Source: Oscillospiraceae bacterium | Lineage (GTDB): Bacteria > Bacillota > Clostridia > Oscillospirales > Acutalibacteraceae | Direction of reading: 5' to 3' | Length of the DNA: 64,000 nucleotides | Assembly (NCBI GenBank): GCA_022508805.1 | Contig: JAFLUM010000002.1 | Span: forward strand, 1 to 64,000 | In this document: positions 1 through 64,000 of the stretch, piece after piece | Layout: each line of letters opens with the position of its first letter | Numbering within the stretch: position 1 is the stretch's first letter | Notes under the pieces: generated by a model | The model's database searches: none | The model's input: only the letters and a program-made list of their open reading frames with translations | What the model was told of the DNA's origin: nothing | Position numbers and translations under genes: made by a program

Positions 1-66
1 CTCAGTTGGCAGAGCACTTGACTTTTAATCAAGGTGTCCGGAGTTCGAATCTCCGGTGGATCACCA
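1..66 (+). tRNA. tRNA-Lys (anticodon TTT), 5' end cut by window
   Basis: The sequence begins inside the D stem (CTC AGTTGGCA GAGC). It continues with an anticodon stem CTTGA/TCAAG around the loop CTTTTAA, which gives anticodon TTT. The T arm is CGGAG-TTCGAAT-CTCCG, and the 3' acceptor strand ends in an encoded CCA at 64-66. About 10 nt (5' acceptor strand and the first D-stem base) lie outside the window. A strong terminator follows at once, so this is the last gene of its transcript. Confidence 0.95.
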
Positions 67-70
67 ATTT

Positions 71-113
71 AAATCCTTGAAATCCTTTATGCTTGGATTT
101 CAAGGATTTTTTT
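71..113 (+). terminator. Rho-independent terminator of tRNA-Lys
   Basis: A perfect 15-bp stem (71-85 with 95-109) around a 9-nt loop is followed by a T run to 113. It starts 5 nt after the CCA end. Confidence 0.93.
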
Positions 114-153
114 GCATTCATTTATCAAAGCAACGTAAATAACTTAAAAGCAT

Positions 154-183
154 AAAAAAGACAGAGTGAAATCTCTGTCTTTT
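154..183 (-). terminator. Terminator downstream of the SGNH/MBOAT pair (possibly bidirectional)
   Basis: The stem AAAAGACAGAG/CTCTGTCTTTT (156-166 with 173-183) has a 6-nt loop. On the minus strand it ends in a T run (complement of 154-159), so it closes the transcript of the minus-strand gene at 248-1201. It can also catch plus-strand read-through from the tRNA. Confidence 0.8.
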
Positions 184-247
184 ACATTTGATTCAATTAT
201 ATACTTAAAGATGGGGAAAGTAATAATTATTTTATGAAAGAAACTGC

Positions 248-1201
248 TTACTCTTCCACAGTCTTTAAATATCTGATCAAGGCTTCGTTCCACGCTGCAT
301 ATTCGTCATCCTCGCGGTGATCGGGAAGCTGATAGTTGTAATTCAAATATTTTCCGATAAATTTAGTTGTTTTTACGGCACCATAATAATTAACATGGTC
401 GCCTTGGTCCTTTGTGTCTGTTTTCCAGTCAATTGGAATTTCGTCGTGCATCAAATTCAAATCAACATAAGTTATATTGTATTTATCAGCAAGCTTTTGA
501 ACGCCGTTATGCTTTTCATATGTCCAGTTTTTTGCACTGGGAGCACTAAAAAGGAAAAATTCAGCCCCATGTTCTTTGCAAAATTCAGCTATGGACTTTA
601 CGGAATTTTCATTTATAAGTTGAATTTCTGCAGCTTTATCGGTTTCAATCATATAATTTGTATTGTTGGTATACAGAACTGTTTTACTGTAATTAAAGCC
701 TTTATAATCATCTGTCCAAGTATATTCTACCGAGTCATAAAAGTCATTTATTCGAAGAGTCTTCCATCGATTATGATATTTAAAAACAGAAATAAGATTC
801 TCAGCGTTGATGGCAAGAGAATTCATAAATGAGGTTTCGCGGTATATAGCATTAGCCTCCAATAAAACTACTTTAGGGCTTTGATTTTGAAAAGCACGCT
901 TTAACAGGATCTCAGTATAAGATAAATATTGTGCACTGCTGGAGCAGACATAAGAGGTAAAACCGTATTCTTCCCACATTTGCATAGGTGAAATTGATGC
1001 ATAAGCTTCGCTATCGCCTAAAACAAGAACATCTATTGAATTTTCTCTTTCACCGAGTATTCCGTTTGCCGTTGCATTTTCCATACCGGCGGCTTTTTCA
1101 TTGCTCTTGGGGGAAAGAATATAAGAAGATAGAATCAGCAGCAGCGCAAGTATAAGAATAAATGCAGTACATCCTGAAATTCTTTTAATTACTTTAACCA
1201 A
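248..1201 (-). CDS. SGNH-hydrolase-like membrane-anchored protein, MBOAT partner
   Basis: This 317-residue protein has an N-terminal membrane segment (about residues 10-30, rich in L and I), so the rest is predicted outside the cell. The motif VLVLGDSEAYASI (about 58-70) matches the GDS nucleophile block of SGNH/GDSL esterases. A late DHVNYYGA (about 268-275) matches the catalytic Asp-x-x-His block. It lies 16 nt after the MBOAT acyltransferase gene. Such pairs (AlgI/AlgX, DltB/DltD, PatA/PatB types) move acyl groups across the membrane onto a surface polymer, so that role is inferred; the target is unknown. The start is a TTG with only a weak GAGTGAT ribosome site. No ATG occurs before the membrane segment ends, which supports TTG. 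Confidence 0.75.
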   Translation of the reverse strand: MVKVIKRISGCTAFILILALLLILSSYILSPKSNEKAAGMENATANGILGERENSIDVLVLGDSEAYASISPMQMWEEYGFTSYVCSSSAQYLSYTEILLKRAFQNQSPKVVLLEANAIYRETSFMNSLAINAENLISVFKYHNRWKTLRINDFYDSVEYTWTDDYKGFNYSKTVLYTNNTNYMIETDKAAEIQLINENSVKSIAEFCKEHGAEFFLFSAPSAKNWTYEKHNGVQKLADKYNITYVDLNLMHDEIPIDWKTDTKDQGDHVNYYGAVKTTKFIGKYLNYNYQLPDHREDDEYAAWNEALIRYLKTVEE

Positions 1202-1217
1202 TTTCTAATCACTCACT

Positions 1218-2816
1218 TTAAAAATCCGCATAGATCGGGTCAACGGGAACATAACCGGTACCGTATGCGCCGAAAATCACGATATACATTATAAGCGCAT
1301 AATAAAACAGCCATCTTATTACAAGCTTACGCTCTGATATCCATTGTCGCGGAGAAATTCCGCGTTCGGTTAAAATACTGATAGCAAATACTATTGACAC
1401 GGTTATTGCGGTAATGAGAAAGTCAAAACCGTCCATGCCTAATTCTAAAATCGTACCGTTTGTAAACGATTTAAGCGAGAAATTCGTAACGATTATTTCG
1501 AACATAGATAATCCTGCCTTGAGACCTTCAGCACGAAAGAAAAGTTCACCAATACACACAAAAATCGTTGTTCTGACAATTTGCATTATTTTATAAGGTG
1601 CAAAACTGTGGTCAATATGTAGTTTGTTATTGGTCTTATTTACGAGAGGGGTAATTAAATTACCGCACAGTATCAATGTGAAATGGTACATACCAAAGAA
1701 TATGTAATTCCATCCTGCACCGTGCCATAAACCGTTACACAACCATACGCAGAAAAGGGCTATTGCTCCTGCTGTTAAGTGACCGTAATAAACGCCGAGC
1801 TTTTTTCGTGCCTTTCCGGTAAGTTTCCTAATGGGATTCGACATCGAAACGGGATAAAAAATATAATCCTTAAACCATGCTCCAAGGGTAATATGCCAGC
1901 GCTGCCAAAATTCTGATATGGTTTTGGAAAAGAACGGGCGACGGAAATTCTCCGTAATTTTTGTGCCGAATATTTCACCGATTCCTATTACAATATCCAT
2001 TGTGCCTGAAAACTCCATATAAAGCTGGCAGGTGTAAAGAACAGCGGCGGCCGCAATGATGCCTCCATCATATTTTGTGTAATCGGTAAACACATTCTGA
2101 ACAAAAATGTTAAGTCTGTCGGCAACAACAATTTTTTTCATCATACCAAAGAGAATTCGTTGAATACCGAATTTCAAATTCTGAAAGTGTATTTTTTCTC
2201 CCGACCAAAGACTTATCGCTGTATCTGAATAGCGGCAGATAGGACCTTCCATTATTTGCGGGAAGAATGCCATATACAATGCAAAACGACCTATATTTTT
2301 ATCTGCGTGTATTTTTTCATTATAAACGTCAAAAACGTAAGATGCAGCCTGTAGAGTGTAAAATGATATGCCGATCGGTGCTGCAAACTTTGGTATGGCA
2401 AGAGAAATCGGAATTTTAAGTAATGTAAAAATATCGTTAATATTACCGACAAAAAAAGATGAATATTTTAACACGGCAAGAATACTGATATTTGTTACAA
2501 TAGCAACTGCGACAGTAAAGCGCAGCTTTTTTAAATATTTTGCTTTTATAGCCTTTTTTTCTTCTTTTTCGGATTCTTTAAGGAGAGAAGCTCTCTTTTT
2601 TTGCAGAGCAGAAATCCAAAGACCGACACTGTAAACGGATAATGTAGTAAAGAGAAGATATATAATCAGCTTTCCGCTTATTGCCCAAAAGAAAATATAG
2701 CTTGATATAAGCAACACAAGCCAACGGAGCTTTTTAGGAAAAATGCTGTAAATAACAACAACTATGGGCAAGAAAATTCCTAAATATGCAATGGAACAAT
2801 ATGAGGTAAATGTCAT
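1218..2816 (-). CDS. MBOAT family O-acyltransferase (AlgI/DltB-like)
   Basis: This is a multi-spanning membrane protein of about 532 residues with the MBOAT signatures FWQRWHITLGAWFKDYIFYP (about 305-325) and NGLWHGAGWNYIFFGMYH (about 360-378). The latter holds the conserved catalytic histidine. The family transfers acetyl or other acyl groups from a cytoplasmic donor through the membrane to exported polysaccharide, teichoic acid or peptidoglycan. I chose the ATG at 2816 over an upstream TTG because AAGGA sits 8 nt before it. The partner SGNH-like gene follows after 16 nt, so the two are co-transcribed. A TTGACA-17-TATTAT promoter is found about 95-125 nt upstream. The substrate cannot be read from sequence. 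Confidence 0.92.
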   Translation of the reverse strand: MTFTSYCSIAYLGIFLPIVVVIYSIFPKKLRWLVLLISSYIFFWAISGKLIIYLLFTTLSVYSVGLWISALQKKRASLLKESEKEEKKAIKAKYLKKLRFTVAVAIVTNISILAVLKYSSFFVGNINDIFTLLKIPISLAIPKFAAPIGISFYTLQAASYVFDVYNEKIHADKNIGRFALYMAFFPQIMEGPICRYSDTAISLWSGEKIHFQNLKFGIQRILFGMMKKIVVADRLNIFVQNVFTDYTKYDGGIIAAAAVLYTCQLYMEFSGTMDIVIGIGEIFGTKITENFRRPFFSKTISEFWQRWHITLGAWFKDYIFYPVSMSNPIRKLTGKARKKLGVYYGHLTAGAIALFCVWLCNGLWHGAGWNYIFFGMYHFTLILCGNLITPLVNKTNNKLHIDHSFAPYKIMQIVRTTIFVCIGELFFRAEGLKAGLSMFEIIVTNFSLKSFTNGTILELGMDGFDFLITAITVSIVFAISILTERGISPRQWISERKLVIRWLFYYALIMYIVIFGAYGTGYVPVDPIYADF

Positions 2817-2911
2817 TTCATCATTCCTTAATGTCAATAAATCAGTGCATACAGCTTTACAGCCGCTTTGGATTGCAACAGTCAGTAAACCTTATGCATT
2901 TTACAGCCTAT

Positions 2912-2940
2912 ATAATATAAATATACTGTCGTTTTGTCAA
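2912..2940 (-). promoter_or_regulatory. Sigma-A type promoter of the MBOAT/SGNH operon
   Basis: On the minus strand, TTGACA (2935-2940) and TATTAT (2912-2917) are 17 bp apart. The predicted 5' leader is about 90 nt. Confidence 0.75.
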
Positions 2941-3183
2941 GAATAAAGTCAAAATTAACGATAATTACATATTTGCATATATTATCATAATTCTAAATAC
3001 TTTAAGAAAAAAGTGCGTAAAATATTATAATTTTTTTAAGAGGACGTATTCACAAAAGAAGAGTTAAATATATTTTTCGTTGATAAATTGGTCATAGTAT
3101 AATAATTTTATTTTGACCGGAAAAAATAGTGTCAAAGGACAGCGACTTTTGGTCGGAAAATAAATTTTAAAATCGGTGATAAA
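2941..3183. other. AT-rich divergent intergenic region with a pair of direct repeats
   Basis: No gene is seen between the MBOAT promoter and the flavoprotein start. A TATAAT lies at 3098-3103 for the plus-strand gene, but its -35 (TTTCGT at 3075-3080) is poor. Downstream of it, TTTTGACCGGAAAA (3111-3124) and TTTTGGTCGGAAAA (3147-3160) agree at 12 of 14 bases, 36 bp start to start. They lie in the predicted early transcribed leader and could bind a regulator; this is inference only. Confidence 0.5.
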
Positions 3184-4488
3184 ATGATGTCAGTATGGTC
3201 TGCAAAAACAACCTTACCTGCTTTTCCTACACTTGAGGGCAATATTAAAACTGATATTTTGGTAATAGGAGGGGGGATGGCAGGTATCTTATGCGCACAT
3301 ATGCTTTCTGAATCGGGAGTTGACTGTGTGCTTTTGGAAGCCGATAAAATCGGCGGAGGAGTCACAAAAAATACAACTGCAAAAATAACCTCTCAGCACG
3401 GTTTTATCTATAACGGTTTAATAAAAGACTTTGGCATTCAAAAGGCGTTAATGTACCTTAAAGCTAACGAAAATGCGTTAGAAAAATATCGCACATTATG
3501 CCAAAACATAGATTGTGGATTTGAGAATAAAGATAATATCGTGTATTCTGTCGATGATCCTAAAAAAGTTGAAAAAGAGCTGAACGCACTTGCTAAACTT
3601 GGATATAATGCAGAGTATAACAATAGAATACCGCTACCTATAAAGATTTCGGGAGCGGTCAGATTTAAAAATCAAGCTCAATTTAATCCTTTGGCATTCA
3701 TTGCTGCCATAGTGCCCGGACTTAATATTTATGAAAATTCAAGAGTGTATGAGGTGCGCGATAATTGCGCATTCACAAATAAGGGTACGGTCATTGCTAA
3801 AAAAATCATTGTCGCTACTCATTTTCCGTTTATTAATAAATTCGGCGCTTATTTTATGAAGATGTATCAGGACCGTTCATATGTAATCGCACTTGAAAAC
3901 GGACCTAATATAGACGGTATGTACGTTGATGAAAAACCAAAAGGAATGTCGTTCAGAAACTTTGAAAATCTGCTTTTAGTCGGTGGCGGAGATCACAGAA
4001 CAGGCAAACAGGGCGGTGACTTTAGTGAGATAAGAAGCTTTGCCAAAACCCATTATCCGTCATGCCGCGAAATATTGGCTTGGGCAACACAGGACTGTAT
4101 GAGTCTTGACGGAATCCCGTATATAGGCAAATATTCAAAAAACACATCGGATCTATATGTTGCTACTGGGTTTAATAAATGGGGTATGACGTCGTCGATG
4201 GTGGCCGCAACAATACTTTGTGATATGGTTTTGGGGAAACAAAATGATTTTGCAGCCGTTTTTTCACCCTCACGTAGTGTTATCACTCCACAGCTCGCGA
4301 TAAACGCAGGTGAAACTGTAGCAGGGCTTCTTTCTTTAACAAAAAAGCGCTGCCCGCATTTAGGCTGCGCTTTAAAATGGAATTCGTCCGAGCATAGCTG
4401 GGACTGCCCGTGCCACGGCTCGCGTTTTAAAGAAAACGGCGTTTTGCTTGACGGTCCCGCTACCGGTAATATCGGTCACAAAGTATAA
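3184..4488 (+). CDS. FAD-dependent oxidoreductase with C-terminal Rieske [2Fe-2S] domain
   Basis: This 434-residue protein has two parts. Residues about 23-360 are a DAO/GlpD-like FAD domain with the dinucleotide motif ILVIGGGMAGILCAHML near the N-terminus. Residues about 385-434 are a Rieske centre: C390-P-H392 and C408-P-C410-H411 supply the two Cys and two His ligands, and C395 and C410 are placed for the usual disulfide. The arrangement matches the Bacillus YhfW-type family, whose physiological substrate is not established. GGTGAT precedes the ATG; a second ATG follows at once (3187). It converges with the SGNH esterase gene with only 3 nt between stop codons and no terminator between them. 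Confidence 0.88.
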   Translation: MMSVWSAKTTLPAFPTLEGNIKTDILVIGGGMAGILCAHMLSESGVDCVLLEADKIGGGVTKNTTAKITSQHGFIYNGLIKDFGIQKALMYLKANENALEKYRTLCQNIDCGFENKDNIVYSVDDPKKVEKELNALAKLGYNAEYNNRIPLPIKISGAVRFKNQAQFNPLAFIAAIVPGLNIYENSRVYEVRDNCAFTNKGTVIAKKIIVATHFPFINKFGAYFMKMYQDRSYVIALENGPNIDGMYVDEKPKGMSFRNFENLLLVGGGDHRTGKQGGDFSEIRSFAKTHYPSCREILAWATQDCMSLDGIPYIGKYSKNTSDLYVATGFNKWGMTSSMVAATILCDMVLGKQNDFAAVFSPSRSVITPQLAINAGETVAGLLSLTKKRCPHLGCALKWNSSEHSWDCPCHGSRFKENGVLLDGPATGNIGHKV

Positions 4489-4491
4489 GTT

Positions 4492-5166
4492 TTATTTGAG
4501 CAGGGGAATTATGTTTTCCGCAACAACTGTAAAGCCTTTTGCGTTGAGATGAAGCCCGTCATAGCAATATAGGGAGTTTAGGTTACCCTTGCTGTCAGCC
4601 AATTTATCGGTCAAATCAAGCCAAATACATCTGTATTTATCAGCAATTTTTTTTAATTCAAAATTTAACTCTTTTATCGTCTCATTGCTTCTACGTCCTA
4701 CCATTCCTAAAGCGGTAGTGTTCATTTTTTTGTTTACAGGATATACTGCCTCCAAGATAATGTTCGTATTCGGACACGTTTTATTAATTTCCATGATAAG
4801 CTTTTCTATATTCCCGAGGGGATATTCAATGGGAGCTCCGTTGCCGAGGTCATTTGTGCCGATAAGTATAACAAGGTTTTTCGGCGTTATATTAAGAGCA
4901 TTATCGTAAAGTCTTTCAAGTAAACGGTTAGTCGTATCACCGCTGATCCCACGGTTATAGACTGCCTGACCGCTTGCTTTTGAAAAATCGTAGAATAACT
5001 CATACCAGTTAAAAATTTCGGTAATAGAATCGCCGAATAATACCGTTTGATCGGGGAGAGCCTTCGTTTCATTGAGATAACGAAAGTTCTCTCTTTTTGT
5101 TCTTTTTACAAGGTCATATTGATTCATATTGTCAAAGTTTTGTGTTCGCTCTTTAAATAATTTCAT
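4492..5166 (-). CDS. SGNH/GDSL-type esterase or lipase
   Basis: This protein of about 224 residues has the SGNH blocks in order: VLFGDSITE (Ser nucleophile), a Gly block near GDTTN, GTNDLG (Asn block) and YDGLHLNAKGF (Asp-x-x-His) near the C-terminus. It has no signal peptide, so it is probably cytoplasmic. The family hydrolyses esters such as acetyl groups on sugars, or acts as a lysophospholipase or acetylhydrolase. The ATG at 5166 has GGAG 8 nt upstream, and that site overlaps the stop codon of the preceding alpha/beta hydrolase gene, indicating translational coupling. A longer reading to 5190 lacks such a site. Confidence 0.82.
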   Translation of the reverse strand: MKLFKERTQNFDNMNQYDLVKRTKRENFRYLNETKALPDQTVLFGDSITEIFNWYELFYDFSKASGQAVYNRGISGDTTNRLLERLYDNALNITPKNLVILIGTNDLGNGAPIEYPLGNIEKLIMEINKTCPNTNIILEAVYPVNKKMNTTALGMVGRRSNETIKELNFELKKIADKYRCIWLDLTDKLADSKGNLNSLYCYDGLHLNAKGFTVVAENIIPLLK

Positions 5167-5171
5167 TAAAT

Positions 5172-6206
5172 TCACTCCAAATTTATACATTTCTCAAAAA
5201 ATTCACATACCGAATTCATTACCTCCGGGTCTTCTTTAGTGATAAGCTCGTAATCGATGGAACTGTATAACTTTTTTATTTCATCACTGCCTGCAGGAAG
5301 AGAGTTTATTTTACCGAAAACATCATTAAGATAGTTTTCTGCATCGTTTGCAAGATAAACGTTATGATATTTGTTTTCATATGATACGGTTTTTGCTTTG
5401 CTGTTAGTAAGGGTATCTTTCATCCCTACAGGACTGTTACAGACATTAACAGTTGCATCGCGTTCCCCGTGCATAACAAGTGTTGGAATAGAGTTAGCGG
5501 AAATAGAGTTGCAGGATTTTAACAGTCCGATTTTTCCGAAATGGATATAATTGATTATATTGAAAAAGGGATAAAGAATTTTAAGACTAATACCGATTTT
5601 TCCTTTGGCAAAATCGCTGATAAGGCGGTTTTGTGAATTGAACGGTGAAAATGCCGCAATACCCTTTATATCACAGTTTTTGCTGATTACAGCAACATTA
5701 CAAACACTGTACGCTCCCCAAGAGTGACCCATAAGTAATATGGGAAGGCGATTGAGCTTCTCGTTTTCAGTAGCAAAATTTAATGCATATTTCAAATCGA
5801 TGATTCCTTGTGCAAAACCGTATAATTTTTTGCCCTCTGAAGAACACGTTCCCGTATTGTCATATGCCAATACAAGATAACCTTTCTGTGCAAAATAATT
5901 TATTTCGGTAGTATAGCTGAGATGTCCCGCTCCCATACCGTGTGAAAAAATTATAAGAGCTTTATACTCATTTGATTCGGTACTACTGTATAGGAAACCT
6001 CGAATATTTTGGCTTTTGTCGGATTTAAAGCTTATTTCAGTCGCTTGCAGATGTTCAAAATCCTCAGCCTGCATATATTTTAGATTTTCGTTTCCCTCAC
6101 ACCGTTTGCCAAAACCCGCTGTATTTAAAATAAATGCCGCAAAGATAAGCAAAATTAAAAGCAAAGCGAATATCGCAACTAAAGCAATTATCATACCATC
6201 ACCCAT
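5172..6206 (-). CDS. Membrane-anchored alpha/beta hydrolase
   Basis: This 344-residue protein begins with a hydrophobic segment (about 5-27, rich in A, L and I) that looks like a signal anchor. The alpha/beta hydrolase core follows: IIFSHGMGAG (oxyanion region), VLAYDNTGTCSSEGK, the nucleophile elbow GHSWGA, an Asp in HGERDATV, and a late HNVYLA with the catalytic His. It resembles serine aminopeptidase S33/monoacylglycerol-lipase-type enzymes, but the substrate is unknown. It forms a two-gene unit with the SGNH esterase. The start is ambiguous: the ATG at 6206 lacks a good ribosome site, while the ATG at 6194 has GGGTGATGG very close. The difference is four residues. Confidence 0.8.
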   Translation of the reverse strand: MGDGMIIALVAIFALLLILLIFAAFILNTAGFGKRCEGNENLKYMQAEDFEHLQATEISFKSDKSQNIRGFLYSSTESNEYKALIIFSHGMGAGHLSYTTEINYFAQKGYLVLAYDNTGTCSSEGKKLYGFAQGIIDLKYALNFATENEKLNRLPILLMGHSWGAYSVCNVAVISKNCDIKGIAAFSPFNSQNRLISDFAKGKIGISLKILYPFFNIINYIHFGKIGLLKSCNSISANSIPTLVMHGERDATVNVCNSPVGMKDTLTNSKAKTVSYENKYHNVYLANDAENYLNDVFGKINSLPAGSDEIKKLYSSIDYELITKEDPEVMNSVCEFFEKCINLE

Positions 6207-6300
6207 TACTTTAATAGATATACATTAATTTTACCATGGAATACATTTTCGTTCAATATTTTTTCTAATATGAAATCAATCCGTATTTGCAAAAAGTATA

Positions 6301-6329
6301 TTGTATTTTATATGAAAACATTGTATAAT
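6301..6329 (+). promoter_or_regulatory. Sigma-A type promoter upstream of the XRE regulator
   Basis: TTGTAT (6301-6306) and TATAAT (6324-6329) are separated by 17 bp, about 30 nt before the start codon. Confidence 0.75.
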
Positions 6330-6364
6330 TAATCCATAATTGTTTGTAGTCTAGGAGGAGCGAA

Positions 6365-6742
6365 ATGCGTTTAAGGCAGCTTCGGATAATAAGAATTCAA
6401 AACGGACTGACGCAACAGCAAATAGCCGATGTGTTAGGAATAAGCCGTTCAGCTTATTGCAGCTACGAAACCGGGAGACGCTCACCCAATCTTGACATTA
6501 TTGAGAGATTGAGTGAGTTTTATCAAATTCCGGTTGAAACAATAGTCGGGAAAATCGTTGTGGACTACTTTTTTGAAGATTCATATTATGAGGGTCAAGA
6601 GGACACGCGCTATCTTTCACAGCTTAGCCGTCAAGAAAGGGAAATAATTGTTAATTTCAGACGTCTTAATAAAAAGGATAAGGCCGAGGTGGCAAAATAC
6701 CTCAAAGAAAAATTAGCTGAGAAAGGCAATTATGATAAATAA
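6365..6742 (+). CDS. XRE-family helix-turn-helix transcriptional regulator
   Basis: This 125-residue protein starts with a Cro/CI-type helix-turn-helix (about residues 5-60). NGLTQQQIADVLGISRSAYC and a YETGRRSPNLDIIERLSEFY-type continuation are diagnostic. The C-terminal half is charged and helical with no recognised ligand domain. A strong AGGAGG site lies just before the ATG, and a good promoter lies upstream. It leads a run of same-strand genes: a DtxR-type regulator and two flavoproteins. Its targets are unknown; autoregulation is likely by family habit. Confidence 0.9.
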   Translation: MRLRQLRIIRIQNGLTQQQIADVLGISRSAYCSYETGRRSPNLDIIERLSEFYQIPVETIVGKIVVDYFFEDSYYEGQEDTRYLSQLSRQEREIIVNFRRLNKKDKAEVAKYLKEKLAEKGNYDK

Positions 6743-6790
6743 TTTGCCGATTCTCGTTATATATACTGTTACATATTGAAGGAATTAGCC

Positions 6791-7183
6791 ATGAAAAATG
6801 AAATTCTTAATATGACATCATCATTAGAAGATTATCTTGAGGCGATATTTGTGCTTTCTCAGAAAAACGGCAGCGTCCGTGTTACTGATATTGCCGACTT
6901 TTTGAAAGTGTCAAAACCGAGTGTAAACCGTGCGGTGAATACTCTTACGCAAAACGGGTATTTGCAGCATATCACTTACGGCGATATTGAGCTAACTCCG
7001 GATGGTGAGAGCTACGCAGCCAATGTTCTCCACCGCCATAAGCTCATTAAGCATTTCCTTATGGACGAATTAGGCGTAGATGAAAAGAATGCTGAAAATG
7101 ATGCTTGCAAAATGGAGCACGATATGAGTGCGGTTACCATAGAAAAGCTTTATGAATATCTCGAAAGGCGTGATAAACGGTGA
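6791..7183 (+). CDS. DtxR/MntR-family metal-dependent transcriptional regulator
   Basis: This protein of about 130 residues carries a winged helix (about 8-65: SLEDYLEAIFVL, then VSKPSVNRAVNTLTQNGYL) and the start of a metal-binding/dimerisation domain (HRHKLIKHFLMDELG, then a conserved Cys and EHDMS). This is the layout of MntR and DtxR proteins that sense Mn or Fe. Ligand-type residues (His, Cys, Glu, His) are present, and there is no SH3-like C-terminal domain, as in MntR. The ATG at 6791 has AAGGA 7 nt upstream and is preferred to a TTG at 6776. Its stop overlaps the GTG start of the next flavoprotein, so the two are translationally coupled. Confidence 0.88.
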   Translation: MKNEILNMTSSLEDYLEAIFVLSQKNGSVRVTDIADFLKVSKPSVNRAVNTLTQNGYLQHITYGDIELTPDGESYAANVLHRHKLIKHFLMDELGVDEKNAENDACKMEHDMSAVTIEKLYEYLERRDKR

Positions 7184-8427
7184 CAAAGGTCGCTGTTATC
7201 GGCGGCGGAGCTTCAGGTCTTGCTTGTGCAGTCGAGCTTTTGCATACCGTTAAAAATAGGGATGACATCAGTGTTACCGTGTTCGAAAGACTTACCCGCG
7301 TAGGTAAAAAACTCCTTGTCACAGGTAACGGCAGGTGTAATCTTACAAATATGAACGCGGCCGTATCCGGGTACAGGGGGGACACGGCTTTTTCCTCGTA
7401 TGCTCTTTCAAGGTTTACGCCTGAAAACAATATAGATTTTTTTAATAAACTTGGACTTTATACACGCACAGAGGACGAAGGTAGAGTATATCCGCTTTCA
7501 AATCAGGCATCATCCGTTCTCGACGCTCTCAGATTTGAATGTGACCGCTTAGGCGTAAACACTGTTTGTGATTACCGTGCTGTGCATCTCAAAACCGTAT
7601 CTGGAAGTTCGGGTGTAAAAATTGTTGTCAATAACCGCGACCGCTTTGATTATGTTGTTGTAGCCTGCGGCGGAAAAGCTGCTAAAGTACACGGGACCGA
7701 CGGGGACTCTTATGAGCTGTTAAAAATGCTCAACCATGATATAACTTCTATTGCTCCGGCTTTAGTATCCCTTAACTGTGATGATTTTACAAAGTCTCTC
7801 AAAGGAATTCGCTCTATTTGCGGGATAAAGCTCATTATCGATGATAAAACTGCCTATGAAAATTACGGTGAGGTACAGTTTACCGATTACGGTTTGTCGG
7901 GTATACCGATAATGCAGTTATCAAGATTTGTATCTGTTTCTCCGTCTGACAATATTTTTATCTGTCTTGACACAACTCCTGATTTTACTTACGACGGTAT
8001 AATCGATTATCTTAATACAAGGCGGAACGTTGATACAGGGCTTTGTGAAAATATGTTGAGCGGAATTATGAACAAACAGCTTTGTATTGCTCTTATGAAA
8101 GAATGCGGAATAGCAGTCAACGGCAGAGTGAATAATCTTTCCGATTATGAACTGACTAAACTTGCTGATATACTTAAATGCTGGAAAATTAAAATCAAGA
8201 ATTCGCGCGGATTTGATTTTGCGCAAGTTACCGCCGGCGGTGCTGATTGCTCGCAGTTTTATGCAGAAACAATGGAATCAAAGCTCGTTAACAATTTGTT
8301 TTGTTGCGGTGAAGCACTGAATATTGACGGCGACTGCGGCGGTTATAATCTTCAGTGGGCATGGAGCTCGGGACGTCTTGCGGGAGCGTCGATCGGTGAG
8401 AGGATAAACAATGCTGAGAGTAAGTGA
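7180..8427 (+). CDS. BaiN/RdsA-type (HI0933-like) NAD(P)/FAD-dependent oxidoreductase
   Basis: This 415-residue flavoprotein has an N-terminal FAD motif VAVIGGGASGLACAVEL, the family hallmark GKKLLVTGNGRCNLTN (about 45-60) and a C-terminal FAD-closing block GGYNLQWAWSSGRLAG. These are typical of the HI0933/YhiN group that includes BaiN. The reaction of most members is not known. The start is GTG at 7180, overlapping the stop of the DtxR-type gene, and the 3' end overlaps the next flavoprotein gene by 17 nt. The chain DtxR-flavoprotein-flavoprotein is therefore one coupled unit, suggesting redox work tied to metal state. That link is inference. Confidence 0.9.
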   Translation: MTKVAVIGGGASGLACAVELLHTVKNRDDISVTVFERLTRVGKKLLVTGNGRCNLTNMNAAVSGYRGDTAFSSYALSRFTPENNIDFFNKLGLYTRTEDEGRVYPLSNQASSVLDALRFECDRLGVNTVCDYRAVHLKTVSGSSGVKIVVNNRDRFDYVVVACGGKAAKVHGTDGDSYELLKMLNHDITSIAPALVSLNCDDFTKSLKGIRSICGIKLIIDDKTAYENYGEVQFTDYGLSGIPIMQLSRFVSVSPSDNIFICLDTTPDFTYDGIIDYLNTRRNVDTGLCENMLSGIMNKQLCIALMKECGIAVNGRVNNLSDYELTKLADILKCWKIKIKNSRGFDFAQVTAGGADCSQFYAETMESKLVNNLFCCGEALNIDGDCGGYNLQWAWSSGRLAGASIGERINNAESK

Positions 8428-10006
8428 AATTAAGCTAAGCCTTGACAGTGAATTCTGCGACATCGAAAATGCTGCTGCCAAAGCATTAAAAATTGACAAA
8501 AAGCGTATAATGAATACCGAAATATATAAAAAAAGTGTTGATTGCCGCAAGGGAGAGGTTCACTTTGTTTACACAGCCGACGTAACTGTTGACGGAGATG
8601 AAGATAATATTTTGTCAAGACTCAACACATCTCGTGTTACAAAATGTGAAAAATATGTATATAACTTGCCTGTTTCCCGTAGAAAAAGTTTACTGCCTCC
8701 GGTGGTAGTAGGTTCCGGTCCCGCGGGTATGTTTGCGACCCTTTGCCTTGCACGGAGCGGTCACTGCCCGATACTTATAGAACGCGGTCGTGACGTTGAG
8801 TCGAGAACGGTTGATGTAAATACCTTTTGGAAAACTCGCAAACTTTCTGAAAATTCAAATATTCAATTCGGCGAGGGTGGTGCTGGAACTTTTTCCGACG
8901 GCAAGCTTACCACCGGCATAAAGGATAGCCGATGCAGATTTGTATTTAATGAATTTGCCTCTCACGGCGCCCCGGATGATATTCTTTATAATGCTAAGCC
9001 GCACATTGGTACGGATAAATTAAAGAACGTCGTCAAAAACATCCGTGAGGAGATCGTTTCTCTCGGCGGAAAAGTATTGTTTAATACGCAGTTAATAAAT
9101 ATTATTGTTGCAAACAACTACATCCACGGTATAACTGTTCGAGATGAGAACGGGCGGGAATATGATATTGAAACCGACGCGTTGATTTTAGCTATCGGAC
9201 ACTCTGCCCGTGATACGATAGAAATGCTTTATAATCGCGGTGTAAATATGATGCAAAAACCCTTTTCGGTAGGAGCACGTATTGAGCATCCGCAAGAGCT
9301 TATAAATTCACAGCAATACGGCAAGTATAAAAACCACCCTGCATTAAAAGCGGCCGACTATAAGTTAGCATGCCATCCGCCTCACGGCAGGGGGGCATAT
9401 ACGTTTTGTATGTGCCCGGGAGGAACGGTTGTCTGTGCTTCATCTGAAAAAGGCGGTTTGGTGACAAACGGTATGAGTGAATATGCCCGTGACGGTGAAA
9501 ATGCCAATTCTGCGTTGCTTGTGGGCATTGAAACTCAGGATTTTCCTGACGAGCATCCGCTGTCAGGATTTTCACTCCAGCGTGAAATTGAGCAAAAAGC
9601 GTTTAAATTAGGCGGAGAAAACTATTCAGCCCCAGCACAGCTTGTAGGCGACTTTTTGAAAGGTGAAAAATCGGTTCGTTTAGGTGCCGTAAAGCCGTCT
9701 TTCCCTACAGGTACGGTAATGAGCGACATTAGCCTTGTACTGCCTAAAAAAGTAATCGATACAATGCGTGATGCTATTGTTCAGATGGATAAAAAGTTAA
9801 ACGGTTTTGCTATGTCGGAAGCTGTTCTTACCGCTCCCGAGACCCGTAGCTCATCTCCCGTTCGAATAATCCGCGATGAATTTTATCAGACCAACATCCG
9901 CGGACTTTACCCGTGCGGTGAAGGTGCAGGATATGCAGGCGGAATAGTATCCGCTGCAGTTGACGGAGTTAAATGCGCAGAGGCAGTTCTCTCGGACGAA
10001 ACATGA
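8411..10006 (+). CDS. COG2509-type uncharacterised FAD-dependent dehydrogenase
   Basis: This 531-residue protein has an N-terminal ferredoxin-fold-like region of about 85 residues and then an FAD-binding core. The core shows VVVGSGPAGMFATLCLARSG (about 97-116), the family block FGEGGAGTFSDGKLTTGI (about 157-174) and a C-terminal GLYPCGEGAGYAGGI that closes the FAD site. The family is widespread in Firmicutes and has no assigned reaction. It overlaps the preceding BaiN-type gene by 17 nt. Its ATG lies inside that gene's 3' end, preceded by GGTGAGAGG, so translation is coupled. A promoter and pseudokinase gene follow directly. Confidence 0.88.
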   Translation: MLRVSEIKLSLDSEFCDIENAAAKALKIDKKRIMNTEIYKKSVDCRKGEVHFVYTADVTVDGDEDNILSRLNTSRVTKCEKYVYNLPVSRRKSLLPPVVVGSGPAGMFATLCLARSGHCPILIERGRDVESRTVDVNTFWKTRKLSENSNIQFGEGGAGTFSDGKLTTGIKDSRCRFVFNEFASHGAPDDILYNAKPHIGTDKLKNVVKNIREEIVSLGGKVLFNTQLINIIVANNYIHGITVRDENGREYDIETDALILAIGHSARDTIEMLYNRGVNMMQKPFSVGARIEHPQELINSQQYGKYKNHPALKAADYKLACHPPHGRGAYTFCMCPGGTVVCASSEKGGLVTNGMSEYARDGENANSALLVGIETQDFPDEHPLSGFSLQREIEQKAFKLGGENYSAPAQLVGDFLKGEKSVRLGAVKPSFPTGTVMSDISLVLPKKVIDTMRDAIVQMDKKLNGFAMSEAVLTAPETRSSSPVRIIRDEFYQTNIRGLYPCGEGAGYAGGIVSAAVDGVKCAEAVLSDET

Positions 10007-10008
10007 AT

Positions 10009-10038
10009 TTGACAATATTCCACGATTTTTGGTATTAT
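10009..10038 (+). promoter_or_regulatory. Promoter of the PASTA pseudokinase gene
   Basis: TTGACA (10009-10014) is followed by TATTAT (10033-10038) at 18 bp. An overlapping TATAAT at 10036-10041 would give a 21-bp spacing and is less likely. Confidence 0.7.
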
Positions 10039-10066
10039 AATTTTATAAGATGAAAGGGGCGGTATT

Positions 10067-11752
10067 GTGAATATTGACGATCTTTGTATGAGCTGTATGC
10101 ATCAGCTTAACGGTGAAAAGCAATGCCCTTATTGCGGATATTATACTGACTCTCCGCAGATTTCTCCGTATCTTCCGCTAAAATCTCCCATTGGCGACAA
10201 ATACATTGTCGGAAAAGTTCTTTCTTCAAACAGTGAGGGCGCAACGTATATGGCGTATGATACTGAGCGCAAAACTGCTGTTGTAATACGTGAATTTCTG
10301 CCTGAAAAGTTTATTGACAGAGGCTACGGAAGCACTGAATTAAGTATTAAAGAAGAGTGGCGTGATTACTACTATATATATCTGAGAAAGTTTTTGGATC
10401 TATGGCGCAGTCTTGCCCGTATGCGCGGTCTCTCAGCACTTATTCCTGTTGTTGATATAATCGAATGCAACAATACCGCATATGCAGTCACGGAATATAT
10501 AGAAAGCATCTCATTGCGTGAGTTTTTACTAAAAAGCCGCACAGGTTATCTTAATTGGGAAAAAGCTAAAGTACTGTTTATGCCGGTGCTTTCCACACTG
10601 GCGGCACTTCATAACGCAGGTATAACCCACAACGGAATAAATCCCGATACTTTGCTTATCGGCAGAGACGGCAAGCTTCGCCTTACCGGTTTTTCCATAA
10701 GTGATGTACGAATTGAAGGCGGAGAGCTTGCTCCCGAGTTGTTTGACGGTTATACTCCGATTGAGCAATATGGCTATAATTACGAAAACGGACATCGCTC
10801 GGACGTGTATTCTTTCTGTGCAGTGGTTTACCGCGCTTTGGTTGGCAGTGTTCCTCAGGACGCTGTATCGCGCTCGGCAAACGATAAGTTGATAATCCCT
10901 GCACGCTATGCCGAGATCATACCTGTATACGTTATCAACGCCCTTATGAACGGACTTCAGGTCGATCCTGCTGAGCGTACAAAGGATATTGAAACTCTTC
11001 GTGAAGAGCTTTCTGCTACTCCCTCTAATGTTGTATCGTCTTTTTCCGGTGTGAATATACCTTCATCGGATGAAAATGAAAACAAAACCGTTTCACCGCA
11101 GAATGAGGAGGAAACCTCGTCAACGGGAAAAACGATTCTTATTAGCTTTTTGATTTTTTTAGGTGTTGGTCTCCTTATTTTCGGTGTATGGTTTGCGTTT
11201 GACAGAATTTCTGAAAAAATGCAAGAACCGTCATCTACTGAACCGCAAACTGAGAATAGTGAAACTATAGAAGTACCGGATTTCTATAACACCTCATATG
11301 ATATGGTGGCGCAAAATCCTGTACAAAACGCAAGATTTTCAATTAAATCAACCTTTGAATACAGTAATGATATCGAAAAGGGATATATCATTTCACAAAG
11401 TATTGAGGCGGGTACGGTAGTTCCAACAGGAACTGAGATAATATTTGTAGTCAGCAGAGGACCGGAATACGTAATCGTGCCTGACGTCGTCGGACTTTCC
11501 GTTGATTTTGCGAAGCAAAGACTTGAGGAAGCAGGCTTTGTTGTAAACGTTATTGAGAAAGAGAATAACGGAGATTTCGATGAAGGCGTAGTCAGCGAGG
11601 TAACTCCCGAGGAAGGCTCAAGCCGCATAAAGGGAACAGAGGTATATATTCAAGTGTGGGGAGCTCCGCCCATGACATTTGAAACAATAGATGACAGCGA
11701 AGAAACTGAAGAAACTACCCGCCGTTTTTCGATTTTTGATTTCTTCGGATAA
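10067..11752 (+). CDS. Membrane pseudokinase with N-terminal zinc ribbon and C-terminal PASTA domains
   Basis: This 561-residue protein reads in order: a zinc ribbon (C7, C10, C20, C23), a protein-kinase-like fold (about 45-330), an acidic linker, one membrane helix (about 356-378) and two PASTA-like domains (about 402-530) that would lie outside the cell. The layout resembles PrkC/Stk1 sensor kinases, but key catalytic positions are lost. The VAIK Lys is R75, the HRD Asp is G190 (H-N-G), the metal-binding Asn is T195, and DFG is G208-F-S. A pseudokinase that reads cell-wall fragments and scaffolds partners is the natural inference. AAGGGG precedes the GTG start. It has its own promoter and is followed by a convergent terminator. 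Confidence 0.85.
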   Translation: MNIDDLCMSCMHQLNGEKQCPYCGYYTDSPQISPYLPLKSPIGDKYIVGKVLSSNSEGATYMAYDTERKTAVVIREFLPEKFIDRGYGSTELSIKEEWRDYYYIYLRKFLDLWRSLARMRGLSALIPVVDIIECNNTAYAVTEYIESISLREFLLKSRTGYLNWEKAKVLFMPVLSTLAALHNAGITHNGINPDTLLIGRDGKLRLTGFSISDVRIEGGELAPELFDGYTPIEQYGYNYENGHRSDVYSFCAVVYRALVGSVPQDAVSRSANDKLIIPARYAEIIPVYVINALMNGLQVDPAERTKDIETLREELSATPSNVVSSFSGVNIPSSDENENKTVSPQNEEETSSTGKTILISFLIFLGVGLLIFGVWFAFDRISEKMQEPSSTEPQTENSETIEVPDFYNTSYDMVAQNPVQNARFSIKSTFEYSNDIEKGYIISQSIEAGTVVPTGTEIIFVVSRGPEYVIVPDVVGLSVDFAKQRLEEAGFVVNVIEKENNGDFDEGVVSEVTPEEGSSRIKGTEVYIQVWGAPPMTFETIDDSEETEETTRRFSIFDFFG

Positions 11753-11769
11753 CTCAATACACTAAAATT

Positions 11770-11801
11770 TTAACCCCTCTCTGTATGTTGAGAGGGGTTA
11801 A
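11770..11801. terminator. Bidirectional terminator between convergent genes
   Basis: A perfect 12-bp stem TTAACCCCTCTC/GAGAGGGGTTAA (11770-11781 with 11790-11801) sits between the pseudokinase and the lipoprotein gene. AT-rich flanks act as tails on both sides, although neither T run is long. Confidence 0.8.
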
Positions 11802-11815
11802 TTCATTATATAAAG

Positions 11816-14017
11816 TTATGAAGCCCGAACGCAGTCGAGAGGGGAAACGGTAATTCCGTTTACGGTAATTGGCTTACTTGTATAATTTACGTAAACCTTT
11901 GCACTGTTATTATACTCTGCACAGAAAAGACCGTTCTGAACCTCGTAATGAGCTGTCATTCTCATATTCTGCAGGTCAGAGAGAATTTCATTTGCCTTTA
12001 TGTAATATGAAACTATGTCGTTTATATTATTGTTATAAAAATATTTAGAGTCAAGTGAATCGTCAAACTCTGTGCAATACCAGTCGACTGAGGGTAAACA
12101 ACCGTATTCCACAGATTTAAGGAACGAGGCTTGTATATCATCGTTCGAGTTTATTCCCGCAGCGCTGTACACAGAAAATCCGTGGAGCATCATCTGAATA
12201 AAAGGAATTCCCTTATACGCATCGCGTTCAGGTGAGGCGAGGGGGTGCATTGGGATATTTGATACAACATCGGCTCCCTTGACAGCGTAAAAATTACCGG
12301 TATCGATCATCAGTTTTTTAGCAGTCGCAAGAACAGAGGTTTGCGAGGATATTTCCTTTTTAGCGCTCTCTCTTGAATAAAAGTCAGATGAATAATCAGA
12401 GTAGAGTACGCTTCCTATATCATTAAGGGCATATCCGTCAAAGGAAGTTAACTCTGAGTGTGACAATATATCCTCGATCTTGTCCTCAAGTTCGGAAAGC
12501 TTCACAAAGCCTTGTGAAGATGTGGGCATGGGAAAGGCAGTATCATCATATTTTAGTTGAATTTTTGCACCAAAAACAGATTTAGATGCTTTAGAGCTAT
12601 CGTAAGCGAATGACAGAATATCGGTATCGGCAAAAAGCAAAAACTGCTGGCTGCTTAAATAGCTATAAAGAGCTTCGTAATCGCTTTTTTTGCCGAGTGA
12701 CGGTTTAAAGTCACCGAATTTTTTACTACTCCCGTTATTTGCATCGCTATACAGACCGTTATAACGTAAATAAATATTATTTACACCCTTTGCTTTTAAA
12801 AGTGCCGCAAGTGTCTGCGTCTGGCCGTATGATGACAGTACTTTATATTTGCCGTTTGTATTAACGTATCCGCCTTGAATAGCTACAATAAGCGGTATGT
12901 CTTTAGAAGATGTTTCGACCGTTTTTGCAGATAAAACTGAGCTTCTGATCAAATTCTCACGACAGGCAGTTGCCATTCCCGAGTATGTTGCCGATTTACC
13001 CGAGAGAAAACGGTAACACAGTGCTATATCGTTACGCGATTGATAACCGTATGTTTTTTTTACGCCATTGCTTTCCTCGGTAAGTCCGATATCCATCGTA
13101 TTAAATGATGGGAAGACGCTGTTTAAGGTATCTTCACTGTTCCTGAATGCGTTTATATGTGCTATGGAGTCACCTTGCTCAATAATACACAAAAATGCAC
13201 TGTTTCCACGCTTCACGCCGAAAGCGCCTACAAGGCATTCGGAATTAGCAGCTTTTATGTCAACAGAAACATCATTACCGTATACAGCAAGATCAATCGG
13301 TGTAAATTCAGAGTCTTCGGTGCCGGTCATAATTAAAGCGCCGCTTCCGTCAGGGACAAAAATATAATCATCCGGTCCGCTTTTTTCATATGAACCGAAG
13401 TGATTCATCAATTTGATTCTTTCAAGATATACACCGTTAGGCAATGATAGCGAGTTCATACTGATATTAACGTAAAACGAGCCATCTTTGAGAGTGTAGA
13501 GCACTGTGAGATCTGCGCAAATCTCTTTTTCTGTAAGAGCGGAGATATCACCTCTGCCGGTTTCGGCATCCAGTGACATTGTGTAGTTAACCGATATTCC
13601 GTTCTCTAATACGGTATATTTTGCGTTGCCGAAGTTAACTGAATTATCTTGAGAATTGAGGGTGTAAACAGTGTCGTTCCCGTTAGAAAGCTGGATTTCA
13701 ACTGTTGAACTGTTAAGCTCTTTTTTAACGGAGTTCTGCGGAAGAGTTGTCCACAGTGTGTTAGAACCGGTTTCGCGTATTGCAACCGTCATTGTTTTCT
13801 TATCAAAAAGTAATTCAATAAGGCCGGATTTACATATTGACTCATAGCTTTTTTCATCGCTTTTATGGAATTCGTCACCTGCATAAATCGGATATTCATT
13901 TTGCACAGCGGCAAATTTTAAAGTTAAAGTATTCGTTCCGGCAAAGCAGGAAGAAAAAAGTAAAGTGATAACGCAAAATAGCGATAAAATTTTCAATGAA
14001 AACCGTATTTTTTTCAT
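11816..14017 (-). CDS. DUF5696-like extracellular lipoprotein
   Basis: This protein of about 733 residues has a lipoprotein signal: a basic start KKIRFSLK, a hydrophobic stretch and a lipobox LFSSC. It would be lipid-anchored on the outer face of the membrane. The body contains blocks such as VFVPDGSGALI-like (YIFVPDGSGALIMTG), QGGYVNTNGKY and HPLASPERDAYKGIPF. These recall DUF5696 proteins often found near sugar transporters; a glycoside-hydrolase-like barrel is plausible but not shown. The ATG at 14017 has TTGGAG 6 nt upstream, which excludes the longer TTG reading at 14029. It is a single-gene unit with its own extended -10 promoter. Confidence 0.65.
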   Translation of the reverse strand: MKKIRFSLKILSLFCVITLLFSSCFAGTNTLTLKFAAVQNEYPIYAGDEFHKSDEKSYESICKSGLIELLFDKKTMTVAIRETGSNTLWTTLPQNSVKKELNSSTVEIQLSNGNDTVYTLNSQDNSVNFGNAKYTVLENGISVNYTMSLDAETGRGDISALTEKEICADLTVLYTLKDGSFYVNISMNSLSLPNGVYLERIKLMNHFGSYEKSGPDDYIFVPDGSGALIMTGTEDSEFTPIDLAVYGNDVSVDIKAANSECLVGAFGVKRGNSAFLCIIEQGDSIAHINAFRNSEDTLNSVFPSFNTMDIGLTEESNGVKKTYGYQSRNDIALCYRFLSGKSATYSGMATACRENLIRSSVLSAKTVETSSKDIPLIVAIQGGYVNTNGKYKVLSSYGQTQTLAALLKAKGVNNIYLRYNGLYSDANNGSSKKFGDFKPSLGKKSDYEALYSYLSSQQFLLFADTDILSFAYDSSKASKSVFGAKIQLKYDDTAFPMPTSSQGFVKLSELEDKIEDILSHSELTSFDGYALNDIGSVLYSDYSSDFYSRESAKKEISSQTSVLATAKKLMIDTGNFYAVKGADVVSNIPMHPLASPERDAYKGIPFIQMMLHGFSVYSAAGINSNDDIQASFLKSVEYGCLPSVDWYCTEFDDSLDSKYFYNNNINDIVSYYIKANEILSDLQNMRMTAHYEVQNGLFCAEYNNSAKVYVNYTSKPITVNGITVSPLDCVRAS

Positions 14018-14047
14018 AAAGTACTCCAATTAATAATAATTTAAAAT

Positions 14048-14076
14048 ATTTTAGCATATTTATCCAAAAATTTCAA
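14048..14076 (-). promoter_or_regulatory. Promoter of the DUF5696-like lipoprotein gene
   Basis: On the minus strand, TTGAAA (14071-14076) and TAAAAT (14048-14053) are 17 bp apart. TG one base before the -10 makes an extended -10 element. Confidence 0.65.
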
Positions 14077-14134
14077 ATTTTCTTGAAATATAACGATTAT
14101 ACATAAAAAGAAACGTAAAAATATCGAAAACTGC

Positions 14135-14163
14135 TTGCCAAGAGTAAAAAAAATATGTATAAT
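14135..14163 (+). promoter_or_regulatory. Promoter of yajC
   Basis: TTGCCA (14135-14140) and TATAAT (14158-14163) are 17 bp apart, about 40 nt before the start codon. Confidence 0.8.
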
Positions 14164-14205
14164 AATTAAGTTAAAAGAATTTAGAAATTTTTGGAGGATT
14201 TACCA

Positions 14206-14634
14206 ATGACTAACTATTTCACACTTTTGATGGCATCTTCTGCGGGCGCAGAAGGCGGTTCTGCAGCAAGCCCAATGCCCATGATCATTATGATGGTTGC
14301 ACTTTTTGCCGCTATGTACTTCTTTACGATCAGACCGCAGAAAAAGCAGCAGAAAAGAGAACAGGAGATTCGTGAGAGCACCCAAATCGGTGACGAGATC
14401 ACAACAATCGGCGGAATTTGCGGCAAGGTTGTTGCCGTTAAAGATGATGCAGTAGTTGTTGAGACCGGCTCGGACAGAGTTAAAATTAAATTTAAAAAAT
14501 ATGCTATTCAGACAAATCATACCGCAAACGAGAAAATTCAGGCTGAGCGTGAAGCGGCAAGAGCGGCTATGCAGGAAAAGAAAAGCAAAAAGTCCAAAAA
14601 AGACGATTCAGATGATAAGTCCGACAAAGAGTAA
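14206..14634 (+). CDS. yajC: Preprotein translocase subunit YajC
   Basis: This small protein of about 142 residues has one N-terminal membrane helix (about 25-43, MIIMMVALFAAMYFFTIRPQ). The YajC hallmark RPQKKQQKREQE follows, then a compact beta domain (IGDEITTIGGICGKVVAVKD). YajC associates with SecDF and the SecYEG channel and is non-essential in many bacteria. The C-terminus is an extended Lys/Asp-rich tail (KKSKKSKKDDSDDKSDKE), longer than the minimal family. GGAGG lies 8 nt before the ATG at 14206. A terminator follows whose 3' arm contains the ribosome site of the next gene. Confidence 0.95.
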   Translation: MTNYFTLLMASSAGAEGGSAASPMPMIIMMVALFAAMYFFTIRPQKKQQKREQEIRESTQIGDEITTIGGICGKVVAVKDDAVVVETGSDRVKIKFKKYAIQTNHTANEKIQAEREAARAAMQEKKSKKSKKDDSDDKSDKE

Positions 14635-14650
14635 TATCATAAATATTCTT

Positions 14651-14692
14651 TCACCCTCATATTCTTTAGTGAGAATGTGAGGGTGATTTTTT
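14651..14692 (+). terminator. Terminator after yajC, overlapping the next gene's ribosome site
   Basis: Arms 14651-14665 and 14672-14686 pair over 15 positions with one mismatch, around a 6-nt loop. Six T residues follow at 14687-14692, and the next ATG starts at 14693. The 3' arm holds the GGGTGA used to start that gene, so the hairpin can both terminate transcription and hide a ribosome site. Confidence 0.88.
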
Positions 14693-15106
14693 ATGCGAAA
14701 AAAAATTGCGAGAAGAAAAAAAGAAAGACCTGTACCGATAAAAAATGTGATCGGTATTGTCGTTGCAAGTGCCGTTGGAACAGTTTTCACAGTTTTGTTG
14801 ACACTGATTTGTTCATATATATTGATGAAATCAGAGGTTTTATCAAATACCGTCGGCATTTATTTTATCGCATGTGTTTTGTGCGGAGCTCTTTTGAGCG
14901 GATTTACAGCGTCAAAAAAATGCACGGCAAAAGGTATCCTTTCGGGGCTTGTGACTTCAATTCCGTTCAGTCTAACCGTTATTGTCATAATGTTGTTTTT
15001 CACCAAAGGTCAATTAGCTTACAATACCTTGTTCTTGTTCCTCGGAATTATTCTTTTTTCGACGCTTGGTGGAATTTTCGGAGCCAACACAAAAAGAAGA
15101 AACTAA
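14693..15106 (+). CDS. TIGR04086-family four-helix membrane protein
   Basis: This 137-residue protein has a strongly basic start (RKKIARRKKERP) and four predicted membrane helices (about 20-43, 52-70, 80-105, 110-128). Small-residue patterns such as CGALLSGFTASKKC match the TIGR04086 family that commonly lies next to yajC in Clostridia. No function is known for the family. The ATG follows directly on the T run of the yajC terminator; its ribosome site GGGTGA is in the hairpin's 3' arm. It is probably made only from read-through transcripts in which the hairpin is opened. Confidence 0.8.
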   Translation: MRKKIARRKKERPVPIKNVIGIVVASAVGTVFTVLLTLICSYILMKSEVLSNTVGIYFIACVLCGALLSGFTASKKCTAKGILSGLVTSIPFSLTVIVIMLFFTKGQLAYNTLFLFLGIILFSTLGGIFGANTKRRN

Positions 15107-15127
15107 TTTATAAAAAGGATGATGTAT

Positions 15128-15796
15128 ATGACAAAGGTTATAAGCTTGCGAAAAAAAAGAGGCTATGCTACTAACGCTCATTTAAAAAAACGGCAGACAG
15201 GCGGAAAAAAGGTTAATATAAATGGATTACAAGCGGAAAAGTATAAAGTGATTTTTGCTTTTTTGTCAATAGTTGCCGTCTTGTGCGGCAGTCTTATTTA
15301 CAAAAACTATCCAAATGACACGGTCAACACTATAATTGCCGAAAAACTTAATTTTCTGCAAAGCGAAAGCTACATACAGATATTATTATATTTCATTAAA
15401 CTTGATATAATCTTTATATCTATCAGCTTTTTTGCGGGTACAAGCTTTATGGGCTCATCAATATCATTTTTGCCGCCGTTTCTTAAATGTGTTTTAATTG
15501 GTTATATAGGCTCATACTTTTATAATGAATTTGAGTTAAAGGGTGTTTTGTTTTGCCTTTTACTTTTATATCCGTATTTTATTATAACTACGGCTTCACT
15601 AATATTTGCTTCTAATGAAAGTGTATATATGAGTACATATATATTTAAAACGATCACAAACAAAAATACAGCCGATAATATATCCGTACGGCTGTATTTG
15701 CTGAGATATTTAATTTTAATTATTATAAACACCGTCTGTGCTGCAGTTAATTCCGGTCTAATTTTATTTCTTGCGCCGAAAATCAGTCTTCGTTAG
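15128..15796 (+). CDS. Multi-spanning membrane protein, SpoIIM-like
   Basis: This protein of about 222 residues has a basic cytoplasmic N-terminus, one helix at about 38-58, then four more (about 90-115, 118-135, 142-165, 195-218). Size, position next to a xer recombinase gene and the paired-helix layout recall SpoIIM-family proteins needed for forespore engulfment. The similarity is of overall form and I see no decisive motif. I chose the ATG at 15128 because AAGGA lies about 8 nt upstream; ATGs at 15119 and 15122 are too close to it. The gene converges on xerD, and the two coding regions overlap by 14 nt at their 3' ends. Confidence 0.5.
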   Translation: MTKVISLRKKRGYATNAHLKKRQTGGKKVNINGLQAEKYKVIFAFLSIVAVLCGSLIYKNYPNDTVNTIIAEKLNFLQSESYIQILLYFIKLDIIFISISFFAGTSFMGSSISFLPPFLKCVLIGYIGSYFYNEFELKGVLFCLLLLYPYFIITTASLIFASNESVYMSTYIFKTITNKNTADNISVRLYLLRYLILIIINTVCAAVNSGLILFLAPKISLR

Positions 15797-16772
15797 AATT
15801 ATTCATTTTGACATTTGCCAGCGGATTAGCTTCAGATGCCTTTTTCAGTTGTTCATCGATTATATGTGTGTATATCTCGGTCGTACCAAGATTTTCGTGT
15901 CCCAGAATATCCTTTAAAACTAAAACATCTACATTGCCGTGTTGATACATCAGTGTAGCGGCTGTGTGACGCAGTTTATGCACCGAATATCCTTCCAATC
16001 CGCACTTTTCCAAATATGTATAAACTATATGCTGTACTGTTTTAGGACTGATCCGTCTATTTCTATTACTCAAAAACAAAGCGTTTCTGTCAGAAACAGG
16101 AACTCCGTCTACAGGGCGTACAGACATGTATTGCGCATATGCACTCATACAGGCGTCATTAAGATAAATTGTTCGTTCTTTATTTCCTTTACCTGTTACA
16201 CGCAATGTATGATCGTCTCTGATATCGTTATAATTCAGACTCACAAGCTCCGATAACCGTAATCCGCAGTTTAGGAAAAATACAATTATGCAATAGTCGC
16301 GTTCTTTGTACTTACCGTCAACTGAATTCAACAATTTCAAGCTTTCCTCAAGTGTAAGATACTTTGGGAGAGACTTTTTTAATTTAGGGGAATCAAGGAC
16401 CTGCATGGGGTTCTCATCAAGTATCTGCCTTTGCAGTGACAAATATTTAAAAAAAGCGCGTATGCTTGAAACCTTACGGGCACGGGCGGCTTCCTGATTA
16501 TCGCGTTCATTCTTACAATAAGACAAAAAGGCGTAGGCGTCATTAAGCGTTATGCTTTTTATAAACGTCTCGTCAACATCAGAAATATTGATACTGTCAA
16601 ATTCGTCAGAAGAGGGGACAAGCCCACGAAACATTTTAAGAAATTTAAAAAATAAGCAAAGATCCGAAGAATACTCTTCTATGGTCAAAGTAGATTTATT
16701 TTTTATTACATCCATATAAACAAGAAAATCCCTAACCAATGATGGTAATCCAGAATAATCAATGTGTTTCAT
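15783..16772 (-). CDS. XerC/XerD-type tyrosine recombinase
   Basis: This 329-residue protein has an N-terminal SAM-like core-binding domain (about 1-130) and a C-terminal catalytic domain with all active residues visible. These are Arg in CGLRLSEL (about 173), Lys in VTGKGNKER (about 196), the H-x-L-R-H block HKLRHTAATL (about 262-266), His in LGHENLGTTE and the nucleophile Tyr in IYTHI (about 302). Xer enzymes resolve chromosome dimers at dif. The length is slightly above the usual 295-305. As there is no phage or integron nearby, a housekeeping role is likeliest. GGGTGA precedes the ATG, and a perfect palindrome lies just upstream in the leader. Confidence 0.88.
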   Translation of the reverse strand: MKHIDYSGLPSLVRDFLVYMDVIKNKSTLTIEEYSSDLCLFFKFLKMFRGLVPSSDEFDSINISDVDETFIKSITLNDAYAFLSYCKNERDNQEAARARKVSSIRAFFKYLSLQRQILDENPMQVLDSPKLKKSLPKYLTLEESLKLLNSVDGKYKERDYCIIVFFLNCGLRLSELVSLNYNDIRDDHTLRVTGKGNKERTIYLNDACMSAYAQYMSVRPVDGVPVSDRNALFLSNRNRRISPKTVQHIVYTYLEKCGLEGYSVHKLRHTAATLMYQHGNVDVLVLKDILGHENLGTTEIYTHIIDEQLKKASEANPLANVKMNNSNED

Positions 16773-16782
16773 ATCATCACCC

Positions 16783-16797
16783 GTGAAACTGTTTCAC
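16783..16797. repeat. Perfect 15-bp palindrome in the xer leader
   Basis: GTGAAAC-T-GTTTCAC, with 7-bp arms, lies 10 nt upstream of the recombinase start codon. It could be a repressor operator or a small RNA hairpin covering the ribosome site region. Confidence 0.6.
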
Positions 16798-17387
16798 ATA
16801 AATATATCTCGAAAGCAAAATTCTATTAAGATTATACACTATGGGATAAAAAAATTCAAACAATTATCATATATATTTTTAGGAGGTTAATCACGTTTAG
16901 AAAAAAGCAGATTAAAATATATATTTAAACGATAATCAATATACCTATGAGTTCTCTAAATAAAAATTAATATTATTTTAAAAAGCTTTCATTAAACTAT
17001 ACAAATCTCTGAATAATATTAAAATATAGTTTTTTAATATTAAGCAATTACAATTTAACAGATAATAATAAAAAAACAAAATAGATGTTAGTTGCAAAAG
17101 TAAAATAAAGAAGAGAAAAAAGTAAATTAAAATTCGCATTTAATTAATAATATCTGAACAAAATATAGAAAAATATAAGAAAACTTAGAAATTATATTCT
17201 TTCTATAAGGATGTGTTTATTATATAATTATTGATGCCGCAGAACCGTCAACGCTTAATTTTGTATAATTATTTCTCCCCTATTTTATACAAAATATTTA
17301 TTTTGTATAATTACTAAAATACTTTTCGACATCGTCAACAATTACGGTGAATTTTCAACAGCCTTGCATCCCCTTAGTATAATATCA
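16798..17387. other. Long AT-rich region without a gene
   Basis: About 590 bp with very high A+T and no open frame that looks coding. An AGGAGG occurs at about 16881 without a following gene. The only organised part is at 17258-17313, where three copies of a TATTTTGTAT-like unit occur (listed separately). No tRNA, riboswitch or terminator is recognised in the rest. Confidence 0.7.
17258..17313. repeat. Direct repeat plus perfect palindrome (TATTTTGTAT units)
   Basis: ATTTTGTATAATTA occurs at 17258-17271 and again at 17300-17313, 42 bp apart. The second copy overlaps a perfect palindrome ATACAAAATA-TT-TATTTTGTAT (17287-17308). A related palindrome with the same TATTTTGTA half lies at 20723-20745. 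The element could be a transcription factor site; no gene starts next to it. Confidence 0.6.
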
Positions 17388-17422
17388 AAAAAATAATGCC
17401 CTTAGAAAATACTAAAGGCATT
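17388..17422 (-). terminator. Terminator of the cwlD-radA operon
   Basis: On the minus strand AATGCCTTTAG and CTAAGGGCATT (one mismatch) pair around a 6-nt loop, followed by TATTTTTTT. It is about 50 nt after the last small gene of the operon. Confidence 0.8.
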
Positions 17423-17473
17423 TTATCAATTTATGCTGTGAATTAAATTTGATATTAATTTAATACGCTTTAA

Positions 17474-17659
17474 TTACGTTCTGTTACTATTAGCATATGT
17501 TGTTAAAATTTTTCCGACGCCGTCGAAGAGATTATAAATTGAAAATTTCTTTTCCTTAAGCGATTGACCGTATTTTTTTGTTACCTTATTTATTCCGATA
17601 ACTGTTAAAAGACAAGAAAATATCGCACCTACATAAGTAACAAAATAAGCTTTTTTCAT
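17474..17659 (-). CDS. Small single-helix membrane protein of unknown function
   Basis: This 61-residue peptide has one hydrophobic segment (about 5-23, FVTYVGAIFSCLLTVIGI) and a short basic and polar tail. Its ATG follows directly on the TAA of the GME-fold-like gene, and that gene's last codons supply the GGAGG site 8 nt before the start. It is therefore the translationally coupled last member of the cwlD-radA operon. I recognise no family. The good ribosome site and operon position support a real gene. Confidence 0.6.
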   Translation of the reverse strand: MKKAYFVTYVGAIFSCLLTVIGINKVTKKYGQSLKEKKFSIYNLFDGVGKILTTYANSNRT

Positions 17660-18406
17660 TTAACCGTCCTCCAGTTCCATAATTGGCAAAATTCCGCCGA
17701 TATCAGTCAGTGGCTTATGTTTTATATCAATATATGATACACCGTTATCATACAAAAAATTGCAAATTTTATTGTAATCACTGTGCAAAGATAAATCTCC
17801 GTTAAAAAACAGTAAATGTTTACCGATAAGACCACTGCAACCGCCGATAAAACCGTATCCGTATTTTTCTATCACTACACTCCCCTTTTCTACTAAAAGA
17901 GCAGTGATATCGCTGTATTTCGATACTGCGTTAAAAACTGATAAATCATCGGTAATAATTTTATTTTTATCAATTATGCAAATTGAGCATTTGGCATATC
18001 CTTGTTTAATATTTATCAGCTTCTTATTTTTATTCAAAATATTGGGATCGGTTATTTTACTGTTACAAATAATGTAATCGCCTATATCAGCGCAATTAAG
18101 TCGGCATTCGTATGGATATGGCGATTTTACCTTTTCAGTCAACAGAATATTCGCATCATTGTTTTCCAGAAAATTAATTATATCTTTCTGTTTGTTATCA
18201 ACAATAAATCTATTGCTACTCAAATGGTGGACAAGCATATCGGCGTGAAAAGCTACAGGAGACTCTAAAAAGCTGTTTTGAGATGTCTCAATAACTTTTA
18301 TTTGTCTTTTACTCAAAATCTCTTTTAAAGAGTCATCAGGAGCAGCGATGACCGCTGTAACATTGTTTTGCGGCAAATTAGGAAAATATATAAACCTGTT
18401 TTTCAA
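17660..18406 (-). CDS. DUF6873-like protein (possible GME fold)
   Basis: This 248-residue protein has no signal peptide or membrane helix. Features include FHADMLVHHL (about 53-62) and GYGFIGGCSGLIGKHLLFFNGD (from about 178; HxD, then a Gly-Gly-Cys turn). These recall the guanidino-modifying-enzyme (arginine deiminase-like) fold assigned to DUF6873 in Clostridia; I cannot verify this by search. It follows radA with a 4-nt overlap and starts with TTG inside radA's stop region. AAGGCGG lies upstream. The close coupling to radA and cwlD is common in Clostridia, but no function follows from it. Confidence 0.6.
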   Translation of the reverse strand: MKNRFIYFPNLPQNNVTAVIAAPDDSLKEILSKRQIKVIETSQNSFLESPVAFHADMLVHHLSSNRFIVDNKQKDIINFLENNDANILLTEKVKSPYPYECRLNCADIGDYIICNSKITDPNILNKNKKLINIKQGYAKCSICIIDKNKIITDDLSVFNAVSKYSDITALLVEKGSVVIEKYGYGFIGGCSGLIGKHLLFFNGDLSLHSDYNKICNFLYDNGVSYIDIKHKPLTDIGGILPIMELEDG

Positions 18407-19776
18407 TTCATTACCGCCTTAAATGCTTCTCTGATATCTTTTACAGGAACAATATCAATATCATTTGAGAGATATTTTGGTAATTTCGAATGATTATGTT
18501 TGGGAATTATACATCTTTCAAAGCCGAGCTTTGCGGCCTCTTTTATGCGTTGCTCACAACAAGTAACAGAACGTATCTCCCCTGCCAATCCTATTTCTCC
18601 AAAGGCAAGTGTCTTTTCGGGTACGATGATATCTTTAAGGCTTGAAACTATTGCAAGAGCGACAGATAAGTCTGCAGCTGTTTCTTCAATTTTTAAGCCG
18701 CCTATAACATTGGTATAGCAGTCCATATTTCCTAAAAAATAACCTGCTCTTTTCTCAATTACGGCAATTAGCATTGCCATTCTGTTGTAATCAATTCCAG
18801 TTGCCATCCTGCGCGGAGTACCAAAACCCGTTGGAGTAACAAGGCTTTGAATTTCGGCCAATATAGGACGAGAGCCCTCCATAAGACAAGCTACACAAGT
18901 ACCGGAAACGTTTTTCGGCTGACCTGAAATCAACATCATAGAAGGATTATCCACTTGTGTAAGACCGTTATCAAGCATTTCAAATACGCCGATCTCATTG
19001 GTAGAACCGTATCTGTTCTTAACGGCTCTTAAAATCCTATATGAAGTATTTCTGTCGCCTTCAAAATAAAGAACGCAGTCAACAATATGCTCCAAAACCT
19101 TTGGACCGGCAATATTTCCGTCTTTATTAACGTGTCCGACAAGGAAAACAGGTATATTTGAGCTTTTGGCGGTTCTTGTAAATAGATTTGTGCATTCACG
19201 AACCTGTGTTACGCTGCCCGGTGATGATGTAAGCTCCCCTATTTCCATAGTCTGAATAGAATCTACTATTACCACATCCGGTTTTTCAGATAAGATGTAT
19301 TCGCAAATGTACTGCGCATCGGTTTCGCAAAGAATTGAAAGGTTTTCAGTCTCTACGCAAAGTCTTGAAGCACGCAGTTTTATTTGATGTGCAGACTCCT
19401 CACCGGAAACATACATAATTTTTAAGCCTTGTCCTAAATATTCGCATATTTGAAGTAAAATAGTAGATTTTCCTATACCAGGATCGCCACTTAGGAGTAC
19501 AATTGAACCTTTTACCAATCCTCCGCCCAAAACTCGGTCCAGTTCGGTAAGTCCCGTATTATAGCGGTGATTTGTATCTGCCGTAATTTCCGAAAGTGCA
19601 TATGTTTTTGAACGTCCGACTATGGAAGTTCTCTTTACCGGACTTTCTTTCACTACTGTTTTAATTTCCTCGTTGAGAGTGTTCCATTCACTGCAAGAAG
19701 GGCACTGACCGAGCCATCGTGGAGTTTCATATCCGCACTCGCTGCAAACATATACTGATTTAGACTTCTGTGCCAT
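18403..19776 (-). CDS. radA: DNA repair protein RadA
   Basis: This 457-residue protein has the RadA layout: a four-Cys zinc finger (C11, C14, C25, C28), a RecA-like ATPase with Walker A SGDPGIGKS (about 96-104) and Walker B DVVIVDSIQT, the RadA-specific KNRYG motif (about 250) and a C-terminal Lon-protease-like domain. It drives branch migration in recombination together with RecA. GGAGG precedes the ATG, and its start overlaps the end of cwlD by 17 nt. Length and motifs are normal, so it should be functional. Confidence 0.97.
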   Translation of the reverse strand: MAQKSKSVYVCSECGYETPRWLGQCPSCSEWNTLNEEIKTVVKESPVKRTSIVGRSKTYALSEITADTNHRYNTGLTELDRVLGGGLVKGSIVLLSGDPGIGKSTILLQICEYLGQGLKIMYVSGEESAHQIKLRASRLCVETENLSILCETDAQYICEYILSEKPDVVIVDSIQTMEIGELTSSPGSVTQVRECTNLFTRTAKSSNIPVFLVGHVNKDGNIAGPKVLEHIVDCVLYFEGDRNTSYRILRAVKNRYGSTNEIGVFEMLDNGLTQVDNPSMMLISGQPKNVSGTCVACLMEGSRPILAEIQSLVTPTGFGTPRRMATGIDYNRMAMLIAVIEKRAGYFLGNMDCYTNVIGGLKIEETAADLSVALAIVSSLKDIIVPEKTLAFGEIGLAGEIRSVTCCEQRIKEAAKLGFERCIIPKHNHSKLPKYLSNDIDIVPVKDIREAFKAVMN

Positions 19777-20479
19777 TATTTACCTCCGTAACAAAATAAT
19801 TAAATATACCGTACGATATTGCATATGCCATTTGCGATTGATATTCATCATTTTTAAGAAAAGCTAATTCTTGAGGATTAGACAGAAATCCACACTCAAC
19901 CATAACAGCAGGACATGTCGCATTGTAAAGCAAATATATATTTGTACCTGACTTTTTAATCACTCTGTTATTGTCAGGTTGTATTTTAGCGGCGATACTT
20001 TCCTGAATAAAGTCTGCAAGTACTACACTTTCATCATTGTTGGGAGAATAAAATGTTTGTGCACCCCAAATACTGCTGCCCTCGTACTTGTTTTGATGAA
20101 TGCTTACATAAATACAGTTATCAAATTTTTTCATAAAACCTGCACGGTTATGTATATCTGATACCTTGCGTTCACGTACGGTAGACGCGTTTTCATCGTG
20201 TATTGATATATCGATATCTCTAATTAAGCAGGTTTTGTATCCAAATGAAGACAGTACATCATTAAGTTTTAATGATATTGCTAAATTTAAGTCCTTTTCG
20301 ACCGTTCCGTCCGCCGCCACAGCACCTCCGTCTTCACCGCCATGTCCGGCATCAATAATAATGACAGTCTCATTTTCATTACTTAGATTTGATGATAAGG
20401 TTAGCTCCGTTTTTTGAAATATTACGATCGTTAAAGAAATGAGCAGAGATATAAGGAGAATGACAATAGTCTTTTTCAT
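19760..20479 (-). CDS. cwlD: N-acetylmuramoyl-L-alanine amidase, CwlD-like
   Basis: This 239-residue protein has an N-terminal membrane/signal segment (about 3-21) and an Amidase_3 domain. The zinc-binding pattern is visible: His in IIDAGHGGEDGG, Glu in EKDLNLAISL, His in VSIHQNKYEG, and a late catalytic Glu in MVECGFLSNP. The family cleaves the amide between MurNAc and the stem peptide. CwlD helps make muramic-delta-lactam in the spore cortex, so the gene supports a spore-forming host. The cwlD assignment over other amidases rests on size, single domain and the radA context. GGTGAT precedes the ATG. Confidence 0.85.
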   Translation of the reverse strand: MKKTIVILLISLLISLTIVIFQKTELTLSSNLSNENETVIIIDAGHGGEDGGAVAADGTVEKDLNLAISLKLNDVLSSFGYKTCLIRDIDISIHDENASTVRERKVSDIHNRAGFMKKFDNCIYVSIHQNKYEGSSIWGAQTFYSPNNDESVVLADFIQESIAAKIQPDNNRVIKKSGTNIYLLYNATCPAVMVECGFLSNPQELAFLKNDEYQSQMAYAISYGIFNYFVTEVNNGTEV

Positions 20480-20722
20480 AACATCACCTTATATAAATAT
20501 ATGGAACTTGTGTTTAGAATATCATTTCAGACTACAAAAAAGATTAAATGAGAAAAATACCTATTTCATCTGATAATTTTGAATTTATTCAAACTTTTGC
20601 CATTTCGTAACCTTTTGAAATATTATTAAACAAAATTGTATATTCGCTTAATATACAGTTAATTGTACCATATTTATGTATCTTTTACAAGACAGTTGTT
20701 TGGACTCTCGCTCATTAAATCG

Positions 20723-20745
20723 TATTTTGTAAGGCTTACAAAATA
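20723..20745. repeat. Perfect palindrome just upstream of the promoter
   Basis: TATTTTGTAAG-G-CTTACAAAATA has 11-bp arms and ends 8 bp before the TTGACA box at 20754. Position and symmetry suit an activator or repressor site. It shares TATTTTGTA with the palindrome at 17287-17308. Confidence 0.7.
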
Positions 20746-20753
20746 TGGTAGAC

Positions 20754-20783
20754 TTGACATATTATTCATAGTAATGTTACAAT
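20754..20783 (+). promoter_or_regulatory. Promoter of the giant surface protein operon
   Basis: TTGACA (20754-20759) and TACAAT (20778-20783) are 18 bp apart, with TG one base before the -10 as an extended element. The start codon of the first gene is about 47 nt downstream. Confidence 0.8.
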
Positions 20784-20830
20784 ATATACAAATATATTGC
20801 TATAAATTCAATATGAAAATCGGTGAAAAA

Positions 20831-21340
20831 ATGAAGAAAAAACGATTTATATGCATAGCGGCATGTGCGGTGATTTTAATCGTTGTTTTGCTGTTAGTAA
20901 TCTGCCTAAAATGTCCGAAAAGGTACGCACTAAACCTGTATGATGAGAATGTGCATTATACCAGAGGAATAGAGGCTTTTTATGATATAAACGGTGAGTT
21001 GAAAAGTTTTGAAGTTTATATCATTTATGACGACAATTTGCTGGGAATTTCGGTCGGGCGAAACGATTCGGAGACGAAATATCCGGATGCGATGTCAACC
21101 TGTGTCATAAACGATGACGGCAGTGTGAAAATATCGAATTATCTCACATCAAAATCCATTGAAGCCGGCGCGCTTGATGATAAGGACTTTTTTATGGCAA
21201 GCTCCATATATGAGAAAGTTAAAACAGAAGACGATATCAAAGTTTTTTTGGAAGATCAACTAGAACGTGCCAAAGAAAGCAATATTCCTGACGACGGAAT
21301 AAACTATATTATAATAAACAATAAAAATGCGAAATGGTAA
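20831..21340 (+). CDS. Small membrane-anchored extracytoplasmic protein, unknown function
   Basis: This protein of about 169 residues has a basic start (KKKRF), one hydrophobic segment (about 6-27) and an exported domain. A CLKCP motif after the hydrophobic segment could be a weak lipobox, but a signal anchor is as likely. The domain alternates strands and acidic turns (YDINGELKSFEVYIIYDDNL) and recalls no family I can name. GGTGA lies before the ATG. It is the first gene of the unit with the giant surface protein, 25 nt before that gene, and an accessory role in its secretion or attachment is plausible but unproven. Confidence 0.7.
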   Translation: MKKKRFICIAACAVILIVVLLLVICLKCPKRYALNLYDENVHYTRGIEAFYDINGELKSFEVYIIYDDNLLGISVGRNDSETKYPDAMSTCVINDDGSVKISNYLTSKSIEAGALDDKDFFMASSIYEKVKTEDDIKVFLEDQLERAKESNIPDDGINYIIINNKNAKW

Positions 21341-21365
21341 AATAAGTACTGGGAGGAATATTCAC

Positions 21366-24300
21366 ATGAAAACCGGAAAAATAAAAGTTAAAATACTCTT
21401 AGGTTTTGTTTTGACATTGCTCACGGTAATGTTTTTGACAACAAACGCCTATGCGGCAGACATCGAATACGATACAAGCGATAGAGTATATTTGTCAGAC
21501 ATATCTTATGTGACAGATATGTCATACATAGAAAACGGAAACAGTTTCCATTTTGATACAGATGCGTCAAATAAAGCCATATCTTTAAAATATGAAGATG
21601 AGGTGAAAATCTTCCAAAAGGGAATTTCTGCATGGGCTACATCTAACCTGGTGTATGACCTGAGTGACTATTCTTATGATAAATTCACCGCATATATCGG
21701 AGTAAGTGCCAATCAGACCAGCGACTATGCCAATGACGGCGCAGTTATTACGGTCTATACTTCTGTTGACGGTGAAAACTGGACAGTTGCTTATAAAAGC
21801 GGGGCAAAAAAAGGTTTTTTGAATTCCGACCATGTTGAAGTTTCTGTTAAAGGTGCCAAATATCTCAGACTGTATGCTTATTGTAACGGTGCAAACTGGT
21901 GGAGTCCTTGGTATGATGATGTTTTATACGCAGATGCAAAACTGGTAAAAGACGGATTCGTTGAAAATAATGAGCCGAACGATCTTATCCATACGCTGGA
22001 CTGGTATGATAAATATTTACGTCAGCACGATTCCAACGATGCAAACTATGAGAATTATCTCTTGCAGAGAGAGCTTGTGAAGAATGTCGGTTACGATGCT
22101 TTGCAGTCTTTTCTGAAATTTAACCCCAAGAGCATCGGCACAGGCGTGAAATGGCTGTTTGAGGACAAAGAAGCCCTTTCCTATTACATTATGGGCGGAG
22201 TACCGGACGGCACATACAGGCGTTCTTTTGAGGTGATGTCTGATCTGCTTCACAAATATAAATCTGATATGGATATTAAGGATGTGACGGAAAACGGCGT
22301 TGTGCTGGGAGATCTTTACAAAAGAATGATCGTCACACTGTCACTTACTCATTCTGCTCCGGTAGGCACATGGATCACAGGTGCACCGCAGGATCCCAAT
22401 CATCCCAACGGCTCAAATGCGGTAAACAGGTATTTCATCTACCGCAAAATGCATAAAAAGGACTTGTTGGAGAACAAGATATTCGAAAATCTGACCGTGG
22501 AAGAAATGCGCATGGTCATGAACAACATCATTTCTGATGAAGAGATAGAATGGTTGAACTATTACAGCAAAACCAAGGGTAAAGGGGCAATGAACCCCTA
22601 TTCGTACATTGACTATTCCTTTGGCTACAATTATCAGGAAGAACAGTATTATGATCCTGCCTTGAAGGATCATTGGACTGAGCTTTATAATCTTGACGGA
22701 AAGCAGTGGGGAGAAGACTGGGATCTTACATTCACTCCTACCTATGGATATACTAAGCTTTGGATCGTTTTTGAAGAGAACTCCGTTTGCGGCGGCATTG
22801 CAAAAACTGGCGTTAGTTTACAGGTGGCTTACGGCGTTCCGGCTTCGGTAGTAGGTCAACCGGGTCATGCTGCATACATTTATATGTCGCTGAATTCAAA
22901 GGGCGAAAAAGAGTGGGTTTTAGGTAACGACGTCAGCGGCTGGGCACAGAGTGGAAGAACAGAAAAGCTCAGCATTCGCTTGCCTCTTGGTTGGGGCACC
23001 GATAAGGCCTCCAGCGGCTATGTAGTCAGCTATTTCCCGTTGATTCAAGCTGCTTTTGATGATTATGAGGGTTATAAGCAGGCAGAAGAATACATTATGC
23101 TTGCAAATGTATATAAAGATGATTTTGCCACTGCTGAAAGCTATTACAGAAAAGCAATCAAGGCACAAGCGTTCCATTTTAAAGCATGGGTCGGTCTTAT
23201 TGATTTATATAAAGCCTACGATAAGCCAGATTCGGATTTTGTTAATTTAATATCAGAATTTGTTCCGATTTTCACCTATTATCCATTACCTATGGATAAT
23301 CTGCTAAATTACGCCGGTCAGTACATTAAATCAGAAGGCAACACATTCTATCTTTATTCCATTAGAACTAATGCTTTACTCGCTGCAAAAAATGCGACAG
23401 CAGAAAATAGCAGACAGCCAAACATTACCAAAGCAGTAGCAAGATATCTTGCAGGTGATGTGGAAAAGGGCATTGTTGAATTTACTTTTGACGGATATGT
23501 TAATACTCCCACGGGCGTTGTGGCCCGTAAAGATGAAAACGGTCAGCTTTACGCAGGTTACATTTTACTTGCTGAGAAATTCAAAGGTAACGAAATTTAT
23601 TGGCAGTATATGATCAACGGCAGAGACTGGAAGGATGCTTCGGGCATTGCACATAAATTGACCGATGCAGAGCTTGCTACAATCAGTGCCGAGACGGGTG
23701 TTAAGGTGCGAATCCTCGGCGCTTTGGACATAGTATATACCGTAGATATTACCACGGGAACATTGCCCAATATTTACGGTAACGATTTGGAAAACACAAT
23801 TTTCGGCATCGACAGTACAGCCATTGATTATTGGAACTTTGAAACAGGTCAGTGGGAGAACGCCTTATTCGGACTGTACTTTGACTGGGACACCTTTGAG
23901 ATGCGTGAGCCTATTTTTAAAGGAAATCAGACAGTTTATTTCAGACGTGCCGCTACTATGACCACAACGGCCAGCGACGTTCTTGAGGTTGTCTTCACTC
24001 AGGATAATACAGATCCTAATCACAGCTATATTACCAGAAATCATCTCAAGGTTCACGACTATCCTTCTATGGATCCCGATGCAACCTTCGATCAGGCAAT
24101 CAACGGCGATATAGGAAACTTCTGGCGCACAAAGACTGCGGAAACCAATGTTTCTCGGCGCTATTTCACAATTGCATTGGATGCTCCCGTTTATCTTTCC
24201 GCATTGCAGTATGTTCCGAGACAAAGCGGTGTCTCGGGTATTGTGACAAACGCTAAAATTCAGGTAAGTATGGACGGTAGCACCTGGACGACAGTTGTTG

Positions 24301-27300
24301 CCTCCACCAACTGGGAAGAAAACGCGCAGGCAAAATATGTAGAATTTGAAAAGCCTGTACAGGCAAAATATGTGAAAATTATCGGTACGGAAACTTCTGA
24401 TGACTATATGTCCGCCGCCCTTATCAATCTGTTCGAGGACACAACAGCGGCCATACCACCTAAAGGCACAGTGGAATACAGCACAACCACTCTTACCAAT
24501 CAGAATGTAACTGCTATCCTGCATACAGACAAATATGTTGAAATAAAAGACGAAAAGGTAACTAAGCAGCCTGACGGCACATTCACCTATGAGTTTGATT
24601 CGAACAGAAGCTATACCTTTGAGTTTACAGACGCATTCGGCAATAAAGGAACGGCTGAAGCCAAGGTTGAATGGATTGACAAAGATCCGCCTAAGGCAAC
24701 GGTTGAATACAGTACTAAGGATCCCACATCCGGTTCTGTTATCGCTACGCTGAAGTGCGAAGAACCAATTACAATTACAAATAACGACGGTCGTGACACC
24801 TATACCTTTAGCACGAACGGAAGCTTCACCTTCAAATATAAGGATGCTGCCGGAAACGAAGCTGAGACTGAAGCCTCGGTTAACTGGATTCAGACAGAAG
24901 CACCTAATATTTCGCTTAAATACGATATAGAGCAGCCTACCAATCAACCGGTTACGGTAACGGTAGTCAGCGACACGAAATTTGAGATTACGAGCAACGA
25001 TAAGTCGGAATCTCATACGTTTGATGATAACGGCGAGTGGACATTTGTCTATAAGGCAGGCGCATACACCGGTTCACTTACAGCAAGAGTAACCTGGATT
25101 GATAAGGAACCGCCGAAAGTCAGCGTTGAATACAGCGCAGATACGAATAAACCGACTAACCAGCCCATTATAGCTACATTGATCAGTAACGAGCCTATTA
25201 TCATAGAGGGTTTAGAGCCGAATGACGACGGGCATTATTATCACACGTTTACCAAAAACGGAGATTTTGTATTCGCATACCGTGATCTTGCAGGCAATAC
25301 GGGCAAAGTGACGGCTGCGGTTTCATGTATCGATACAACTCCGCCGGAGGCTAACGTCGTTTACAGCAAGACTACGCTGACTAATGAGTCTGTCATAGCA
25401 ACTCTTGTCAGTGAAGAGGATATTACGATCATCAGCAATAACGGCAGTAGCGTTAGACTTTTCGATAAAAACGGTTCTTTTGAATTTGTTTACACAGATG
25501 AGGCCGGAAACGTAGGCCGTACCACTGCGCAGGTAACTTGGATCGACAAACAAGCTCCGATCGGAAGAATACAGTACAGCCGAACGGAGTCCGGCGCAGG
25601 TCCTGTTGTTGCAACGCTTGTATGCGATAATGAACCGATTATTGTCACCAACAATGACGGAAAGCCGACTTATACGTTCTATAAAAACGGTCGATTTGAG
25701 TTTATTTACAGAGATGAAGCAGGAAATGTCGCAACAATCTACGCAGAGGTAAGCTGGATCACCGATCAGACCGCATGGGTAGAGTACAGTACGACTGATA
25801 TGACCAATACGGATGTTACCGCTACCCTGTGCAGCGACGCTGACATCGTCGTAAAAGAGCTTGAAGGCGTAGAACAGGATGAGTCAGGTAATTATTACCA
25901 TACCTTTACTCAAAACGGAGACTTCACATTCGTATATACCGATCAGTCCGGCGAGGAAGAGAGCGTCACGGCAAGTGTTAACTGGATCGACCGTGATCTG
26001 CCCAAGTTTGAGGTTCAATACGATCATGCCCCGAATATTCCTACCAACCAGTCTGTTACCGTAACGCTGGTAAGCGATGAAGACATTATGATGGTAAGCG
26101 ATTTCAGCAACAGCGTTTACGGCAGAGTATTCACCTATGTATTTGATAAAAATGATGTTCTCACGCTGATTTATCATGACAGAGCAGGAAACAGCGGAGT
26201 TTATGAGTTGGCAGTTAGTTGGATCGATAAAGATTCGCCTATCGGCAGTATTATTTACAGCAGTACAGAGCCCGGTCCCGGTCCTGTTACTGCAACGTTG
26301 ACCGCAAATGAGGATATCACTATTGACAACAACGGCGGAAGTGACGAGTTTACATTCAATTACAACGGCACGTTTGAGTTCCAGTACCATGACAAAGCTG
26401 GCAACACAGGCAGCACAGTTGCGGATGTTTACTGGATAACGCCCCGTGAAGAGGACCACCCCCCTGTCATTACCATTGAAAAGGATAATTTCTATTTTGA
26501 TTTGTGTACCGATTTACCGGTCGATCTTTCGTACTTTATCAATTTGATAACTATTACGGATGATAAAGATATAATTGATATCAATAACACAAAGCAAGTA
26601 CAGATTGACTCTGATTTCAAATGGGAAAAAGGTACTTATACCATAACCGTTACCGTAACGGATTCCGGCGAAAACACAGCTACTTTGGTAATCAATATTA
26701 TAGTCGATGATACAAGCGTTGATTTTGGGGCATTGAGTTTTGAGCTTGCTGGCGATAAATTCGTTTATAACGGTTACCAGCACTTGCCGACAGTAACGGT
26801 CAGGAACAACAGCGAGATATTGGTATTGGGAACTGACTATACAGCTACCTATACAAACAATATCAATGCAGGCGAAGCAACTGTGTTGCTAACAGGATTC
26901 GGGCGTTATAAAGGCTATAAAACGCTTACTTTCACAATTGAAAAAGCACAGCCTGCACCTGAAGCCTTCCCTGGGGATATAATCGAAGTTTCATATGATA
27001 TTGATATTGCTGAAAAGGTACTTCTCCCTGTCGGTTGGACATGGAAAGATCCAAACAAAGCATTGACAGTGGGAGAAAACAGCTTACAAGCGGTTTATAT
27101 TGTGGATGACAACTATGAAACGCTGGAGAAGACCGTTACCGTTAAAAGATTGGAAGATATCATTCCGAACCAGCCTCCTGTTATCACGCTCAAACAGTCA
27201 GAATTTATATTTGACAGAAGAGTATCTTACGGAATTGATATTTTTGCCTATCTGAAGGATTTTGTTACTGTTGAAGATGACCGTGACGGCATTATCGACC

Positions 27301-28688
27301 CGAATGACGAGGAGCATGTTGAATTTTCCATTGATTCGGAATTTGACTGGGCAGTCGGAGAATATACCGTGACTGTTACGGCGAAGGATTCTTCTAAAGC
27401 AATAAGCAGTGCAGAGATTAAGATTAATATTGTGGATTCCACCGTTTACATCGAGGCACTATCAGTCGAACTAGAGACGGATGAGGTCGTGTTCAACGGT
27501 AATCCGCAAGCTCCTGCTGTTACGGTAAAGAACGGCGACGTAGTACTGACCGAAGGAGAACACTATAATTTAGTGTACGACAATAACGTAAATGTGGGTC
27601 AGGCAAGCGTAACGGTGATCGGATTAGGCGTTTACTCCGGTTCAAGGACACTTACCTTTACGATTCGTGAGCCTATGGTTTCAGTTGTACCTGACGGTGA
27701 CGGCAGTGTGACTCAGGGTGCAAATATAGTCTTCCACGATTCTACGGACAATGTAGTTTACGGTCAAACCCTCACCTTTGAGGTTAACGTTAAGCCCGGT
27801 TACCGCCTTGTCAGCGTCAATGTTAACGGTGAAGAGCTGTATGAAAACAACGGCATTTATGAAATTACCGTTACTGACGATTTGCAGATTGCAGTAAAAA
27901 CCGAGCTTATTAAGTACACGGTAAAATGTGTCGACATAAAACGAGGAAATGTATTTGAGGATATGACCGTTGATGTAGAATCTAACGAAGTTATTATCAA
28001 CGGCACTGAAATGACTGTCTCACTGAGCACGTTTGATATAACGGATGAATATTTCGATTTTGTCGGCTGGGTATCTGAAGAATGTAATGTTTCAGAGGAC
28101 AACAAAACGATTGCAGTCGATTTGACCTCCTCTGAAACCGTCATTTCATTGACTGCACAATGGAAAATTAATCGTGAGGCTCTGGAGAAACTATTGATGA
28201 GCGTTTCACTTGTTCCCGAATACATTCTTAACGATAACGGTACATACACAATGGTGCTGACACTCAACTGGAACTGTAATTCGGATCTTAAAGAAATCTA
28301 TGGAGAAGAGTTGGAGAACGCCGAGCTTCTTGCAACCGGTTTTACATACGCAAGAGTTAATTTCCAAATCGATGATCTGAAAGATGAGATTAAGGGTCTT
28401 GATTATTCAATGAATTTCACAGATCCATACAAGTGGTTGACAGCAGCTTCGACGGATGAATCCAGAAAGAATGACCTTTATTTCTACTATTGCGTATGGG
28501 GAGAAGCTTATAGGCGCTTTAGCGTTATTTCTGACGGTAAAGCCACTTTCCAGATGAGCAACATAAAAGCCGATGCTAAGAGATATGCCTCAATCTTCTT
28601 GAGCCTGAAAATAGATGGTGAGGTATATGTCATCACAGGCAAGAATTATACCTTTGGTATGCAGGAGGTTCAAGAGAGTACGGTATGA
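21366..28688 (+). CDS. Giant secreted multidomain protein (transglutaminase-like, discoidin-like, Ig-like repeats)
   Basis: This protein of about 2,440 residues starts with a signal peptide cleaved after TTNAYA (about 29). Domains in order: an NPCBM-like carbohydrate-binding region (about 50-200); a transglutaminase-like region with a Cys-His-Asp triad (C475 in VCGGIAKTG, H501 in QPGHAAYIY, D522 in GNDVSGW); a TPR-like stretch (about 565-635); a discoidin/F5-8C-like domain (about 915-1030); nine Ig-like repeats of about 70-75 residues ending in WIDKxxP (about 1035-1692); two long alternating HYR/MBG-like units; and an InlB-like repeat region. I see no LPXTG anchor, dockerin or S-layer motif. 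GGGAGG precedes the ATG at 21366. It is likely an adhesin or wall-linked binding protein. Confidence 0.85.
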   Translation: MKTGKIKVKILLGFVLTLLTVMFLTTNAYAADIEYDTSDRVYLSDISYVTDMSYIENGNSFHFDTDASNKAISLKYEDEVKIFQKGISAWATSNLVYDLSDYSYDKFTAYIGVSANQTSDYANDGAVITVYTSVDGENWTVAYKSGAKKGFLNSDHVEVSVKGAKYLRLYAYCNGANWWSPWYDDVLYADAKLVKDGFVENNEPNDLIHTLDWYDKYLRQHDSNDANYENYLLQRELVKNVGYDALQSFLKFNPKSIGTGVKWLFEDKEALSYYIMGGVPDGTYRRSFEVMSDLLHKYKSDMDIKDVTENGVVLGDLYKRMIVTLSLTHSAPVGTWITGAPQDPNHPNGSNAVNRYFIYRKMHKKDLLENKIFENLTVEEMRMVMNNIISDEEIEWLNYYSKTKGKGAMNPYSYIDYSFGYNYQEEQYYDPALKDHWTELYNLDGKQWGEDWDLTFTPTYGYTKLWIVFEENSVCGGIAKTGVSLQVAYGVPASVVGQPGHAAYIYMSLNSKGEKEWVLGNDVSGWAQSGRTEKLSIRLPLGWGTDKASSGYVVSYFPLIQAAFDDYEGYKQAEEYIMLANVYKDDFATAESYYRKAIKAQAFHFKAWVGLIDLYKAYDKPDSDFVNLISEFVPIFTYYPLPMDNLLNYAGQYIKSEGNTFYLYSIRTNALLAAKNATAENSRQPNITKAVARYLAGDVEKGIVEFTFDGYVNTPTGVVARKDENGQLYAGYILLAEKFKGNEIYWQYMINGRDWKDASGIAHKLTDAELATISAETGVKVRILGALDIVYTVDITTGTLPNIYGNDLENTIFGIDSTAIDYWNFETGQWENALFGLYFDWDTFEMREPIFKGNQTVYFRRAATMTTTASDVLEVVFTQDNTDPNHSYITRNHLKVHDYPSMDPDATFDQAINGDIGNFWRTKTAETNVSRRYFTIALDAPVYLSALQYVPRQSGVSGIVTNAKIQVSMDGSTWTTVVASTNWEENAQAKYVEFEKPVQAKYVKIIGTETSDDYMSAALINLFEDTTAAIPPKGTVEYSTTTLTNQNVTAILHTDKYVEIKDEKVTKQPDGTFTYEFDSNRSYTFEFTDAFGNKGTAEAKVEWIDKDPPKATVEYSTKDPTSGSVIATLKCEEPITITNNDGRDTYTFSTNGSFTFKYKDAAGNEAETEASVNWIQTEAPNISLKYDIEQPTNQPVTVTVVSDTKFEITSNDKSESHTFDDNGEWTFVYKAGAYTGSLTARVTWIDKEPPKVSVEYSADTNKPTNQPIIATLISNEPIIIEGLEPNDDGHYYHTFTKNGDFVFAYRDLAGNTGKVTAAVSCIDTTPPEANVVYSKTTLTNESVIATLVSEEDITIISNNGSSVRLFDKNGSFEFVYTDEAGNVGRTTAQVTWIDKQAPIGRIQYSRTESGAGPVVATLVCDNEPIIVTNNDGKPTYTFYKNGRFEFIYRDEAGNVATIYAEVSWITDQTAWVEYSTTDMTNTDVTATLCSDADIVVKELEGVEQDESGNYYHTFTQNGDFTFVYTDQSGEEESVTASVNWIDRDLPKFEVQYDHAPNIPTNQSVTVTLVSDEDIMMVSDFSNSVYGRVFTYVFDKNDVLTLIYHDRAGNSGVYELAVSWIDKDSPIGSIIYSSTEPGPGPVTATLTANEDITIDNNGGSDEFTFNYNGTFEFQYHDKAGNTGSTVADVYWITPREEDHPPVITIEKDNFYFDLCTDLPVDLSYFINLITITDDKDIIDINNTKQVQIDSDFKWEKGTYTITVTVTDSGENTATLVINIIVDDTSVDFGALSFELAGDKFVYNGYQHLPTVTVRNNSEILVLGTDYTATYTNNINAGEATVLLTGFGRYKGYKTLTFTIEKAQPAPEAFPGDIIEVSYDIDIAEKVLLPVGWTWKDPNKALTVGENSLQAVYIVDDNYETLEKTVTVKRLEDIIPNQPPVITLKQSEFIFDRRVSYGIDIFAYLKDFVTVEDDRDGIIDPNDEEHVEFSIDSEFDWAVGEYTVTVTAKDSSKAISSAEIKINIVDSTVYIEALSVELETDEVVFNGNPQAPAVTVKNGDVVLTEGEHYNLVYDNNVNVGQASVTVIGLGVYSGSRTLTFTIREPMVSVVPDGDGSVTQGANIVFHDSTDNVVYGQTLTFEVNVKPGYRLVSVNVNGEELYENNGIYEITVTDDLQIAVKTELIKYTVKCVDIKRGNVFEDMTVDVESNEVIINGTEMTVSLSTFDITDEYFDFVGWVSEECNVSEDNKTIAVDLTSSETVISLTAQWKINREALEKLLMSVSLVPEYILNDNGTYTMVLTLNWNCNSDLKEIYGEELENAELLATGFTYARVNFQIDDLKDEIKGLDYSMNFTDPYKWLTAASTDESRKNDLYFYYCVWGEAYRRFSVISDGKATFQMSNIKADAKRYASIFLSLKIDGEVYVITGKNYTFGMQEVQESTV

Positions 28689-29212
28689 GAAAAAAAGTTA
28701 TACTTTTTACAGGACTCTCGGTCGCCTTTGCTGTTATCATATTGATTTTTGTCTGTAATGCTGCTCTGCAAAAAGACCCGATCAACAAATTTAAAAAATA
28801 CTTAGAGCAGAATAATTATTCCTGCTCTAAGTATACCTGCACAATGCAGAGCGAACGGGTAGAAGACGATATAACCGAAACATATTCGGAAATATATCAG
28901 TTTAAAGAGCACACATTTACAGCCATATGGATACATTATGACAGTTCAAACACAGCTACTTGGCAAATGGAGTTTATTTACAATTATGCGGATGATACCG
29001 TTACTATGAATCGGTATGAAACAGCAGACTCCCTCAAAGCGCAGGAGCCGGATACGGTTTACCATATGAATAATGAAGAAATGCTGGAATGTGAAAAGGG
29101 AGATTTGATCGCTTCTGAATCTGAGTTGTATAATCAAATGCTCAGTTTTAAGAATGTTTTTGCTGGGCATCTTGAAGAAGCAGATATAAACATACAGGAC
29201 ATAACACTATAA
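28685..29212 (+). CDS. Small membrane-anchored extracytoplasmic protein, unknown function
   Basis: This 175-residue protein has a basic start (RKK), one hydrophobic segment (about 5-25) and an exported acidic domain with strand-like patterns (FTAIWIHYDSS, WQMEFIYNYADD). Its size and layout resemble the first small protein of this unit, but direct homology is not obvious. The ATG overlaps the stop of the giant gene by 4 nt, so it is translationally coupled to it. A strong terminator follows. I recognise no family; a partner of the giant protein is the simplest guess. Confidence 0.7.
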   Translation: MRKKVILFTGLSVAFAVIILIFVCNAALQKDPINKFKKYLEQNNYSCSKYTCTMQSERVEDDITETYSEIYQFKEHTFTAIWIHYDSSNTATWQMEFIYNYADDTVTMNRYETADSLKAQEPDTVYHMNNEEMLECEKGDLIASESELYNQMLSFKNVFAGHLEEADINIQDITL

Positions 29213-29214
29213 AG

Positions 29215-29257
29215 AAAAACGTCTCTAAAGCACATAGAACTTTAGAGACGTTTTTTT
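29215..29257 (+). terminator. Terminator of the giant surface protein operon
   Basis: A perfect 16-bp stem (29215-29230 with 29240-29255) around a 9-nt loop ends in seven T residues at 29251-29257. Confidence 0.93.
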
Positions 29258-29327
29258 GAAAAAATATATTTATGATATGGAATAGCATCGTTCTTATCCA
29301 CAGAATCCCTGCTCGAAGCGGGAACAA

Positions 29328-29603
29328 TCAGGTTGTTACATCATTCAGTGCCCCAATGCTCTTTAGTTTTTCTATCACAGTATGAACATCACTTGTTACT
29401 ACCTCACGGGAAACATTGTACTCTTCCAAAAGTCTTTCTACGACAGCCTCCTCAGTAGTTTCATTTTTTAAGCAATCTACGATAAATGCAGCAGTTTCAT
29501 TAGATCGGACTAATCCATGAAAATGCTTTGCCGCTTCCCCTGCCGCTACCATCATTTGTGTATCTTGAATTTGATGGGTGATAAATCCATCTTTCAGCTT
29601 CAT
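29328..29603 (-). CDS. PqqD-family peptide-recognition protein
   Basis: This 91-residue protein has the layout of RiPP recognition elements of the PqqD type: an N-terminal strand region (KLKDGFITHQIQDTQMMVA), then a helical part with ETAAFIVDCLKNETTEEAV and a closing winged-helix stretch. Such proteins bind the leader of a precursor peptide and present it to a radical SAM maturase. It sits 14 nt after the maturase gene and has a strong AAGGAGG site. The ATG at 29603 is preferred over a longer reading. It is the last gene of the cluster. Confidence 0.85.
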   Translation of the reverse strand: MKLKDGFITHQIQDTQMMVAAGEAAKHFHGLVRSNETAAFIVDCLKNETTEEAVVERLLEEYNVSREVVTSDVHTVIEKLKSIGALNDVTT

Positions 29604-29617
29604 AGTTTTCCTCCTTA

Positions 29618-30979
29618 TCAGCAGTTCTCCGGCGACAGATAGTCTTGCCATTCAACCGTATTTTTGCTTGTGTAGATATAGTACTCGTTTAGTATTTGCG
29701 AACGCAGTCGTTTTTCCATCATCTCACGCTCGATTTCAGTGCATGTTCGCCCTCCCGGACACTTTTTTAATCGGTAACATTGAGGGTAATACGAACAATC
29801 AAAGCACTCCTGCCCTGCCGGTGTTCGCTCTTTCCAACCGACAAGCATATCATAGTCACGTTCTTCGCTGTTGATATCCCCATATATTTCGCTATCAAGA
29901 AAGTGTTCGCAGCATCCAAGCTTCCCGTCCGGTAACACCACTACAGCGCCGTCATTATTCGCTATGCACTGCGTTACTTTAATGCTGCGGGCCAAACGCC
30001 CATCGCCGTATAATTCTAATTGAATGAGCCGATCCCGAACTTTCCGAAATTTATCTGCAAGCGATGAACTATGTGTTAAAACCCATTTAGATTCATCATT
30101 TATTTTATCATGCAAGGGACTTGGATAAACAAAAAAACCTTTTTGCCCTTTAAACCGCTCAGCCAACTGATCTGCTAAGCGGAGCAAGTCTTGCCAATTT
30201 TCTTCGCCAACATTCAGACGAATTGATACATTGATGCCTGAATTTTGCAGTAATTCAATATTGTTTAAGACACGTTGAAACGGGCTTCCGTCAGGGCACA
30301 AAAACGCTTTCGTACGGTTGTAAACCTCTTCTGTGCCGTCAAGCGTAATTTGGGCTTTTTCAAGATGCCAAATGTCTTTAGCTTTTTGAATAGTTGGTTT
30401 ATCAAACAGATACCCATTACTTGCTATGGATGAACAGTATCGGACACCTGCATTTGTTAACTCTTGGCAAATGGTGTCAATAGCTTCTTGATTGGCAAGC
30501 GGTTCCCCACCAAACCAATGCAACTGAGCTTTTTTGTCTCCGATGTGTTCTGTAATATACTGAGCCAGACGGCTGGCGGTATCTTTGCTCATATTTTTTC
30601 GAACACACCCCTGCTCAAAGCAGTAATAGCAGCGGGCATTGCAGTTCGTAGTAGTTAATATTGTGTAATGGTTAATATAATCTACCGGCTTTTGCACATG
30701 AACAGCGATATCATGTAAGTGATCTGCCAATGCGTAGTCATCCTGCTCTTTTGGAACTAAAAACCACTTGGAAATCAACTCTTCATTTTCCGTTAAACTA
30801 TTCATTTCACTTGTGGAAAGCAAAAGTAACTCTAAGGTTAAGGGATTATAAATAAGCGTTCCGTCTTCCACAGGGCATTGAATACAAAAACGCAGCAATC
30901 GGTAATTTAAACCTGCCTGCCTTCTTTGCTTGCCGAGAATCCTCGTTACCAATTCTGCGGCCGGAACAATCGTTTTCAT
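29618..30979 (-). CDS. Radical SAM/SPASM peptide maturase
   Basis: This protein of about 453 residues has an N-terminal region of about 105 residues, then the radical SAM core with the cluster motif CNARCYYC (C-x3-C-x2-C, about 113-120) and WFGGEPL. A C-terminal SPASM-type region carries further Cys (LGCCEHF, CFDCSYYPQCYRLKKCPGG) for auxiliary iron-sulfur clusters. The layout matches enzymes that install thioether or carbon-carbon crosslinks in ribosomal peptides. It lies between a small Cys-rich precursor gene and a PqqD-like gene on the same strand. The ATG at 30979 has GGAG 6 nt upstream. The exact crosslink cannot be read from sequence. Confidence 0.88.
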   Translation of the reverse strand: MKTIVPAAELVTRILGKQRRQAGLNYRLLRFCIQCPVEDGTLIYNPLTLELLLLSTSEMNSLTENEELISKWFLVPKEQDDYALADHLHDIAVHVQKPVDYINHYTILTTTNCNARCYYCFEQGCVRKNMSKDTASRLAQYITEHIGDKKAQLHWFGGEPLANQEAIDTICQELTNAGVRYCSSIASNGYLFDKPTIQKAKDIWHLEKAQITLDGTEEVYNRTKAFLCPDGSPFQRVLNNIELLQNSGINVSIRLNVGEENWQDLLRLADQLAERFKGQKGFFVYPSPLHDKINDESKWVLTHSSSLADKFRKVRDRLIQLELYGDGRLARSIKVTQCIANNDGAVVVLPDGKLGCCEHFLDSEIYGDINSEERDYDMLVGWKERTPAGQECFDCSYYPQCYRLKKCPGGRTCTEIEREMMEKRLRSQILNEYYIYTSKNTVEWQDYLSPENC

Positions 30980-31003
30980 ACTTGTCTCCATTTCTCATTA
31001 ATT

Positions 31004-31042
31004 AAAAAACACCTGGGATCTGCAAGCATCCAGAGACCCGGG
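31004..31042 (-). terminator. Attenuating hairpin between precursor and maturase genes
   Basis: On the minus strand CCCGGGTCT pairs with AGATCCCAGG (one mismatch, one bulge), with TTTTTT following the 3' arm. It lies about 25 nt before the maturase start. An incomplete terminator here would give more precursor than enzyme, as is usual in RiPP operons. Confidence 0.6.
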
Positions 31043-31112
31043 CATTTTCCGTAAACATATAATTCTTTTAGATATTCGCGTGAAAAGTAAAACGACAGAT
31101 TACCTACAATAC

Positions 31113-31283
31113 TCAATTCCACCAGGAGAAAGAATCCCATGGATCAGTACCCCCGCCATAAGCAAAATTGATAGGACAATCGGGAACATCACAACCACAA
31201 CCGGAACCGGAACTGACCGTTAACATCTCACCATTATTCTCGAATAAATCTATCTCCATTTTGGGAGGCACATACTCTTTCAT
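31113..31283 (-). CDS. Candidate RiPP precursor peptide (Cys-rich, 56 residues)
   Basis: This 56-codon frame has GAGGAAG 7 nt before its ATG and its own strong promoter. The leader-like start MKEYVPPKMEIDLFENN and a GEMLTVSSGSG stretch lead to a core with three Cys (C29, C31, C36) in SGCGCDVPDCP, followed by a Gly-rich turn and an aromatic end (DPWDSFSWWN). The start matches the MK-x-Y-x-x-P style of leaders found with radical SAM maturases. The core contains a C-x3-D pattern (C31 to D35). Two genes on the same strand follow: a radical SAM/SPASM enzyme and a PqqD-like protein. No exporter or protease gene is seen nearby. Being a peptide modified by the cluster is inferred from context. Confidence 0.82.
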   Translation of the reverse strand: MKEYVPPKMEIDLFENNGEMLTVSSGSGCGCDVPDCPINFAYGGGTDPWDSFSWWN

Positions 31284-31315
31284 TTAAAAACTTCCTCATA
31301 ATATAATCTACTAAA

Positions 31316-31344
31316 AGTATATAATATTAGAGTTTTTTTGTCAA
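31316..31344 (-). promoter_or_regulatory. Promoter of the RiPP cluster
   Basis: On the minus strand TTGACA (31339-31344) and TATACT (31316-31321) are 17 bp apart. A small inverted repeat GTGCA-AATG-TGCAC (31345-31358) abuts the -35 box and could be an operator. Confidence 0.85.
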
Positions 31345-31387
31345 GTGCAAATGTGCACAAGTCCAACTTTATAAAATGATTATAAAC

Positions 31388-31418
31388 AAAAAATAAGGCG
31401 TGTAATAATACACGCCTT
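31388..31418 (-). terminator. Terminator of rpsB-tsf
   Basis: A perfect 10-bp stem AAGGCGTGTA/TACACGCCTT with a 4-nt loop is followed on the minus strand by ATTTTTT. It separates the ribosomal operon from the RiPP cluster. Confidence 0.9.
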
Positions 31419-31438
31419 AAATAATAATGTGAAATGGA

Positions 31439-32539
31439 TTACATCATACTTGCAATTTCAGCGGCAAAGTTCTCCTCTTTTTTCTCAATGCCCTCGCCTT
31501 TTGCAAGACGAACAAAGGTTACAGCCTTAATGTCAGCACCGAGTTCTTTGGCGACAGATGCGATGTATCCGTTAACAGTACCGTCGAAAAGGTCTGAGCG
31601 AACAAATGCCTGCTCCAAAAGACATATTTCTTTAATTTGCTTGGAAACACGACCCTGAACAAGTCCGCCGAAAATTTTATTTTCAGAAATTTCAGCCTTA
31701 TGAGCAATTGCAATTTCAGCAAGAGTAGCAAATGCCTCTTTTGAAATGAAGTTTGTAAAGTTTTTCTTTTGCTTCTGATCAAGACCCTGATAAACAGCGA
31801 TGTCTTCGTCAGTCCACTTTTTATCGGAAACAGCTTCGGTAATAAGGCTGTTAAGAATCGGAACAGGAAGTGAATCGGGCTTGTTAAGAGCACTGTCAAT
31901 TGTGATTGAAGTCATCTTTGCAAGCTCATCATCTGAGATGTCGTCTTTGCTTAAATATTCCGGACTCATAGCAGCAATCTGCATTGCAATGTTCTTGCCC
32001 ATTGCTGCAAATTCAGGCTTTGAAGCGGTTGCATCGTCAGTATCAAAGGATACCATAACACCAACTGTTCCGCCGGCGTGAATATAAGTAGCAACATGAC
32101 CCTCTAAAACTGCAAATCTGCGAATTTTCATATTTTCACGAAGAGCAAGGAATACATCCTGAACCTCTTCTTCAACAGTTTTGTCAGAATCTGCTGCTTT
32201 GAGCTTGAGAAGAGCGTCAACATCGGCAGGCTTTTGGGCAACGACTGTTTTTGCGACAGTATTTGCAAGCTTAACGAAGGGCTCACCCTTTGCAACAAAA
32301 TCTGTTTCACAGTTGATCTCAACAAGAGCGCCTGCACCGGCATCGCTGTAAGCAGCTACGACGCCCTCAGCAGCAACTCTGCTGGCTTTTTTAGCAGCGG
32401 AAGCAAGTCCCTTTTCTCTTAAAATATCAACAGCCTTGTCCATATCGCCGTCGGCTTCAACAAGAGCCTTTTTACAATCCATCATACCAACGCCTGTTTT
32501 TTCACGAAGCGCCTGAACGTCTTTAGCGGTAAATGCCAT
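31439..32539 (-). CDS. tsf: Translation elongation factor Ts
   Basis: This protein of about 366 residues starts with the EF-Ts UBA-like domain MAFTAKDVQALREKTGVGMM and has the core TDFVAKGEPF block. EF-Ts recycles EF-Tu by exchanging GDP. It is longer than the roughly 290-305 residues usual in Firmicutes. About 60 extra residues lie between APEYL-like (SPEYLSKDD, about 195) and QGRVSKQIKEICLLEQ (about 300). The ATG at 32539 has TTGGAGGAAA upstream and is preferred to an ORF reading seven codons longer. It follows rpsB, the usual order. Confidence 0.96.
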   Translation of the reverse strand: MAFTAKDVQALREKTGVGMMDCKKALVEADGDMDKAVDILREKGLASAAKKASRVAAEGVVAAYSDAGAGALVEINCETDFVAKGEPFVKLANTVAKTVVAQKPADVDALLKLKAADSDKTVEEEVQDVFLALRENMKIRRFAVLEGHVATYIHAGGTVGVMVSFDTDDATASKPEFAAMGKNIAMQIAAMSPEYLSKDDISDDELAKMTSITIDSALNKPDSLPVPILNSLITEAVSDKKWTDEDIAVYQGLDQKQKKNFTNFISKEAFATLAEIAIAHKAEISENKIFGGLVQGRVSKQIKEICLLEQAFVRSDLFDGTVNGYIASVAKELGADIKAVTFVRLAKGEGIEKKEENFAAEIASMM

Positions 32540-32614
32540 TTTTATTTCCTCCAATATCAAATATTTAAAAAGTCAGCCCGCAGCAGTGCTGCCACGGGCT
32601 ATTTTGCATACAAA

Positions 32615-33361
32615 TTATTCGGCAGCTGCTTCTGTTTCTACAGCTTCAGCTTCTTCACTTTCCTCTGCAGCATTCTGCTCGCCCTGTCTTGCCTCGATAA
32701 CAGCATCAGCCATAGCACCGGCAATCAGTTTAACAGCACGGATAGCATCGTCATTACCGGGGATAACGTAATCAACCTCATCGGGATCACAGTTTGTGTC
32801 AACAATAGCGATTACAGGTATACCGAGTTTTTTAGCCTCAGCAACAGCAATCTTTTCCTTGCGGGGATCGACAACAAACATTGCGGCGGGCTGTCTCTTC
32901 ATCTCGGTTATACCACCGATGTATTTTTCAAGCTTTTCGATTTCAAGCTCATATTTTGCAACTTCCTTTTTGGGAAGAAGCTCAAAAGTGCCGTCCTCTT
33001 TCATAGCCTTGAGCTGAGCAAGTCTCTTGATTCTCTGCTTGATTGTTGTGAAATTGGTAAGCATACCGCCGAGCCAACGAGCGTTAACAAAGGGCATTCC
33101 GCAACGAACTGCTTCCTCTTTAATAGAGCTCTGTGCCTGCTTTTTTGTGCCTACGAAAAGAATCTCATCGCCGTTTTCAGCAATTTCCCTGACTACCTTG
33201 TAGGCATCTTCAAGCTTTCTGACTGTTTTCTGGAGATCGATAATGTAAATACCGTTTCTCTCCGTGAAAATGTACTGCGCCATTTTGGGGTTCCATCTTC
33301 TTGTCTGATGACCGAAGTGAACGCCTGCTTCGAGCAGCTGCTTCATTGATACTACTGACAT
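32615..33361 (-). CDS. rpsB: 30S ribosomal protein S2
   Basis: This 248-residue protein has the S2 signatures [19 protein letters not shown] near the start, [12 protein letters not shown]-like ([16 protein letters not shown], about 92-107) and [24 protein letters not shown] (about 178-201). It binds the small subunit late in assembly and helps mRNA binding near the platform. AAGGAGG lies upstream. The C-terminus is an acidic tail ([16 protein letters not shown]), longer than in the shortest homologues. Its leader of about 100 nt folds into alternative hairpins. Confidence 0.98.
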
Positions 33362-33457
33362 ATTTTTTCCTCCTTATTTAATCCTCTGCACGGATCAAGT
33401 TCTTTCGGGACATATTTGATATGCAATTCCGAAAAAATCACCGCACATGTGAATTGC
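33362..33457 (-). promoter_or_regulatory. Structured 5' leader of rpsB (possible r-protein autoregulation)
   Basis: The minus-strand leader has a 7-bp stem GCAATTC/GAATTGC (33451-33457 with 33423-33429). It also has a stem ATCAA/TTGAT (33416-33420 with 33394-33398) and an alternative ATCC/GGAT (33392-33395 with 33381-33384) that reuses part of the second. Mutually exclusive stems next to the ribosome site suggest autoregulation by S2, as known for rpsB leaders in other bacteria. No match to a known leader is claimed. Confidence 0.4.
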
Positions 33458-33463
33458 TGAAAG

Positions 33464-33492
33464 ATTATATCACAACTCTGATCGAATTGCAA
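33464..33492 (-). promoter_or_regulatory. Promoter of rpsB-tsf
   Basis: On the minus strand TTGCAA (33487-33492) and TATAAT (33464-33469) are 17 bp apart. The transcript would have a leader of about 95 nt. Confidence 0.8.
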
Positions 33493-33508
33493 CTAAAATT
33501 TAACAAAT

Positions 33509-33736
33509 TTATCCGAAAATTTTATTTTGGAGATCTAAGAGCCTCCTTTTTCTGCGCTGTTCTTCATCCCTATCCAAAACAAACTGTCCGTTTTCATCTT
33601 TTATAAGTACATTACCTTCAACTGCATCAAGCGGCAAAAGATCAAGTGAAAACTCGCGAAATATCTTATCCGGACATTCCAAAACGGCAATACCGTCTTC
33701 AATTCTGCTAACAGAATAATATTCTCTGTTACTCAT
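33509..33736 (-). CDS. DUF3006-family small protein
   Basis: This 75-residue protein shows the DUF3006 opening VSRIEDGIAVLECPD and ends in a basic helical stretch (DRDEEQRRKRRLLDLQ). The family has no proven role but is regularly found beside ComEC-like metallo-beta-lactamase hydrolases, as here. It overlaps the end of that gene by 8 nt. It is the last gene of the tepA-uppP-ftsK operon. Confidence 0.82.
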   Translation of the reverse strand: MSNREYYSVSRIEDGIAVLECPDKIFREFSLDLLPLDAVEGNVLIKDENGQFVLDRDEEQRRKRRLLDLQNKIFG

Positions 33737-34736
33737 ATGTTTTTACATCCTCTGTTTTTTCATTTGTGATAGTTATTTTGTTTCCGTCACTGACAGCAGT
33801 AATATCTCCTATAAGTGAAGTGATATATATGTCAACGTCCGCGTTTTCAAGCGTTTCTAATGTTTCGGAATGCGGATGTCCGTAGCTGTTGTCAGCTCCG
33901 CAGGATATAATTGCGGCTTTAGGATCAACCGCCTGTATGTATTTCGCCGTTGACGATGTTTTACTGCCATGATGCCCAACCTTTATAACATCCGCTGTGA
34001 AATCATAATCAGTTTTCAAAAGAGCGTTTTCGATTTTTTTCTCGGCATCGCCTTGGAACAGAAAAGACGTATTTCCGAAAACAACTTTCAAAACGACGGA
34101 CATATTATTTATATTTTTATCCTGTTCTGACGGCGAAAAAATATCTACATCAGCCGTCCCCACATTAAAATGGTAACCGGGTTCGGCTGCGATAGCGTTT
34201 ACACTTCTGTCAGAAATAGATGTGAGTAACTCTTCATAAGCGTACGTCGTCACCATATTGACCTCGCTCAGCCTCGGCATAATTATATTTTTAACGTCAT
34301 AATTCTGTATTATTGCCGCGGCACCGCCCATATGATCGTCATGCTGATGGGTTATTATCATGTAATCAATGGTTGAAATATTAAGCGAAAGCAAAGCCTC
34401 TCTAATATTTTCAACCTGATCATACGTTCCGGCATCTATCATCATAACTTGGTCGTTGCATATGATTATTGAACAGTCACTTTGACCCGCATCAAGATAG
34501 TACACCGTAAATTCAGAATCACTTGTTTTAACGCTATCGACAGCACCTGTGTCATTCAGTAGCTCTCCCCTGTTTATTATCCCCTCATTTTCAAGCAGAG
34601 AAACCAAGCAGCCAATCAGTGCGATGATAATAACGACAGCAACGGTTATTTTTTCTTTTAAAAGCTTTTTGTTTTTTGGGTATGCATTGGGATTTTTTTT
34701 GCCCGAATTATATAGAGAATTACCCCTATTTGCCAT
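33729..34736 (-). CDS. ComEC/Rec2-like metallo-beta-lactamase fold hydrolase, membrane-anchored
   Basis: This 335-residue protein has a basic N-terminus, one membrane helix (about 31-48, ITVAVVIIIALIGCLVSLL) and an exported MBL domain. The metal motif HQHDDHMGG (about 122-130) and GHHGSKTSS (about 232-240) are present. The domain resembles the C-terminal hydrolase of the competence protein ComEC, without its channel; it may be a nuclease or phosphodiesterase outside the cell. Its ATG overlaps the ftsK stop by 1 nt. It is coupled to the DUF3006 gene downstream. Confidence 0.85.
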   Translation of the reverse strand: MANRGNSLYNSGKKNPNAYPKNKKLLKEKITVAVVIIIALIGCLVSLLENEGIINRGELLNDTGAVDSVKTSDSEFTVYYLDAGQSDCSIIICNDQVMMIDAGTYDQVENIREALLSLNISTIDYMIITHQHDDHMGGAAAIIQNYDVKNIIMPRLSEVNMVTTYAYEELLTSISDRSVNAIAAEPGYHFNVGTADVDIFSPSEQDKNINNMSVVLKVVFGNTSFLFQGDAEKKIENALLKTDYDFTADVIKVGHHGSKTSSTAKYIQAVDPKAAIISCGADNSYGHPHSETLETLENADVDIYITSLIGDITAVSDGNKITITNEKTEDVKTYE

Positions 34737-37270
34737 TAAAATTCGCCGCCTTCTCCTTCGTGATCGTCTGCTGTGCCGTAGGGCTTGTCAGCTCCTCCCT
34801 GCGCCATTGCATTCATCTCATACCATTGCTGTTTAGAAACAAGAACTCTTCTTGGCTTACTACCCTCATACGGACCTATGATTCCGCGCTGTTCAAGCTC
34901 ATCAACTATTCGTGCTGCACGAGCGTAGCCAAGCTTAAGCTTGCGTTGAAGTAAAGTAGTTGATGCGGATTGTGCCTCAACTACCACCTCAATGGCTTTA
35001 GGAAGCATTTCATCGGCAGGAGCTTCCTCATCACCGTCGTCTGCCGAAGAGGAATTATCCTTCTTTTTAGAGGAGGATGCAGCAGCCTGTCGTTCAATTT
35101 CTTTCATAACGTCGTCATCGTATTCGGATTTTTCTTGATTTTTAATAAAGGTTACGACGTTTTCAACCTCTTTATCGGAAAGATAACAACCCTGAACACG
35201 TATAGGCTTTGGGATTCCGACAGGATAATAGAGCATATCACCGTTACCGAGCAGCTTTTCTGCACCTACAGAGTCAATTATTGTTCTGGAATCGACCTGT
35301 GATGACACTGAAAGTGAAATTCTGCTGGGGATATTGGCCTTGATTATACCTGTAATGACATCGACTGACGGTCTTTGAGTAGCAATAACAAGGTGCATAC
35401 CTGCGGCACGCGCCATCTGTGCCAATCGGCAAATCGAATCCTCAACCTCGTTGGGGGCAGCCATCATAAGGTCAGACAACTCATCAATAAAAATAACTAT
35501 TTGAGGCATTTTCTTTTTGCCCTGACCCTCGCAAATACTGTTGTATCCCGAAATATCACGGACGTTATTTTCGGAAAAAGTCTTATATCTCGTAAGCATC
35601 TCAGTGACTGCCCATGCAAGAGCACCTGACGCCTTTCGAGGGTCGGAAACTACGGGAACGAGCAAGTGCGGTATACCGTTATATATTGTGAATTCAACCT
35701 GCTTGGGATCGATCATTAAAAGCTTAACTTCATCAGGTGTAGCGTTGTAAAGAATACTCACGATCATCGTATTCAGACACACCGATTTACCTGAACCCGT
35801 CGTACCTGCAATAAGGAGATGAGGCATTTTAACAAGATCGGAGTACACAAACTGTCCCGTTATATCCTTACCGAGTCCGACAGTTAGCTTTGATTTGGCA
35901 TCTCTGTACTGTTGCTGATCAATAACCTCGCGCAATGTGACCATTTGTCGGTTTCTGTTTGGTATCTCAATACCGACTGCCGCCTTATTCGGTATGGGCG
36001 CTTCAATTCTCACGCCTGAGGCGGCAAGATTAAGTGCGATATCATCGGCAAGATTTGTTATTTTACTTATTTTTACACCTGCTGCAGGCTGTATCTCATA
36101 TCTTGTTACAGACGGACCGCGTGCAATATCGACAATTCGCGTTTCAACGCCAAAGCTGTTTAGCGTATCTACAAGCTTTTCAGCATTTTGCCTTAATTCG
36201 TTTTCATACCCGGAAGCATCGCCGTTTTTAGGCTTTGAAAGACACTCTAATGACGGCAAAACATATGGTTTTTCAATTATAGGGTCGCCGAATTCATCAT
36301 ACTCCGGATCATTTTCTTCGAGTTCCTCATCATCTGTAAACACATCATCTTTGTCATCTGTATCTTGAGCCTCGTCGTCCGTTTTAATAGAATTCTTTCT
36401 GATTATGTCGTCAAGATTTATTACTTTTTCGTCAGTACCCTCCTGTTGCTCTACAGGCGTAACATCGATATTTTTGCCCGTTACGTCAGAAAAAGGCAGA
36501 AGCTCGTCCTCTCCCGATTTATCGTCTGCAAAAAGCGGTTCAGGGTTTTCCGGCGGTTCCGGACCGAGATCAACATCAGGATTAAATCTGCGCTTTTTAC
36601 GCTCTTTTTCCTTTTCTTTTTCCTCGTGGTGCTGTTCTGCCTTTTCACCGTATTCTGAGATTTTTTCTCCGGTTATTTGGCTTATCTTTTTAACAGGCCT
36701 TGAGATTCCTCTGACAAGGTTTGCAAGTGTCATACCTGTTACAACCATTATAAAGACGAACAGTAAAAGGAATTCAATAACAAGAGCCGCTGTCTTACTG
36801 CCGCCTGTAATAAGCAGAAAGACGCCGCCGATCAGTGCGCCTAAAACCCCGCTTCCGAGCATACTGCCGTCAATCTTATAAACGTTATACGCTTCTTTTA
36901 CCGCAGTAAAATATGTAGACGATGCATTTGTATTGAAAATGAATACTATACTGCAAATTATGGTTATAATGACAAGAACCTCTATGATTTTCGCCGTGAA
37001 TTTGCCGTCTGATTTCTCAAGCGCTATTACTATCGCAGTCACTATAAGAAGTAACGGGAAAATAAAGGCACAAAAACCAAAAACACCGAATATCAATGTT
37101 CTGCAAGCGCCCCAAAGTCCCCCTGCGTCAATAATAGCAAGACAAAGCCACAATACCGATAAGGCAAACAGCAAGATTGCTGTCAGTTGCTTATTCAGTT
37201 TGAATTTTTTTTGTACAGGTTTGCCTTTGTTCTGTTTATTTGTATTTTTTTTACTTCCCTGAGCCGCCAT
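34736..37270 (-). CDS. FtsK/SpoIIIE-family DNA translocase
   Basis: This protein of about 844 residues has four membrane helices in the first 200 residues, then a long acidic linker (about 220-360). A RecA-like motor with Walker [10 protein letters not shown] (about 487) and Walker [12 protein letters not shown] follow, then a winged-helix gamma domain (about 765-815, [21 protein letters not shown]) that reads the orienting DNA repeats. Members pump DNA through the septum at division or sporulation; FtsK versus SpoIIIE cannot be separated here. The neighbouring tepA gene is the same as beside spoIIIE in Bacillus. GGAG precedes the ATG at 37270. Confidence 0.95.
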
Positions 37271-37286
37271 TTTTACATCTCCAAAA

Positions 37287-38147
37287 TTATAATCCAAAAA
37301 TACTGCATATCACAGTAATAACACCGAGTATCAAACAATAATATCCAAAATATTTCCACATATCTCTTTTGAGTATCCATTGCAAAAGCTTTATGCACGC
37401 TACGCCTGACACGGCAGCAACGGTGATACCGATAATTGTAGGCAGCAATTCAAGCTGTGCGTCTGATTCAACCGCATCCTTCAGTTCAACAGCGTTTGCA
37501 ACTAATATAGCAGGTATACCGAGTATAAAAGAATACTGGACCATATATTCTTTTGATACACCGCATAACATACCCGTTGATATAGTTGAGCCTGAGCGTG
37601 ATATTCCCGGGAATCCTGCAGCAAACATCTGCGCTGTACCGATTGCTATCGCATCAAGAGTGTTGACACTTCTGTTAAGTTGATTTTGTTTTGAGTAATA
37701 TGTAGATGAAAGTAAGAGTACACCGGTAAGTAGAAAGCAAATACCCTCAGCTAATATACTATCGTCTTCGCCGAGTCCTCCTAAAAGGTCCATAAGTTTC
37801 ATACCGTTTCCTACAGGAATAAGCAGAAAAAGCAGCGGAATACAGGAAAAGAAAAACATAACAAGCATTTTCTTTTTGCCCCTCAGCTTTTTAAATTTAA
37901 ATATTCCTGTAAATATATCTTTAATTAGAGAGAAAAATTCAAAAACCAATCCGATTATCGTTTTATAAAATACAATAAATACAGCAATCAGTGTACCCAA
38001 ATGCAGTAACACGGAAAACAGCAGTGAGCCTTCGCCGCTTACACCAAGAAAATGTTGAAACAGCGACAAATGTCCGCTGCTGGAGATCGGCAAGAACTCC
38101 GTTACACCTTGGACAATTCCTAAAATAATTGCTTTAATTATTGACAT
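37287..38147 (-). CDS. uppP: Undecaprenyl-diphosphatase UppP (BacA)
   Basis: This integral membrane protein of about 286 residues carries the UppP motifs [18 protein letters not shown] near the start and [10 protein letters not shown] (about 185). It removes a phosphate from undecaprenyl diphosphate to recycle the lipid carrier of wall synthesis, and gives bacitracin resistance when plentiful. The ATG at 38147 has GGAG 8 nt upstream and is preferred over a reading 15 codons longer. A loop of about 25 residues between the third and fourth helices (ILAEGI region, near 134) is longer than in the smallest homologues. Confidence 0.94.
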
Positions 38148-38160
38148 ATATTCATCTCCG

Positions 38161-38883
38161 TTATAAATGCGAGTATAAATAAGAAAGGGCATCTTTAAGT
38201 GTGCCGATACAGTCTATAAGACCCTCCTTGACCGCACTGTCACCGTCAAGAACCGTTCCCACGTCCATAATAAGCTCTCCTGTTGAAAGCATAAGCTCGC
38301 GAAAGCGTTTTGGAGGAATTTTTGAGTTCTGCGAAACGAAACGCACTATTCTTTCCTGCATTTTGTCAAAATATGAAAGAGTCTGCGGAACACCGAGAAC
38401 CAATCCGTTCATACGCACGGGGTGAATAGTCATTGTTGCGGTCGGTACTATAAATGAGCGGTTAGCGGAAACCGCAAGAGGAACACCGATGGAATGACCT
38501 CCACCAAGTACCAAAGACGCAGTCGGTTTTTTCATTCCTGCAATGAGCTCTGCAATTGCAAGACCTGCTTCAATATCCCCGCCCACTGTATTAAGAATAA
38601 TAAGCAGTCCGTTTATTTGGGAGCTTTCTTCAACAGCGACAAGCTGAGGAATAACATGCTCATATTTTGTCGTTTTATTTGAAGGAGGAAGAATATAATG
38701 CCCCTCTATTTGCCCGATTATCGTCAGACAATGGATATATTTACCGTCCCTACCAACGGAAAAAGAACCTGTATCGGTTATTTCATCATTTTGATTTTCT
38801 TCGGTAAATTCTTCATTAGTCCCTGCTGTATTCGGTGATGTTGGATTTGCGGGAGCAGTAAAATCGTTAAAATATATGCACAT
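38161..38883 (-). CDS. tepA: ClpP-fold serine protease, TepA (YmfB)-like
   Basis: This 240-residue protein has a disordered N-terminus (about 1-45), then a ClpP/SDH fold: [18 protein letters not shown] (about 98-115), nucleophile Ser in [14 protein letters not shown] (about 128-141) and His in TIHPVRMNG (about 153-161). The family is the translocation-enhancing protein TepA group, next to spoIIIE in Bacillus as well. It is probably membrane-associated or cytoplasmic; the natural substrate is uncertain. GGAGG lies 9 nt before the ATG. It is first in the operon, followed by uppP and ftsK. Confidence 0.85.
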
Positions 38884-38962
38884 AACACTAAACCTCCGAA
38901 ATAATACATATCATTATAATTCCCGACCGAAGGTATAATATTACTATGCAACTTTTCAAAAT

Positions 38963-38991
38963 ATTGTATCACAAATAGCTTCTAATATCAA
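38963..38991 (-). promoter_or_regulatory. Promoter of the tepA-uppP-ftsK operon
   Basis: On the minus strand TTGATA (38986-38991) and TACAAT (38963-38968) are 17 bp apart, with a leader of about 75 nt. Confidence 0.7.
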
Positions 38992-39030
38992 TATTTTGAT
39001 ATTAAATTTTATTTTGCTGATAAGGATATA

Positions 39031-39059
39031 TTGACAAAAATCTGACAATATTATAAAAT
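39031..39059 (+). promoter_or_regulatory. Promoter of acn-icd-rex, with a Rex half-site nearby
   Basis: TTGACA (39031-39036) and TAAAAT (39054-39059) are 17 bp apart. TTGTTAA at 39069-39075, close to the predicted start of transcription, equals one half of the usual Rex operator; the second half is absent. Confidence 0.7.
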
Positions 39060-39105
39060 TAAATAAGATTGTTAAAAAAATGAAAAAGTCCAAGGAGTGA
39101 TTCAT

Positions 39106-41037
39106 ATGGGTATGACAATCGGACAAAAATTAATAAGCTCTCACCTTGTCAGCGGAGATATGACCGTAGGCAGTGAAGTGGGTATTAAAATCGATCAGAC
39201 GTTAACTCAGGACGCCACGGGAACTATGGCTTATCTTGAGTTTGAAGCTATGGGTACTGAGCGTGTTAAAACAGAGCTTTCCGTTGCATATATTGATCAT
39301 AATACACTGCAAACAGGATTTGAAAATGCAGACGATCACAGATTTATTCAGAGCGTTGCAAAAAAACGCGGAATCAGATTCTCACGTCCCGGCAACGGAA
39401 TTTGCCATCAGGTACATCTGGAACGTTTCGGCAAGCCCGGCAAAACTCTTATAGGCTCTGACAGTCACACCCCCACAGGCGGCGGAATAGGAATGCTTGC
39501 CATGGGTGCGGGTGGACTTGACGTAGCTGTTGCCATGGGCGGCGGCACATATTACATAACTATGCCCAAAATGGTTCGCGTAAATCTTACCGGTAAGCTT
39601 AGTCCGTGGGTTGCTGCAAAGGACATTATTCTTGAGGTGCTTCGCATAATGACCGTTAAAGGCGGAGTCGGAAAAATAATTGAGTACGGCGGCGAAGGCG
39701 TTAAGACTCTTTCCGTACCTGAGCGTGCAACAATAACAAATATGGGTGCAGAGCTCGGTGCAACTACATCTGTATTCCCGTCCGACGAAGTCACAAAGGC
39801 CTTTTTGAAGGCTCAAAACCGTGGGGAAGATTGGATAGAATTAAAGGCTGATGACGACGCTGTATATGACGAGATAATTGATATTGATCTTTCATCACTT
39901 GCGCCTATGGCAGCAATGCCGCATATGCCTGACAGAGTAAAATCTGTTACTGAGATCGGTGAAATCAAGGTGGATCAGGTATGTATCGGTTCATGCACTA
40001 ATTCCTCTCTGCTTGATATGATGAAGGTTGCGGCGATATTAAAAGGTAAGACCGTCCATCCGTCTGTTAGTCTTTCGATAGCTCCCGGTTCAAAACAGGT
40101 TTTGAATATGATATCACAAAACGGTGCTCTCTCTGATATGATAGATGCCGGTGCAAGAATACTTGAGAGCGCCTGCGGACCGTGTATAGGCATGGGACAG
40201 TCACCTAACTCTGCGGGTGTGTCGCTTAGAACCTTTAACAGAAACTTTGAAGGTCGTTCAGGTACTGCTGATGCAGGTGTTTATCTTGTCAGCCCTGAGG
40301 TCGCAGCTGTTTCAGCTTTAACAGGTGTTCTGACAGACCCGAGAACACTCGGTGAATTTCCTGAGATAGCCTTGCCTGATGAGTTTACCATAAACGATAA
40401 TATGGTTGAATTGCCCGCTTCACCTGAGGAAGCTGACAGCGTAGAAGTAATGTACGGACCGAATATCAAGCCGTTCCCCTCAAGCGAGCCTATGGAGGAT
40501 GATATTACTGCCAAAGCGGTGTTAAAAGTCGGCGATGATATTACAACCGACCACATTATGCCTGCAGGAGCAAAGATACTCCCCTACCGCTCAAATATTC
40601 CGTATCTCTCTCAGTTCTGCTTTGGGGTTTGCGACAAAGAATTTCCCGAAAGAATAAAGAAAGAAGGCAAAGGAATTATAATCGGCGGTGCAAATTACGG
40701 ACAGGGATCTTCAAGAGAGCATGCAGCTTTAGTACCATTATATCTCGGCGTAAAAGCAGTTATTACAAAATCTTTTGCAAGAATACACTGCGCCAATCTT
40801 ATAAATGCAGGTATTTTACCGCTTAATTTTAAAGATTCTAATGATTATGACAGAATAGATCAGGGTGATGAATTAAGCCTTAAGGGAATTAAAAACGCTA
40901 TTATAAATAATGAAACCGCTGTACTTGTTAATATAACAAAGGACGAGGAATATGAGCTTAAATACGAGCTTTCTAAGCGTCAAAAGGACATTATACTCGC
41001 AGGCGGTCTTTTAAATTACACAAAAATGGCTTTTTAA
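39106..41037 (+). CDS. acn: Aconitate hydratase
   Basis: This protein of about 643 residues has the aconitase/IPM isomerase fold with iron-sulfur ligand Cys in GSCTNSS (about 297-303) and CGPCIG (about 360-365), and the swivelling domain motif YGQGSSREHAAL (about 530-541). The size fits the Clostridia-type single-chain aconitase rather than the 890-residue AcnA. It interconverts citrate and isocitrate, feeding 2-oxoglutarate for glutamate. The ATG at 39106 has AAGGAG 8 nt upstream. It leads the operon with icd (11 nt gap) and rex. It lies in the cytoplasm. Confidence 0.95.
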   Translation: MGMTIGQKLISSHLVSGDMTVGSEVGIKIDQTLTQDATGTMAYLEFEAMGTERVKTELSVAYIDHNTLQTGFENADDHRFIQSVAKKRGIRFSRPGNGICHQVHLERFGKPGKTLIGSDSHTPTGGGIGMLAMGAGGLDVAVAMGGGTYYITMPKMVRVNLTGKLSPWVAAKDIILEVLRIMTVKGGVGKIIEYGGEGVKTLSVPERATITNMGAELGATTSVFPSDEVTKAFLKAQNRGEDWIELKADDDAVYDEIIDIDLSSLAPMAAMPHMPDRVKSVTEIGEIKVDQVCIGSCTNSSLLDMMKVAAILKGKTVHPSVSLSIAPGSKQVLNMISQNGALSDMIDAGARILESACGPCIGMGQSPNSAGVSLRTFNRNFEGRSGTADAGVYLVSPEVAAVSALTGVLTDPRTLGEFPEIALPDEFTINDNMVELPASPEEADSVEVMYGPNIKPFPSSEPMEDDITAKAVLKVGDDITTDHIMPAGAKILPYRSNIPYLSQFCFGVCDKEFPERIKKEGKGIIIGGANYGQGSSREHAALVPLYLGVKAVITKSFARIHCANLINAGILPLNFKDSNDYDRIDQGDELSLKGIKNAIINNETAVLVNITKDEEYELKYELSKRQKDIILAGGLLNYTKMAF

Positions 41038-41048
41038 GGAGTAAAACT

Positions 41049-42212
41049 ATGGAACAGCAAATTGCAGAAGCATTAAAAAAGTTTGAAGCACTTGTAAGAG
41101 AACAGCTTGCAAGAAATGAAAAAATTAAAGCCGAAAAGGATTTTGTTGATTTTGAAAAGCTTGACAAAATCATTATCGGGGTTTGCGGCGGTGATGGAAT
41201 CGGTCCGATCATTACAAAAGAATCGGCGAGAGTTCTTGAATATATGCTTGCTGACGAAGTGAAAAGCGGCAAAATCGAATTTAAGTATATTGACGGACTT
41301 ACGATTGAAAACCGAGTAGCTGTAATGAAGCCCATTCCCGACGATGTGCTTGTAGAGCTCAAAGAGTGTCACGTTATTCTTAAAGGACCAACTACCACTC
41401 CTCAGGCCGGTGATCCGTGGCCAAATATTGAGAGCGCAAACGTCGCAATGCGTAAAGAACTTGATTTATTTGCAAATGTTCGTCCTGTAAAGGTTCCTGA
41501 CCAAGGAATTGACTGGACTTTCTTCCGTGAAAATACTGAAGGTGCATATGCAGTCGGTTCAAAGGGAGTAAATGTTACAGACGAACTCTCGATGGATTTC
41601 GTAGTGACAACAACTGAGGGTACGGAAAGAATTGCTAAAATCGCTTACGATTATGCTAAGAGAAACGGCAAAGAGCGGGTTTCGATTATTAATAAAGCAA
41701 ATGTTATCAAGACGACCGACGGCAAATTCTTAAATATTTGTAAAAAGGTCGGCGAGGAATATCCCGAAATAACAACTGATGAATGGTACATTGATATCAC
41801 TACTGCAAAGCTGATTGACGAAAAAAGGCGAAAAGATTTCAAAGTATTTATTTTACCGAACCTTTACGGCGACATACTCACCGATGAAGCGGCAGAGTTT
41901 CAGGGCGGTGTAGGAACAGCAGGAAGTGCTAATCTCGGCAAAAGATATGCTATGTTTGAGGCTATTCACGGCTCTGCCCCACGTATGATCCGCGAGGGAC
42001 GCGGCGATTATGCCGACCCCTGCTCAATGCTGCGCGCAACGGTTATGCTGCTTTCGCACATCGGCAAGCAAAGAGAGTCAGAGCTCCTTGAAAGAGCTCT
42101 CGACATATGTATGTTTGAGGAAAAACGGCTGATTATAACCGGCAGACCTGACGGTGCTACCTGCAGCGAATTTGGCGATTATGTAATGGAAACTGTAAAA
42201 AAGCTTTCATAA
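41049..42212 (+). CDS. icd: Isocitrate dehydrogenase, NAD-type family
   Basis: This 387-residue protein of the isocitrate/isopropylmalate dehydrogenase family has IGVCGGDGIGP (about 54-64), the substrate loop ENTEGAYAVGS (about 160-170) and the metal-binding block NLYGDILTDEAAEFQGGVG (about 269-287). A helical N-terminal extension of about 45 residues precedes the core. It turns isocitrate into 2-oxoglutarate and CO2 in the cytoplasm; NAD use is inferred from family, not proved here. It starts 11 nt after acn, with AAGGAG before the ATG, and rex follows directly. Confidence 0.93.
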   Translation: MEQQIAEALKKFEALVREQLARNEKIKAEKDFVDFEKLDKIIIGVCGGDGIGPIITKESARVLEYMLADEVKSGKIEFKYIDGLTIENRVAVMKPIPDDVLVELKECHVILKGPTTTPQAGDPWPNIESANVAMRKELDLFANVRPVKVPDQGIDWTFFRENTEGAYAVGSKGVNVTDELSMDFVVTTTEGTERIAKIAYDYAKRNGKERVSIINKANVIKTTDGKFLNICKKVGEEYPEITTDEWYIDITTAKLIDEKRRKDFKVFILPNLYGDILTDEAAEFQGGVGTAGSANLGKRYAMFEAIHGSAPRMIREGRGDYADPCSMLRATVMLLSHIGKQRESELLERALDICMFEEKRLIITGRPDGATCSEFGDYVMETVKKLS

Positions 42213-42224
42213 GAGGTGAAAATC

Positions 42225-42860
42225 ATGAGTAAGCATGACGGCGTTTCAATATCTGTTATTAAACGTCTGCCCCGATATTACAGATTTTTGGGCGAATTAA
42301 AAGAAAACGGTACCGTGCGAATCTCTTCCAAAGACTTGTCCGCCAAAATGGGTTTCACAGCATCGCAGATACGTCAAGATCTTAACTGCTTCGGTGGATT
42401 TGGACAGCAAGGATACGGATATAACATTGAAAGTCTGTATAACGAAATCGGTAAAATCCTCGGTGTCAATAGCAACCGCAAGGCCATATTGATAGGTGCC
42501 GGTAATTTGGGAAAGGCAATCGCTCGGCATATGTCATTTGAATCAAGAGGATTTAATCTTATCGGTATCTTTGATAAAAACGAGGCTCTTTCCGGTCAGA
42601 TGCTGCGCGGTATACCCATAAGACATATTGACGGTTTGTATGATTTTTGCCGTGATAACTCCCCTACCGTTGCGGTTCTGTGCATCCCCAGCTCTGCTGC
42701 TGAGGTATTTGCTCCCCAGCTTGTTGAGCTTGGAATAAAGGGTTTTTGGAATTTCAGCCACTATGATATTTCCGCTCACTATCCAAATGTAGCAGTTGAA
42801 AATGTACATTTAAGTGACAGTCTAATGACACTTAGCTATCATGTAAGTCAATTGGATTAA
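42225..42860 (+). CDS. rex: Redox-sensing transcriptional repressor Rex
   Basis: This protein of about 211 residues has an N-terminal winged helix (about 5-75, with SSKDLSAKMGFTASQIRQDL) and a Rossmann domain with GAGNLGKAIARH (about 88-99) that binds NADH. Rex releases DNA when the NADH/NAD ratio rises and controls fermentation and respiration genes. Being third in the acn-icd operon suggests that the TCA branch and the regulator share control. GAGGTG lies before the ATG at 42225, and a GTG three codons earlier is less likely. Confidence 0.95.
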   Translation: MSKHDGVSISVIKRLPRYYRFLGELKENGTVRISSKDLSAKMGFTASQIRQDLNCFGGFGQQGYGYNIESLYNEIGKILGVNSNRKAILIGAGNLGKAIARHMSFESRGFNLIGIFDKNEALSGQMLRGIPIRHIDGLYDFCRDNSPTVAVLCIPSSAAEVFAPQLVELGIKGFWNFSHYDISAHYPNVAVENVHLSDSLMTLSYHVSQLD

Positions 42861-42870
42861 TATAAAACGA

Positions 42871-42908
42871 AAAATGACGGCTTGCCATAAGCGGCAGACC
42901 GTCATTTT
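42871..42908. terminator. Bidirectional terminator between rex and the AbrB-type gene
   Basis: AAAATGACGG pairs with CCGTCATTTT, with an inner TGCC/GGCA stem and a 2x2 internal loop. The A- and T-rich flanks suit both strands. Confidence 0.8.
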
Positions 42909-42920
42909 AATTTTGTGATA

Positions 42921-43178
42921 TTATTTCAAATTTTTAATTTCTCTTAAACAATTCGGGCAAATTTTGCCATTTTTGAATTCAAGCAAATTCTCAGTTTCGC
43001 CACAGAAATCACAAGGTTGATGAAACCTGTTAATAATTATGGAATCACCTTTACAAGTTATCTCCACAAGTGGTCTATCATCGTCATCCTTAACTTTTAA
43101 AACATCCGTAAGCATATTTCTGGGAATCACTATGCGTCCGTTGTCGTCTATTGGGCGGACAGCATACATTGGCTTCAT
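42921..43178 (-). CDS. AbrB/SpoVT-type transcriptional regulator with a C-terminal zinc ribbon
   Basis: This protein of about 85 residues has an AbrB swapped-hairpin domain (about 1-48: YAVRPIDDNGRIVIPRNML, then a strand pair ending ITCKGDSIIINR) and a four-Cys zinc ribbon (CDFCGE and CPNC, about 55-80). AbrB-type proteins control transition to stationary phase and sporulation; a zinc-ribbon tail is found in part of the Clostridia group. AAAGGTG precedes the ATG at 43178. It has its own promoter and a bidirectional terminator, so it forms a single-gene transcript. Targets are unknown. Confidence 0.88.
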   Translation of the reverse strand: MKPMYAVRPIDDNGRIVIPRNMLTDVLKVKDDDDRPLVEITCKGDSIIINRFHQPCDFCGETENLLEFKNGKICPNCLREIKNLK

Positions 43179-43201
43179 AGCTCTCAGCACCTTTCCCACA
43201 A

Positions 43202-43230
43202 AATATACCATAAATAGACAAAAATGTCAA
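43202..43230 (-). promoter_or_regulatory. Promoter of the AbrB-type regulator
   Basis: On the minus strand TTGACA (43225-43230) and TATATT (43202-43207) are 17 bp apart. It starts 37 nt after the end of purL. Confidence 0.75.
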
Positions 43231-43266
43231 TGATACCCAAAACGGAAAAAGCTAATATCAGACAAA

Positions 43267-46200
43267 TTATTTAAAATATTTTACGGCAGCCTCAAACATT
43301 TTCATGTCAAATTTGCCGGGAACATTTTTATAAAGCCCGTTTCCAATACGCTCAGAATGTCCCATTTTTCCGAAAACCCTTCCGTCAGGAGAAGTTATTC
43401 CTTCAACAGCGTACACGGAGTTATTGGGGTTAAATCTAACGTTATCTGTCGGAGTTCCGTCAAGATCAACATACTGAGTAGCTATTTGACCGTTATCTGC
43501 AAGCTTCATTAAAAGCTCTTCACTGCAATAGAAGCGTCCCTCACCGTGAGAAATCGGAACTGTATATACATCCCCTACCTGTGTATTTGCAAGCCACGGA
43601 GATTTATTGGAAGCTATCCGCGTGCGGACAAGTCTTGACTGGTGACGTCCGATAGTGTTAAAGGTAAGCGTCGGACTGTTTTCATCTGTGTCAATAATTT
43701 TACCGTACGGAACAAGTCCCAGCTTTATCAGTGCTTGGAAACCGTTGCAGATTCCGCACATAAGACCGTCTCTGTTTTCTAAAAGGTCGGTTACCCCATC
43801 TTTAATTTCAGGATTTCTGAAAAATGCAGTGATGAATTTACCGGAACCGTCGGGCTCATCGCCGCCGGAAAAACCACCGGGAATAAAGATAATCTGGGAG
43901 TTCTTGATTTTTTCCGCAAACTCAGAAACAGAAGCGGCAATATTGTCGGCAGACAGGTTGTTTATAACAAATATATCTGCCTTAGCCCCTGCACGCTCGA
44001 TAACTTTTTTAGTGTCATATTCACAGTTTGTACCGGGAAAAACAGGAATAAGTACTTGCGGAACAGCTGTTTTTATTGACGGTGCTCTGCGTTCATTAAA
44101 AATATAAGAAAATGCAGGATACACATTTCCGTCAGATCGAATGTTGCAGGAATAAACGGGTTCAAGCTTATTTTCATATATGCTCAAAAGATCCTGCAAA
44201 TCCAAAGCATGACCTTTATATGATATAGCTTTTTCAGAAACAGTATTTCCAATGACAGTTCCAACATCGGTATCGTCTGAAAGCTCAATGATAAATCCGC
44301 CGTAACAATAATCGAAAATATCGTTTACAGACAGAGTATCGTTAAAGCTAAACCCAACATCATTACCGAATGACATCTTCATAACGGCTTCCGCAATACC
44401 GCCATAGGTCAAAGTGTATGCTGCGACAGCAGAACCGCTTTTTATAAGAGAATGAACAGTATTATATACTCCAATAAGTGATTCCGCTCTCGGTAAACCT
44501 TCCTTTGTATATTCAGGTTTAAGAAGAACTACCTTGTGCCCTGCTGCTTTAAATTCAGGCGAAATGACCTCATCAACACAGCCTGTTGTAACAGCAAATG
44601 AAACGAGCGTGGGTGGAACGTCAATATCTTCAAAGGATCCGCTCATTGAATCCTTTCCGCCTATAGCTCCCACACCTAAATCAAGCTGAGCGGAATACGC
44701 ACCGAGCAATGCCGCTAAAGGTTTACCCCAGCGCTTGCTGTCTTTTATCGGCTTTTCAAAATATTCTTGGAAAGTCAGATAAACGTCTTTATATTCTGCT
44801 CCTGACGCAATAAGTTTGGAAATTGATTCCACAACTGCTAAATATGCGCCGATATACTGGTTATTTTCCGTAATATACGGATTATAACCCCAAGCCATAT
44901 AGGAACAGGTTTTTGTGTCGGAATTTTCCACTGAAATTTTGTGAACCATTGCCTGTGAAGGAGTTTGCTGATTTTTGCCGCCGAAAGGCATAAGCACTGT
45001 ACCTGCGCCGATCGTTGAATCAAAGCGTTCGGAAAGACCGCGTTTGGAGCACACGTTAAGGTCTCCCGCAAGCTTTTTATACTCAGTTATAAAGTCATCG
45101 GAAACAGATTTATCGTATCCTTGAGATTTTGCAGTTTCAATGTTAATATGCTTTTCTGCACCGTTAGAGTTGAGGAACTCTCTTGAAATGTCGACAATAC
45201 ATTTGCCGTTCCAATTCATTTTCAGGCGAGGCTCTTCCGTGACTTTTGCGACTACAGTCGCCTCGAGATTTTCCTTATTGGCAAGATCGAGAAAACGGTC
45301 AATGTCCTGAGGTTCAACCACCACAGCCATTCTCTCCTGCGATTCGCTTATAGCAAGCTCTGTGCCGTCAAGTCCGTCATATTTTTTGGGCACGGCGTTA
45401 AGGTCGATCTGGAGCCCGTCTGCTAACTCGCCTATCGCTACGGAAACACCGCCTGCACCGAAATCGTTACAGCGTTTGATAAGCAGTGAAGCTTCCTTAT
45501 TGCGGAAAAGACGTTGCAGTTTACGTTCTTCGGGAGCATTACCCTTTTGAACCTCTGCACCGCAACTTTCAAGTGATTTTAAAGTATGAGATTTTGACGA
45601 TCCCGTTGCTCCTCCGCAACCGTCACGTCCCGTTCTGCCGCCTAACAGTATAACTGCATCACCGGGTGCAGGTACCTCGCGCCTTACATTTTCCTGCGGA
45701 GCGGCGGCAATAACTGCACCTATCTCCATACGTTTTGCGGCGTAACCGTCGTGATAAATTTCATCTACCTGTCCCGTTGCAAGACCGATTTGGTTGCCGT
45801 ATGAGGAATATCCTGCTGCGGCAGTAGTAACGATTTTTCTCTGCGGCAGCTTGCCTTCAATAGTCTCACTAACAGGTTTTAACGGGTCTGCAGCGCCTGT
45901 AACGCGCATTGCGGCATAAACATATGATCTTCCCGAAAGAGGATCGCGTATTGCACCGCCGATGCAGGTTGCCGCTCCGCCAAAGGGCTCAATTTCGGTG
46001 GGATGGTTGTGAGTTTCATTTTTAAAGAGCAAGAGCCAATCTTCGTCTTTTCCGTCTACGTCAACAGTTATTTTAACGGTGCAGGCATTGATTTCGTCCG
46101 ATTCATCCAACTTGTCAAGCATACCGTTTTTCTTTAAAACGCGCTGTGCCATGGTGGCAATATCCATCAAATTCACAGGCTTTGTTCTGTTAAGCTCTTT

Positions 46201-46956
46201 TCTGTCGGCAATATATCTGTTCCACGCTTTTTCAATATATTCGTCGTTAAATCTGACGGAATCTATCGTGGTGAGGAAAGTAGTATGACGGCAGTGATCA
46301 GACCAATAAGTGTCTATCATTCTGATTTCGGTAATAGTCGGGTCTCTGTGTTCGGTTTTAAAATAGTCCTGACAGAATTTTATATCGTCCTTATCCATTG
46401 CAAGACCGTAGGTTTCCACGAAATCAGCCAATTCGCTGTCATTAAGAGATAAAAATCCGTCAAGTGTTTTGACCGTTTCGGGAATTTCGTAATCAATTTT
46501 GAGGGTGTCATATGTGTCAAATGACGCTTCACGAGCCTCAACAGCATTTATCACATATTTTTTTATTTCAGCAAGCTGACTTTCCGTCACGTTACCGTAA
46601 AGTGCATATATTTTTGCAGTTTTAACAAGAGGACGTTCCCCTTTTGAGATAAGCTGAATGCACTGTGCCGCCGAATCGGCTCTTTGGTCAAACTGACCGG
46701 GAAGAAATTCAACAGCAAAAACAGCATCTGCATCGTTTGAAAATTCATCGGTAACGATGTCAAGCTGAGGCTCTGAAAAAACGGTTGTTTTACAATAATC
46801 AAACAGTTCTTTATCAATATTTTCAACGTCATAACGGTTTAAAATTCTTAAATCCGTAACATTGTCAATAAGTAATAAAGAATTGATATCAGATAAAAGA
46901 GATTTTGCTTCAAAAGCAAGGTCTTTTTTCTTTTCAACAAATATACGGTATACCAT
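43267..46956 (-). CDS. purL: Phosphoribosylformylglycinamidine synthase, single-chain
   Basis: This 1,229-residue enzyme fuses the synthetase and glutaminase parts. Motifs include MIDTYWSDHCRHTTF (about 213-227), FKNETHNHPTEIEPFGGAAT (about 304-323) and GGRTGRDGCGGATGSSKSHT (about 444-463). The C-terminal class I glutamine amidotransferase (from about 965) has nucleophile Cys in MCGICNGFQ. It makes FGAM from FGAR, ATP and glutamine. The size fits the clostridial fused form, so separate purS and purQ genes are not expected and are not seen. It is the last gene of the operon, directly after purD (gap 0). Confidence 0.97.
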   Translation of the reverse strand: MVYRIFVEKKKDLAFEAKSLLSDINSLLLIDNVTDLRILNRYDVENIDKELFDYCKTTVFSEPQLDIVTDEFSNDADAVFAVEFLPGQFDQRADSAAQCIQLISKGERPLVKTAKIYALYGNVTESQLAEIKKYVINAVEAREASFDTYDTLKIDYEIPETVKTLDGFLSLNDSELADFVETYGLAMDKDDIKFCQDYFKTEHRDPTITEIRMIDTYWSDHCRHTTFLTTIDSVRFNDEYIEKAWNRYIADRKELNRTKPVNLMDIATMAQRVLKKNGMLDKLDESDEINACTVKITVDVDGKDEDWLLLFKNETHNHPTEIEPFGGAATCIGGAIRDPLSGRSYVYAAMRVTGAADPLKPVSETIEGKLPQRKIVTTAAAGYSSYGNQIGLATGQVDEIYHDGYAAKRMEIGAVIAAAPQENVRREVPAPGDAVILLGGRTGRDGCGGATGSSKSHTLKSLESCGAEVQKGNAPEERKLQRLFRNKEASLLIKRCNDFGAGGVSVAIGELADGLQIDLNAVPKKYDGLDGTELAISESQERMAVVVEPQDIDRFLDLANKENLEATVVAKVTEEPRLKMNWNGKCIVDISREFLNSNGAEKHINIETAKSQGYDKSVSDDFITEYKKLAGDLNVCSKRGLSERFDSTIGAGTVLMPFGGKNQQTPSQAMVHKISVENSDTKTCSYMAWGYNPYITENNQYIGAYLAVVESISKLIASGAEYKDVYLTFQEYFEKPIKDSKRWGKPLAALLGAYSAQLDLGVGAIGGKDSMSGSFEDIDVPPTLVSFAVTTGCVDEVISPEFKAAGHKVVLLKPEYTKEGLPRAESLIGVYNTVHSLIKSGSAVAAYTLTYGGIAEAVMKMSFGNDVGFSFNDTLSVNDIFDYCYGGFIIELSDDTDVGTVIGNTVSEKAISYKGHALDLQDLLSIYENKLEPVYSCNIRSDGNVYPAFSYIFNERRAPSIKTAVPQVLIPVFPGTNCEYDTKKVIERAGAKADIFVINNLSADNIAASVSEFAEKIKNSQIIFIPGGFSGGDEPDGSGKFITAFFRNPEIKDGVTDLLENRDGLMCGICNGFQALIKLGLVPYGKIIDTDENSPTLTFNTIGRHQSRLVRTRIASNKSPWLANTQVGDVYTVPISHGEGRFYCSEELLMKLADNGQIATQYVDLDGTPTDNVRFNPNNSVYAVEGITSPDGRVFGKMGHSERIGNGLYKNVPGKFDMKMFEAAVKYFK

Positions 46957-48231
46957 TTATTTCTCCTCCGAACAGGCAGCCAGCGCTTTGGCGCCGATAT
47001 CGCTCCTGTAAAACGCATTATCAAAATGAATCTTTTTAACAGAAGAATAAGCCTTATTTATTGCGCTTTCAAGGGTATCCTCCACGGCGGTAACACCAAG
47101 AACTCTGCCGCCTGCCGTTACCAACTCACCGTCTTTGATTTTTGCACCTGCAATATAGAGTTCGTCGTTAAAACCGTCATCGACCGAAATTTTATATCCG
47201 CTTTCATATTTCACGGGATATCCGTTTGACGCCATAACGACACAGCAAGAATATTTATCAGAAAATCTAACCATATCTTCAGTAAGCTTTTCATCTGCAA
47301 CTGCAAGCATAATGTCAAGCAAATCAGACTCAAGCAAGGGTAAAACTACCTGTGTTTCAGGATCACCGAATCGGCAGTTATACTCAATTACCTTAGGACC
47401 TTTGGGGGTCAGCATAAGACCGAAGTATAGGCAGCCTTTAAATGTTCTGTTTTCGGCTTTCATCGCATTTACGGTAGGAATAAATATCTTTTCCATACAC
47501 TCTTTTGCAATGTCAGCAGTGTAATACGGGTTCGGCGCAACCGTTCCCATTCCGCCGGTATTTAATCCCTCATCATTATCAAGAGCCCGCTTATGGTCCA
47601 TTGATGAAATCATCGGAATAATCGTTTTTCCGTCTGTAAAGGAAAGAACAGACACCTCAGGACCGGTGAGAAATTCCTCAATTACGATATTATTGCCGCT
47701 TTCACCGAAAATCTTATCTTCCATAATAGATTTAACGGCGTTTTTAGCTTCATCTCTTGTGTTGGCAATTATAACGCCCTTGCCGAGGGCAAGTCCGTCT
47801 GCCTTAACGACTGTGGGAATCGGAGCAGTATCTAAATATTTAAGTGCATCCTCTGCATTATCAAATATTTCAAACTCAGCTGTGGGGATACCGTACTTTT
47901 TCATAAGATTTTTTGAAAAAGCCTTACTACCCTCAATAATAGCCGCGTCCTTTGTCGGTCCGAAGCACTTTATTCCCACAGCGTTCAGCGCATCGACAGC
48001 ACCGAGAACAAGCGGATCATCAGGGGCAACTACAGCAAAATCCACCTTATTTTCAACAGCAAATTTAACAATGCCGTTAATATCCTTAGCTCCGATATCG
48101 ACAAGAGTAGCATCCTCACTCATTCCACCGTTACCGGGAAGTGCAAAAATCTGCGATACCTTTTCATTTTTCTTTATTTTTTTTATAATGGCGTGTTCCC
48201 GTCCGCCGCCGCCGACTACCATTACTTTCAT
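46957..48231 (-). CDS. purD: Phosphoribosylamine-glycine ligase
   Basis: This 424-residue ATP-grasp enzyme joins glycine to phosphoribosylamine to give GAR. Visible are the N-terminal VMVVGGGGREHAI, the ATP-binding loop KADGLALGKGVI (about 143-154), GGMGTVAPNPYY and EYNCRFGDPETQVVLPLL (about 281-298). Length and motifs are normal. It lies between the AICAR transformylase and purL with GGCGATTG upstream of the ATG and no gap to purL. purF is absent from the operon and must lie elsewhere. Confidence 0.97.
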   Translation of the reverse strand: MKVMVVGGGGREHAIIKKIKKNEKVSQIFALPGNGGMSEDATLVDIGAKDINGIVKFAVENKVDFAVVAPDDPLVLGAVDALNAVGIKCFGPTKDAAIIEGSKAFSKNLMKKYGIPTAEFEIFDNAEDALKYLDTAPIPTVVKADGLALGKGVIIANTRDEAKNAVKSIMEDKIFGESGNNIVIEEFLTGPEVSVLSFTDGKTIIPMISSMDHKRALDNDEGLNTGGMGTVAPNPYYTADIAKECMEKIFIPTVNAMKAENRTFKGCLYFGLMLTPKGPKVIEYNCRFGDPETQVVLPLLESDLLDIMLAVADEKLTEDMVRFSDKYSCCVVMASNGYPVKYESGYKISVDDGFNDELYIAGAKIKDGELVTAGGRVLGVTAVEDTLESAINKAYSSVKKIHFDNAFYRSDIGAKALAACSEEK

Positions 48232-48292
48232 AACAATCGCCTACGATACATGGAAGAATTGTACCGTTCCTTTCTTTATTTTTCTATATCTA

Positions 48293-49477
48293 TCAATGAT
48301 GGAAAAGACGCATACCCGTGAACGCCATTGCAATGCCATATTTGTTACAGCAATCTATAACAGCATCATCACGAATTGAACCGCCGGGTTCTGCAATGTA
48401 AGAAACGCCGCTCTTTTTTGCTCTTTCAATATTGTCACTGAACGGAAAAAACGCATCACTGCCGACCGAAACGCCCGTTATTGAATCAAGATACTCTCTC
48501 GCTTCAGCATCGGTGAGAGGTTCGGGGCGAACGGTGAAATACTTTTGCCAAACGCCGTCAGCGCAAATATCCTCTTCGTTTTTGTTTATGTATCCGTCAA
48601 TAACGTTGTCTCTGTCAGGACGTCTGATTTCATCTTTAAAGGGAAGAGCTAAAACCTTTGGATGCTGGCGAAGGTGCCATGTATCAGCCTTTGTGCCTGC
48701 AAGTCTTGTGCAGTGAATTCTCGACTGCTGACCTGCGCCAACGCCGATAGCCTGTCCGTCTACAGCATAGCAAACTGAATTGGACTGAGTGTATTTCAAA
48801 GTGATAAGGGCAATTATTAGATCACGCTTTGCCTCTGCAGGTAACTCTTTGTTATCGGTAACGATATTTGAGAGAAGCTCTTCGTCAATTCTGAAATTGT
48901 TTCTGCCCTGCTGGAAAGTTATGCCGAAAACCTGTTTCTTTTCGATGGGGTCCGGAACATAATCAGGGTCAATTTTAACAATGTTATAGTTACCGTTTCT
49001 CTTTGATTTGAGAATTTCAAGTGCTTCAGGCTCATAACCAGGAGCAATAATTCCGTCCGAAACCTCTCTCTTTATCATTTTTGCAGTTGTAACATCGCAA
49101 ACATCGGAAAGAGCAACCCAATCTCCGAAAGAGCACATTCTGTCGGTACCTCTTGCCCTGGCATACGCACAAGCAAGAAGAGAATCGTCAAGACCTTCAA
49201 TATCGTCAACAAAGCAAGCCTTTTTAAGGGTATCTGAAAGCGGAATGCCGACTGCTGCGGATGTGGGGCTTACATGCTTAAAGGAGGTAACAGCAGGAAG
49301 TCCGAGAGCATCTTTTAATTCTTTTACAAGCTGCCATGAGTTAAACGCATCAAGGAAATTGATATAGCCCGGTCTTCCGCAAAGAATTTCAATGGGAAGA
49401 TCGCTGCCGTCGTGCATATAAATTTTAGATGGCTTTTGATTGGGATTGCAGCCGTATTTCAGTTCAAATTCTTTCAT
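48293..49477 (-). CDS. purH: AICAR transformylase (PurH domain only)
   Basis: This 394-residue protein has only the formyltransferase half of PurH: ELKYGCNPNQKPS, SFKHVSPTSAAVG (substrate Lys-His, about 66-78), ARARGTDRMCSFGDWVA and GVGAGQQSRIHCTRLAGTKAD (the formyl transfer region, about 246-266). The N-terminal IMP cyclohydrolase domain of normal PurH is missing. The cyclohydrolase is supplied by the purO-like gene 12 nt upstream. It makes FAICAR from AICAR using 10-formyl-tetrahydrofolate. GAGGTAATAAAT precedes the ATG. Confidence 0.92.
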   Translation of the reverse strand: MKEFELKYGCNPNQKPSKIYMHDGSDLPIEILCGRPGYINFLDAFNSWQLVKELKDALGLPAVTSFKHVSPTSAAVGIPLSDTLKKACFVDDIEGLDDSLLACAYARARGTDRMCSFGDWVALSDVCDVTTAKMIKREVSDGIIAPGYEPEALEILKSKRNGNYNIVKIDPDYVPDPIEKKQVFGITFQQGRNNFRIDEELLSNIVTDNKELPAEAKRDLIIALITLKYTQSNSVCYAVDGQAIGVGAGQQSRIHCTRLAGTKADTWHLRQHPKVLALPFKDEIRRPDRDNVIDGYINKNEEDICADGVWQKYFTVRPEPLTDAEAREYLDSITGVSVGSDAFFPFSDNIERAKKSGVSYIAEPGGSIRDDAVIDCCNKYGIAMAFTGMRLFHH

Positions 49478-49489
49478 ATTTATTACCTC

Positions 49490-50206
49490 TTACTTATTTT
49501 TGTTTACAATTCTTGACTCGTACTCGCCTGTTTTTATATCAATATATCTCACGAACAATGATACTTTATTGTCCTCATTAAGATTTTTCCATAAAATATC
49601 GGTAAACTCATCAATATCGACATTCGGCAGAGAAATGGTTTTCGGTTCACCCTCAAAGCTGGGAAGCGGATTTCCGTCGCCTTTATAAGTATGAATAAAT
49701 TTTGCCTGACCCGCGATAGGTGATGAATAAGCATATGTAAATCTTTGGCAGGAATCTGCACAGCCATCGGCTGATTTAAGGATTGACATAGCAAAATTCA
49801 TATCACCGTTCACCAGATGGATGATTCCCGAAATTCTCGGTGTGTAATTGGGGGCATCATCCTCAAATTCACGGGTTCTAAGGGACTGCTCAAAGGTCAA
49901 TTGCCTGTCCATCAGCTCATATATTGTGTCTGTCTGATCACCGTTTGTAACAATAGTTTTGTCGCCGAGAACCTTGACAGGAGCATAAATTATGAGATGA
50001 GGGTCTGTCATTTTTGATTCGTCAAATGCCTGAGTACGTATGCCTTGACCGTCCTCGACAAATACACGGTTGCGGCTGTTTTCACTGCGTCCCATAATAA
50101 AGTACGCTGTAACAGCCTTAGTTCCGTCAGGAGTTTTTCCGATCATAATTCCCCTGCCGTGATACGCAAGAGAATTAAGCTCTTTTTCAATAGAATTGAT
50201 AACCAT
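49490..50206 (-). CDS. purO: IMP cyclohydrolase, archaeal PurO-type
   Basis: This 238-residue protein matches the PurO family seen first in archaea: a Ntn-like fold with LAYHGRGIMIGKTPDG near the start, YFIMGRSENSRNR (about 35-47) and DPHLIIYAPVK (about 68-78). It closes FAICAR to IMP, the last step of the pathway. It complements the PurH gene that lacks this domain, which makes the assignment firm by context. AGAGAGGAAGATCACCGATG gives the ribosome site. It lies between the methyltransferase gene and purH. Confidence 0.87.
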   Translation of the reverse strand: MVINSIEKELNSLAYHGRGIMIGKTPDGTKAVTAYFIMGRSENSRNRVFVEDGQGIRTQAFDESKMTDPHLIIYAPVKVLGDKTIVTNGDQTDTIYELMDRQLTFEQSLRTREFEDDAPNYTPRISGIIHLVNGDMNFAMSILKSADGCADSCQRFTYAYSSPIAGQAKFIHTYKGDGNPLPSFEGEPKTISLPNVDIDEFTDILWKNLNEDNKVSLFVRYIDIKTGEYESRIVNKNK

Positions 50207-50223
50207 CGGTGATCTTCCTCTCT

Positions 50224-50970
50224 TTATTTAAAATTTCCAAGATAACAAGTTGTAAAATAGGGTATCTCAACAAGTCCGTCTTTATTGAATTGATCGAAAA
50301 CATTCTCTAATTCATTGACGAAGTTCGAATAATTTTCATCACCCTCTTTGAGAGCATACGAGCGTGACAAATTATCGCCTATAAAATGCTCCTTTGTCAT
50401 CGTGACGTTATTTTCCACTCGGAAATATTTCGTTTCAGAAAAATATTCGTTTCGCAAAAATGTTTCGCCGTCAAAATCTTTGTAGCCCGTATCAACGTGA
50501 CCGCTGTGATATGCACCGCAGTACTTCATACAGACTTTATTTCTTGTATTAGCAACATCATTTTGAACCCGTTCGTTCCATATTACCGCAAGCATCCCAT
50601 TCTGTTTGAGAATTCTTTGACATTCTTTTTTGAATTTTGGTTTATCAAACCAATGGAAAGCCTGTGCAACGGTTATAAGACCAAATTGACCGTTGTCAAG
50701 AGTTGTGGCTTCAGCAGGAGCTTTAACGATATTCACTCTGTCACCTACCGAATTAATAAGTACTTTAAGCATATCGTCATTAGGCTCAACCGCCGTTACA
50801 GACTTAAACTTTTTCAACAAACATTCTGTGAAAATACCTGTACCCGCACCTATATCCACAACATTTTCTGCTTGTGTCTTTTCAACTAACCAATCAATAA
50901 GCTCATCGGGATAAGACGGTCTGTATTTTGCATAAATTTCAGCTTTTCCTGTGAATTTATCTTCATTCAT
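50224..50970 (-). CDS. Class I SAM-dependent methyltransferase in the purine operon
   Basis: This protein of about 248 residues starts [20 protein letters not shown] and has the SAM motif VVDIGAGTGIFTECL (about 37-51), VEPNDDML (about 59-66) and a VAQAFHWFDKPKFKKEC block. The last is typical of the family related to small-molecule methyltransferases such as ubiquinone/menaquinone-like enzymes. Its substrate is unknown and methylation is not a step of purine synthesis. It overlaps the end of purN by 8 nt and so is translated with it. The ATG at 50970 is preferred over one 14 codons earlier. Confidence 0.82.
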   Translation of the reverse strand: MNEDKFTGKAEIYAKYRPSYPDELIDWLVEKTQAENVVDIGAGTGIFTECLLKKFKSVTAVEPNDDMLKVLINSVGDRVNIVKAPAEATTLDNGQFGLITVAQAFHWFDKPKFKKECQRILKQNGMLAVIWNERVQNDVANTRNKVCMKYCGAYHSGHVDTGYKDFDGETFLRNEYFSETKYFRVENNVTMTKEHFIGDNLSRSYALKEGDENYSNFVNELENVFDQFNKDGLVEIPYFTTCYLGNFK

Positions 50971-51592
50971 TGATATATGTCCTACCGTCTTTAACGGATA
51001 TTTTTCCGTCACAGAAAAGACGAACTGCTTCGGGGAGTATTTTCCATTCAGCCTGTTCCATAATACGCCTTTGGAGCGTTTCGGGCGTATCTTCGTCCTT
51101 GATCGGGACAGCCTTTTGAAGTATTATCGGACCTCCGTCGCATTCTGACGTAACAAAATGCACAGTTGCACCGGAAACCTTAACACCCTTTTTTAAGGCT
51201 TCCTCGTGTACATGCAGTCCGTAATATCCCTTACCGCAAAATGACGGAATAAGCGCCGGATGAACATTTATCATCTTATTCGGGAATTCATTACATACCG
51301 TATCGTCAAGTATAGTCATAAATCCTGCATATACGACTAAATCGGCCTTCTCTGAAAGCAATAAATCCCTCATTGCTTTACTGTAAGAAGAAATATCAGC
51401 GTGCTCCTTACGCGGCAAAACGTGAGTTTTTATGCCGTTATTTTTAGCACGCTCAAGAGCGTATACGCCATCTTTTGAACTGATAACACAGGTGATTTTT
51501 CCGTTACCGAGCTCACCACGTTTTTCAGCGTCGATCAGTGCTTGTAAATTGGTTCCGCCGCCCGAAACCAGTACAACAATATTCTTATTCAA
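50963..51592 (-). CDS. purN: Phosphoribosylglycinamide formyltransferase PurN
   Basis: This protein of about 209 residues has the folate-dependent transformylase motifs [16 protein letters not shown] (start), [31 protein letters not shown] (about 106-125) and a catalytic [13 protein letters not shown] block. It adds formyl to GAR. The start is TTG at 51592: GAGGGTG lies 6 nt upstream, and this codon overlaps the purM stop, which indicates coupling. The in-frame ATG at 51619 and GTG lie inside purM without better sites. Confidence 0.9.
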
Positions 51593-52622
51593 TGATAACA
51601 CCCTCGTCGCTTTTGACAACAGTTCCTATTACGTAAGCATCCTCACCGTTTGCCTTTAATGTTTCAAGAGCAACATCAGCATCGTCAGCCGAAACTACAA
51701 CGCTCATACCTACGCCCATATTGAAGGTGTTGAACATATCACGTTCAGGAATATTTCCAACTTCTTGAATAAGTTGGAAAATAGGCAATATTTGAAGTTT
51801 AGACTTATCGATTTTTGCCGAATATCCCTTTGGTAAGCTTCTCGGGATATTCTCATAAAATCCGCCGCCCGTAATGTGCGAAACAGCCTTGACATCGATT
51901 TTTTCAAAAAGTGCCAGCATGGGCTTAACGTAAATCTTTGTAGGTGTAAGAAGAGTTTCTCCAAGTGATTTACCGCTAAGCTCCGCCATGGGCGCTTTTA
52001 TATCGTTATTCTCAATGTCAAAAACTTTTCTTACAAGTGAGAATCCGTTGGAATGGACTCCGCTGGACGGCAGTGCGATTATAACATCGCCTTCATTTAT
52101 GGAAGAATTATCAAGAATTTTGTCCTTATCAACTATGCCTACCGAAAAACCTGCAAGATCATATTCGTCAACAGGATAAAATCCCGGCATTTCAGCGGTT
52201 TCGCCGCCGATAAGTGCTGCACCGGACTGAACGCATCCCTCTGCAATACCCGAAACGATATCAGCTATTTTTTCAGGATAGTTTTTACCGCAGGCAATGT
52301 AATCAAGGAAAAACAGTGGCTTTGCTCCGCAGCAGATAATATCGTTTACGCACATTGCGACACAGTCAATGCCCACTGTATCGTGCTTGTCCATTAAAAA
52401 AGCAATTTTGAGCTTTGTACCTACGCCGTCAGTTCCGCTTACAAGTACGGGCTTTGTGATTCCGGTCATATCCAGCTCAAAAAGCCCACCGAATCCGCCG
52501 ATATCAGACAGAGCACCCGCGGTAAGAGTGCGTGCGATATGCGTTTTCATAAGCTCGACAGCTTTATATCCGGCAGTAATATCAACTCCGGCTTTCATAT
52601 AGCTTTCGCTTTGGCTTTTCAT
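51585..52622 (-). CDS. purM: Phosphoribosylformylglycinamidine cyclo-ligase
   Basis: This 345-residue AIR synthetase has [26 protein letters not shown] (about 61-74), [14 protein letters not shown] (about 137-150) and [10 protein letters not shown] (about 251-260). It closes FGAM to AIR with ATP. GAGGG precedes the ATG at 52622; a second ATG eight codons later has no good site. It follows purC after 43 nt and is overlapped by purN. Confidence 0.97.
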
Positions 52623-52665
52623 ACTTTTCCCTCACTTTCGGAAATTTTACTTTTAAAATCAATAA

Positions 52666-53373
52666 TTAACCGAAAATTCTTTTCATCATTTCGTTATATG
52701 CGTCTTCTACGCCGCCCATATCACGGCGGAAACGATCCTTATCAAGCTTTTCATGAGTTGTCGCATCCCAAAAACGGCAAGTATCGGGAGAAATTTCATC
52801 GGCAAGAATGATTTTACCGTCGTGAGTTTTACCGAATTCGATTTTAAAGTCTATAAGGTCAACGTTTATCTTTTTGAAAAAGTCCTTAAGGAATTCGTTA
52901 ACCTTAAAGGAATAGTCTGAAATCGTGTCAAGCTCTTCTTTAGTAGCATAACCCATAGCGAGAATATGATAATCATTTACCATCGGATCGCCGAGGTCGT
53001 CGTCTTTATAGCAATACTCAAGAACTGTGGTTTTGAGCGCTGTTCCTTCGGGAACGCCAAGACGCTTTGAAAAAGATCCGGCAGCAACATTTCTTATAAT
53101 TACCTCAAGAGGAACGATTGAGACCTTTTTAACAACTGTTTCTCTGTCATTGAGCTCTTCTACAAAATGCGTAGGAATACCAACTTTTTCCATTTGAGAC
53201 ATCAGATAGTTAGACATTTTGTTGTTAACTACACCTTTACCTCTGATAGTACCCTTTTTAAGTCCGTTAAAGGCGGTCGCATCGTCTTTATATGAGACAA
53301 TGCAGTAATTTTCATCATTTGTGGCAAAGACCTTTTTAGCCTTTCCCTCATACATTTGTGCAAGCTTTTCCAT
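52666..53373 (-). CDS. purC: SAICAR synthetase
   Basis: This 235-residue enzyme has [13 protein letters not shown] at the start, [20 protein letters not shown] (about 38-57), [17 protein letters not shown] (about 95-111) and [12 protein letters not shown] (about 197-208). It joins CAIR with aspartate. Length and motifs are normal. GGAGG precedes the ATG. It lies 34 nt after purE. Confidence 0.97.
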
Positions 53374-53407
53374 TTGTTTGACCTCCGAATTTATAAAAAT
53401 TTAATTT

Positions 53408-53905
53408 TTACTGATTGTTATATTTTTCTTCAATAGTCTTATTTTTTTGAAGCACGGTTTCTTTACCTACATTTCTCTTTTCAATAAGCTTATCAGCAAG
53501 ATCATTATCACTGACAGCAAGGATTTGAACGGCCAAAAAAGCGGCATTTGCGGCTCCGTTTATTGCAACTGTAGCCACCGGTATGCCGGACGGCATTTGA
53601 ACTGTAGATAAGAGAGCGTCCATACCGTCAAGAGACGGACCTTTAACGGGAATGCCGATAACGGGTAAAGTTGTTGCAGCGGCAACTGCGCCTGCAAGAT
53701 GAGCAGCCATACCTGCGGCTGCAATAATTACTCCGAAACCGTTTTTCTGTGCGTTTTCTGAAAACTCTTTTGCCTCGGCAGGTGTTCTGTGTGCCGAGAA
53801 TACGTGCACCTCAAAAGGAACACCGAATTCCTTTAAAGTGTTTATCGCTTTTTCAACAACAGGCAGATCGCTGTCGCTGCCCATAATTATTCCGACTTTT
53901 TTCAT
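53408..53905 (-). CDS. purE: N5-CAIR mutase
   Basis: This 165-residue protein has the PurE class I pattern VGIIMGSDSDLPV at the start, FSAHRTPAEA (about 36-45) and AAAGMAAHLAGAVAAATTLP (about 61-80). It moves the carboxyl group from N5-CAIR to CAIR; purK is not in this window, so its supply of N5-CAIR must come from elsewhere or the enzyme may be of the CO2-using class II type. It is first in the operon, directly behind a ZTP riboswitch and terminator, with AGGAGG 6 nt before the ATG. Confidence 0.96.
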   Translation of the reverse strand: MKKVGIIMGSDSDLPVVEKAINTLKEFGVPFEVHVFSAHRTPAEAKEFSENAQKNGFGVIIAAAGMAAHLAGAVAAATTLPVIGIPVKGPSLDGMDALLSTVQMPSGIPVATVAINGAANAAFLAVQILAVSDNDLADKLIEKRNVGKETVLQKNKTIEEKYNNQ

Positions 53906-53918
53906 TGTTTACCTCCTG

Positions 53919-53965
53919 AAAAATATAAACGGACAGTCCTAACCTGTATTAAGATTGGACTGCCC
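53919..53965 (-). terminator. Riboswitch-controlled terminator before purE
   Basis: On the minus strand GGGCAGTCC (53957-53965) pairs with GGACTGTCC (53931-53939), one G-U pair, followed by a T-rich run. The 5' arm shares the GGGCA of the riboswitch 3' end, so ligand binding and termination exclude each other. Confidence 0.85.
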
Positions 53966-54040
53966 AGACGGTCGGCTGATTTACGCCATTCCGTGCTCCG
54001 CTGCGGTGCTCCGCTTGATTCCGTCAGTCACACGGTAGGT
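53961..54040 (-). promoter_or_regulatory. ZTP riboswitch (pfl motif) upstream of the purine operon
   Basis: The minus-strand leader shows the conserved blocks of the ZTP/pfl aptamer in order: a 5' part with ACCGTGTGACTGACGG, a variable linker with GCGGAGCACCGC, and the 3' hallmark GCCGACCGTCTGGGCA. ZTP (and ZMP, which is AICAR) builds up when 10-formyl-tetrahydrofolate is low, and binding turns the operon on. A terminator that shares the 3' end lies directly behind, so the switch acts on transcription. Position before purE fits known ZTP control of purine genes. Confidence 0.92.
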
Positions 54041-54067
54041 TAAATTGTTGTAAATATTGCTGTAGAT

Positions 54068-54097
54068 ATTATAATATATTTTGTCATATGATGTCAA
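54068..54097 (-). promoter_or_regulatory. Promoter of the purine operon
   Basis: On the minus strand TTGACA (54092-54097) and TATAAT (54068-54073) are 18 bp apart. Transcription would begin about 20 nt before the ZTP aptamer. Confidence 0.85.
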
Positions 54098-54120
54098 TTA
54101 AAGTAAAGGTTTTAAGATGT

Positions 54121-54170
54121 AAAAAATATGGCTTATTAATGGTAATTTTTTAGATGATTTTTCAGCCATA
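54121..54170 (-). terminator. Possible terminator of the pyrimidine operon
   Basis: On the minus strand TATGGCT (54164-54170) and AGCCATA (54127-54133) pair around a loop of about 30 nt, followed by TTTTTT. The stem is short, so efficiency is uncertain. Confidence 0.5.
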
Positions 54171-54179
54171 AAATACAAA

Positions 54180-54602
54180 TTATACTTCTTTCGCTTCGCT
54201 CTCGCAGTAAAGACAGCGGTAAGTTTGCCTTTCCTTATCCGTAAGCACAAAGATATGCGGCAGTTCCTGCTCAACTGTGGTTATACAGCGTGGATTCTTG
54301 CACTTGATAACATTCTCAATCCGTGAAGGAAGTTCAAGGTACTGTCTTTTGACGAGCTTTCCGTCTTCAATGATATTCACGGTCACTCCGGGGTCAAGGA
54401 ATCCCAAAGCATCAAGATCAATATCAATAATACGATCGATCTTTATAATATCCTTACGCCCCATTTTAACGCTTTCGGCATTTTTTATAAATGCCACCTG
54501 ACAGTCAAGCTTATCAAGTCCGAGAAAATTATAAAGTGTTATTCCCCTACCGGCGGTTATGTGATCAAGAACAATTCCGTTTTTGATTTGTCCTATTATC
54601 AT
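54180..54602 (-). CDS. pyrI: Aspartate carbamoyltransferase regulatory subunit
   Basis: This 140-residue protein has the nucleotide-binding part ([20 protein letters not shown] near the start) and the C-terminal zinc site: C in CKNPRC (about 104-109) and CLYC (about 133-136). It binds CTP and ATP and tunes PyrB. It overlaps the pyrB stop by 4 nt and is the last gene of the operon. PyrI is known in Clostridia as well as enteric bacteria. Confidence 0.94.
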
Positions 54603-55516
54603 TGTTCCACCCCCAAAAGCATCATAATCAGCGCCATTCTTATGAATTTTCCGTTTTCAACCTGTTTAAAATAGCAGGCACGTTCATCCTTGTCGACGGC
54701 AACGGATATTTCATTAACTCTCGGCAGCGGATGCATAATTGACAAATTCTTTTTAGCAGTCACAAGCTTTTCGGGCGTTAAAATGTAGCTGTCTTTCAAA
54801 CGAATATAGTCCTGCTCATTGAAAAAACGCTCGCGCTGAACGCGGGTCATATACAGAATATCAAGTGTCGGTATCGCTTCTTCAAGAGAGGTCGTTTCCG
54901 TATATTCAATGCCTTTAGGTTCAAGTATTGTCTGCTTAATATACTCCGGAAGCTTCAGCTCGTCAGGTGAAATTAAAACGACTTTAATATTTTCATATCT
55001 TGACATAGCACCGATAAGCGAATGAACGGTACGTCCGAATTTGAGATCGCCGCAGAAGCCTATTGTAAGAGAGTCAAACCGCTTTTTTTCGCGCTTGATT
55101 GTAAGTAAATCTGTCAGAGTTTGCGTGGGGTGATTATGACCGCCGTCTCCTGCGTTAATTATAGGAATTCGACTGTTCATCGCCGCAACCATAGGAGCGC
55201 CTTCTTTGGGGTGTCGCATAGCGATAATATCAGCGTAATATCCGACTGTTCTTACAGTATCCGCCACGCTCTCGCCCTTTGCAGATGAAGAGCTTTGTGC
55301 CTCGGAAAATCCAATAACATGACCGCCTAAGTCATACATAGCCGCTTCAAAACTAAGCCTTGTCCGCGTTGACGGCTCAAAAAACAACGTAGCAAGCTTT
55401 TTGCCCTTGCATTTTTCACTGTATCTCTGCGGATTATCAATTATATCGTTTGCCGTGTCGATAAGTCTGTCAATTTCGTCGGTGGAAAGCTCTTGAATAT
55501 CAATAAGACTTCTCAT
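54599..55516 (-). CDS. pyrB: Aspartate carbamoyltransferase catalytic subunit
   Basis: This 305-residue protein has [17 protein letters not shown] (carbamoyl-phosphate loop, about 45-61), [19 protein letters not shown] (about 76-94) and [12 protein letters not shown] (about 128-139). It joins carbamoyl phosphate and aspartate. GGAG, inside the pyrE stop region, precedes the ATG. It pairs with the regulatory subunit pyrI that follows. Confidence 0.97.
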
Positions 55517-55519
55517 TTT

Positions 55520-56152
55520 TTATGCTCCGATCCAGCTCTCATCACTCGGATTATTTCTGAAAGCAATCAATTTTTGTATATCTTCTTCTTTTATATATCC
55601 TATTTCAGCGGCAACCTCGGCCACCGTGTCAAAATCAGTAAGGCTGATGTTTTTAACGTTTGCAGCTTGGAGCCTGTCAATGCCTTTTTGCATACCGTAT
55701 GTAAAAATACTTGCAATTCCGAGAACCTCTGCTCCCGCTTCACGAAGCGCATCGACCACCTCAATAACACTTCCGCCTGTGGAAATAAGATCCTCAACTA
55801 CAACTACTTTTTGACCCTTTTCGAGCCTGCCCTCAATTCGGTTACCTCTACCATGGTCCTTATTGCCGGAACGCACATAACCCATAGGAAGTCCCATAAT
55901 ATGTCCTACAATGGCTGCATGGGCAATTCCTGCGGTGCTTGTACCCATAAGTACTTCTGCATCAGGATAATTGTTTTTAATTATTTCGACTAAACCGTTT
56001 TCAACGTCACAGCGAACGTTAGGCGCCGTAAGAGTAAGCCTGTTATCGCAGTAAACGGGGCTTTTTATTCCGCTTGCCCATGTGAATGGCTGCTCGGGAC
56101 GCAGAAACACCGCGTTAATCGATAACAGATCTTTAGCAATTGTCTTTTTCAT
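55520..56152 (-). CDS. pyrE: Orotate phosphoribosyltransferase
   Basis: This protein of about 210 residues has the PRPP site [20 protein letters not shown] (about 118-137) and the start [19 protein letters not shown]. It converts orotate to OMP. The ATG at 56152 has GAGGAG upstream; an upstream TTG reading is not needed. It lies 23 nt after pyrF. Confidence 0.95.
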
Positions 56153-56175
56153 AAATCTATAACTCCTCAAAGTAT

Positions 56176-56874
56176 TTAATCTACAAATTCACTTACGCAT
56201 CTTTTGTATGCGGCAACAGGATCGGCAGCTGCCGTTATAGGTCTGCCTACAACTATATAATCCGATCCATTTTCTTTTGCCTTGGCAGGAGTCATAACAC
56301 GAACTTGATCGCCTATGTCACCATCGGCAAAGCGTATTCCCGGGGTAACGGTAACAAAGCCGTTACCGCATTTATTGTGAACTTTATCTGCTTCTAAAGG
56401 TGAGCAAACTACTCCGTCTAAACCCGCCAATTTTGCATTGTGTGCATAATGCATTACTACTTCGTCAATAGGCTCATTTATAAGTAGGTCACGTTCCATA
56501 ACTTCCTGACTTGTAGAGGTAAGCTGTGTTACGGCAATAAGTAGAGGTCCGGTGCCGTCCTCTCGTGTGAGTCCCTCAATTGCCGCCTGCATCATCGGTA
56601 TTCCGCCGCCTGCGTGCAAATTTGTCATATCAACATCAAGTCCCTTAAGCACAGCCATTGACTTTTTGACTGTATTAGGAATATCGTGGAGTTTAAGATC
56701 AAGAAAAATCTTATGCCCTCTCGCCTTAATCTCTTTGACTATTGACGGACCCTCAGCATAGTAAAGCTCCATTCCGATTTTCACAAAAGGCTTGCAATCA
56801 GTGAATTTATCAAGAAAATTCATAACATCCGCTTTGCAAGCAAAATCACATGCAACAATAACATCCTTACCCAT
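56176..56874 (-). CDS. pyrF: Orotidine 5'-phosphate decarboxylase
   Basis: This 232-residue TIM-barrel enzyme has the catalytic motif [16 protein letters not shown] (about 54-69), the substrate loop [15 protein letters not shown] (about 177-191) and [13 protein letters not shown]. It makes UMP from OMP. The ATG overlaps the pyrD stop (TGATG), and AGGAGGAG precedes it. Type 1 by size and motif. Confidence 0.97.
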
Positions 56875-57785
56875 CAGTGCGCTCCTCCTATTATCTCATT
56901 TATATCTTTTATGTTAAGCTTACTAAGCTCTTCAGGAAGCTGTTCGATAATGTTTTTGCAGGCAAAAGGATCCACAAGATTTGCCGCGCCGACTTGAACA
57001 GCGGTAGCCCCCGCCATCATCATTTCTATAACGTCCTTTGCACTGGAAATTCCGCCCATTCCTATAACGGGAATTTTGACAGCATCATAGACCTGATAGA
57101 CCATTCTGACAGCTACGGGGAATATGGCATCACCTGAAAATCCCCCCATTTTATTGGCAATTACAGGCTTACGTCTTTTTATGTCTATTCTCATTCCAAG
57201 AAGTGTATTGATAAGGCTTATTCCGTCTGCTCCTGCTGACTCACAAGCTTTAGCAATAGAAACAATGTCTGTCACATTTGGGGAAAGCTTTACCATGATT
57301 GGCTTGTGAGTAACATTTTTTACAGCGGTTACCACTTTTTCGACAGCATCAGTCGATGTTCCAAAGCTCATTCCGCCGTTGTGTACGTTTGGACAAGATA
57401 CATTAACCTCTATCCAACCTACTTGCTCGCACTTATCTATTTTTTCACAAACGTAAGCATACTCTTCAACCGAAAATCCGCTTACGTTCGCCATAACAGG
57501 CTTTGAAAAGACCTTTTGAAGTTTAGGCAGCTCCTCACTTATGACCTTATCAACTCCCGGATTTTGCAATCCTACGGAGTTTATCATACCTGATTTGCAC
57601 TCCGCGATTCTCGGTGTAGGATTGCCGAACCGCGGCTCTTTAGTTGTTCCCTTAAAAGAAAATGTACCTAATATATTTATATCATAAAGCTCTGCAAATT
57701 CATATCCGAAACCGAATGTTCCGCTTGCGGGAATAACCGGATTATCAATAACCGTGCCGAGAAGATCAACTTTTGTATTTACCAT
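56874..57785 (-). CDS. pyrD: Dihydroorotate dehydrogenase, NAD-linked catalytic subunit
   Basis: This 303-residue PyrDB-type enzyme has NPVIPASGTFGFGYEF at the start, VNVSCPNVHNGGMSFGT (catalytic Cys, about 129-145) and VIGMGGISSAKDVIEMMMAGA (about 234-254). It oxidises dihydroorotate with FMN and passes electrons to PyrK. It overlaps pyrK's 3' end by 7 nt, and GGGAGGAG lies within that overlap. Confidence 0.96.
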   Translation of the reverse strand: MVNTKVDLLGTVIDNPVIPASGTFGFGYEFAELYDINILGTFSFKGTTKEPRFGNPTPRIAECKSGMINSVGLQNPGVDKVISEELPKLQKVFSKPVMANVSGFSVEEYAYVCEKIDKCEQVGWIEVNVSCPNVHNGGMSFGTSTDAVEKVVTAVKNVTHKPIMVKLSPNVTDIVSIAKACESAGADGISLINTLLGMRIDIKRRKPVIANKMGGFSGDAIFPVAVRMVYQVYDAVKIPVIGMGGISSAKDVIEMMMAGATAVQVGAANLVDPFACKNIIEQLPEELSKLNIKDINEIIGGAH

Positions 57786-58510
57786 ATTATCTCCTCCCTT
57801 GTAAGCACAGGACCGTCCTTGCAGATACGCTTATTACCGTACTTTGTTTTGCAAGAACAGCCCATACAGGCACCGAATCCGCAGCCCATACGTTCTTCAA
57901 AGCTGTATTGACCGCTTGTTGTTGCAATGCTTTCAATGGCTCTGAACATAGGCATCGGTCCGCAGGTATAAAAGTATGTGTAATCAATATTTTTCAGTTC
58001 ATCGGTTACAAAACCTTTTGTGCCATATGAACCGTCAACAGTGGTTACTCTGGCATCAGCGCCGAGCGCTCTGAATTTATCCTCATAAAAAATCTCGGAT
58101 TTCGTATTAAAGCCTAAAATTACAGTTACCGTTTTTCCTTCTGAAATAAGGCGCTTGCATAGGTTGTACATGGGAGGAACGCCTACGCCGCCGCCGATAA
58201 GCACAGGTTTTTCACCGCTTTTTGAAGTGTCAAAGCCGTTCCCCAATCCGCAGAGTACGTCGAGTTTTCCCCCTGCTGTCATTCTGCTCAAAGCGTCAGT
58301 TCCGTCACCGACAACTTTGTAAATTATAGTTATTTCACCGTCTTCAAAGTCGCATATGGAAATCGGACGGCGAAGATAAAAACCGTCAAGCTTGATATTG
58401 ATAAACTGACCGGCCGCCTTTATTGACGATGTATCGCCGCAAATTACCATTTCAAAGACGTTGTCGGTAAGTTTTATATTGCTTTTTATTTCATAAAGTC
58501 CGTGATACAT
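57779..58510 (-). CDS. pyrK: Dihydroorotate dehydrogenase electron transfer subunit
   Basis: This protein of about 243 residues has the FAD block FYLRRPISICDFE (about 46-58), the NAD block KPVLIGGGVGVPPMYNLCK (about 101-119) and the [2Fe-2S] Cys set GCGFGACMGCSCK (about 211-223), with a fourth Cys in KRICKDGPVL. It passes electrons from PyrD to NAD. The ATG at 58510 has AGGAG inside the end of pyrC. Needs pyrD next to it, as found. Confidence 0.95.
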   Translation of the reverse strand: MYHGLYEIKSNIKLTDNVFEMVICGDTSSIKAAGQFINIKLDGFYLRRPISICDFEDGEITIIYKVVGDGTDALSRMTAGGKLDVLCGLGNGFDTSKSGEKPVLIGGGVGVPPMYNLCKRLISEGKTVTVILGFNTKSEIFYEDKFRALGADARVTTVDGSYGTKGFVTDELKNIDYTYFYTCGPMPMFRAIESIATTSGQYSFEERMGCGFGACMGCSCKTKYGNKRICKDGPVLTREEIIW

Positions 58511-58512
58511 TG

Positions 58513-59778
58513 TTATTTCTCCTGCCAAACGGTTTTTCCGCCGCATATTGTCATTTTACAGCGACCGAAAACCCTGTCGCCCTCAAACGGCGTGCTTTTT
58601 CCTTTTGAAAGAAACTCTGCCGTATCTATTTTGTATTCATCGTCCAAATCAAATACGGTAAGATCTGCTTTCTCACCAATCTTCAATTCAGAGCCTATTT
58701 TAAAACGCCTGTTTGGATTAACTGTCATCAGCGTAATGAGCTTCGGGAGGCTGATTATTCCCGTTTTAACCAGCTTTGTATATAATATGGAAAAAGCAGT
58801 CTCCAATCCGACTATACCCATGCTGCTGTCTTTTAAGCCCTTTGACTTTTCCTCGGCGCTGTGCGGAGCGTGGTCGGTCGCGATCATATCAATAGTTCCG
58901 TCGCAAATTCCTTCAATGAGCGCCAGCCTGTCGCTCTCATCGCGCAGCGGAGGATTCATTTTAAATCTGCCGCTTTCCTGTAAATCTTTATCCGATAAAG
59001 TAAGATAATGCGGTGCGGTCTCACAGGTAACGTCTACACCTCTCTGTTTTGCATCACGTATAAGCTCTACGCTTTCCTTAGTCGAAATGTGACATACATG
59101 ATAAGCCGCGCCTGTCATTTCTGCAAGCTTTAAATCGCGTTCAATTGGTTTCCACTCACTCTCAGAGCAAATTCCCAAATGACCGTGCTCAGCAGCATAT
59201 TTGCCTTTGTGTATATATCCGCCTTGTAACAAAGAATTATCTTCACAGTGGGCAGATATTATCTTCGAAATCGAGTGCGCTTTTTTCATAGCCTCAAGCA
59301 TCATATCATCGCTTTGAACACCGCGTCCGTCATCGGAAAAGGCTACACAAACTTTTGAAAGCGACTCCATATCCGACAGTTTTTCGCCCTTTTCGCCCAC
59401 GGTGATGGCGCCGTACGGGTAAACATTGATTACGGCAGAGTCACGTATTATATCAAGCTGAATCTTTATATTCTCATAGCAGTCGGGAACCGGCTGGAGA
59501 TTCGGCATAGCGCAAACTGTGGTATATCCCCCGTGTGCTGCAGCAAGTGTGCCTGTTCTGATAGTTTCTTTATAAGAAAAACCCGGTTCACGAAGATGCA
59601 CGTGCACATCCGTAAATCCGGGAAAAACATAACAGTTATCATAAGAATAAACAGTATCTGCGCACTCTGGTCCTATACTGTCAGCAATGTCCGCAATAAT
59701 ACCGTCCGAAATTAAAATATCCTTATTCAAAAAACAGGAATCTAAAAATACTTTTGCTCCTTTTATCAGCTCTGTCAT
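58513..59778 (-). CDS. pyrC: Dihydroorotase
   Basis: This 421-residue amidohydrolase has the metal site DVHVHLREPGFSYKETI (about 58-74), HCEDNSLL (about 176-183), HICH-like CHISTKESV (about 228-236) and ATDHAPHSAEEK (about 303-314). It closes carbamoyl aspartate to dihydroorotate. It is of the class I, multimetal type common in Firmicutes. GGTGAT precedes the ATG. It is first in the operon, with a leader of only about 30 nt. Confidence 0.96.
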   Translation of the reverse strand: MTELIKGAKVFLDSCFLNKDILISDGIIADIADSIGPECADTVYSYDNCYVFPGFTDVHVHLREPGFSYKETIRTGTLAAAHGGYTTVCAMPNLQPVPDCYENIKIQLDIIRDSAVINVYPYGAITVGEKGEKLSDMESLSKVCVAFSDDGRGVQSDDMMLEAMKKAHSISKIISAHCEDNSLLQGGYIHKGKYAAEHGHLGICSESEWKPIERDLKLAEMTGAAYHVCHISTKESVELIRDAKQRGVDVTCETAPHYLTLSDKDLQESGRFKMNPPLRDESDRLALIEGICDGTIDMIATDHAPHSAEEKSKGLKDSSMGIVGLETAFSILYTKLVKTGIISLPKLITLMTVNPNRRFKIGSELKIGEKADLTVFDLDDEYKIDTAEFLSKGKSTPFEGDRVFGRCKMTICGGKTVWQEK

Positions 59779-59813
59779 TCTATCACCTGTAAATTGAAAT
59801 TATGTCAATGAAT

Positions 59814-59843
59814 ATAGTAACATATTTACATATTGTATGTCAA
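59814..59843 (-). promoter_or_regulatory. Promoter of the pyrimidine operon
   Basis: On the minus strand TTGACA (59838-59843) and TACTAT (59814-59819) are 18 bp apart. The leader is too short for a PyrR attenuator, so control must be of another kind. Confidence 0.75.
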
Positions 59844-59865
59844 CAAATATAAACCGCAATATATG

Positions 59866-59897
59866 TAAAAAAGCGGAGTGAAAAATGCTCCGCTTTT
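59866..59897 (-). terminator. Terminator of the rubrerythrin gene
   Basis: AAAAGCGGAG (59869-59878) pairs with CTCCGCTTTT (59888-59897) around a 9-nt loop, with an A-run on the plus strand that gives TTTTTT on the minus strand. Confidence 0.85.
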
Positions 59898-59904
59898 GTT
59901 GATT

Positions 59905-60444
59905 TTAATAGTTATTAGCTTTTTCCATAAAGTATGCCTGGGGATGCGCACATACAGGGCATACATCGGGAGCTTTTTTACCAATGTGGATATGTCCACA
60001 GTTCGAGCAGACCCAAACGATATCGTTATCTTTTGAGAAAACAAGTCCGCCTTCAAGATTTTCAAGGAGTTTTCTGTATCTCTCTTCGTGCTCTTTTTCG
60101 ATTTCGCCAACCATTTCAAAAAGAGTAGCTATATAGTCAAAGCCTTCTGCTCTTGCCTCTTCAGCAAATTGAGCATACATCTCAGTCCACTCATAATTTT
60201 CGCCCTCTGCCGCACTCTTAAGATTGTCAGCAGTTGAGGGAACTGCGCCGCCGTTAAGAAGCTTAAACCAGATTTTTGCATGCTCTTTTTCGTTATTGGC
60301 AGTCTCTTCAAAAATCTGTGCGATCTGAACGTAACCGTCTTTTTTTGCCTTAGAAGCAAAATATGAATACTTGTTTCTTGCCTGTGACTCGCCTGCAAAG
60401 GCTGTCATAAGATTAGCTTCGGTCTTTGAGCCCTTTAAATCCAT
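59905..60444 (-). CDS. rbr: Rubrerythrin
   Basis: This protein of about 179 residues has a diiron four-helix domain (Glu in [29 protein letters not shown] and [14 protein letters not shown]) and a C-terminal rubredoxin-like site with CSNCG and [11 protein letters not shown]. It reduces hydrogen peroxide in anaerobes, using reduced rubredoxin or similar donors. AGGAG lies 9 nt before the ATG at 60444; a reading three codons longer also exists. It is a single-gene transcript with its own promoter and terminator. Confidence 0.96.
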
Positions 60445-60475
60445 TATAAACATCTCCTAAACTTTAGTATAATTT

Positions 60476-60504
60476 ATTTTACCGCATTTTTCTAAAAATA
60501 ACAA
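60476..60504 (-). promoter_or_regulatory. Promoter of rubrerythrin
   Basis: On the minus strand TTGTTA (60499-60504) and TAAAAT (60476-60481) are 17 bp apart. A TATACT nearer the gene lacks a fitting -35. Confidence 0.6.
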
Positions 60505-60548
60505 CCCTAAATTAACAAAAATATGATACAATATCATCAGGTGAGATT

Positions 60549-61235
60549 ATGGAAAACGAAGTAAGAATGAAAATAATAGCACATATCTATAATGACTACT
60601 CAGAGAAATTCGGGATACCGCGTCAAAGCGGAATGGTTGACAGCGTTGTTTCAAAAATCATTTTTGAACCGCAATACAGAAATATCGACGCTTTTCGCGG
60701 CTTAGATGGCTTTTCGCATCTATGGCTGTTATGGCAGTTTTCAAAAGCTGCAAGCGAACGGTTTTCACCAACAGTCCGTCCCCCGCGACTGGGCGGAAAT
60801 ATGCGTATGGGTGTTTTTGCAACACGTTCCCCATACCGACCGAATTCAATCGGACTGTCATCCGTAAAGCTGATTGAACTCAAAAATGATGAAAATAACG
60901 GACCTGTTCTTTTTGTGAGCGGTGCAGATATTTTAAACGGTACGCCTATATTCGATATAAAACCGTATCTTGCGTACACCGACAGCCATCCGAGTGCAAC
61001 AGGCGGATTTGTCACAGAGAATACACAAGAGTTATTGCAGGTGGAATGTTCAAAAGAACTACTCCTAAAGCTTCCAAAAGAAAAGCGTGAAGCCCTCATA
61101 GAGGTTTTAGCGCAAGATCCTCGCCCGGCATATCATTCCGACCCCACAAAGATTTACGGTATGAAATTTGCAGAGGCTGAAATAAAATTTACCGTTGACG
61201 GAAACATACTGAGGGTTACAGATATAATTGTCTGA
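60549..61235 (+). CDS. trmO: tRNA (N6-threonylcarbamoyladenosine37-N6)-methyltransferase TrmO-like
   Basis: This 228-residue protein has the TsaA/YaeB-type beta-barrel: AHIYNDYSEKFGIPRQSGMV at the start, LDGFSHLWLLWQF (about 51-63) and the SAM-site motif RMGVFATRSPYRPNSIGLS (about 86-104). A C-terminal extension with QDPRPAYH (about 190-197) is usual in TrmO. It methylates t6A at position 37 of some tRNAs. GGTGA precedes the ATG. It converges with the acetyltransferase gene with only 4 nt between stops. Confidence 0.92.
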   Translation: MENEVRMKIIAHIYNDYSEKFGIPRQSGMVDSVVSKIIFEPQYRNIDAFRGLDGFSHLWLLWQFSKAASERFSPTVRPPRLGGNMRMGVFATRSPYRPNSIGLSSVKLIELKNDENNGPVLFVSGADILNGTPIFDIKPYLAYTDSHPSATGGFVTENTQELLQVECSKELLLKLPKEKREALIEVLAQDPRPAYHSDPTKIYGMKFAEAEIKFTVDGNILRVTDIIV

Positions 61236-61239
61236 AAAT

Positions 61240-61851
61240 TCATATTTCGGTGTCTTCGATTCTTTTATTTTTAAAATAATATTCCCTATCATAATCGCCT
61301 ATAGGGCGCAGAACACGGCACGGATTGCCAACAGCGACAACGTTTGCAGGAATATCCTTTGTAACTACGCTCCCCGCTCCTATAACCGTGTTATCACCTA
61401 TTGTGACCCCGGGAAGAATTATTGCTCCTGCGCCTATCCAGCAGTTTTTGCCGATGTGTATCGGGAAATTGTATTGGTACGCCTTTTCCCTAAGCTCGGG
61501 AAGTATGGGATGTCCTGCAGTTGCAACGGTAACATTCGGCCCGAACATAGTGTTATCGCCTACGTATATGTGAGTATCGTCCACAAGAGTCAAGCTGAAA
61601 TTGGCATAAACGTAGTTCCCGAAATGAACGTTTTTTCCGCCCCAATTAGCGTGAAACGGCGGCTCAATATAGCAACCCTCGCCTATTTCGGCAAACATAT
61701 CCTTTAGCAGCTCAGCGCGCCTTTCGCTCTCCGAAGGGCGCGTTGAATTATAATCATATAGCTTTTCAAGATATGCCGCTTGTTCCTTTAGCAAATCTTT
61801 ATCATCCGATAAATATAGTGCACCGCCGTGCATTTTTTCATATATGTCCAT
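61240..61851 (-). CDS. Sugar O-acetyltransferase (Maa/LacA-like, left-handed beta helix)
   Basis: This 203-residue protein has the maltose-acetyltransferase N-terminal region (about 5-55) and hexapeptide repeats (VHFGNYVYANFSLTLVDD, then IGDNTVIGAGSVVTKDIP). The catalytic His lies in TAGHPILPELRE (about 112). It moves acetyl from acetyl-CoA to a sugar hydroxyl. Its ribosome site AGTAGGAG includes the stop codon of the GH28 gene, so the two are coupled. The sugar could be derived from pectin breakdown, by context. Confidence 0.9.
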   Translation of the reverse strand: MDIYEKMHGGALYLSDDKDLLKEQAAYLEKLYDYNSTRPSESERRAELLKDMFAEIGEGCYIEPPFHANWGGKNVHFGNYVYANFSLTLVDDTHIYVGDNTMFGPNVTVATAGHPILPELREKAYQYNFPIHIGKNCWIGAGAIILPGVTIGDNTVIGAGSVVTKDIPANVVAVGNPCRVLRPIGDYDREYYFKNKRIEDTEI

Positions 61852-61860
61852 AATATTCTC

Positions 61861-63384
61861 CTACTTGATATTAAAGTTCTCGCAGTCAATGATTATTTTG
61901 AATTTTCTGCGTGTTCTTTCACGTGGAGTTACGTTAAAATTTTCCAGGGAAATATTTTCAGCGTGGCGTACAAATATGCCGTACGCGTTGATATTTCTGA
62001 ATCTGTTACATTCGGGATACTCTTTTTCCTGCTCAGGGATTTTCAACCTGTAATCGTAATAATCCCTGCCCTTTGCATACTCGATACTAAAATCTGCAAG
62101 CTCGACTCCGTTTATCTTTTGAGTGGGTATCCCCATTATCATTGTTGGGATTTCCGCGTTTTTGGCAGAAATATTTTTAACCTTTACTCCTGTTATCATA
62201 CCTTTTCGGTCAAATTCAGGTCGGTTATCGCGGTTGCGGTTATTAAGGCGTATAAAAAGCGGACAGGCGACGGAATCAATAAATATATCCGAAACGGAAA
62301 TATTTTTTACACTTGCCCCATCGCTCGATTCTATAGCGATAGCCGAAACACCGCCGGGGAAAATATCGTTAAGATAAAATTTGCAGTTTTCAACGGTAAC
62401 ATCGGATATATCAAGCGAAGTCTCTGTACCTATTTTAAAAGCATTTGTGCAGGAAATAACCTCACAGTCAGTTATATAGATGTTACTCATAGCCTTGTCA
62501 CAGCCCGTGTCCAAGCTGTTTTTTAGGACGATACCGTCATCCGCCGTAGAAACAAAGCATTTTTTTATTGTCACGTTTGACGATCCGGAGATGTCAATTC
62601 CGTCCGTATTGGCAATATGTCTGTTGTTATTTATAACCGTGTTTGTGACCTGCACGCCGTTACAGTTATTCAAATTCAAGGTCCATGACGAAGAATTTTC
62701 AAGAATAAGATTATGAAGCCTTACCTGCCTGCAGTTTCGCAAATGCACCAAAAACCCGTATTTATTTTTATGTGCAAATCTTATTCGCTTACGGTATTCC
62801 TGACGCATATCCCAAACATCGAGTGCTTTTTTAAAGGGCTCGGTTTTCGGCGGCAATGCAGGAGCAAGAGAAAAGTAATTCCCCTCGCCGCAAATTTTAC
62901 CGGGACCGGTTATGGCTATATTTTCGCAGTTTTCAGCATAAATCAGTCCGTTTGTAATAAAATCAACGTGTTTACTGAGTGTAGGAGAATTCCGTCGAAA
63001 ATCACCGATATTATGTGAAGCGGTTATCGCCGACTCCTTTGCAATATACAACAATACGTTGCTTTGTAAAAATACCGTTCCCGATGTATAGCTTCCGCCG
63101 TCAACAACAACTATTCCGCCGCCGTTTTCAGAGCAGACTTTAATTGCGCTGTTGATGGCGGCAGCGTTATTAACGGATGAATTATCGGCAATAGCGCCGA
63201 AATCCCTGATATAGTAAGCATTTTCAGCGGTAACTGACGAATTAAAATTTATATAATTTTCAAACGGTATATTTTTATAAAAATCACCGTCATAGACTTC
63301 TGAGAAAATTTCTCCGTCATATATTTTAAAATCCTTTTGCAGGATCGGGAAAAATGAACCAATTGTGTTTAATAATCTTGACAA
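61861..63384 (-). CDS. Glycoside hydrolase family 28-like enzyme (polygalacturonase type), no signal peptide
   Basis: This 507-residue protein has a parallel beta-helix with repeated N-x-x-I turns and the GH28 signatures NTDGIDIS (about 255-262) and STADDGIVLK (about 280-289), which supply the catalytic Asp residues. The usual GHG is replaced by CTNAFKIGTETS (about 305-316), as in some rhamnogalacturonase-like groups. No signal peptide is seen, so it would act in the cytoplasm on imported oligogalacturonides or related glycans. The start is TTG at 63384 with GGGAGGTGA about 6 nt upstream. It is followed by the acetyltransferase with overlapping translation signals. Confidence 0.85.
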   Translation of the reverse strand: MSRLLNTIGSFFPILQKDFKIYDGEIFSEVYDGDFYKNIPFENYINFNSSVTAENAYYIRDFGAIADNSSVNNAAAINSAIKVCSENGGGIVVVDGGSYTSGTVFLQSNVLLYIAKESAITASHNIGDFRRNSPTLSKHVDFITNGLIYAENCENIAITGPGKICGEGNYFSLAPALPPKTEPFKKALDVWDMRQEYRKRIRFAHKNKYGFLVHLRNCRQVRLHNLILENSSSWTLNLNNCNGVQVTNTVINNNRHIANTDGIDISGSSNVTIKKCFVSTADDGIVLKNSLDTGCDKAMSNIYITDCEVISCTNAFKIGTETSLDISDVTVENCKFYLNDIFPGGVSAIAIESSDGASVKNISVSDIFIDSVACPLFIRLNNRNRDNRPEFDRKGMITGVKVKNISAKNAEIPTMIMGIPTQKINGVELADFSIEYAKGRDYYDYRLKIPEQEKEYPECNRFRNINAYGIFVRHAENISLENFNVTPRERTRRKFKIIIDCENFNIK

Positions 63385-63437
63385 TACAAATCACCTCCCG
63401 CTTATTTTATCATATATAAATAAATAATCAAAGAGTT

Positions 63438-63467
63438 TTGCATTTTATTTTTATGATTTCATATTAT
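63438..63467 (+). promoter_or_regulatory. Promoter of asnB
   Basis: TTGCAT (63438-63443) and TATTAT (63462-63467) are 18 bp apart, about 30 nt before the start codon. Confidence 0.6.
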
Positions 63468-63496
63468 ATTATGAATACTTTTTTGAGGTGATTTTT

Positions 63497-64000
63497 ATGT
63501 GTGGAATTGCGGGAGAGGTATCGTATTCACATTCGGTAATAAAAAATAAGGACTCGTTTCTGAGAATGCAAAAGGTTCTCACGCCGCGTGGACCTGACCA
63601 AAACGGACTGTACATTAAAGAAAATGCTGCTCTTATTCATTCAAGACTGTGCGTAATAGATATTGAAAACGGCAAGCAGCCGATGACCGCTGTATATGAC
63701 GGAAAAGAATACGCTATAGTATATAACGGTGAGCTTTACAACACTGACGAAATAAGAAAGGAGCTTACCGTTCTCGGGCATAAATTTACAGGGCACTCAG
63801 ATACTGAGGTGATTTTAAAATCCTTTGTTCAATGGAAAGAGGCGTGTGTTGAAAAATTCAACGGAATTTTTGCCTTTGCCATTTGGGACGATGCCAAAAA
63901 AAGACTGTTTTTTGCCCGTGACAGAATAGGTGTAAAGCCGTTATTTTATGCGGTAAGGGATAATTCATTCATATTCGGTTCGGAGATCAAAGCACTTCTT
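63497..64000 (+). CDS. asnB: Asparagine synthase (glutamine-hydrolysing), cut by window end
   Basis: The visible 168 codons are the N-terminal glutaminase domain of AsnB: the nucleophile Cys2 in MCGIAGEV, RGPDQNGLY (about 31-39), SRLCVIDIENGKQPM (about 49-63), YNGELYN and FARDRIGVKPLFYA (about 137-150). It uses glutamine to make asparagine from aspartate in the cytoplasm. GAGGTGA lies before the ATG. The C-terminal synthetase domain lies beyond 64000, so other members of the family (for surface polysaccharide amidation) cannot be excluded. Confidence 0.92.
   Translation, partial: MCGIAGEVSYSHSVIKNKDSFLRMQKVLTPRGPDQNGLYIKENAALIHSRLCVIDIENGKQPMTAVYDGKEYAIVYNGELYNTDEIRKELTVLGHKFTGHSDTEVILKSFVQWKEACVEKFNGIFAFAIWDDAKKRLFFARDRIGVKPLFYAVRDNSFIFGSEIKALL

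Follow-up and report, generated by a model that had tools for sequence, protein, structure and literature searches.

The window, the whole 64,000-nucleotide stretch of DNA analysed here, carries on its minus strand three genes that are best read, with a probability of roughly 0.55, as a RiPP cassette with an undescribed maturase subfamily, in which a PqqD-like RRE would bind the leader of a small precursor, a radical SAM/SPASM enzyme would install a radical crosslink in the core, the product would act outside the cell, and the block carrying the genes would have been gained horizontally. As in a RiPP cassette, the precursor is linked to its modifying enzyme across genomes and the leader is more constant than the core. 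The cassette represents one half of a 10.6-kb block of two convergent operons (positions 20754..31352) that is 80-83.5% identical at the DNA level to blocks of two other species; the other operon encodes a 2453-residue secreted protein (the giant) flanked by two small proteins. The compact cluster of a preliminary description of this DNA thus holds for the three genes themselves, but the shared unit reaches about 20754 and an extra stem lies between precursor and maturase. Its three genes make the cassette compact enough to be tested directly by expression.

Precursor peptide and its expression signals

The 56-residue precursor frame (31113..31283, minus strand) has the position and length first reported for it and, on the comparative sequence evidence, is a genuine gene, because orthologous frames occur in the same gene order in two other species (loci L012 and L009) with a conserved promoter and leader and a fast-changing core. 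The loss or interruption in close relatives that the preliminary description had named as fatal to its peptide call was not encountered, the frame being intact and in order in the two closest relatives. The leader extends to about residue 24 and contains a YVPPKM segment and an 'LTVSS' boundary, and the core that follows contains three Cys as well as CDVPD and DPW. The label 'Cys-rich' is generous for three Cys in 56 residues, with 2 and 1 in the orthologous cores. Within the first 14 codons, comparing the window with L012 gives 2 synonymous and no non-synonymous changes, and the comparison with L009 gives 6 non-synonymous versus 3 synonymous codon changes. Variability over the whole precursor is about that of the intergenic DNA of the block (0.48-0.61), with conservation confined to the leader and a small number of core positions. 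Even the three closest loci differ in core length and sequence; their cores end in FGR, FDN, and WWN and have DP[F/W] in common. Searches of the precursor against NCBIfam and Pfam returned chance-level matches only and no family, and nothing was found in PADLOC.

The previously noted promoter TTGACA-17-TATACT (31316..31344, minus strand) sits at the block's right edge and agrees with the consensus at 11 of 12 bases, and L012 and L009 have the same two hexamers; the ribosome site, GAGGAAG, is likewise present upstream of the precursor start. Terminator-like stems on the minus strand bound the cassette (31419-31394 and 29255-29215), and no exporter, protease, or immunity gene was recognised between them among the listed frames, in agreement with the earlier account. 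The intergenic region between precursor and maturase (30992..31112, minus strand) holds a further terminator-like stem with a T run that is found in all three species (z-score for the window sequence alone, only -0.57; an Rfam search of the region returned no match). This stem may be a leaky terminator, and since it is conserved and follows the precursor, the precursor would be made in excess over the enzymes.

Maturase and recognition protein

The maturase (29618..30991, minus strand, 457 aa) lies on the same strand as the precursor and carries CNARCYYC and further C-terminal cysteines, as described before, and its radical SAM assignment is borne out by PF04055 (51.5 bits, cut-off 29.5). The suggested comparison with named radical SAM RiPP families produced no assignment: no NCBIfam model scored above cut-off (25 of 63 families listed), and the best among the matches listed, TIGR04463 ('rSAM_vs_C_rich'), reached 127.4 bits against a cut-off of 525, with the Clo7bot model (96.1 bits, cut-off 600) and the PapB ranthipeptide model NF047865 (81.4 bits, cut-off 340) also far below. 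Maturase and precursor together point to a subfamily without a model in the copies of NCBIfam and Pfam used here. A literature search of titles and the beginnings of abstracts, including few subscription journals, returned nothing on the maturase family or on radical SAM enzymes in LPP-type clusters (see below), and the accession TIGR04463 did not occur in the literature searched. The closest solved relatives are 5wgg by profile and 5why by fold, which are structures of the thioether-forming maturase CteB. The predicted structure is of moderate confidence (pLDDT 69), with values below 50 for the SPASM part and for the Cys loop of the radical SAM domain. The sole PADLOC matches to the maturase were viperin models covering part of the radical SAM core, which were judged to reflect general similarity.

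The discrete PqqD-like RRE (29328..29603, minus strand, 91 aa) matches PF05402 (51.8 bits, cut-off 23.4), consistent with its earlier identification, although its start had to be corrected to the ATG at 29603, behind AAGGAGG, from the originally listed 29651. A profile built from 10 family RREs matches the lasso RRE TbiB1 (E 4e-7, positions 1-87) and, weakly, the 'PqqD family protein' 9x8z (E 0.002). At three loci with both maturase and precursor (L038, L039, and L042), no RRE was found nearby.

The precursor-maturase family

Related maturases are paired with precursors that have a common lasso-like leader, [Y/F]xxPx[M/V]...IxTS. Among the 18 strong loci (maturase above about 360 bits to a profile from this analysis), 14 have an adjacent small open reading frame (ORF) with the same leader type, giving a family of 15 precursors; two of the 18, L037 and L014, are contig-end fragments for which precursor presence cannot be judged. 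The check on co-occurrence proposed in the preliminary description therefore came out in its favour, and the reading of the peptide as the enzymes' substrate gains support from it while still being inferred. The leader pattern matches 15 of 156 small open frames beside maturases (16 loci) versus 13 of 1129 elsewhere in the same loci; it was composed after the precursors had been seen, one of its 15 matches looks like chance, and it misses the L010 precursor. The distant precursors were picked partly by eye on the leader motif, and [YFWL]xxP is missing from 5 of the 15 leaders. No precursor was recognised beside the maturase on the phage-type contigs L049 and L050. PHROGs were run solely on the phage neighbours of two relatives.

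All 15 cores contain Cys, and all 15 contain D/E. Cys is concentrated in the cores, with 32 per 346 core residues versus 6 per 346 leader residues. An Asp or Glu occurs within five residues after 23 of the 32 core Cys (shuffled mean 19.6, p 0.14), and Cys-D/E spacing in the 15 cores gives no signal that singles out a crosslink partner.

Proposed pathway

The RRE would bind the YxxPxM segment of the leader in the manner of the lasso and LPP RREs, as homology and the motif suggest. The radical SAM/SPASM enzyme would then crosslink the core by radical chemistry, most likely through a thioether that involves the always-present Cys; a Cys-based crosslink is the best guess because Cys occurs in every core of the family. 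Cleavage of the leader would putatively follow the conserved '[T/V]xS' boundary, and export would putatively depend on proteins encoded elsewhere, the block having no leader peptidase or exporter.

An enzyme that forms aromatic C-C crosslinks (three-residue cyclophanes, triceptide-like) instead of thioethers is unlikely. In the close orthologues an aromatic residue is retained after DP, and the cores end in aromatic-X-(N/R); however, five of the 15 family cores are without F, W, or Y, whereas none is without Cys. The cyclophane model NF041718 is also not among the matches listed for the maturase (25 of 63 families), which include the PapB thioether model (81 bits) and a dynobactin model (54 bits), although these scores are all below cut-off and the argument against the cyclophane reading is therefore weak.

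Relationship to known systems

The linear polyphosphorylated peptides (LPP; Popov et al. 2026, PMC13381572) resemble the present family in having a discrete lasso-type RRE, YxxPx[V/M] near the leader N-terminus, and a conserved leader end followed by a variable core. Both have a patchy distribution, from which the LPP authors infer transfer. In the window, the LPP-type traits found are the discrete lasso-type RRE and the YxxPx-type leader (YVPPKM); measured against the full LPP leader consensus, YxxPxVLxHQxIxFETxxS (PMC13381572), YxxPxM is present but HQ and FET are absent. At loci L036 and L015, look-alikes of the complete LPP gene set occur together with a radical SAM/SPASM maturase, unlike in LPP, and the word 'radical' is absent from the main text of the LPP paper. 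These loci are of interest because they combine a lasso/LPP recognition module with radical SAM/SPASM chemistry in a setting that is LPP-like in other respects.

For the window, a reduced LPP-like system is improbable; its product would be mainly phosphorylated or glycosylated, and the kinase, peptidase, nucleotidyltransferase, and MsbA-like exporter absent from the cassette would act in trans. Support for it comes from L036 and L015, where RRE, HprK-like, SpI-like, NTP_transf_5, and ABC genes stand beside the maturase (with subsets at other loci), and from the window's own genome, which has an RRE-HprK-like-ABC gene row (contig C1), an ABC gene next to a second, truncated maturase (contig C28), and three SpI-type peptidases over cut-off. 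None of these gene types is in the block, however, and a search of the whole window found no LPP-type SpI-like peptidase, HprK-like kinase, NTP transferase, or MsbA-like exporter around the cassette. The C28 exporter type is absent from genomes G841 and G842 (best 33-35% identity), whose HprK-like genes sit among housekeeping-looking genes, and the SpI and HprK labels in relatives rest on sub-cut-off NCBIfam matches and mutual similarity, with no Pfam match for those scanned. The C28 ABC gene is a possible exporter in trans, but the two other carriers have nothing above 35% identity to it, and its two nearest same-genus homologues (G021 and G004) lie among housekeeping-looking genes.

Lasso peptides with a discrete B1 protein (TbiB1, 5v1u/5v1v; TfuB1, 6jx3) have the same RRE family and a YxxP-type leader motif, but inspection of the window gene list by eye revealed no B2 peptidase or macrolactam cyclase; a radical SAM enzyme is present instead. 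According to PMC12710340, lasso and PQQ systems have W/Y/LxxP-type recognition in common with one sactipeptide system from actinobacteria (StsC), which gives the pairing with a radical SAM enzyme a precedent in StsC and PQQ. The CteB-type (SCIFF) and PapB maturases resemble the window system in being SPASM enzymes and in having Cys in the core; the window system differs in its discrete RRE and in lacking the repeated CX3D of PapA (PMC9413430).

The shared block and the giant secreted protein

The block edges were obtained from the shared-block comparison, the left edge being seen once and the right edge twice. In the window the block sits between cwlD and tsf, and this site is empty in four of the six same-genus genomes examined there; empty and filled sites provide natural plus/minus pairs. 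Cassette and giant occur on one DNA block in three species at differing chromosomal sites, and because the block neighbours in the two other carriers differ from those in the window, horizontal gain of the block is likely. Synonymous divergence backs this only moderately. Fourfold-site identity between the window and the other carriers is 0.55-0.56 for the maturase, 0.53-0.58 for PqqD, and 0.60-0.69 for the giant, compared with 0.57-0.59 for tsf and 0.47-0.48 for rpsB; maturase and PqqD are thus closer across carriers than rpsB but no closer than tsf, and the block is accordingly better described as likely gained horizontally than as 'horizontally mobile'. DNA identity between the window and L106, with gaps counted, is 0.55 for the precursor, 0.81 for PqqD, 0.77 for the maturase, and 0.82 for the giant. 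Searches at E<=1e-20 gave one partial match (27.6% identity) in a plasmid collection and no match in a phage collection, and an IMG/VR search gave 31 loci, two of them strong. The larger block, its giant, and the lasso/LPP-like recognition module all go beyond the preliminary description.

The giant (21327..28688, plus strand, 2453 aa) has a signal-peptide-like N-terminus and NPCBM and F5/8 type C domains. It is 83-85% identical in G841 and G842, being an uninterrupted 2433-aa frame in G841, and among 59 relatives searched at E<=1e-60 only its own genome matches. Since cassette and giant lie on one, probably horizontally gained, block, the peptide probably works on the cell surface or outside the cell, with the giant or in strain competition. 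Seven distant clusters have a long ORF on the same strand that ends 21-106 bases before the precursor. It is tentatively suggested that peptide and giant form one functional unit, with the peptide as ligand, cap, substrate, or regulator, and that such pairs, with unrelated giants, originated two or more times; the repeated linkage suggests, in testable form, where peptides of this kind may act. The same linkage could mean that the small ORF is not the substrate and that the target of the maturase is the giant or a different secreted protein, given that the giant accompanies the cassette in all three carriers, that the distant long ORFs stop a short distance before the precursor, and that two phage relatives come after Cys-repeat ORFs, no precursor having been recognised there. 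This is very unlikely in view of the leader-bearing small ORF at most strong loci, whose leader fits the RRE, and because the window giant and the distant long ORFs have no detectable sequence in common. A peptide-derived cofactor is extremely unlikely: the PQQ and mycofactocin pathways also use a radical SAM/SPASM enzyme and an RRE, and the minimal set of precursor, SPASM enzyme, and PqqD-like RRE is the same, but a cofactor needs a constant core, unlike the variable cores here, and no partner oxidoreductase was recognised in the block.

A C...GH...ND pattern in the giant is conserved between the window and L106; no claim of a transglutaminase is kept (AlphaFold2 from two sequences, pLDDT 37). 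Both of its small neighbours are 175-aa proteins with an N-terminal hydrophobic segment. The downstream one (28685..29212, plus strand), whose start overlaps the stop of the giant and which is convergent with the cassette, is conserved beside L009 and L012 and gave four matches among 59 relatives at E<=0.001 (three weak and partial, and its own genome). The first gene of the giant operon, ORF A (20813..21340, plus strand), has no Pfam match and is conserved in L106 with 0.81 DNA identity, gaps excluded.

The cassette and its conservation

The three minus-strand genes at 29328-31344 form a genuine RiPP cassette, made up of a precursor frame (31113-31283), a radical SAM/SPASM maturase (29618-30991) and a PqqD-like gene (29328-29603, with its ATG at 29603 preceded by AAGGAGG), each found where the preliminary description had placed it. 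The enzyme families named there are borne out by matches above the Pfam cut-offs (radical SAM for the maturase, PqqD for the small protein), and the promoter proposed there is upheld by 11 of 12 consensus bases. The precursor has chance-level matches only in Pfam and NCBIfam. Within the libraries searched, the cassette is new at the subfamily level.

Gene order (precursor-maturase-PqqD) is identical in the two closest cassette loci, L012 (genome G842) and L009 (G841), whose maturases are 79% and 74% identical to that of the window. Both genomes are metagenome-derived and labelled Eubacterium sp.; the fetched relatives are labelled, where a label is given, Eubacterium sp., Clostridia or Clostridiales. 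In an alignment of the three loci, the -35 and -10 hexamers and the reading frame are all unchanged. The precursor, which the preliminary description would have abandoned had it been missing or interrupted in close relatives, is therefore a real gene, with frame, leader and promoter kept in both. Across its first 14 codons, the 2 differences between window and L012 are both synonymous, and those between window and L009 comprise 3 synonymous and 6 non-synonymous changes. Past the leader the three cores diverge, with C[DNT]VP and DP[F/W] as common elements; RiPP precursors are expected to pair a constant leader with a fast-changing core. DNA identity with gaps, between the window and the contig carrying L009 (L106), is 0.55 for the precursor, 0.77 for the maturase, 0.81 for PqqD and 0.82 for the giant secreted protein of the neighboring operon. 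Since two intergenic stretches give 0.61 and 0.48, the whole precursor is as variable as intergenic DNA; the case for it comes from conservation of frame, leader and promoter, not from overall DNA identity.

The gap between precursor and maturase contains a terminator-like stem and T run in all three species, the arms varying in sequence and their pairing being retained in folds; the window stem alone shows no unusual stability (z -0.57). Such a stem would hold the enzyme level below that of the precursor.

The wider maturase family and its precursors

Besides the own genome, a search profile built from eight maturases strongly matched 6 of 394 order genomes (387-587 bits) and 2 of 391 class genomes (406-431 bits), these sets being drawn samples that partly overlap; the next-best matches scored 191 bits or less. 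These matches, seven genome_contigs loci, two phage-type contigs and the window constitute 18 strong loci, of which 17 exceed 375 bits and one, the fragment L014, scores 364. The co-occurrence of precursor and enzyme, which the preliminary description proposed to check, extends beyond the two closest loci, as a small ORF of the same leader type is present at 14 of the 18 (15 precursors, two of them in L036). L037 and L014 are truncated by contig ends, and no small precursor ORF was recognised at the phage-type L049 and L050. The leader pattern is roughly [Y/F]xxPx[M/V/L]E[I/V]...[D/E][V/I]IxTS, followed by the core, and [YFWL]xxP occurs near the start in 10 of 15 leaders. All 15 cores contain Cys and all 15 contain D or E, while F/W/Y is found in 10. 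The Cys-holding fractions of background frames from these loci multiply to 1.4e-5; the leader motif, not Cys, guided the choice of distant precursors, which was not made blind. Cys-to-D/E spacing in the cores was not enriched (p 0.14).

In four clusters, precursor and RRE, the PqqD-like leader-recognition protein, are separated by another small protein, ~80 aa long and with a GG-type leader end (L010:7576-7824, L011:1637-1882, L013:2598-2837, L015:7574-7810); the L010 copy has a sub-cut-off match to the CTB bacteriocin model NF038167. The maturase relatives in the phage-like IMG/VR contigs (L049:2512-6329 and L050:4083-6569; 37% identity) are accompanied by tape-measure, tail and endolysin matches in L049 and sigma-factor and SbcC-like matches in L050. 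The maturase is preceded in L049 by an 830-aa ORF whose tail has Cys repeats and in L050 by a 283-aa Cys-rich ORF, and neither contig has an RRE match.

Enzyme fold, recognition module and possible partners

The solved structures nearest to the maturase profile are 5wgg (E 5.6e-19) and 8vpo (2e-8). A fold search with the maturase model ranked 5why and 5wgg first, then 8vpo (TigE), at TM-scores of 0.54-0.59 and with alignments spanning 445-469 columns for 457 residues; the model has a pLDDT of 69, which falls under 50 in the Cys loop (119-129) and over much of the SPASM part. The modelled N-terminal strands and helices look RRE-like. As a first guess, the crosslink chemistry would be thioether.

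With designed helical proteins excluded from the ranking because they look like helix artefacts, the top PDB match of the RRE profile is TbiB1, a lasso RRE aligned along its full length (E 4e-7); TfuB1 (6e-5) comes next, then 9x8z (0.002; PqqD family protein by title) and 9x90 (0.016; lasso PqqD chaperone). PMC12710340 describes the lasso recognition motif as YxxP, with the related W/Y/LxxP in PQQ and a sactipeptide system. For linear polyphosphorylated peptides (LPP), PMC13381572 lists as core genes an SpI-like peptidase, a discrete RRE, an HprK-like kinase, an NTP transferase and an MsbA-like transporter, and a leader of the form YxxPxV...; its main text never uses the word "radical". Look-alikes of all five LPP genes accompany the maturase in L036 and L015. 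L010 has RRE, HprK-like, weak SpI-like and ABC genes; L013, L040 and L043 combine RRE, HprK-like and SpI-like genes; NTP_transf_5 is also found in L043 and L037; and L042 has an HprK-like gene without RRE. NTP_transf_5 and ABC are above the Pfam cut-off in the clusters scanned, and the SpI and HprK labels are provisional because they are based on sub-cut-off NCBIfam matches and mutual similarity. Of the LPP set, the window cassette keeps the RRE only, plus its maturase, and is therefore not a member.

Elsewhere in the own genome, contig C1 (L127:7642-10300) carries consecutive RRE, HprK-like and ABC genes next to the gene of a ParA-type ATPase that matches Wzz below threshold, possibly a second, LPP-like RiPP locus. 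The C1 RRE is related to that of the window. On contig C28 (8088-10045; L080), an MsbA-like ABC gene, whose frame is open over 566 aa and shares 56% identity with its counterpart in cluster L036, directly precedes an N-terminal fragment (~first 90 residues) of a second maturase, and the locus looks like a decayed cluster. Three SpI-type peptidases are above cut-off in this genome. The C1, C28 and SpI-type genes could finish and export the peptide in trans; the C28 exporter type is not shared by the other two carriers (G841 and G842).

A two-operon block and its likely transfer

BLASTN of L106 against the window gives a single block, 20754-31351, at 80% identity. L012 and L105 (a longer stretch of the same genome) match up to 31352 at 82.5 and 83.5% identity and stop on the other side at the end of the stored sequence or contig, so that two genomes define the right edge and one defines the left. 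A TTGACA...TACAAT-like promoter, recognised by eye at the left edge, precedes a plus-strand operon that points toward the cassette, comprising ORF A (20813-21340), the giant secreted protein of 2453 aa with NPCBM and F5/8 type C domains (21327-28688) and a 175-aa protein (28685-29212). No integrase was recognised within the block. Giant residues ~488-535 (22788-22931) hold a conserved Cys-His-Asp-like pattern (CGGIAKTG, PGHAAYIY, ND), which makes this region a candidate domain of transglutaminase or cysteine-protease-like type; its structure model is of poor quality. The contig-edge sequence L106:1-60, ~100 bases before the block, resembles a tRNA 3' end; ARAGORN called no tRNA there, since it would be cut by the contig edge.

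Among 59 relatives (the own genome, 35 same-genus and 23 others), the giant was found at E<=1e-60 in the own genome only, and the 175-aa protein (E<=0.001) in four, three of these matches being weak, partial (30-32% identity) and within far longer frames. The maturase matched 6 of 147 relatives at E<=1e-10, with no same-genus genome besides the own; orthologous-looking copies are limited to the own genome and G129 (40% identity). At the tsf site, examined in eight genomes, cwlD adjoins tsf, leaving the site empty, in four of six same-genus genomes (G021, G034, G007 and G012; spacing 134 bases in G021 versus ~11 kb in the window), a different gene lies beside tsf in G001 and G002, and cwlD was not found at tsf in G841 or G842. 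The outside neighbors of the block, named by eye, are tsf in the window, a hisF-like gene in L009 and a 332-aa secreted-looking ORF in L012.

These different sites, the empty sites and the similarity of the giant make it likely that the block was gained by transfer. Protein identity between the window and G841/G842 is 44-49% for tsf, 77-79% for rpsB, 74-79% for the maturase and 83-85% for the giant, whereas G021, without the block, is closer to the window in tsf (84%) and rpsB (87-91%). Estimates of dS are 0.5-1.1 for four block genes and 1.4-2.9 for tsf and rpsB, the only two host genes compared, with sites near saturation. Two points weigh against transfer. In tsf, the same-genus G007 and G012 stand as far from the window (~48-50%) as G841/G842 do, which makes the distance to the carriers unexceptional, and at fourfold sites the maturase and PqqD are no more similar than tsf. 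Descent from an ancestor with the block, followed by loss, is a less likely alternative.

Long ORFs beside distant cassettes

A long ORF stands ahead of the cassette in the seven distant clusters whose precursor precedes the maturase, its stop lying 21-106 bases from the precursor; in L036 a 209-aa ORF intervenes. The arrangement is absent in L010, L011, L013 and L015, where the precursor is downstream. Two of the long ORFs are seen at full length (939 and 1756 aa), and the other five run stopless to the contig or stored-stretch edge (322-1912 aa seen). A ~300-residue C-terminal domain, defined on four long ORFs, picks up L036 as well (E 3e-26), gives weak matches in L040 (1e-6) and L042 (2e-4), and does not match the window giant. 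The pairing of a cassette and a large extracellular protein thus recurs with unrelated giants, the basis for a speculative reading in which peptide and giant would form one functional unit; the long ORFs may instead reflect genomes rich in giant ORFs. For the three long ORFs scanned with Pfam (L036, L039 and L043), all matches were sub-threshold. The otherwise unlike long ORFs of L036, L038, L039, L041 and L043 share the ~300-residue C-terminal domain.
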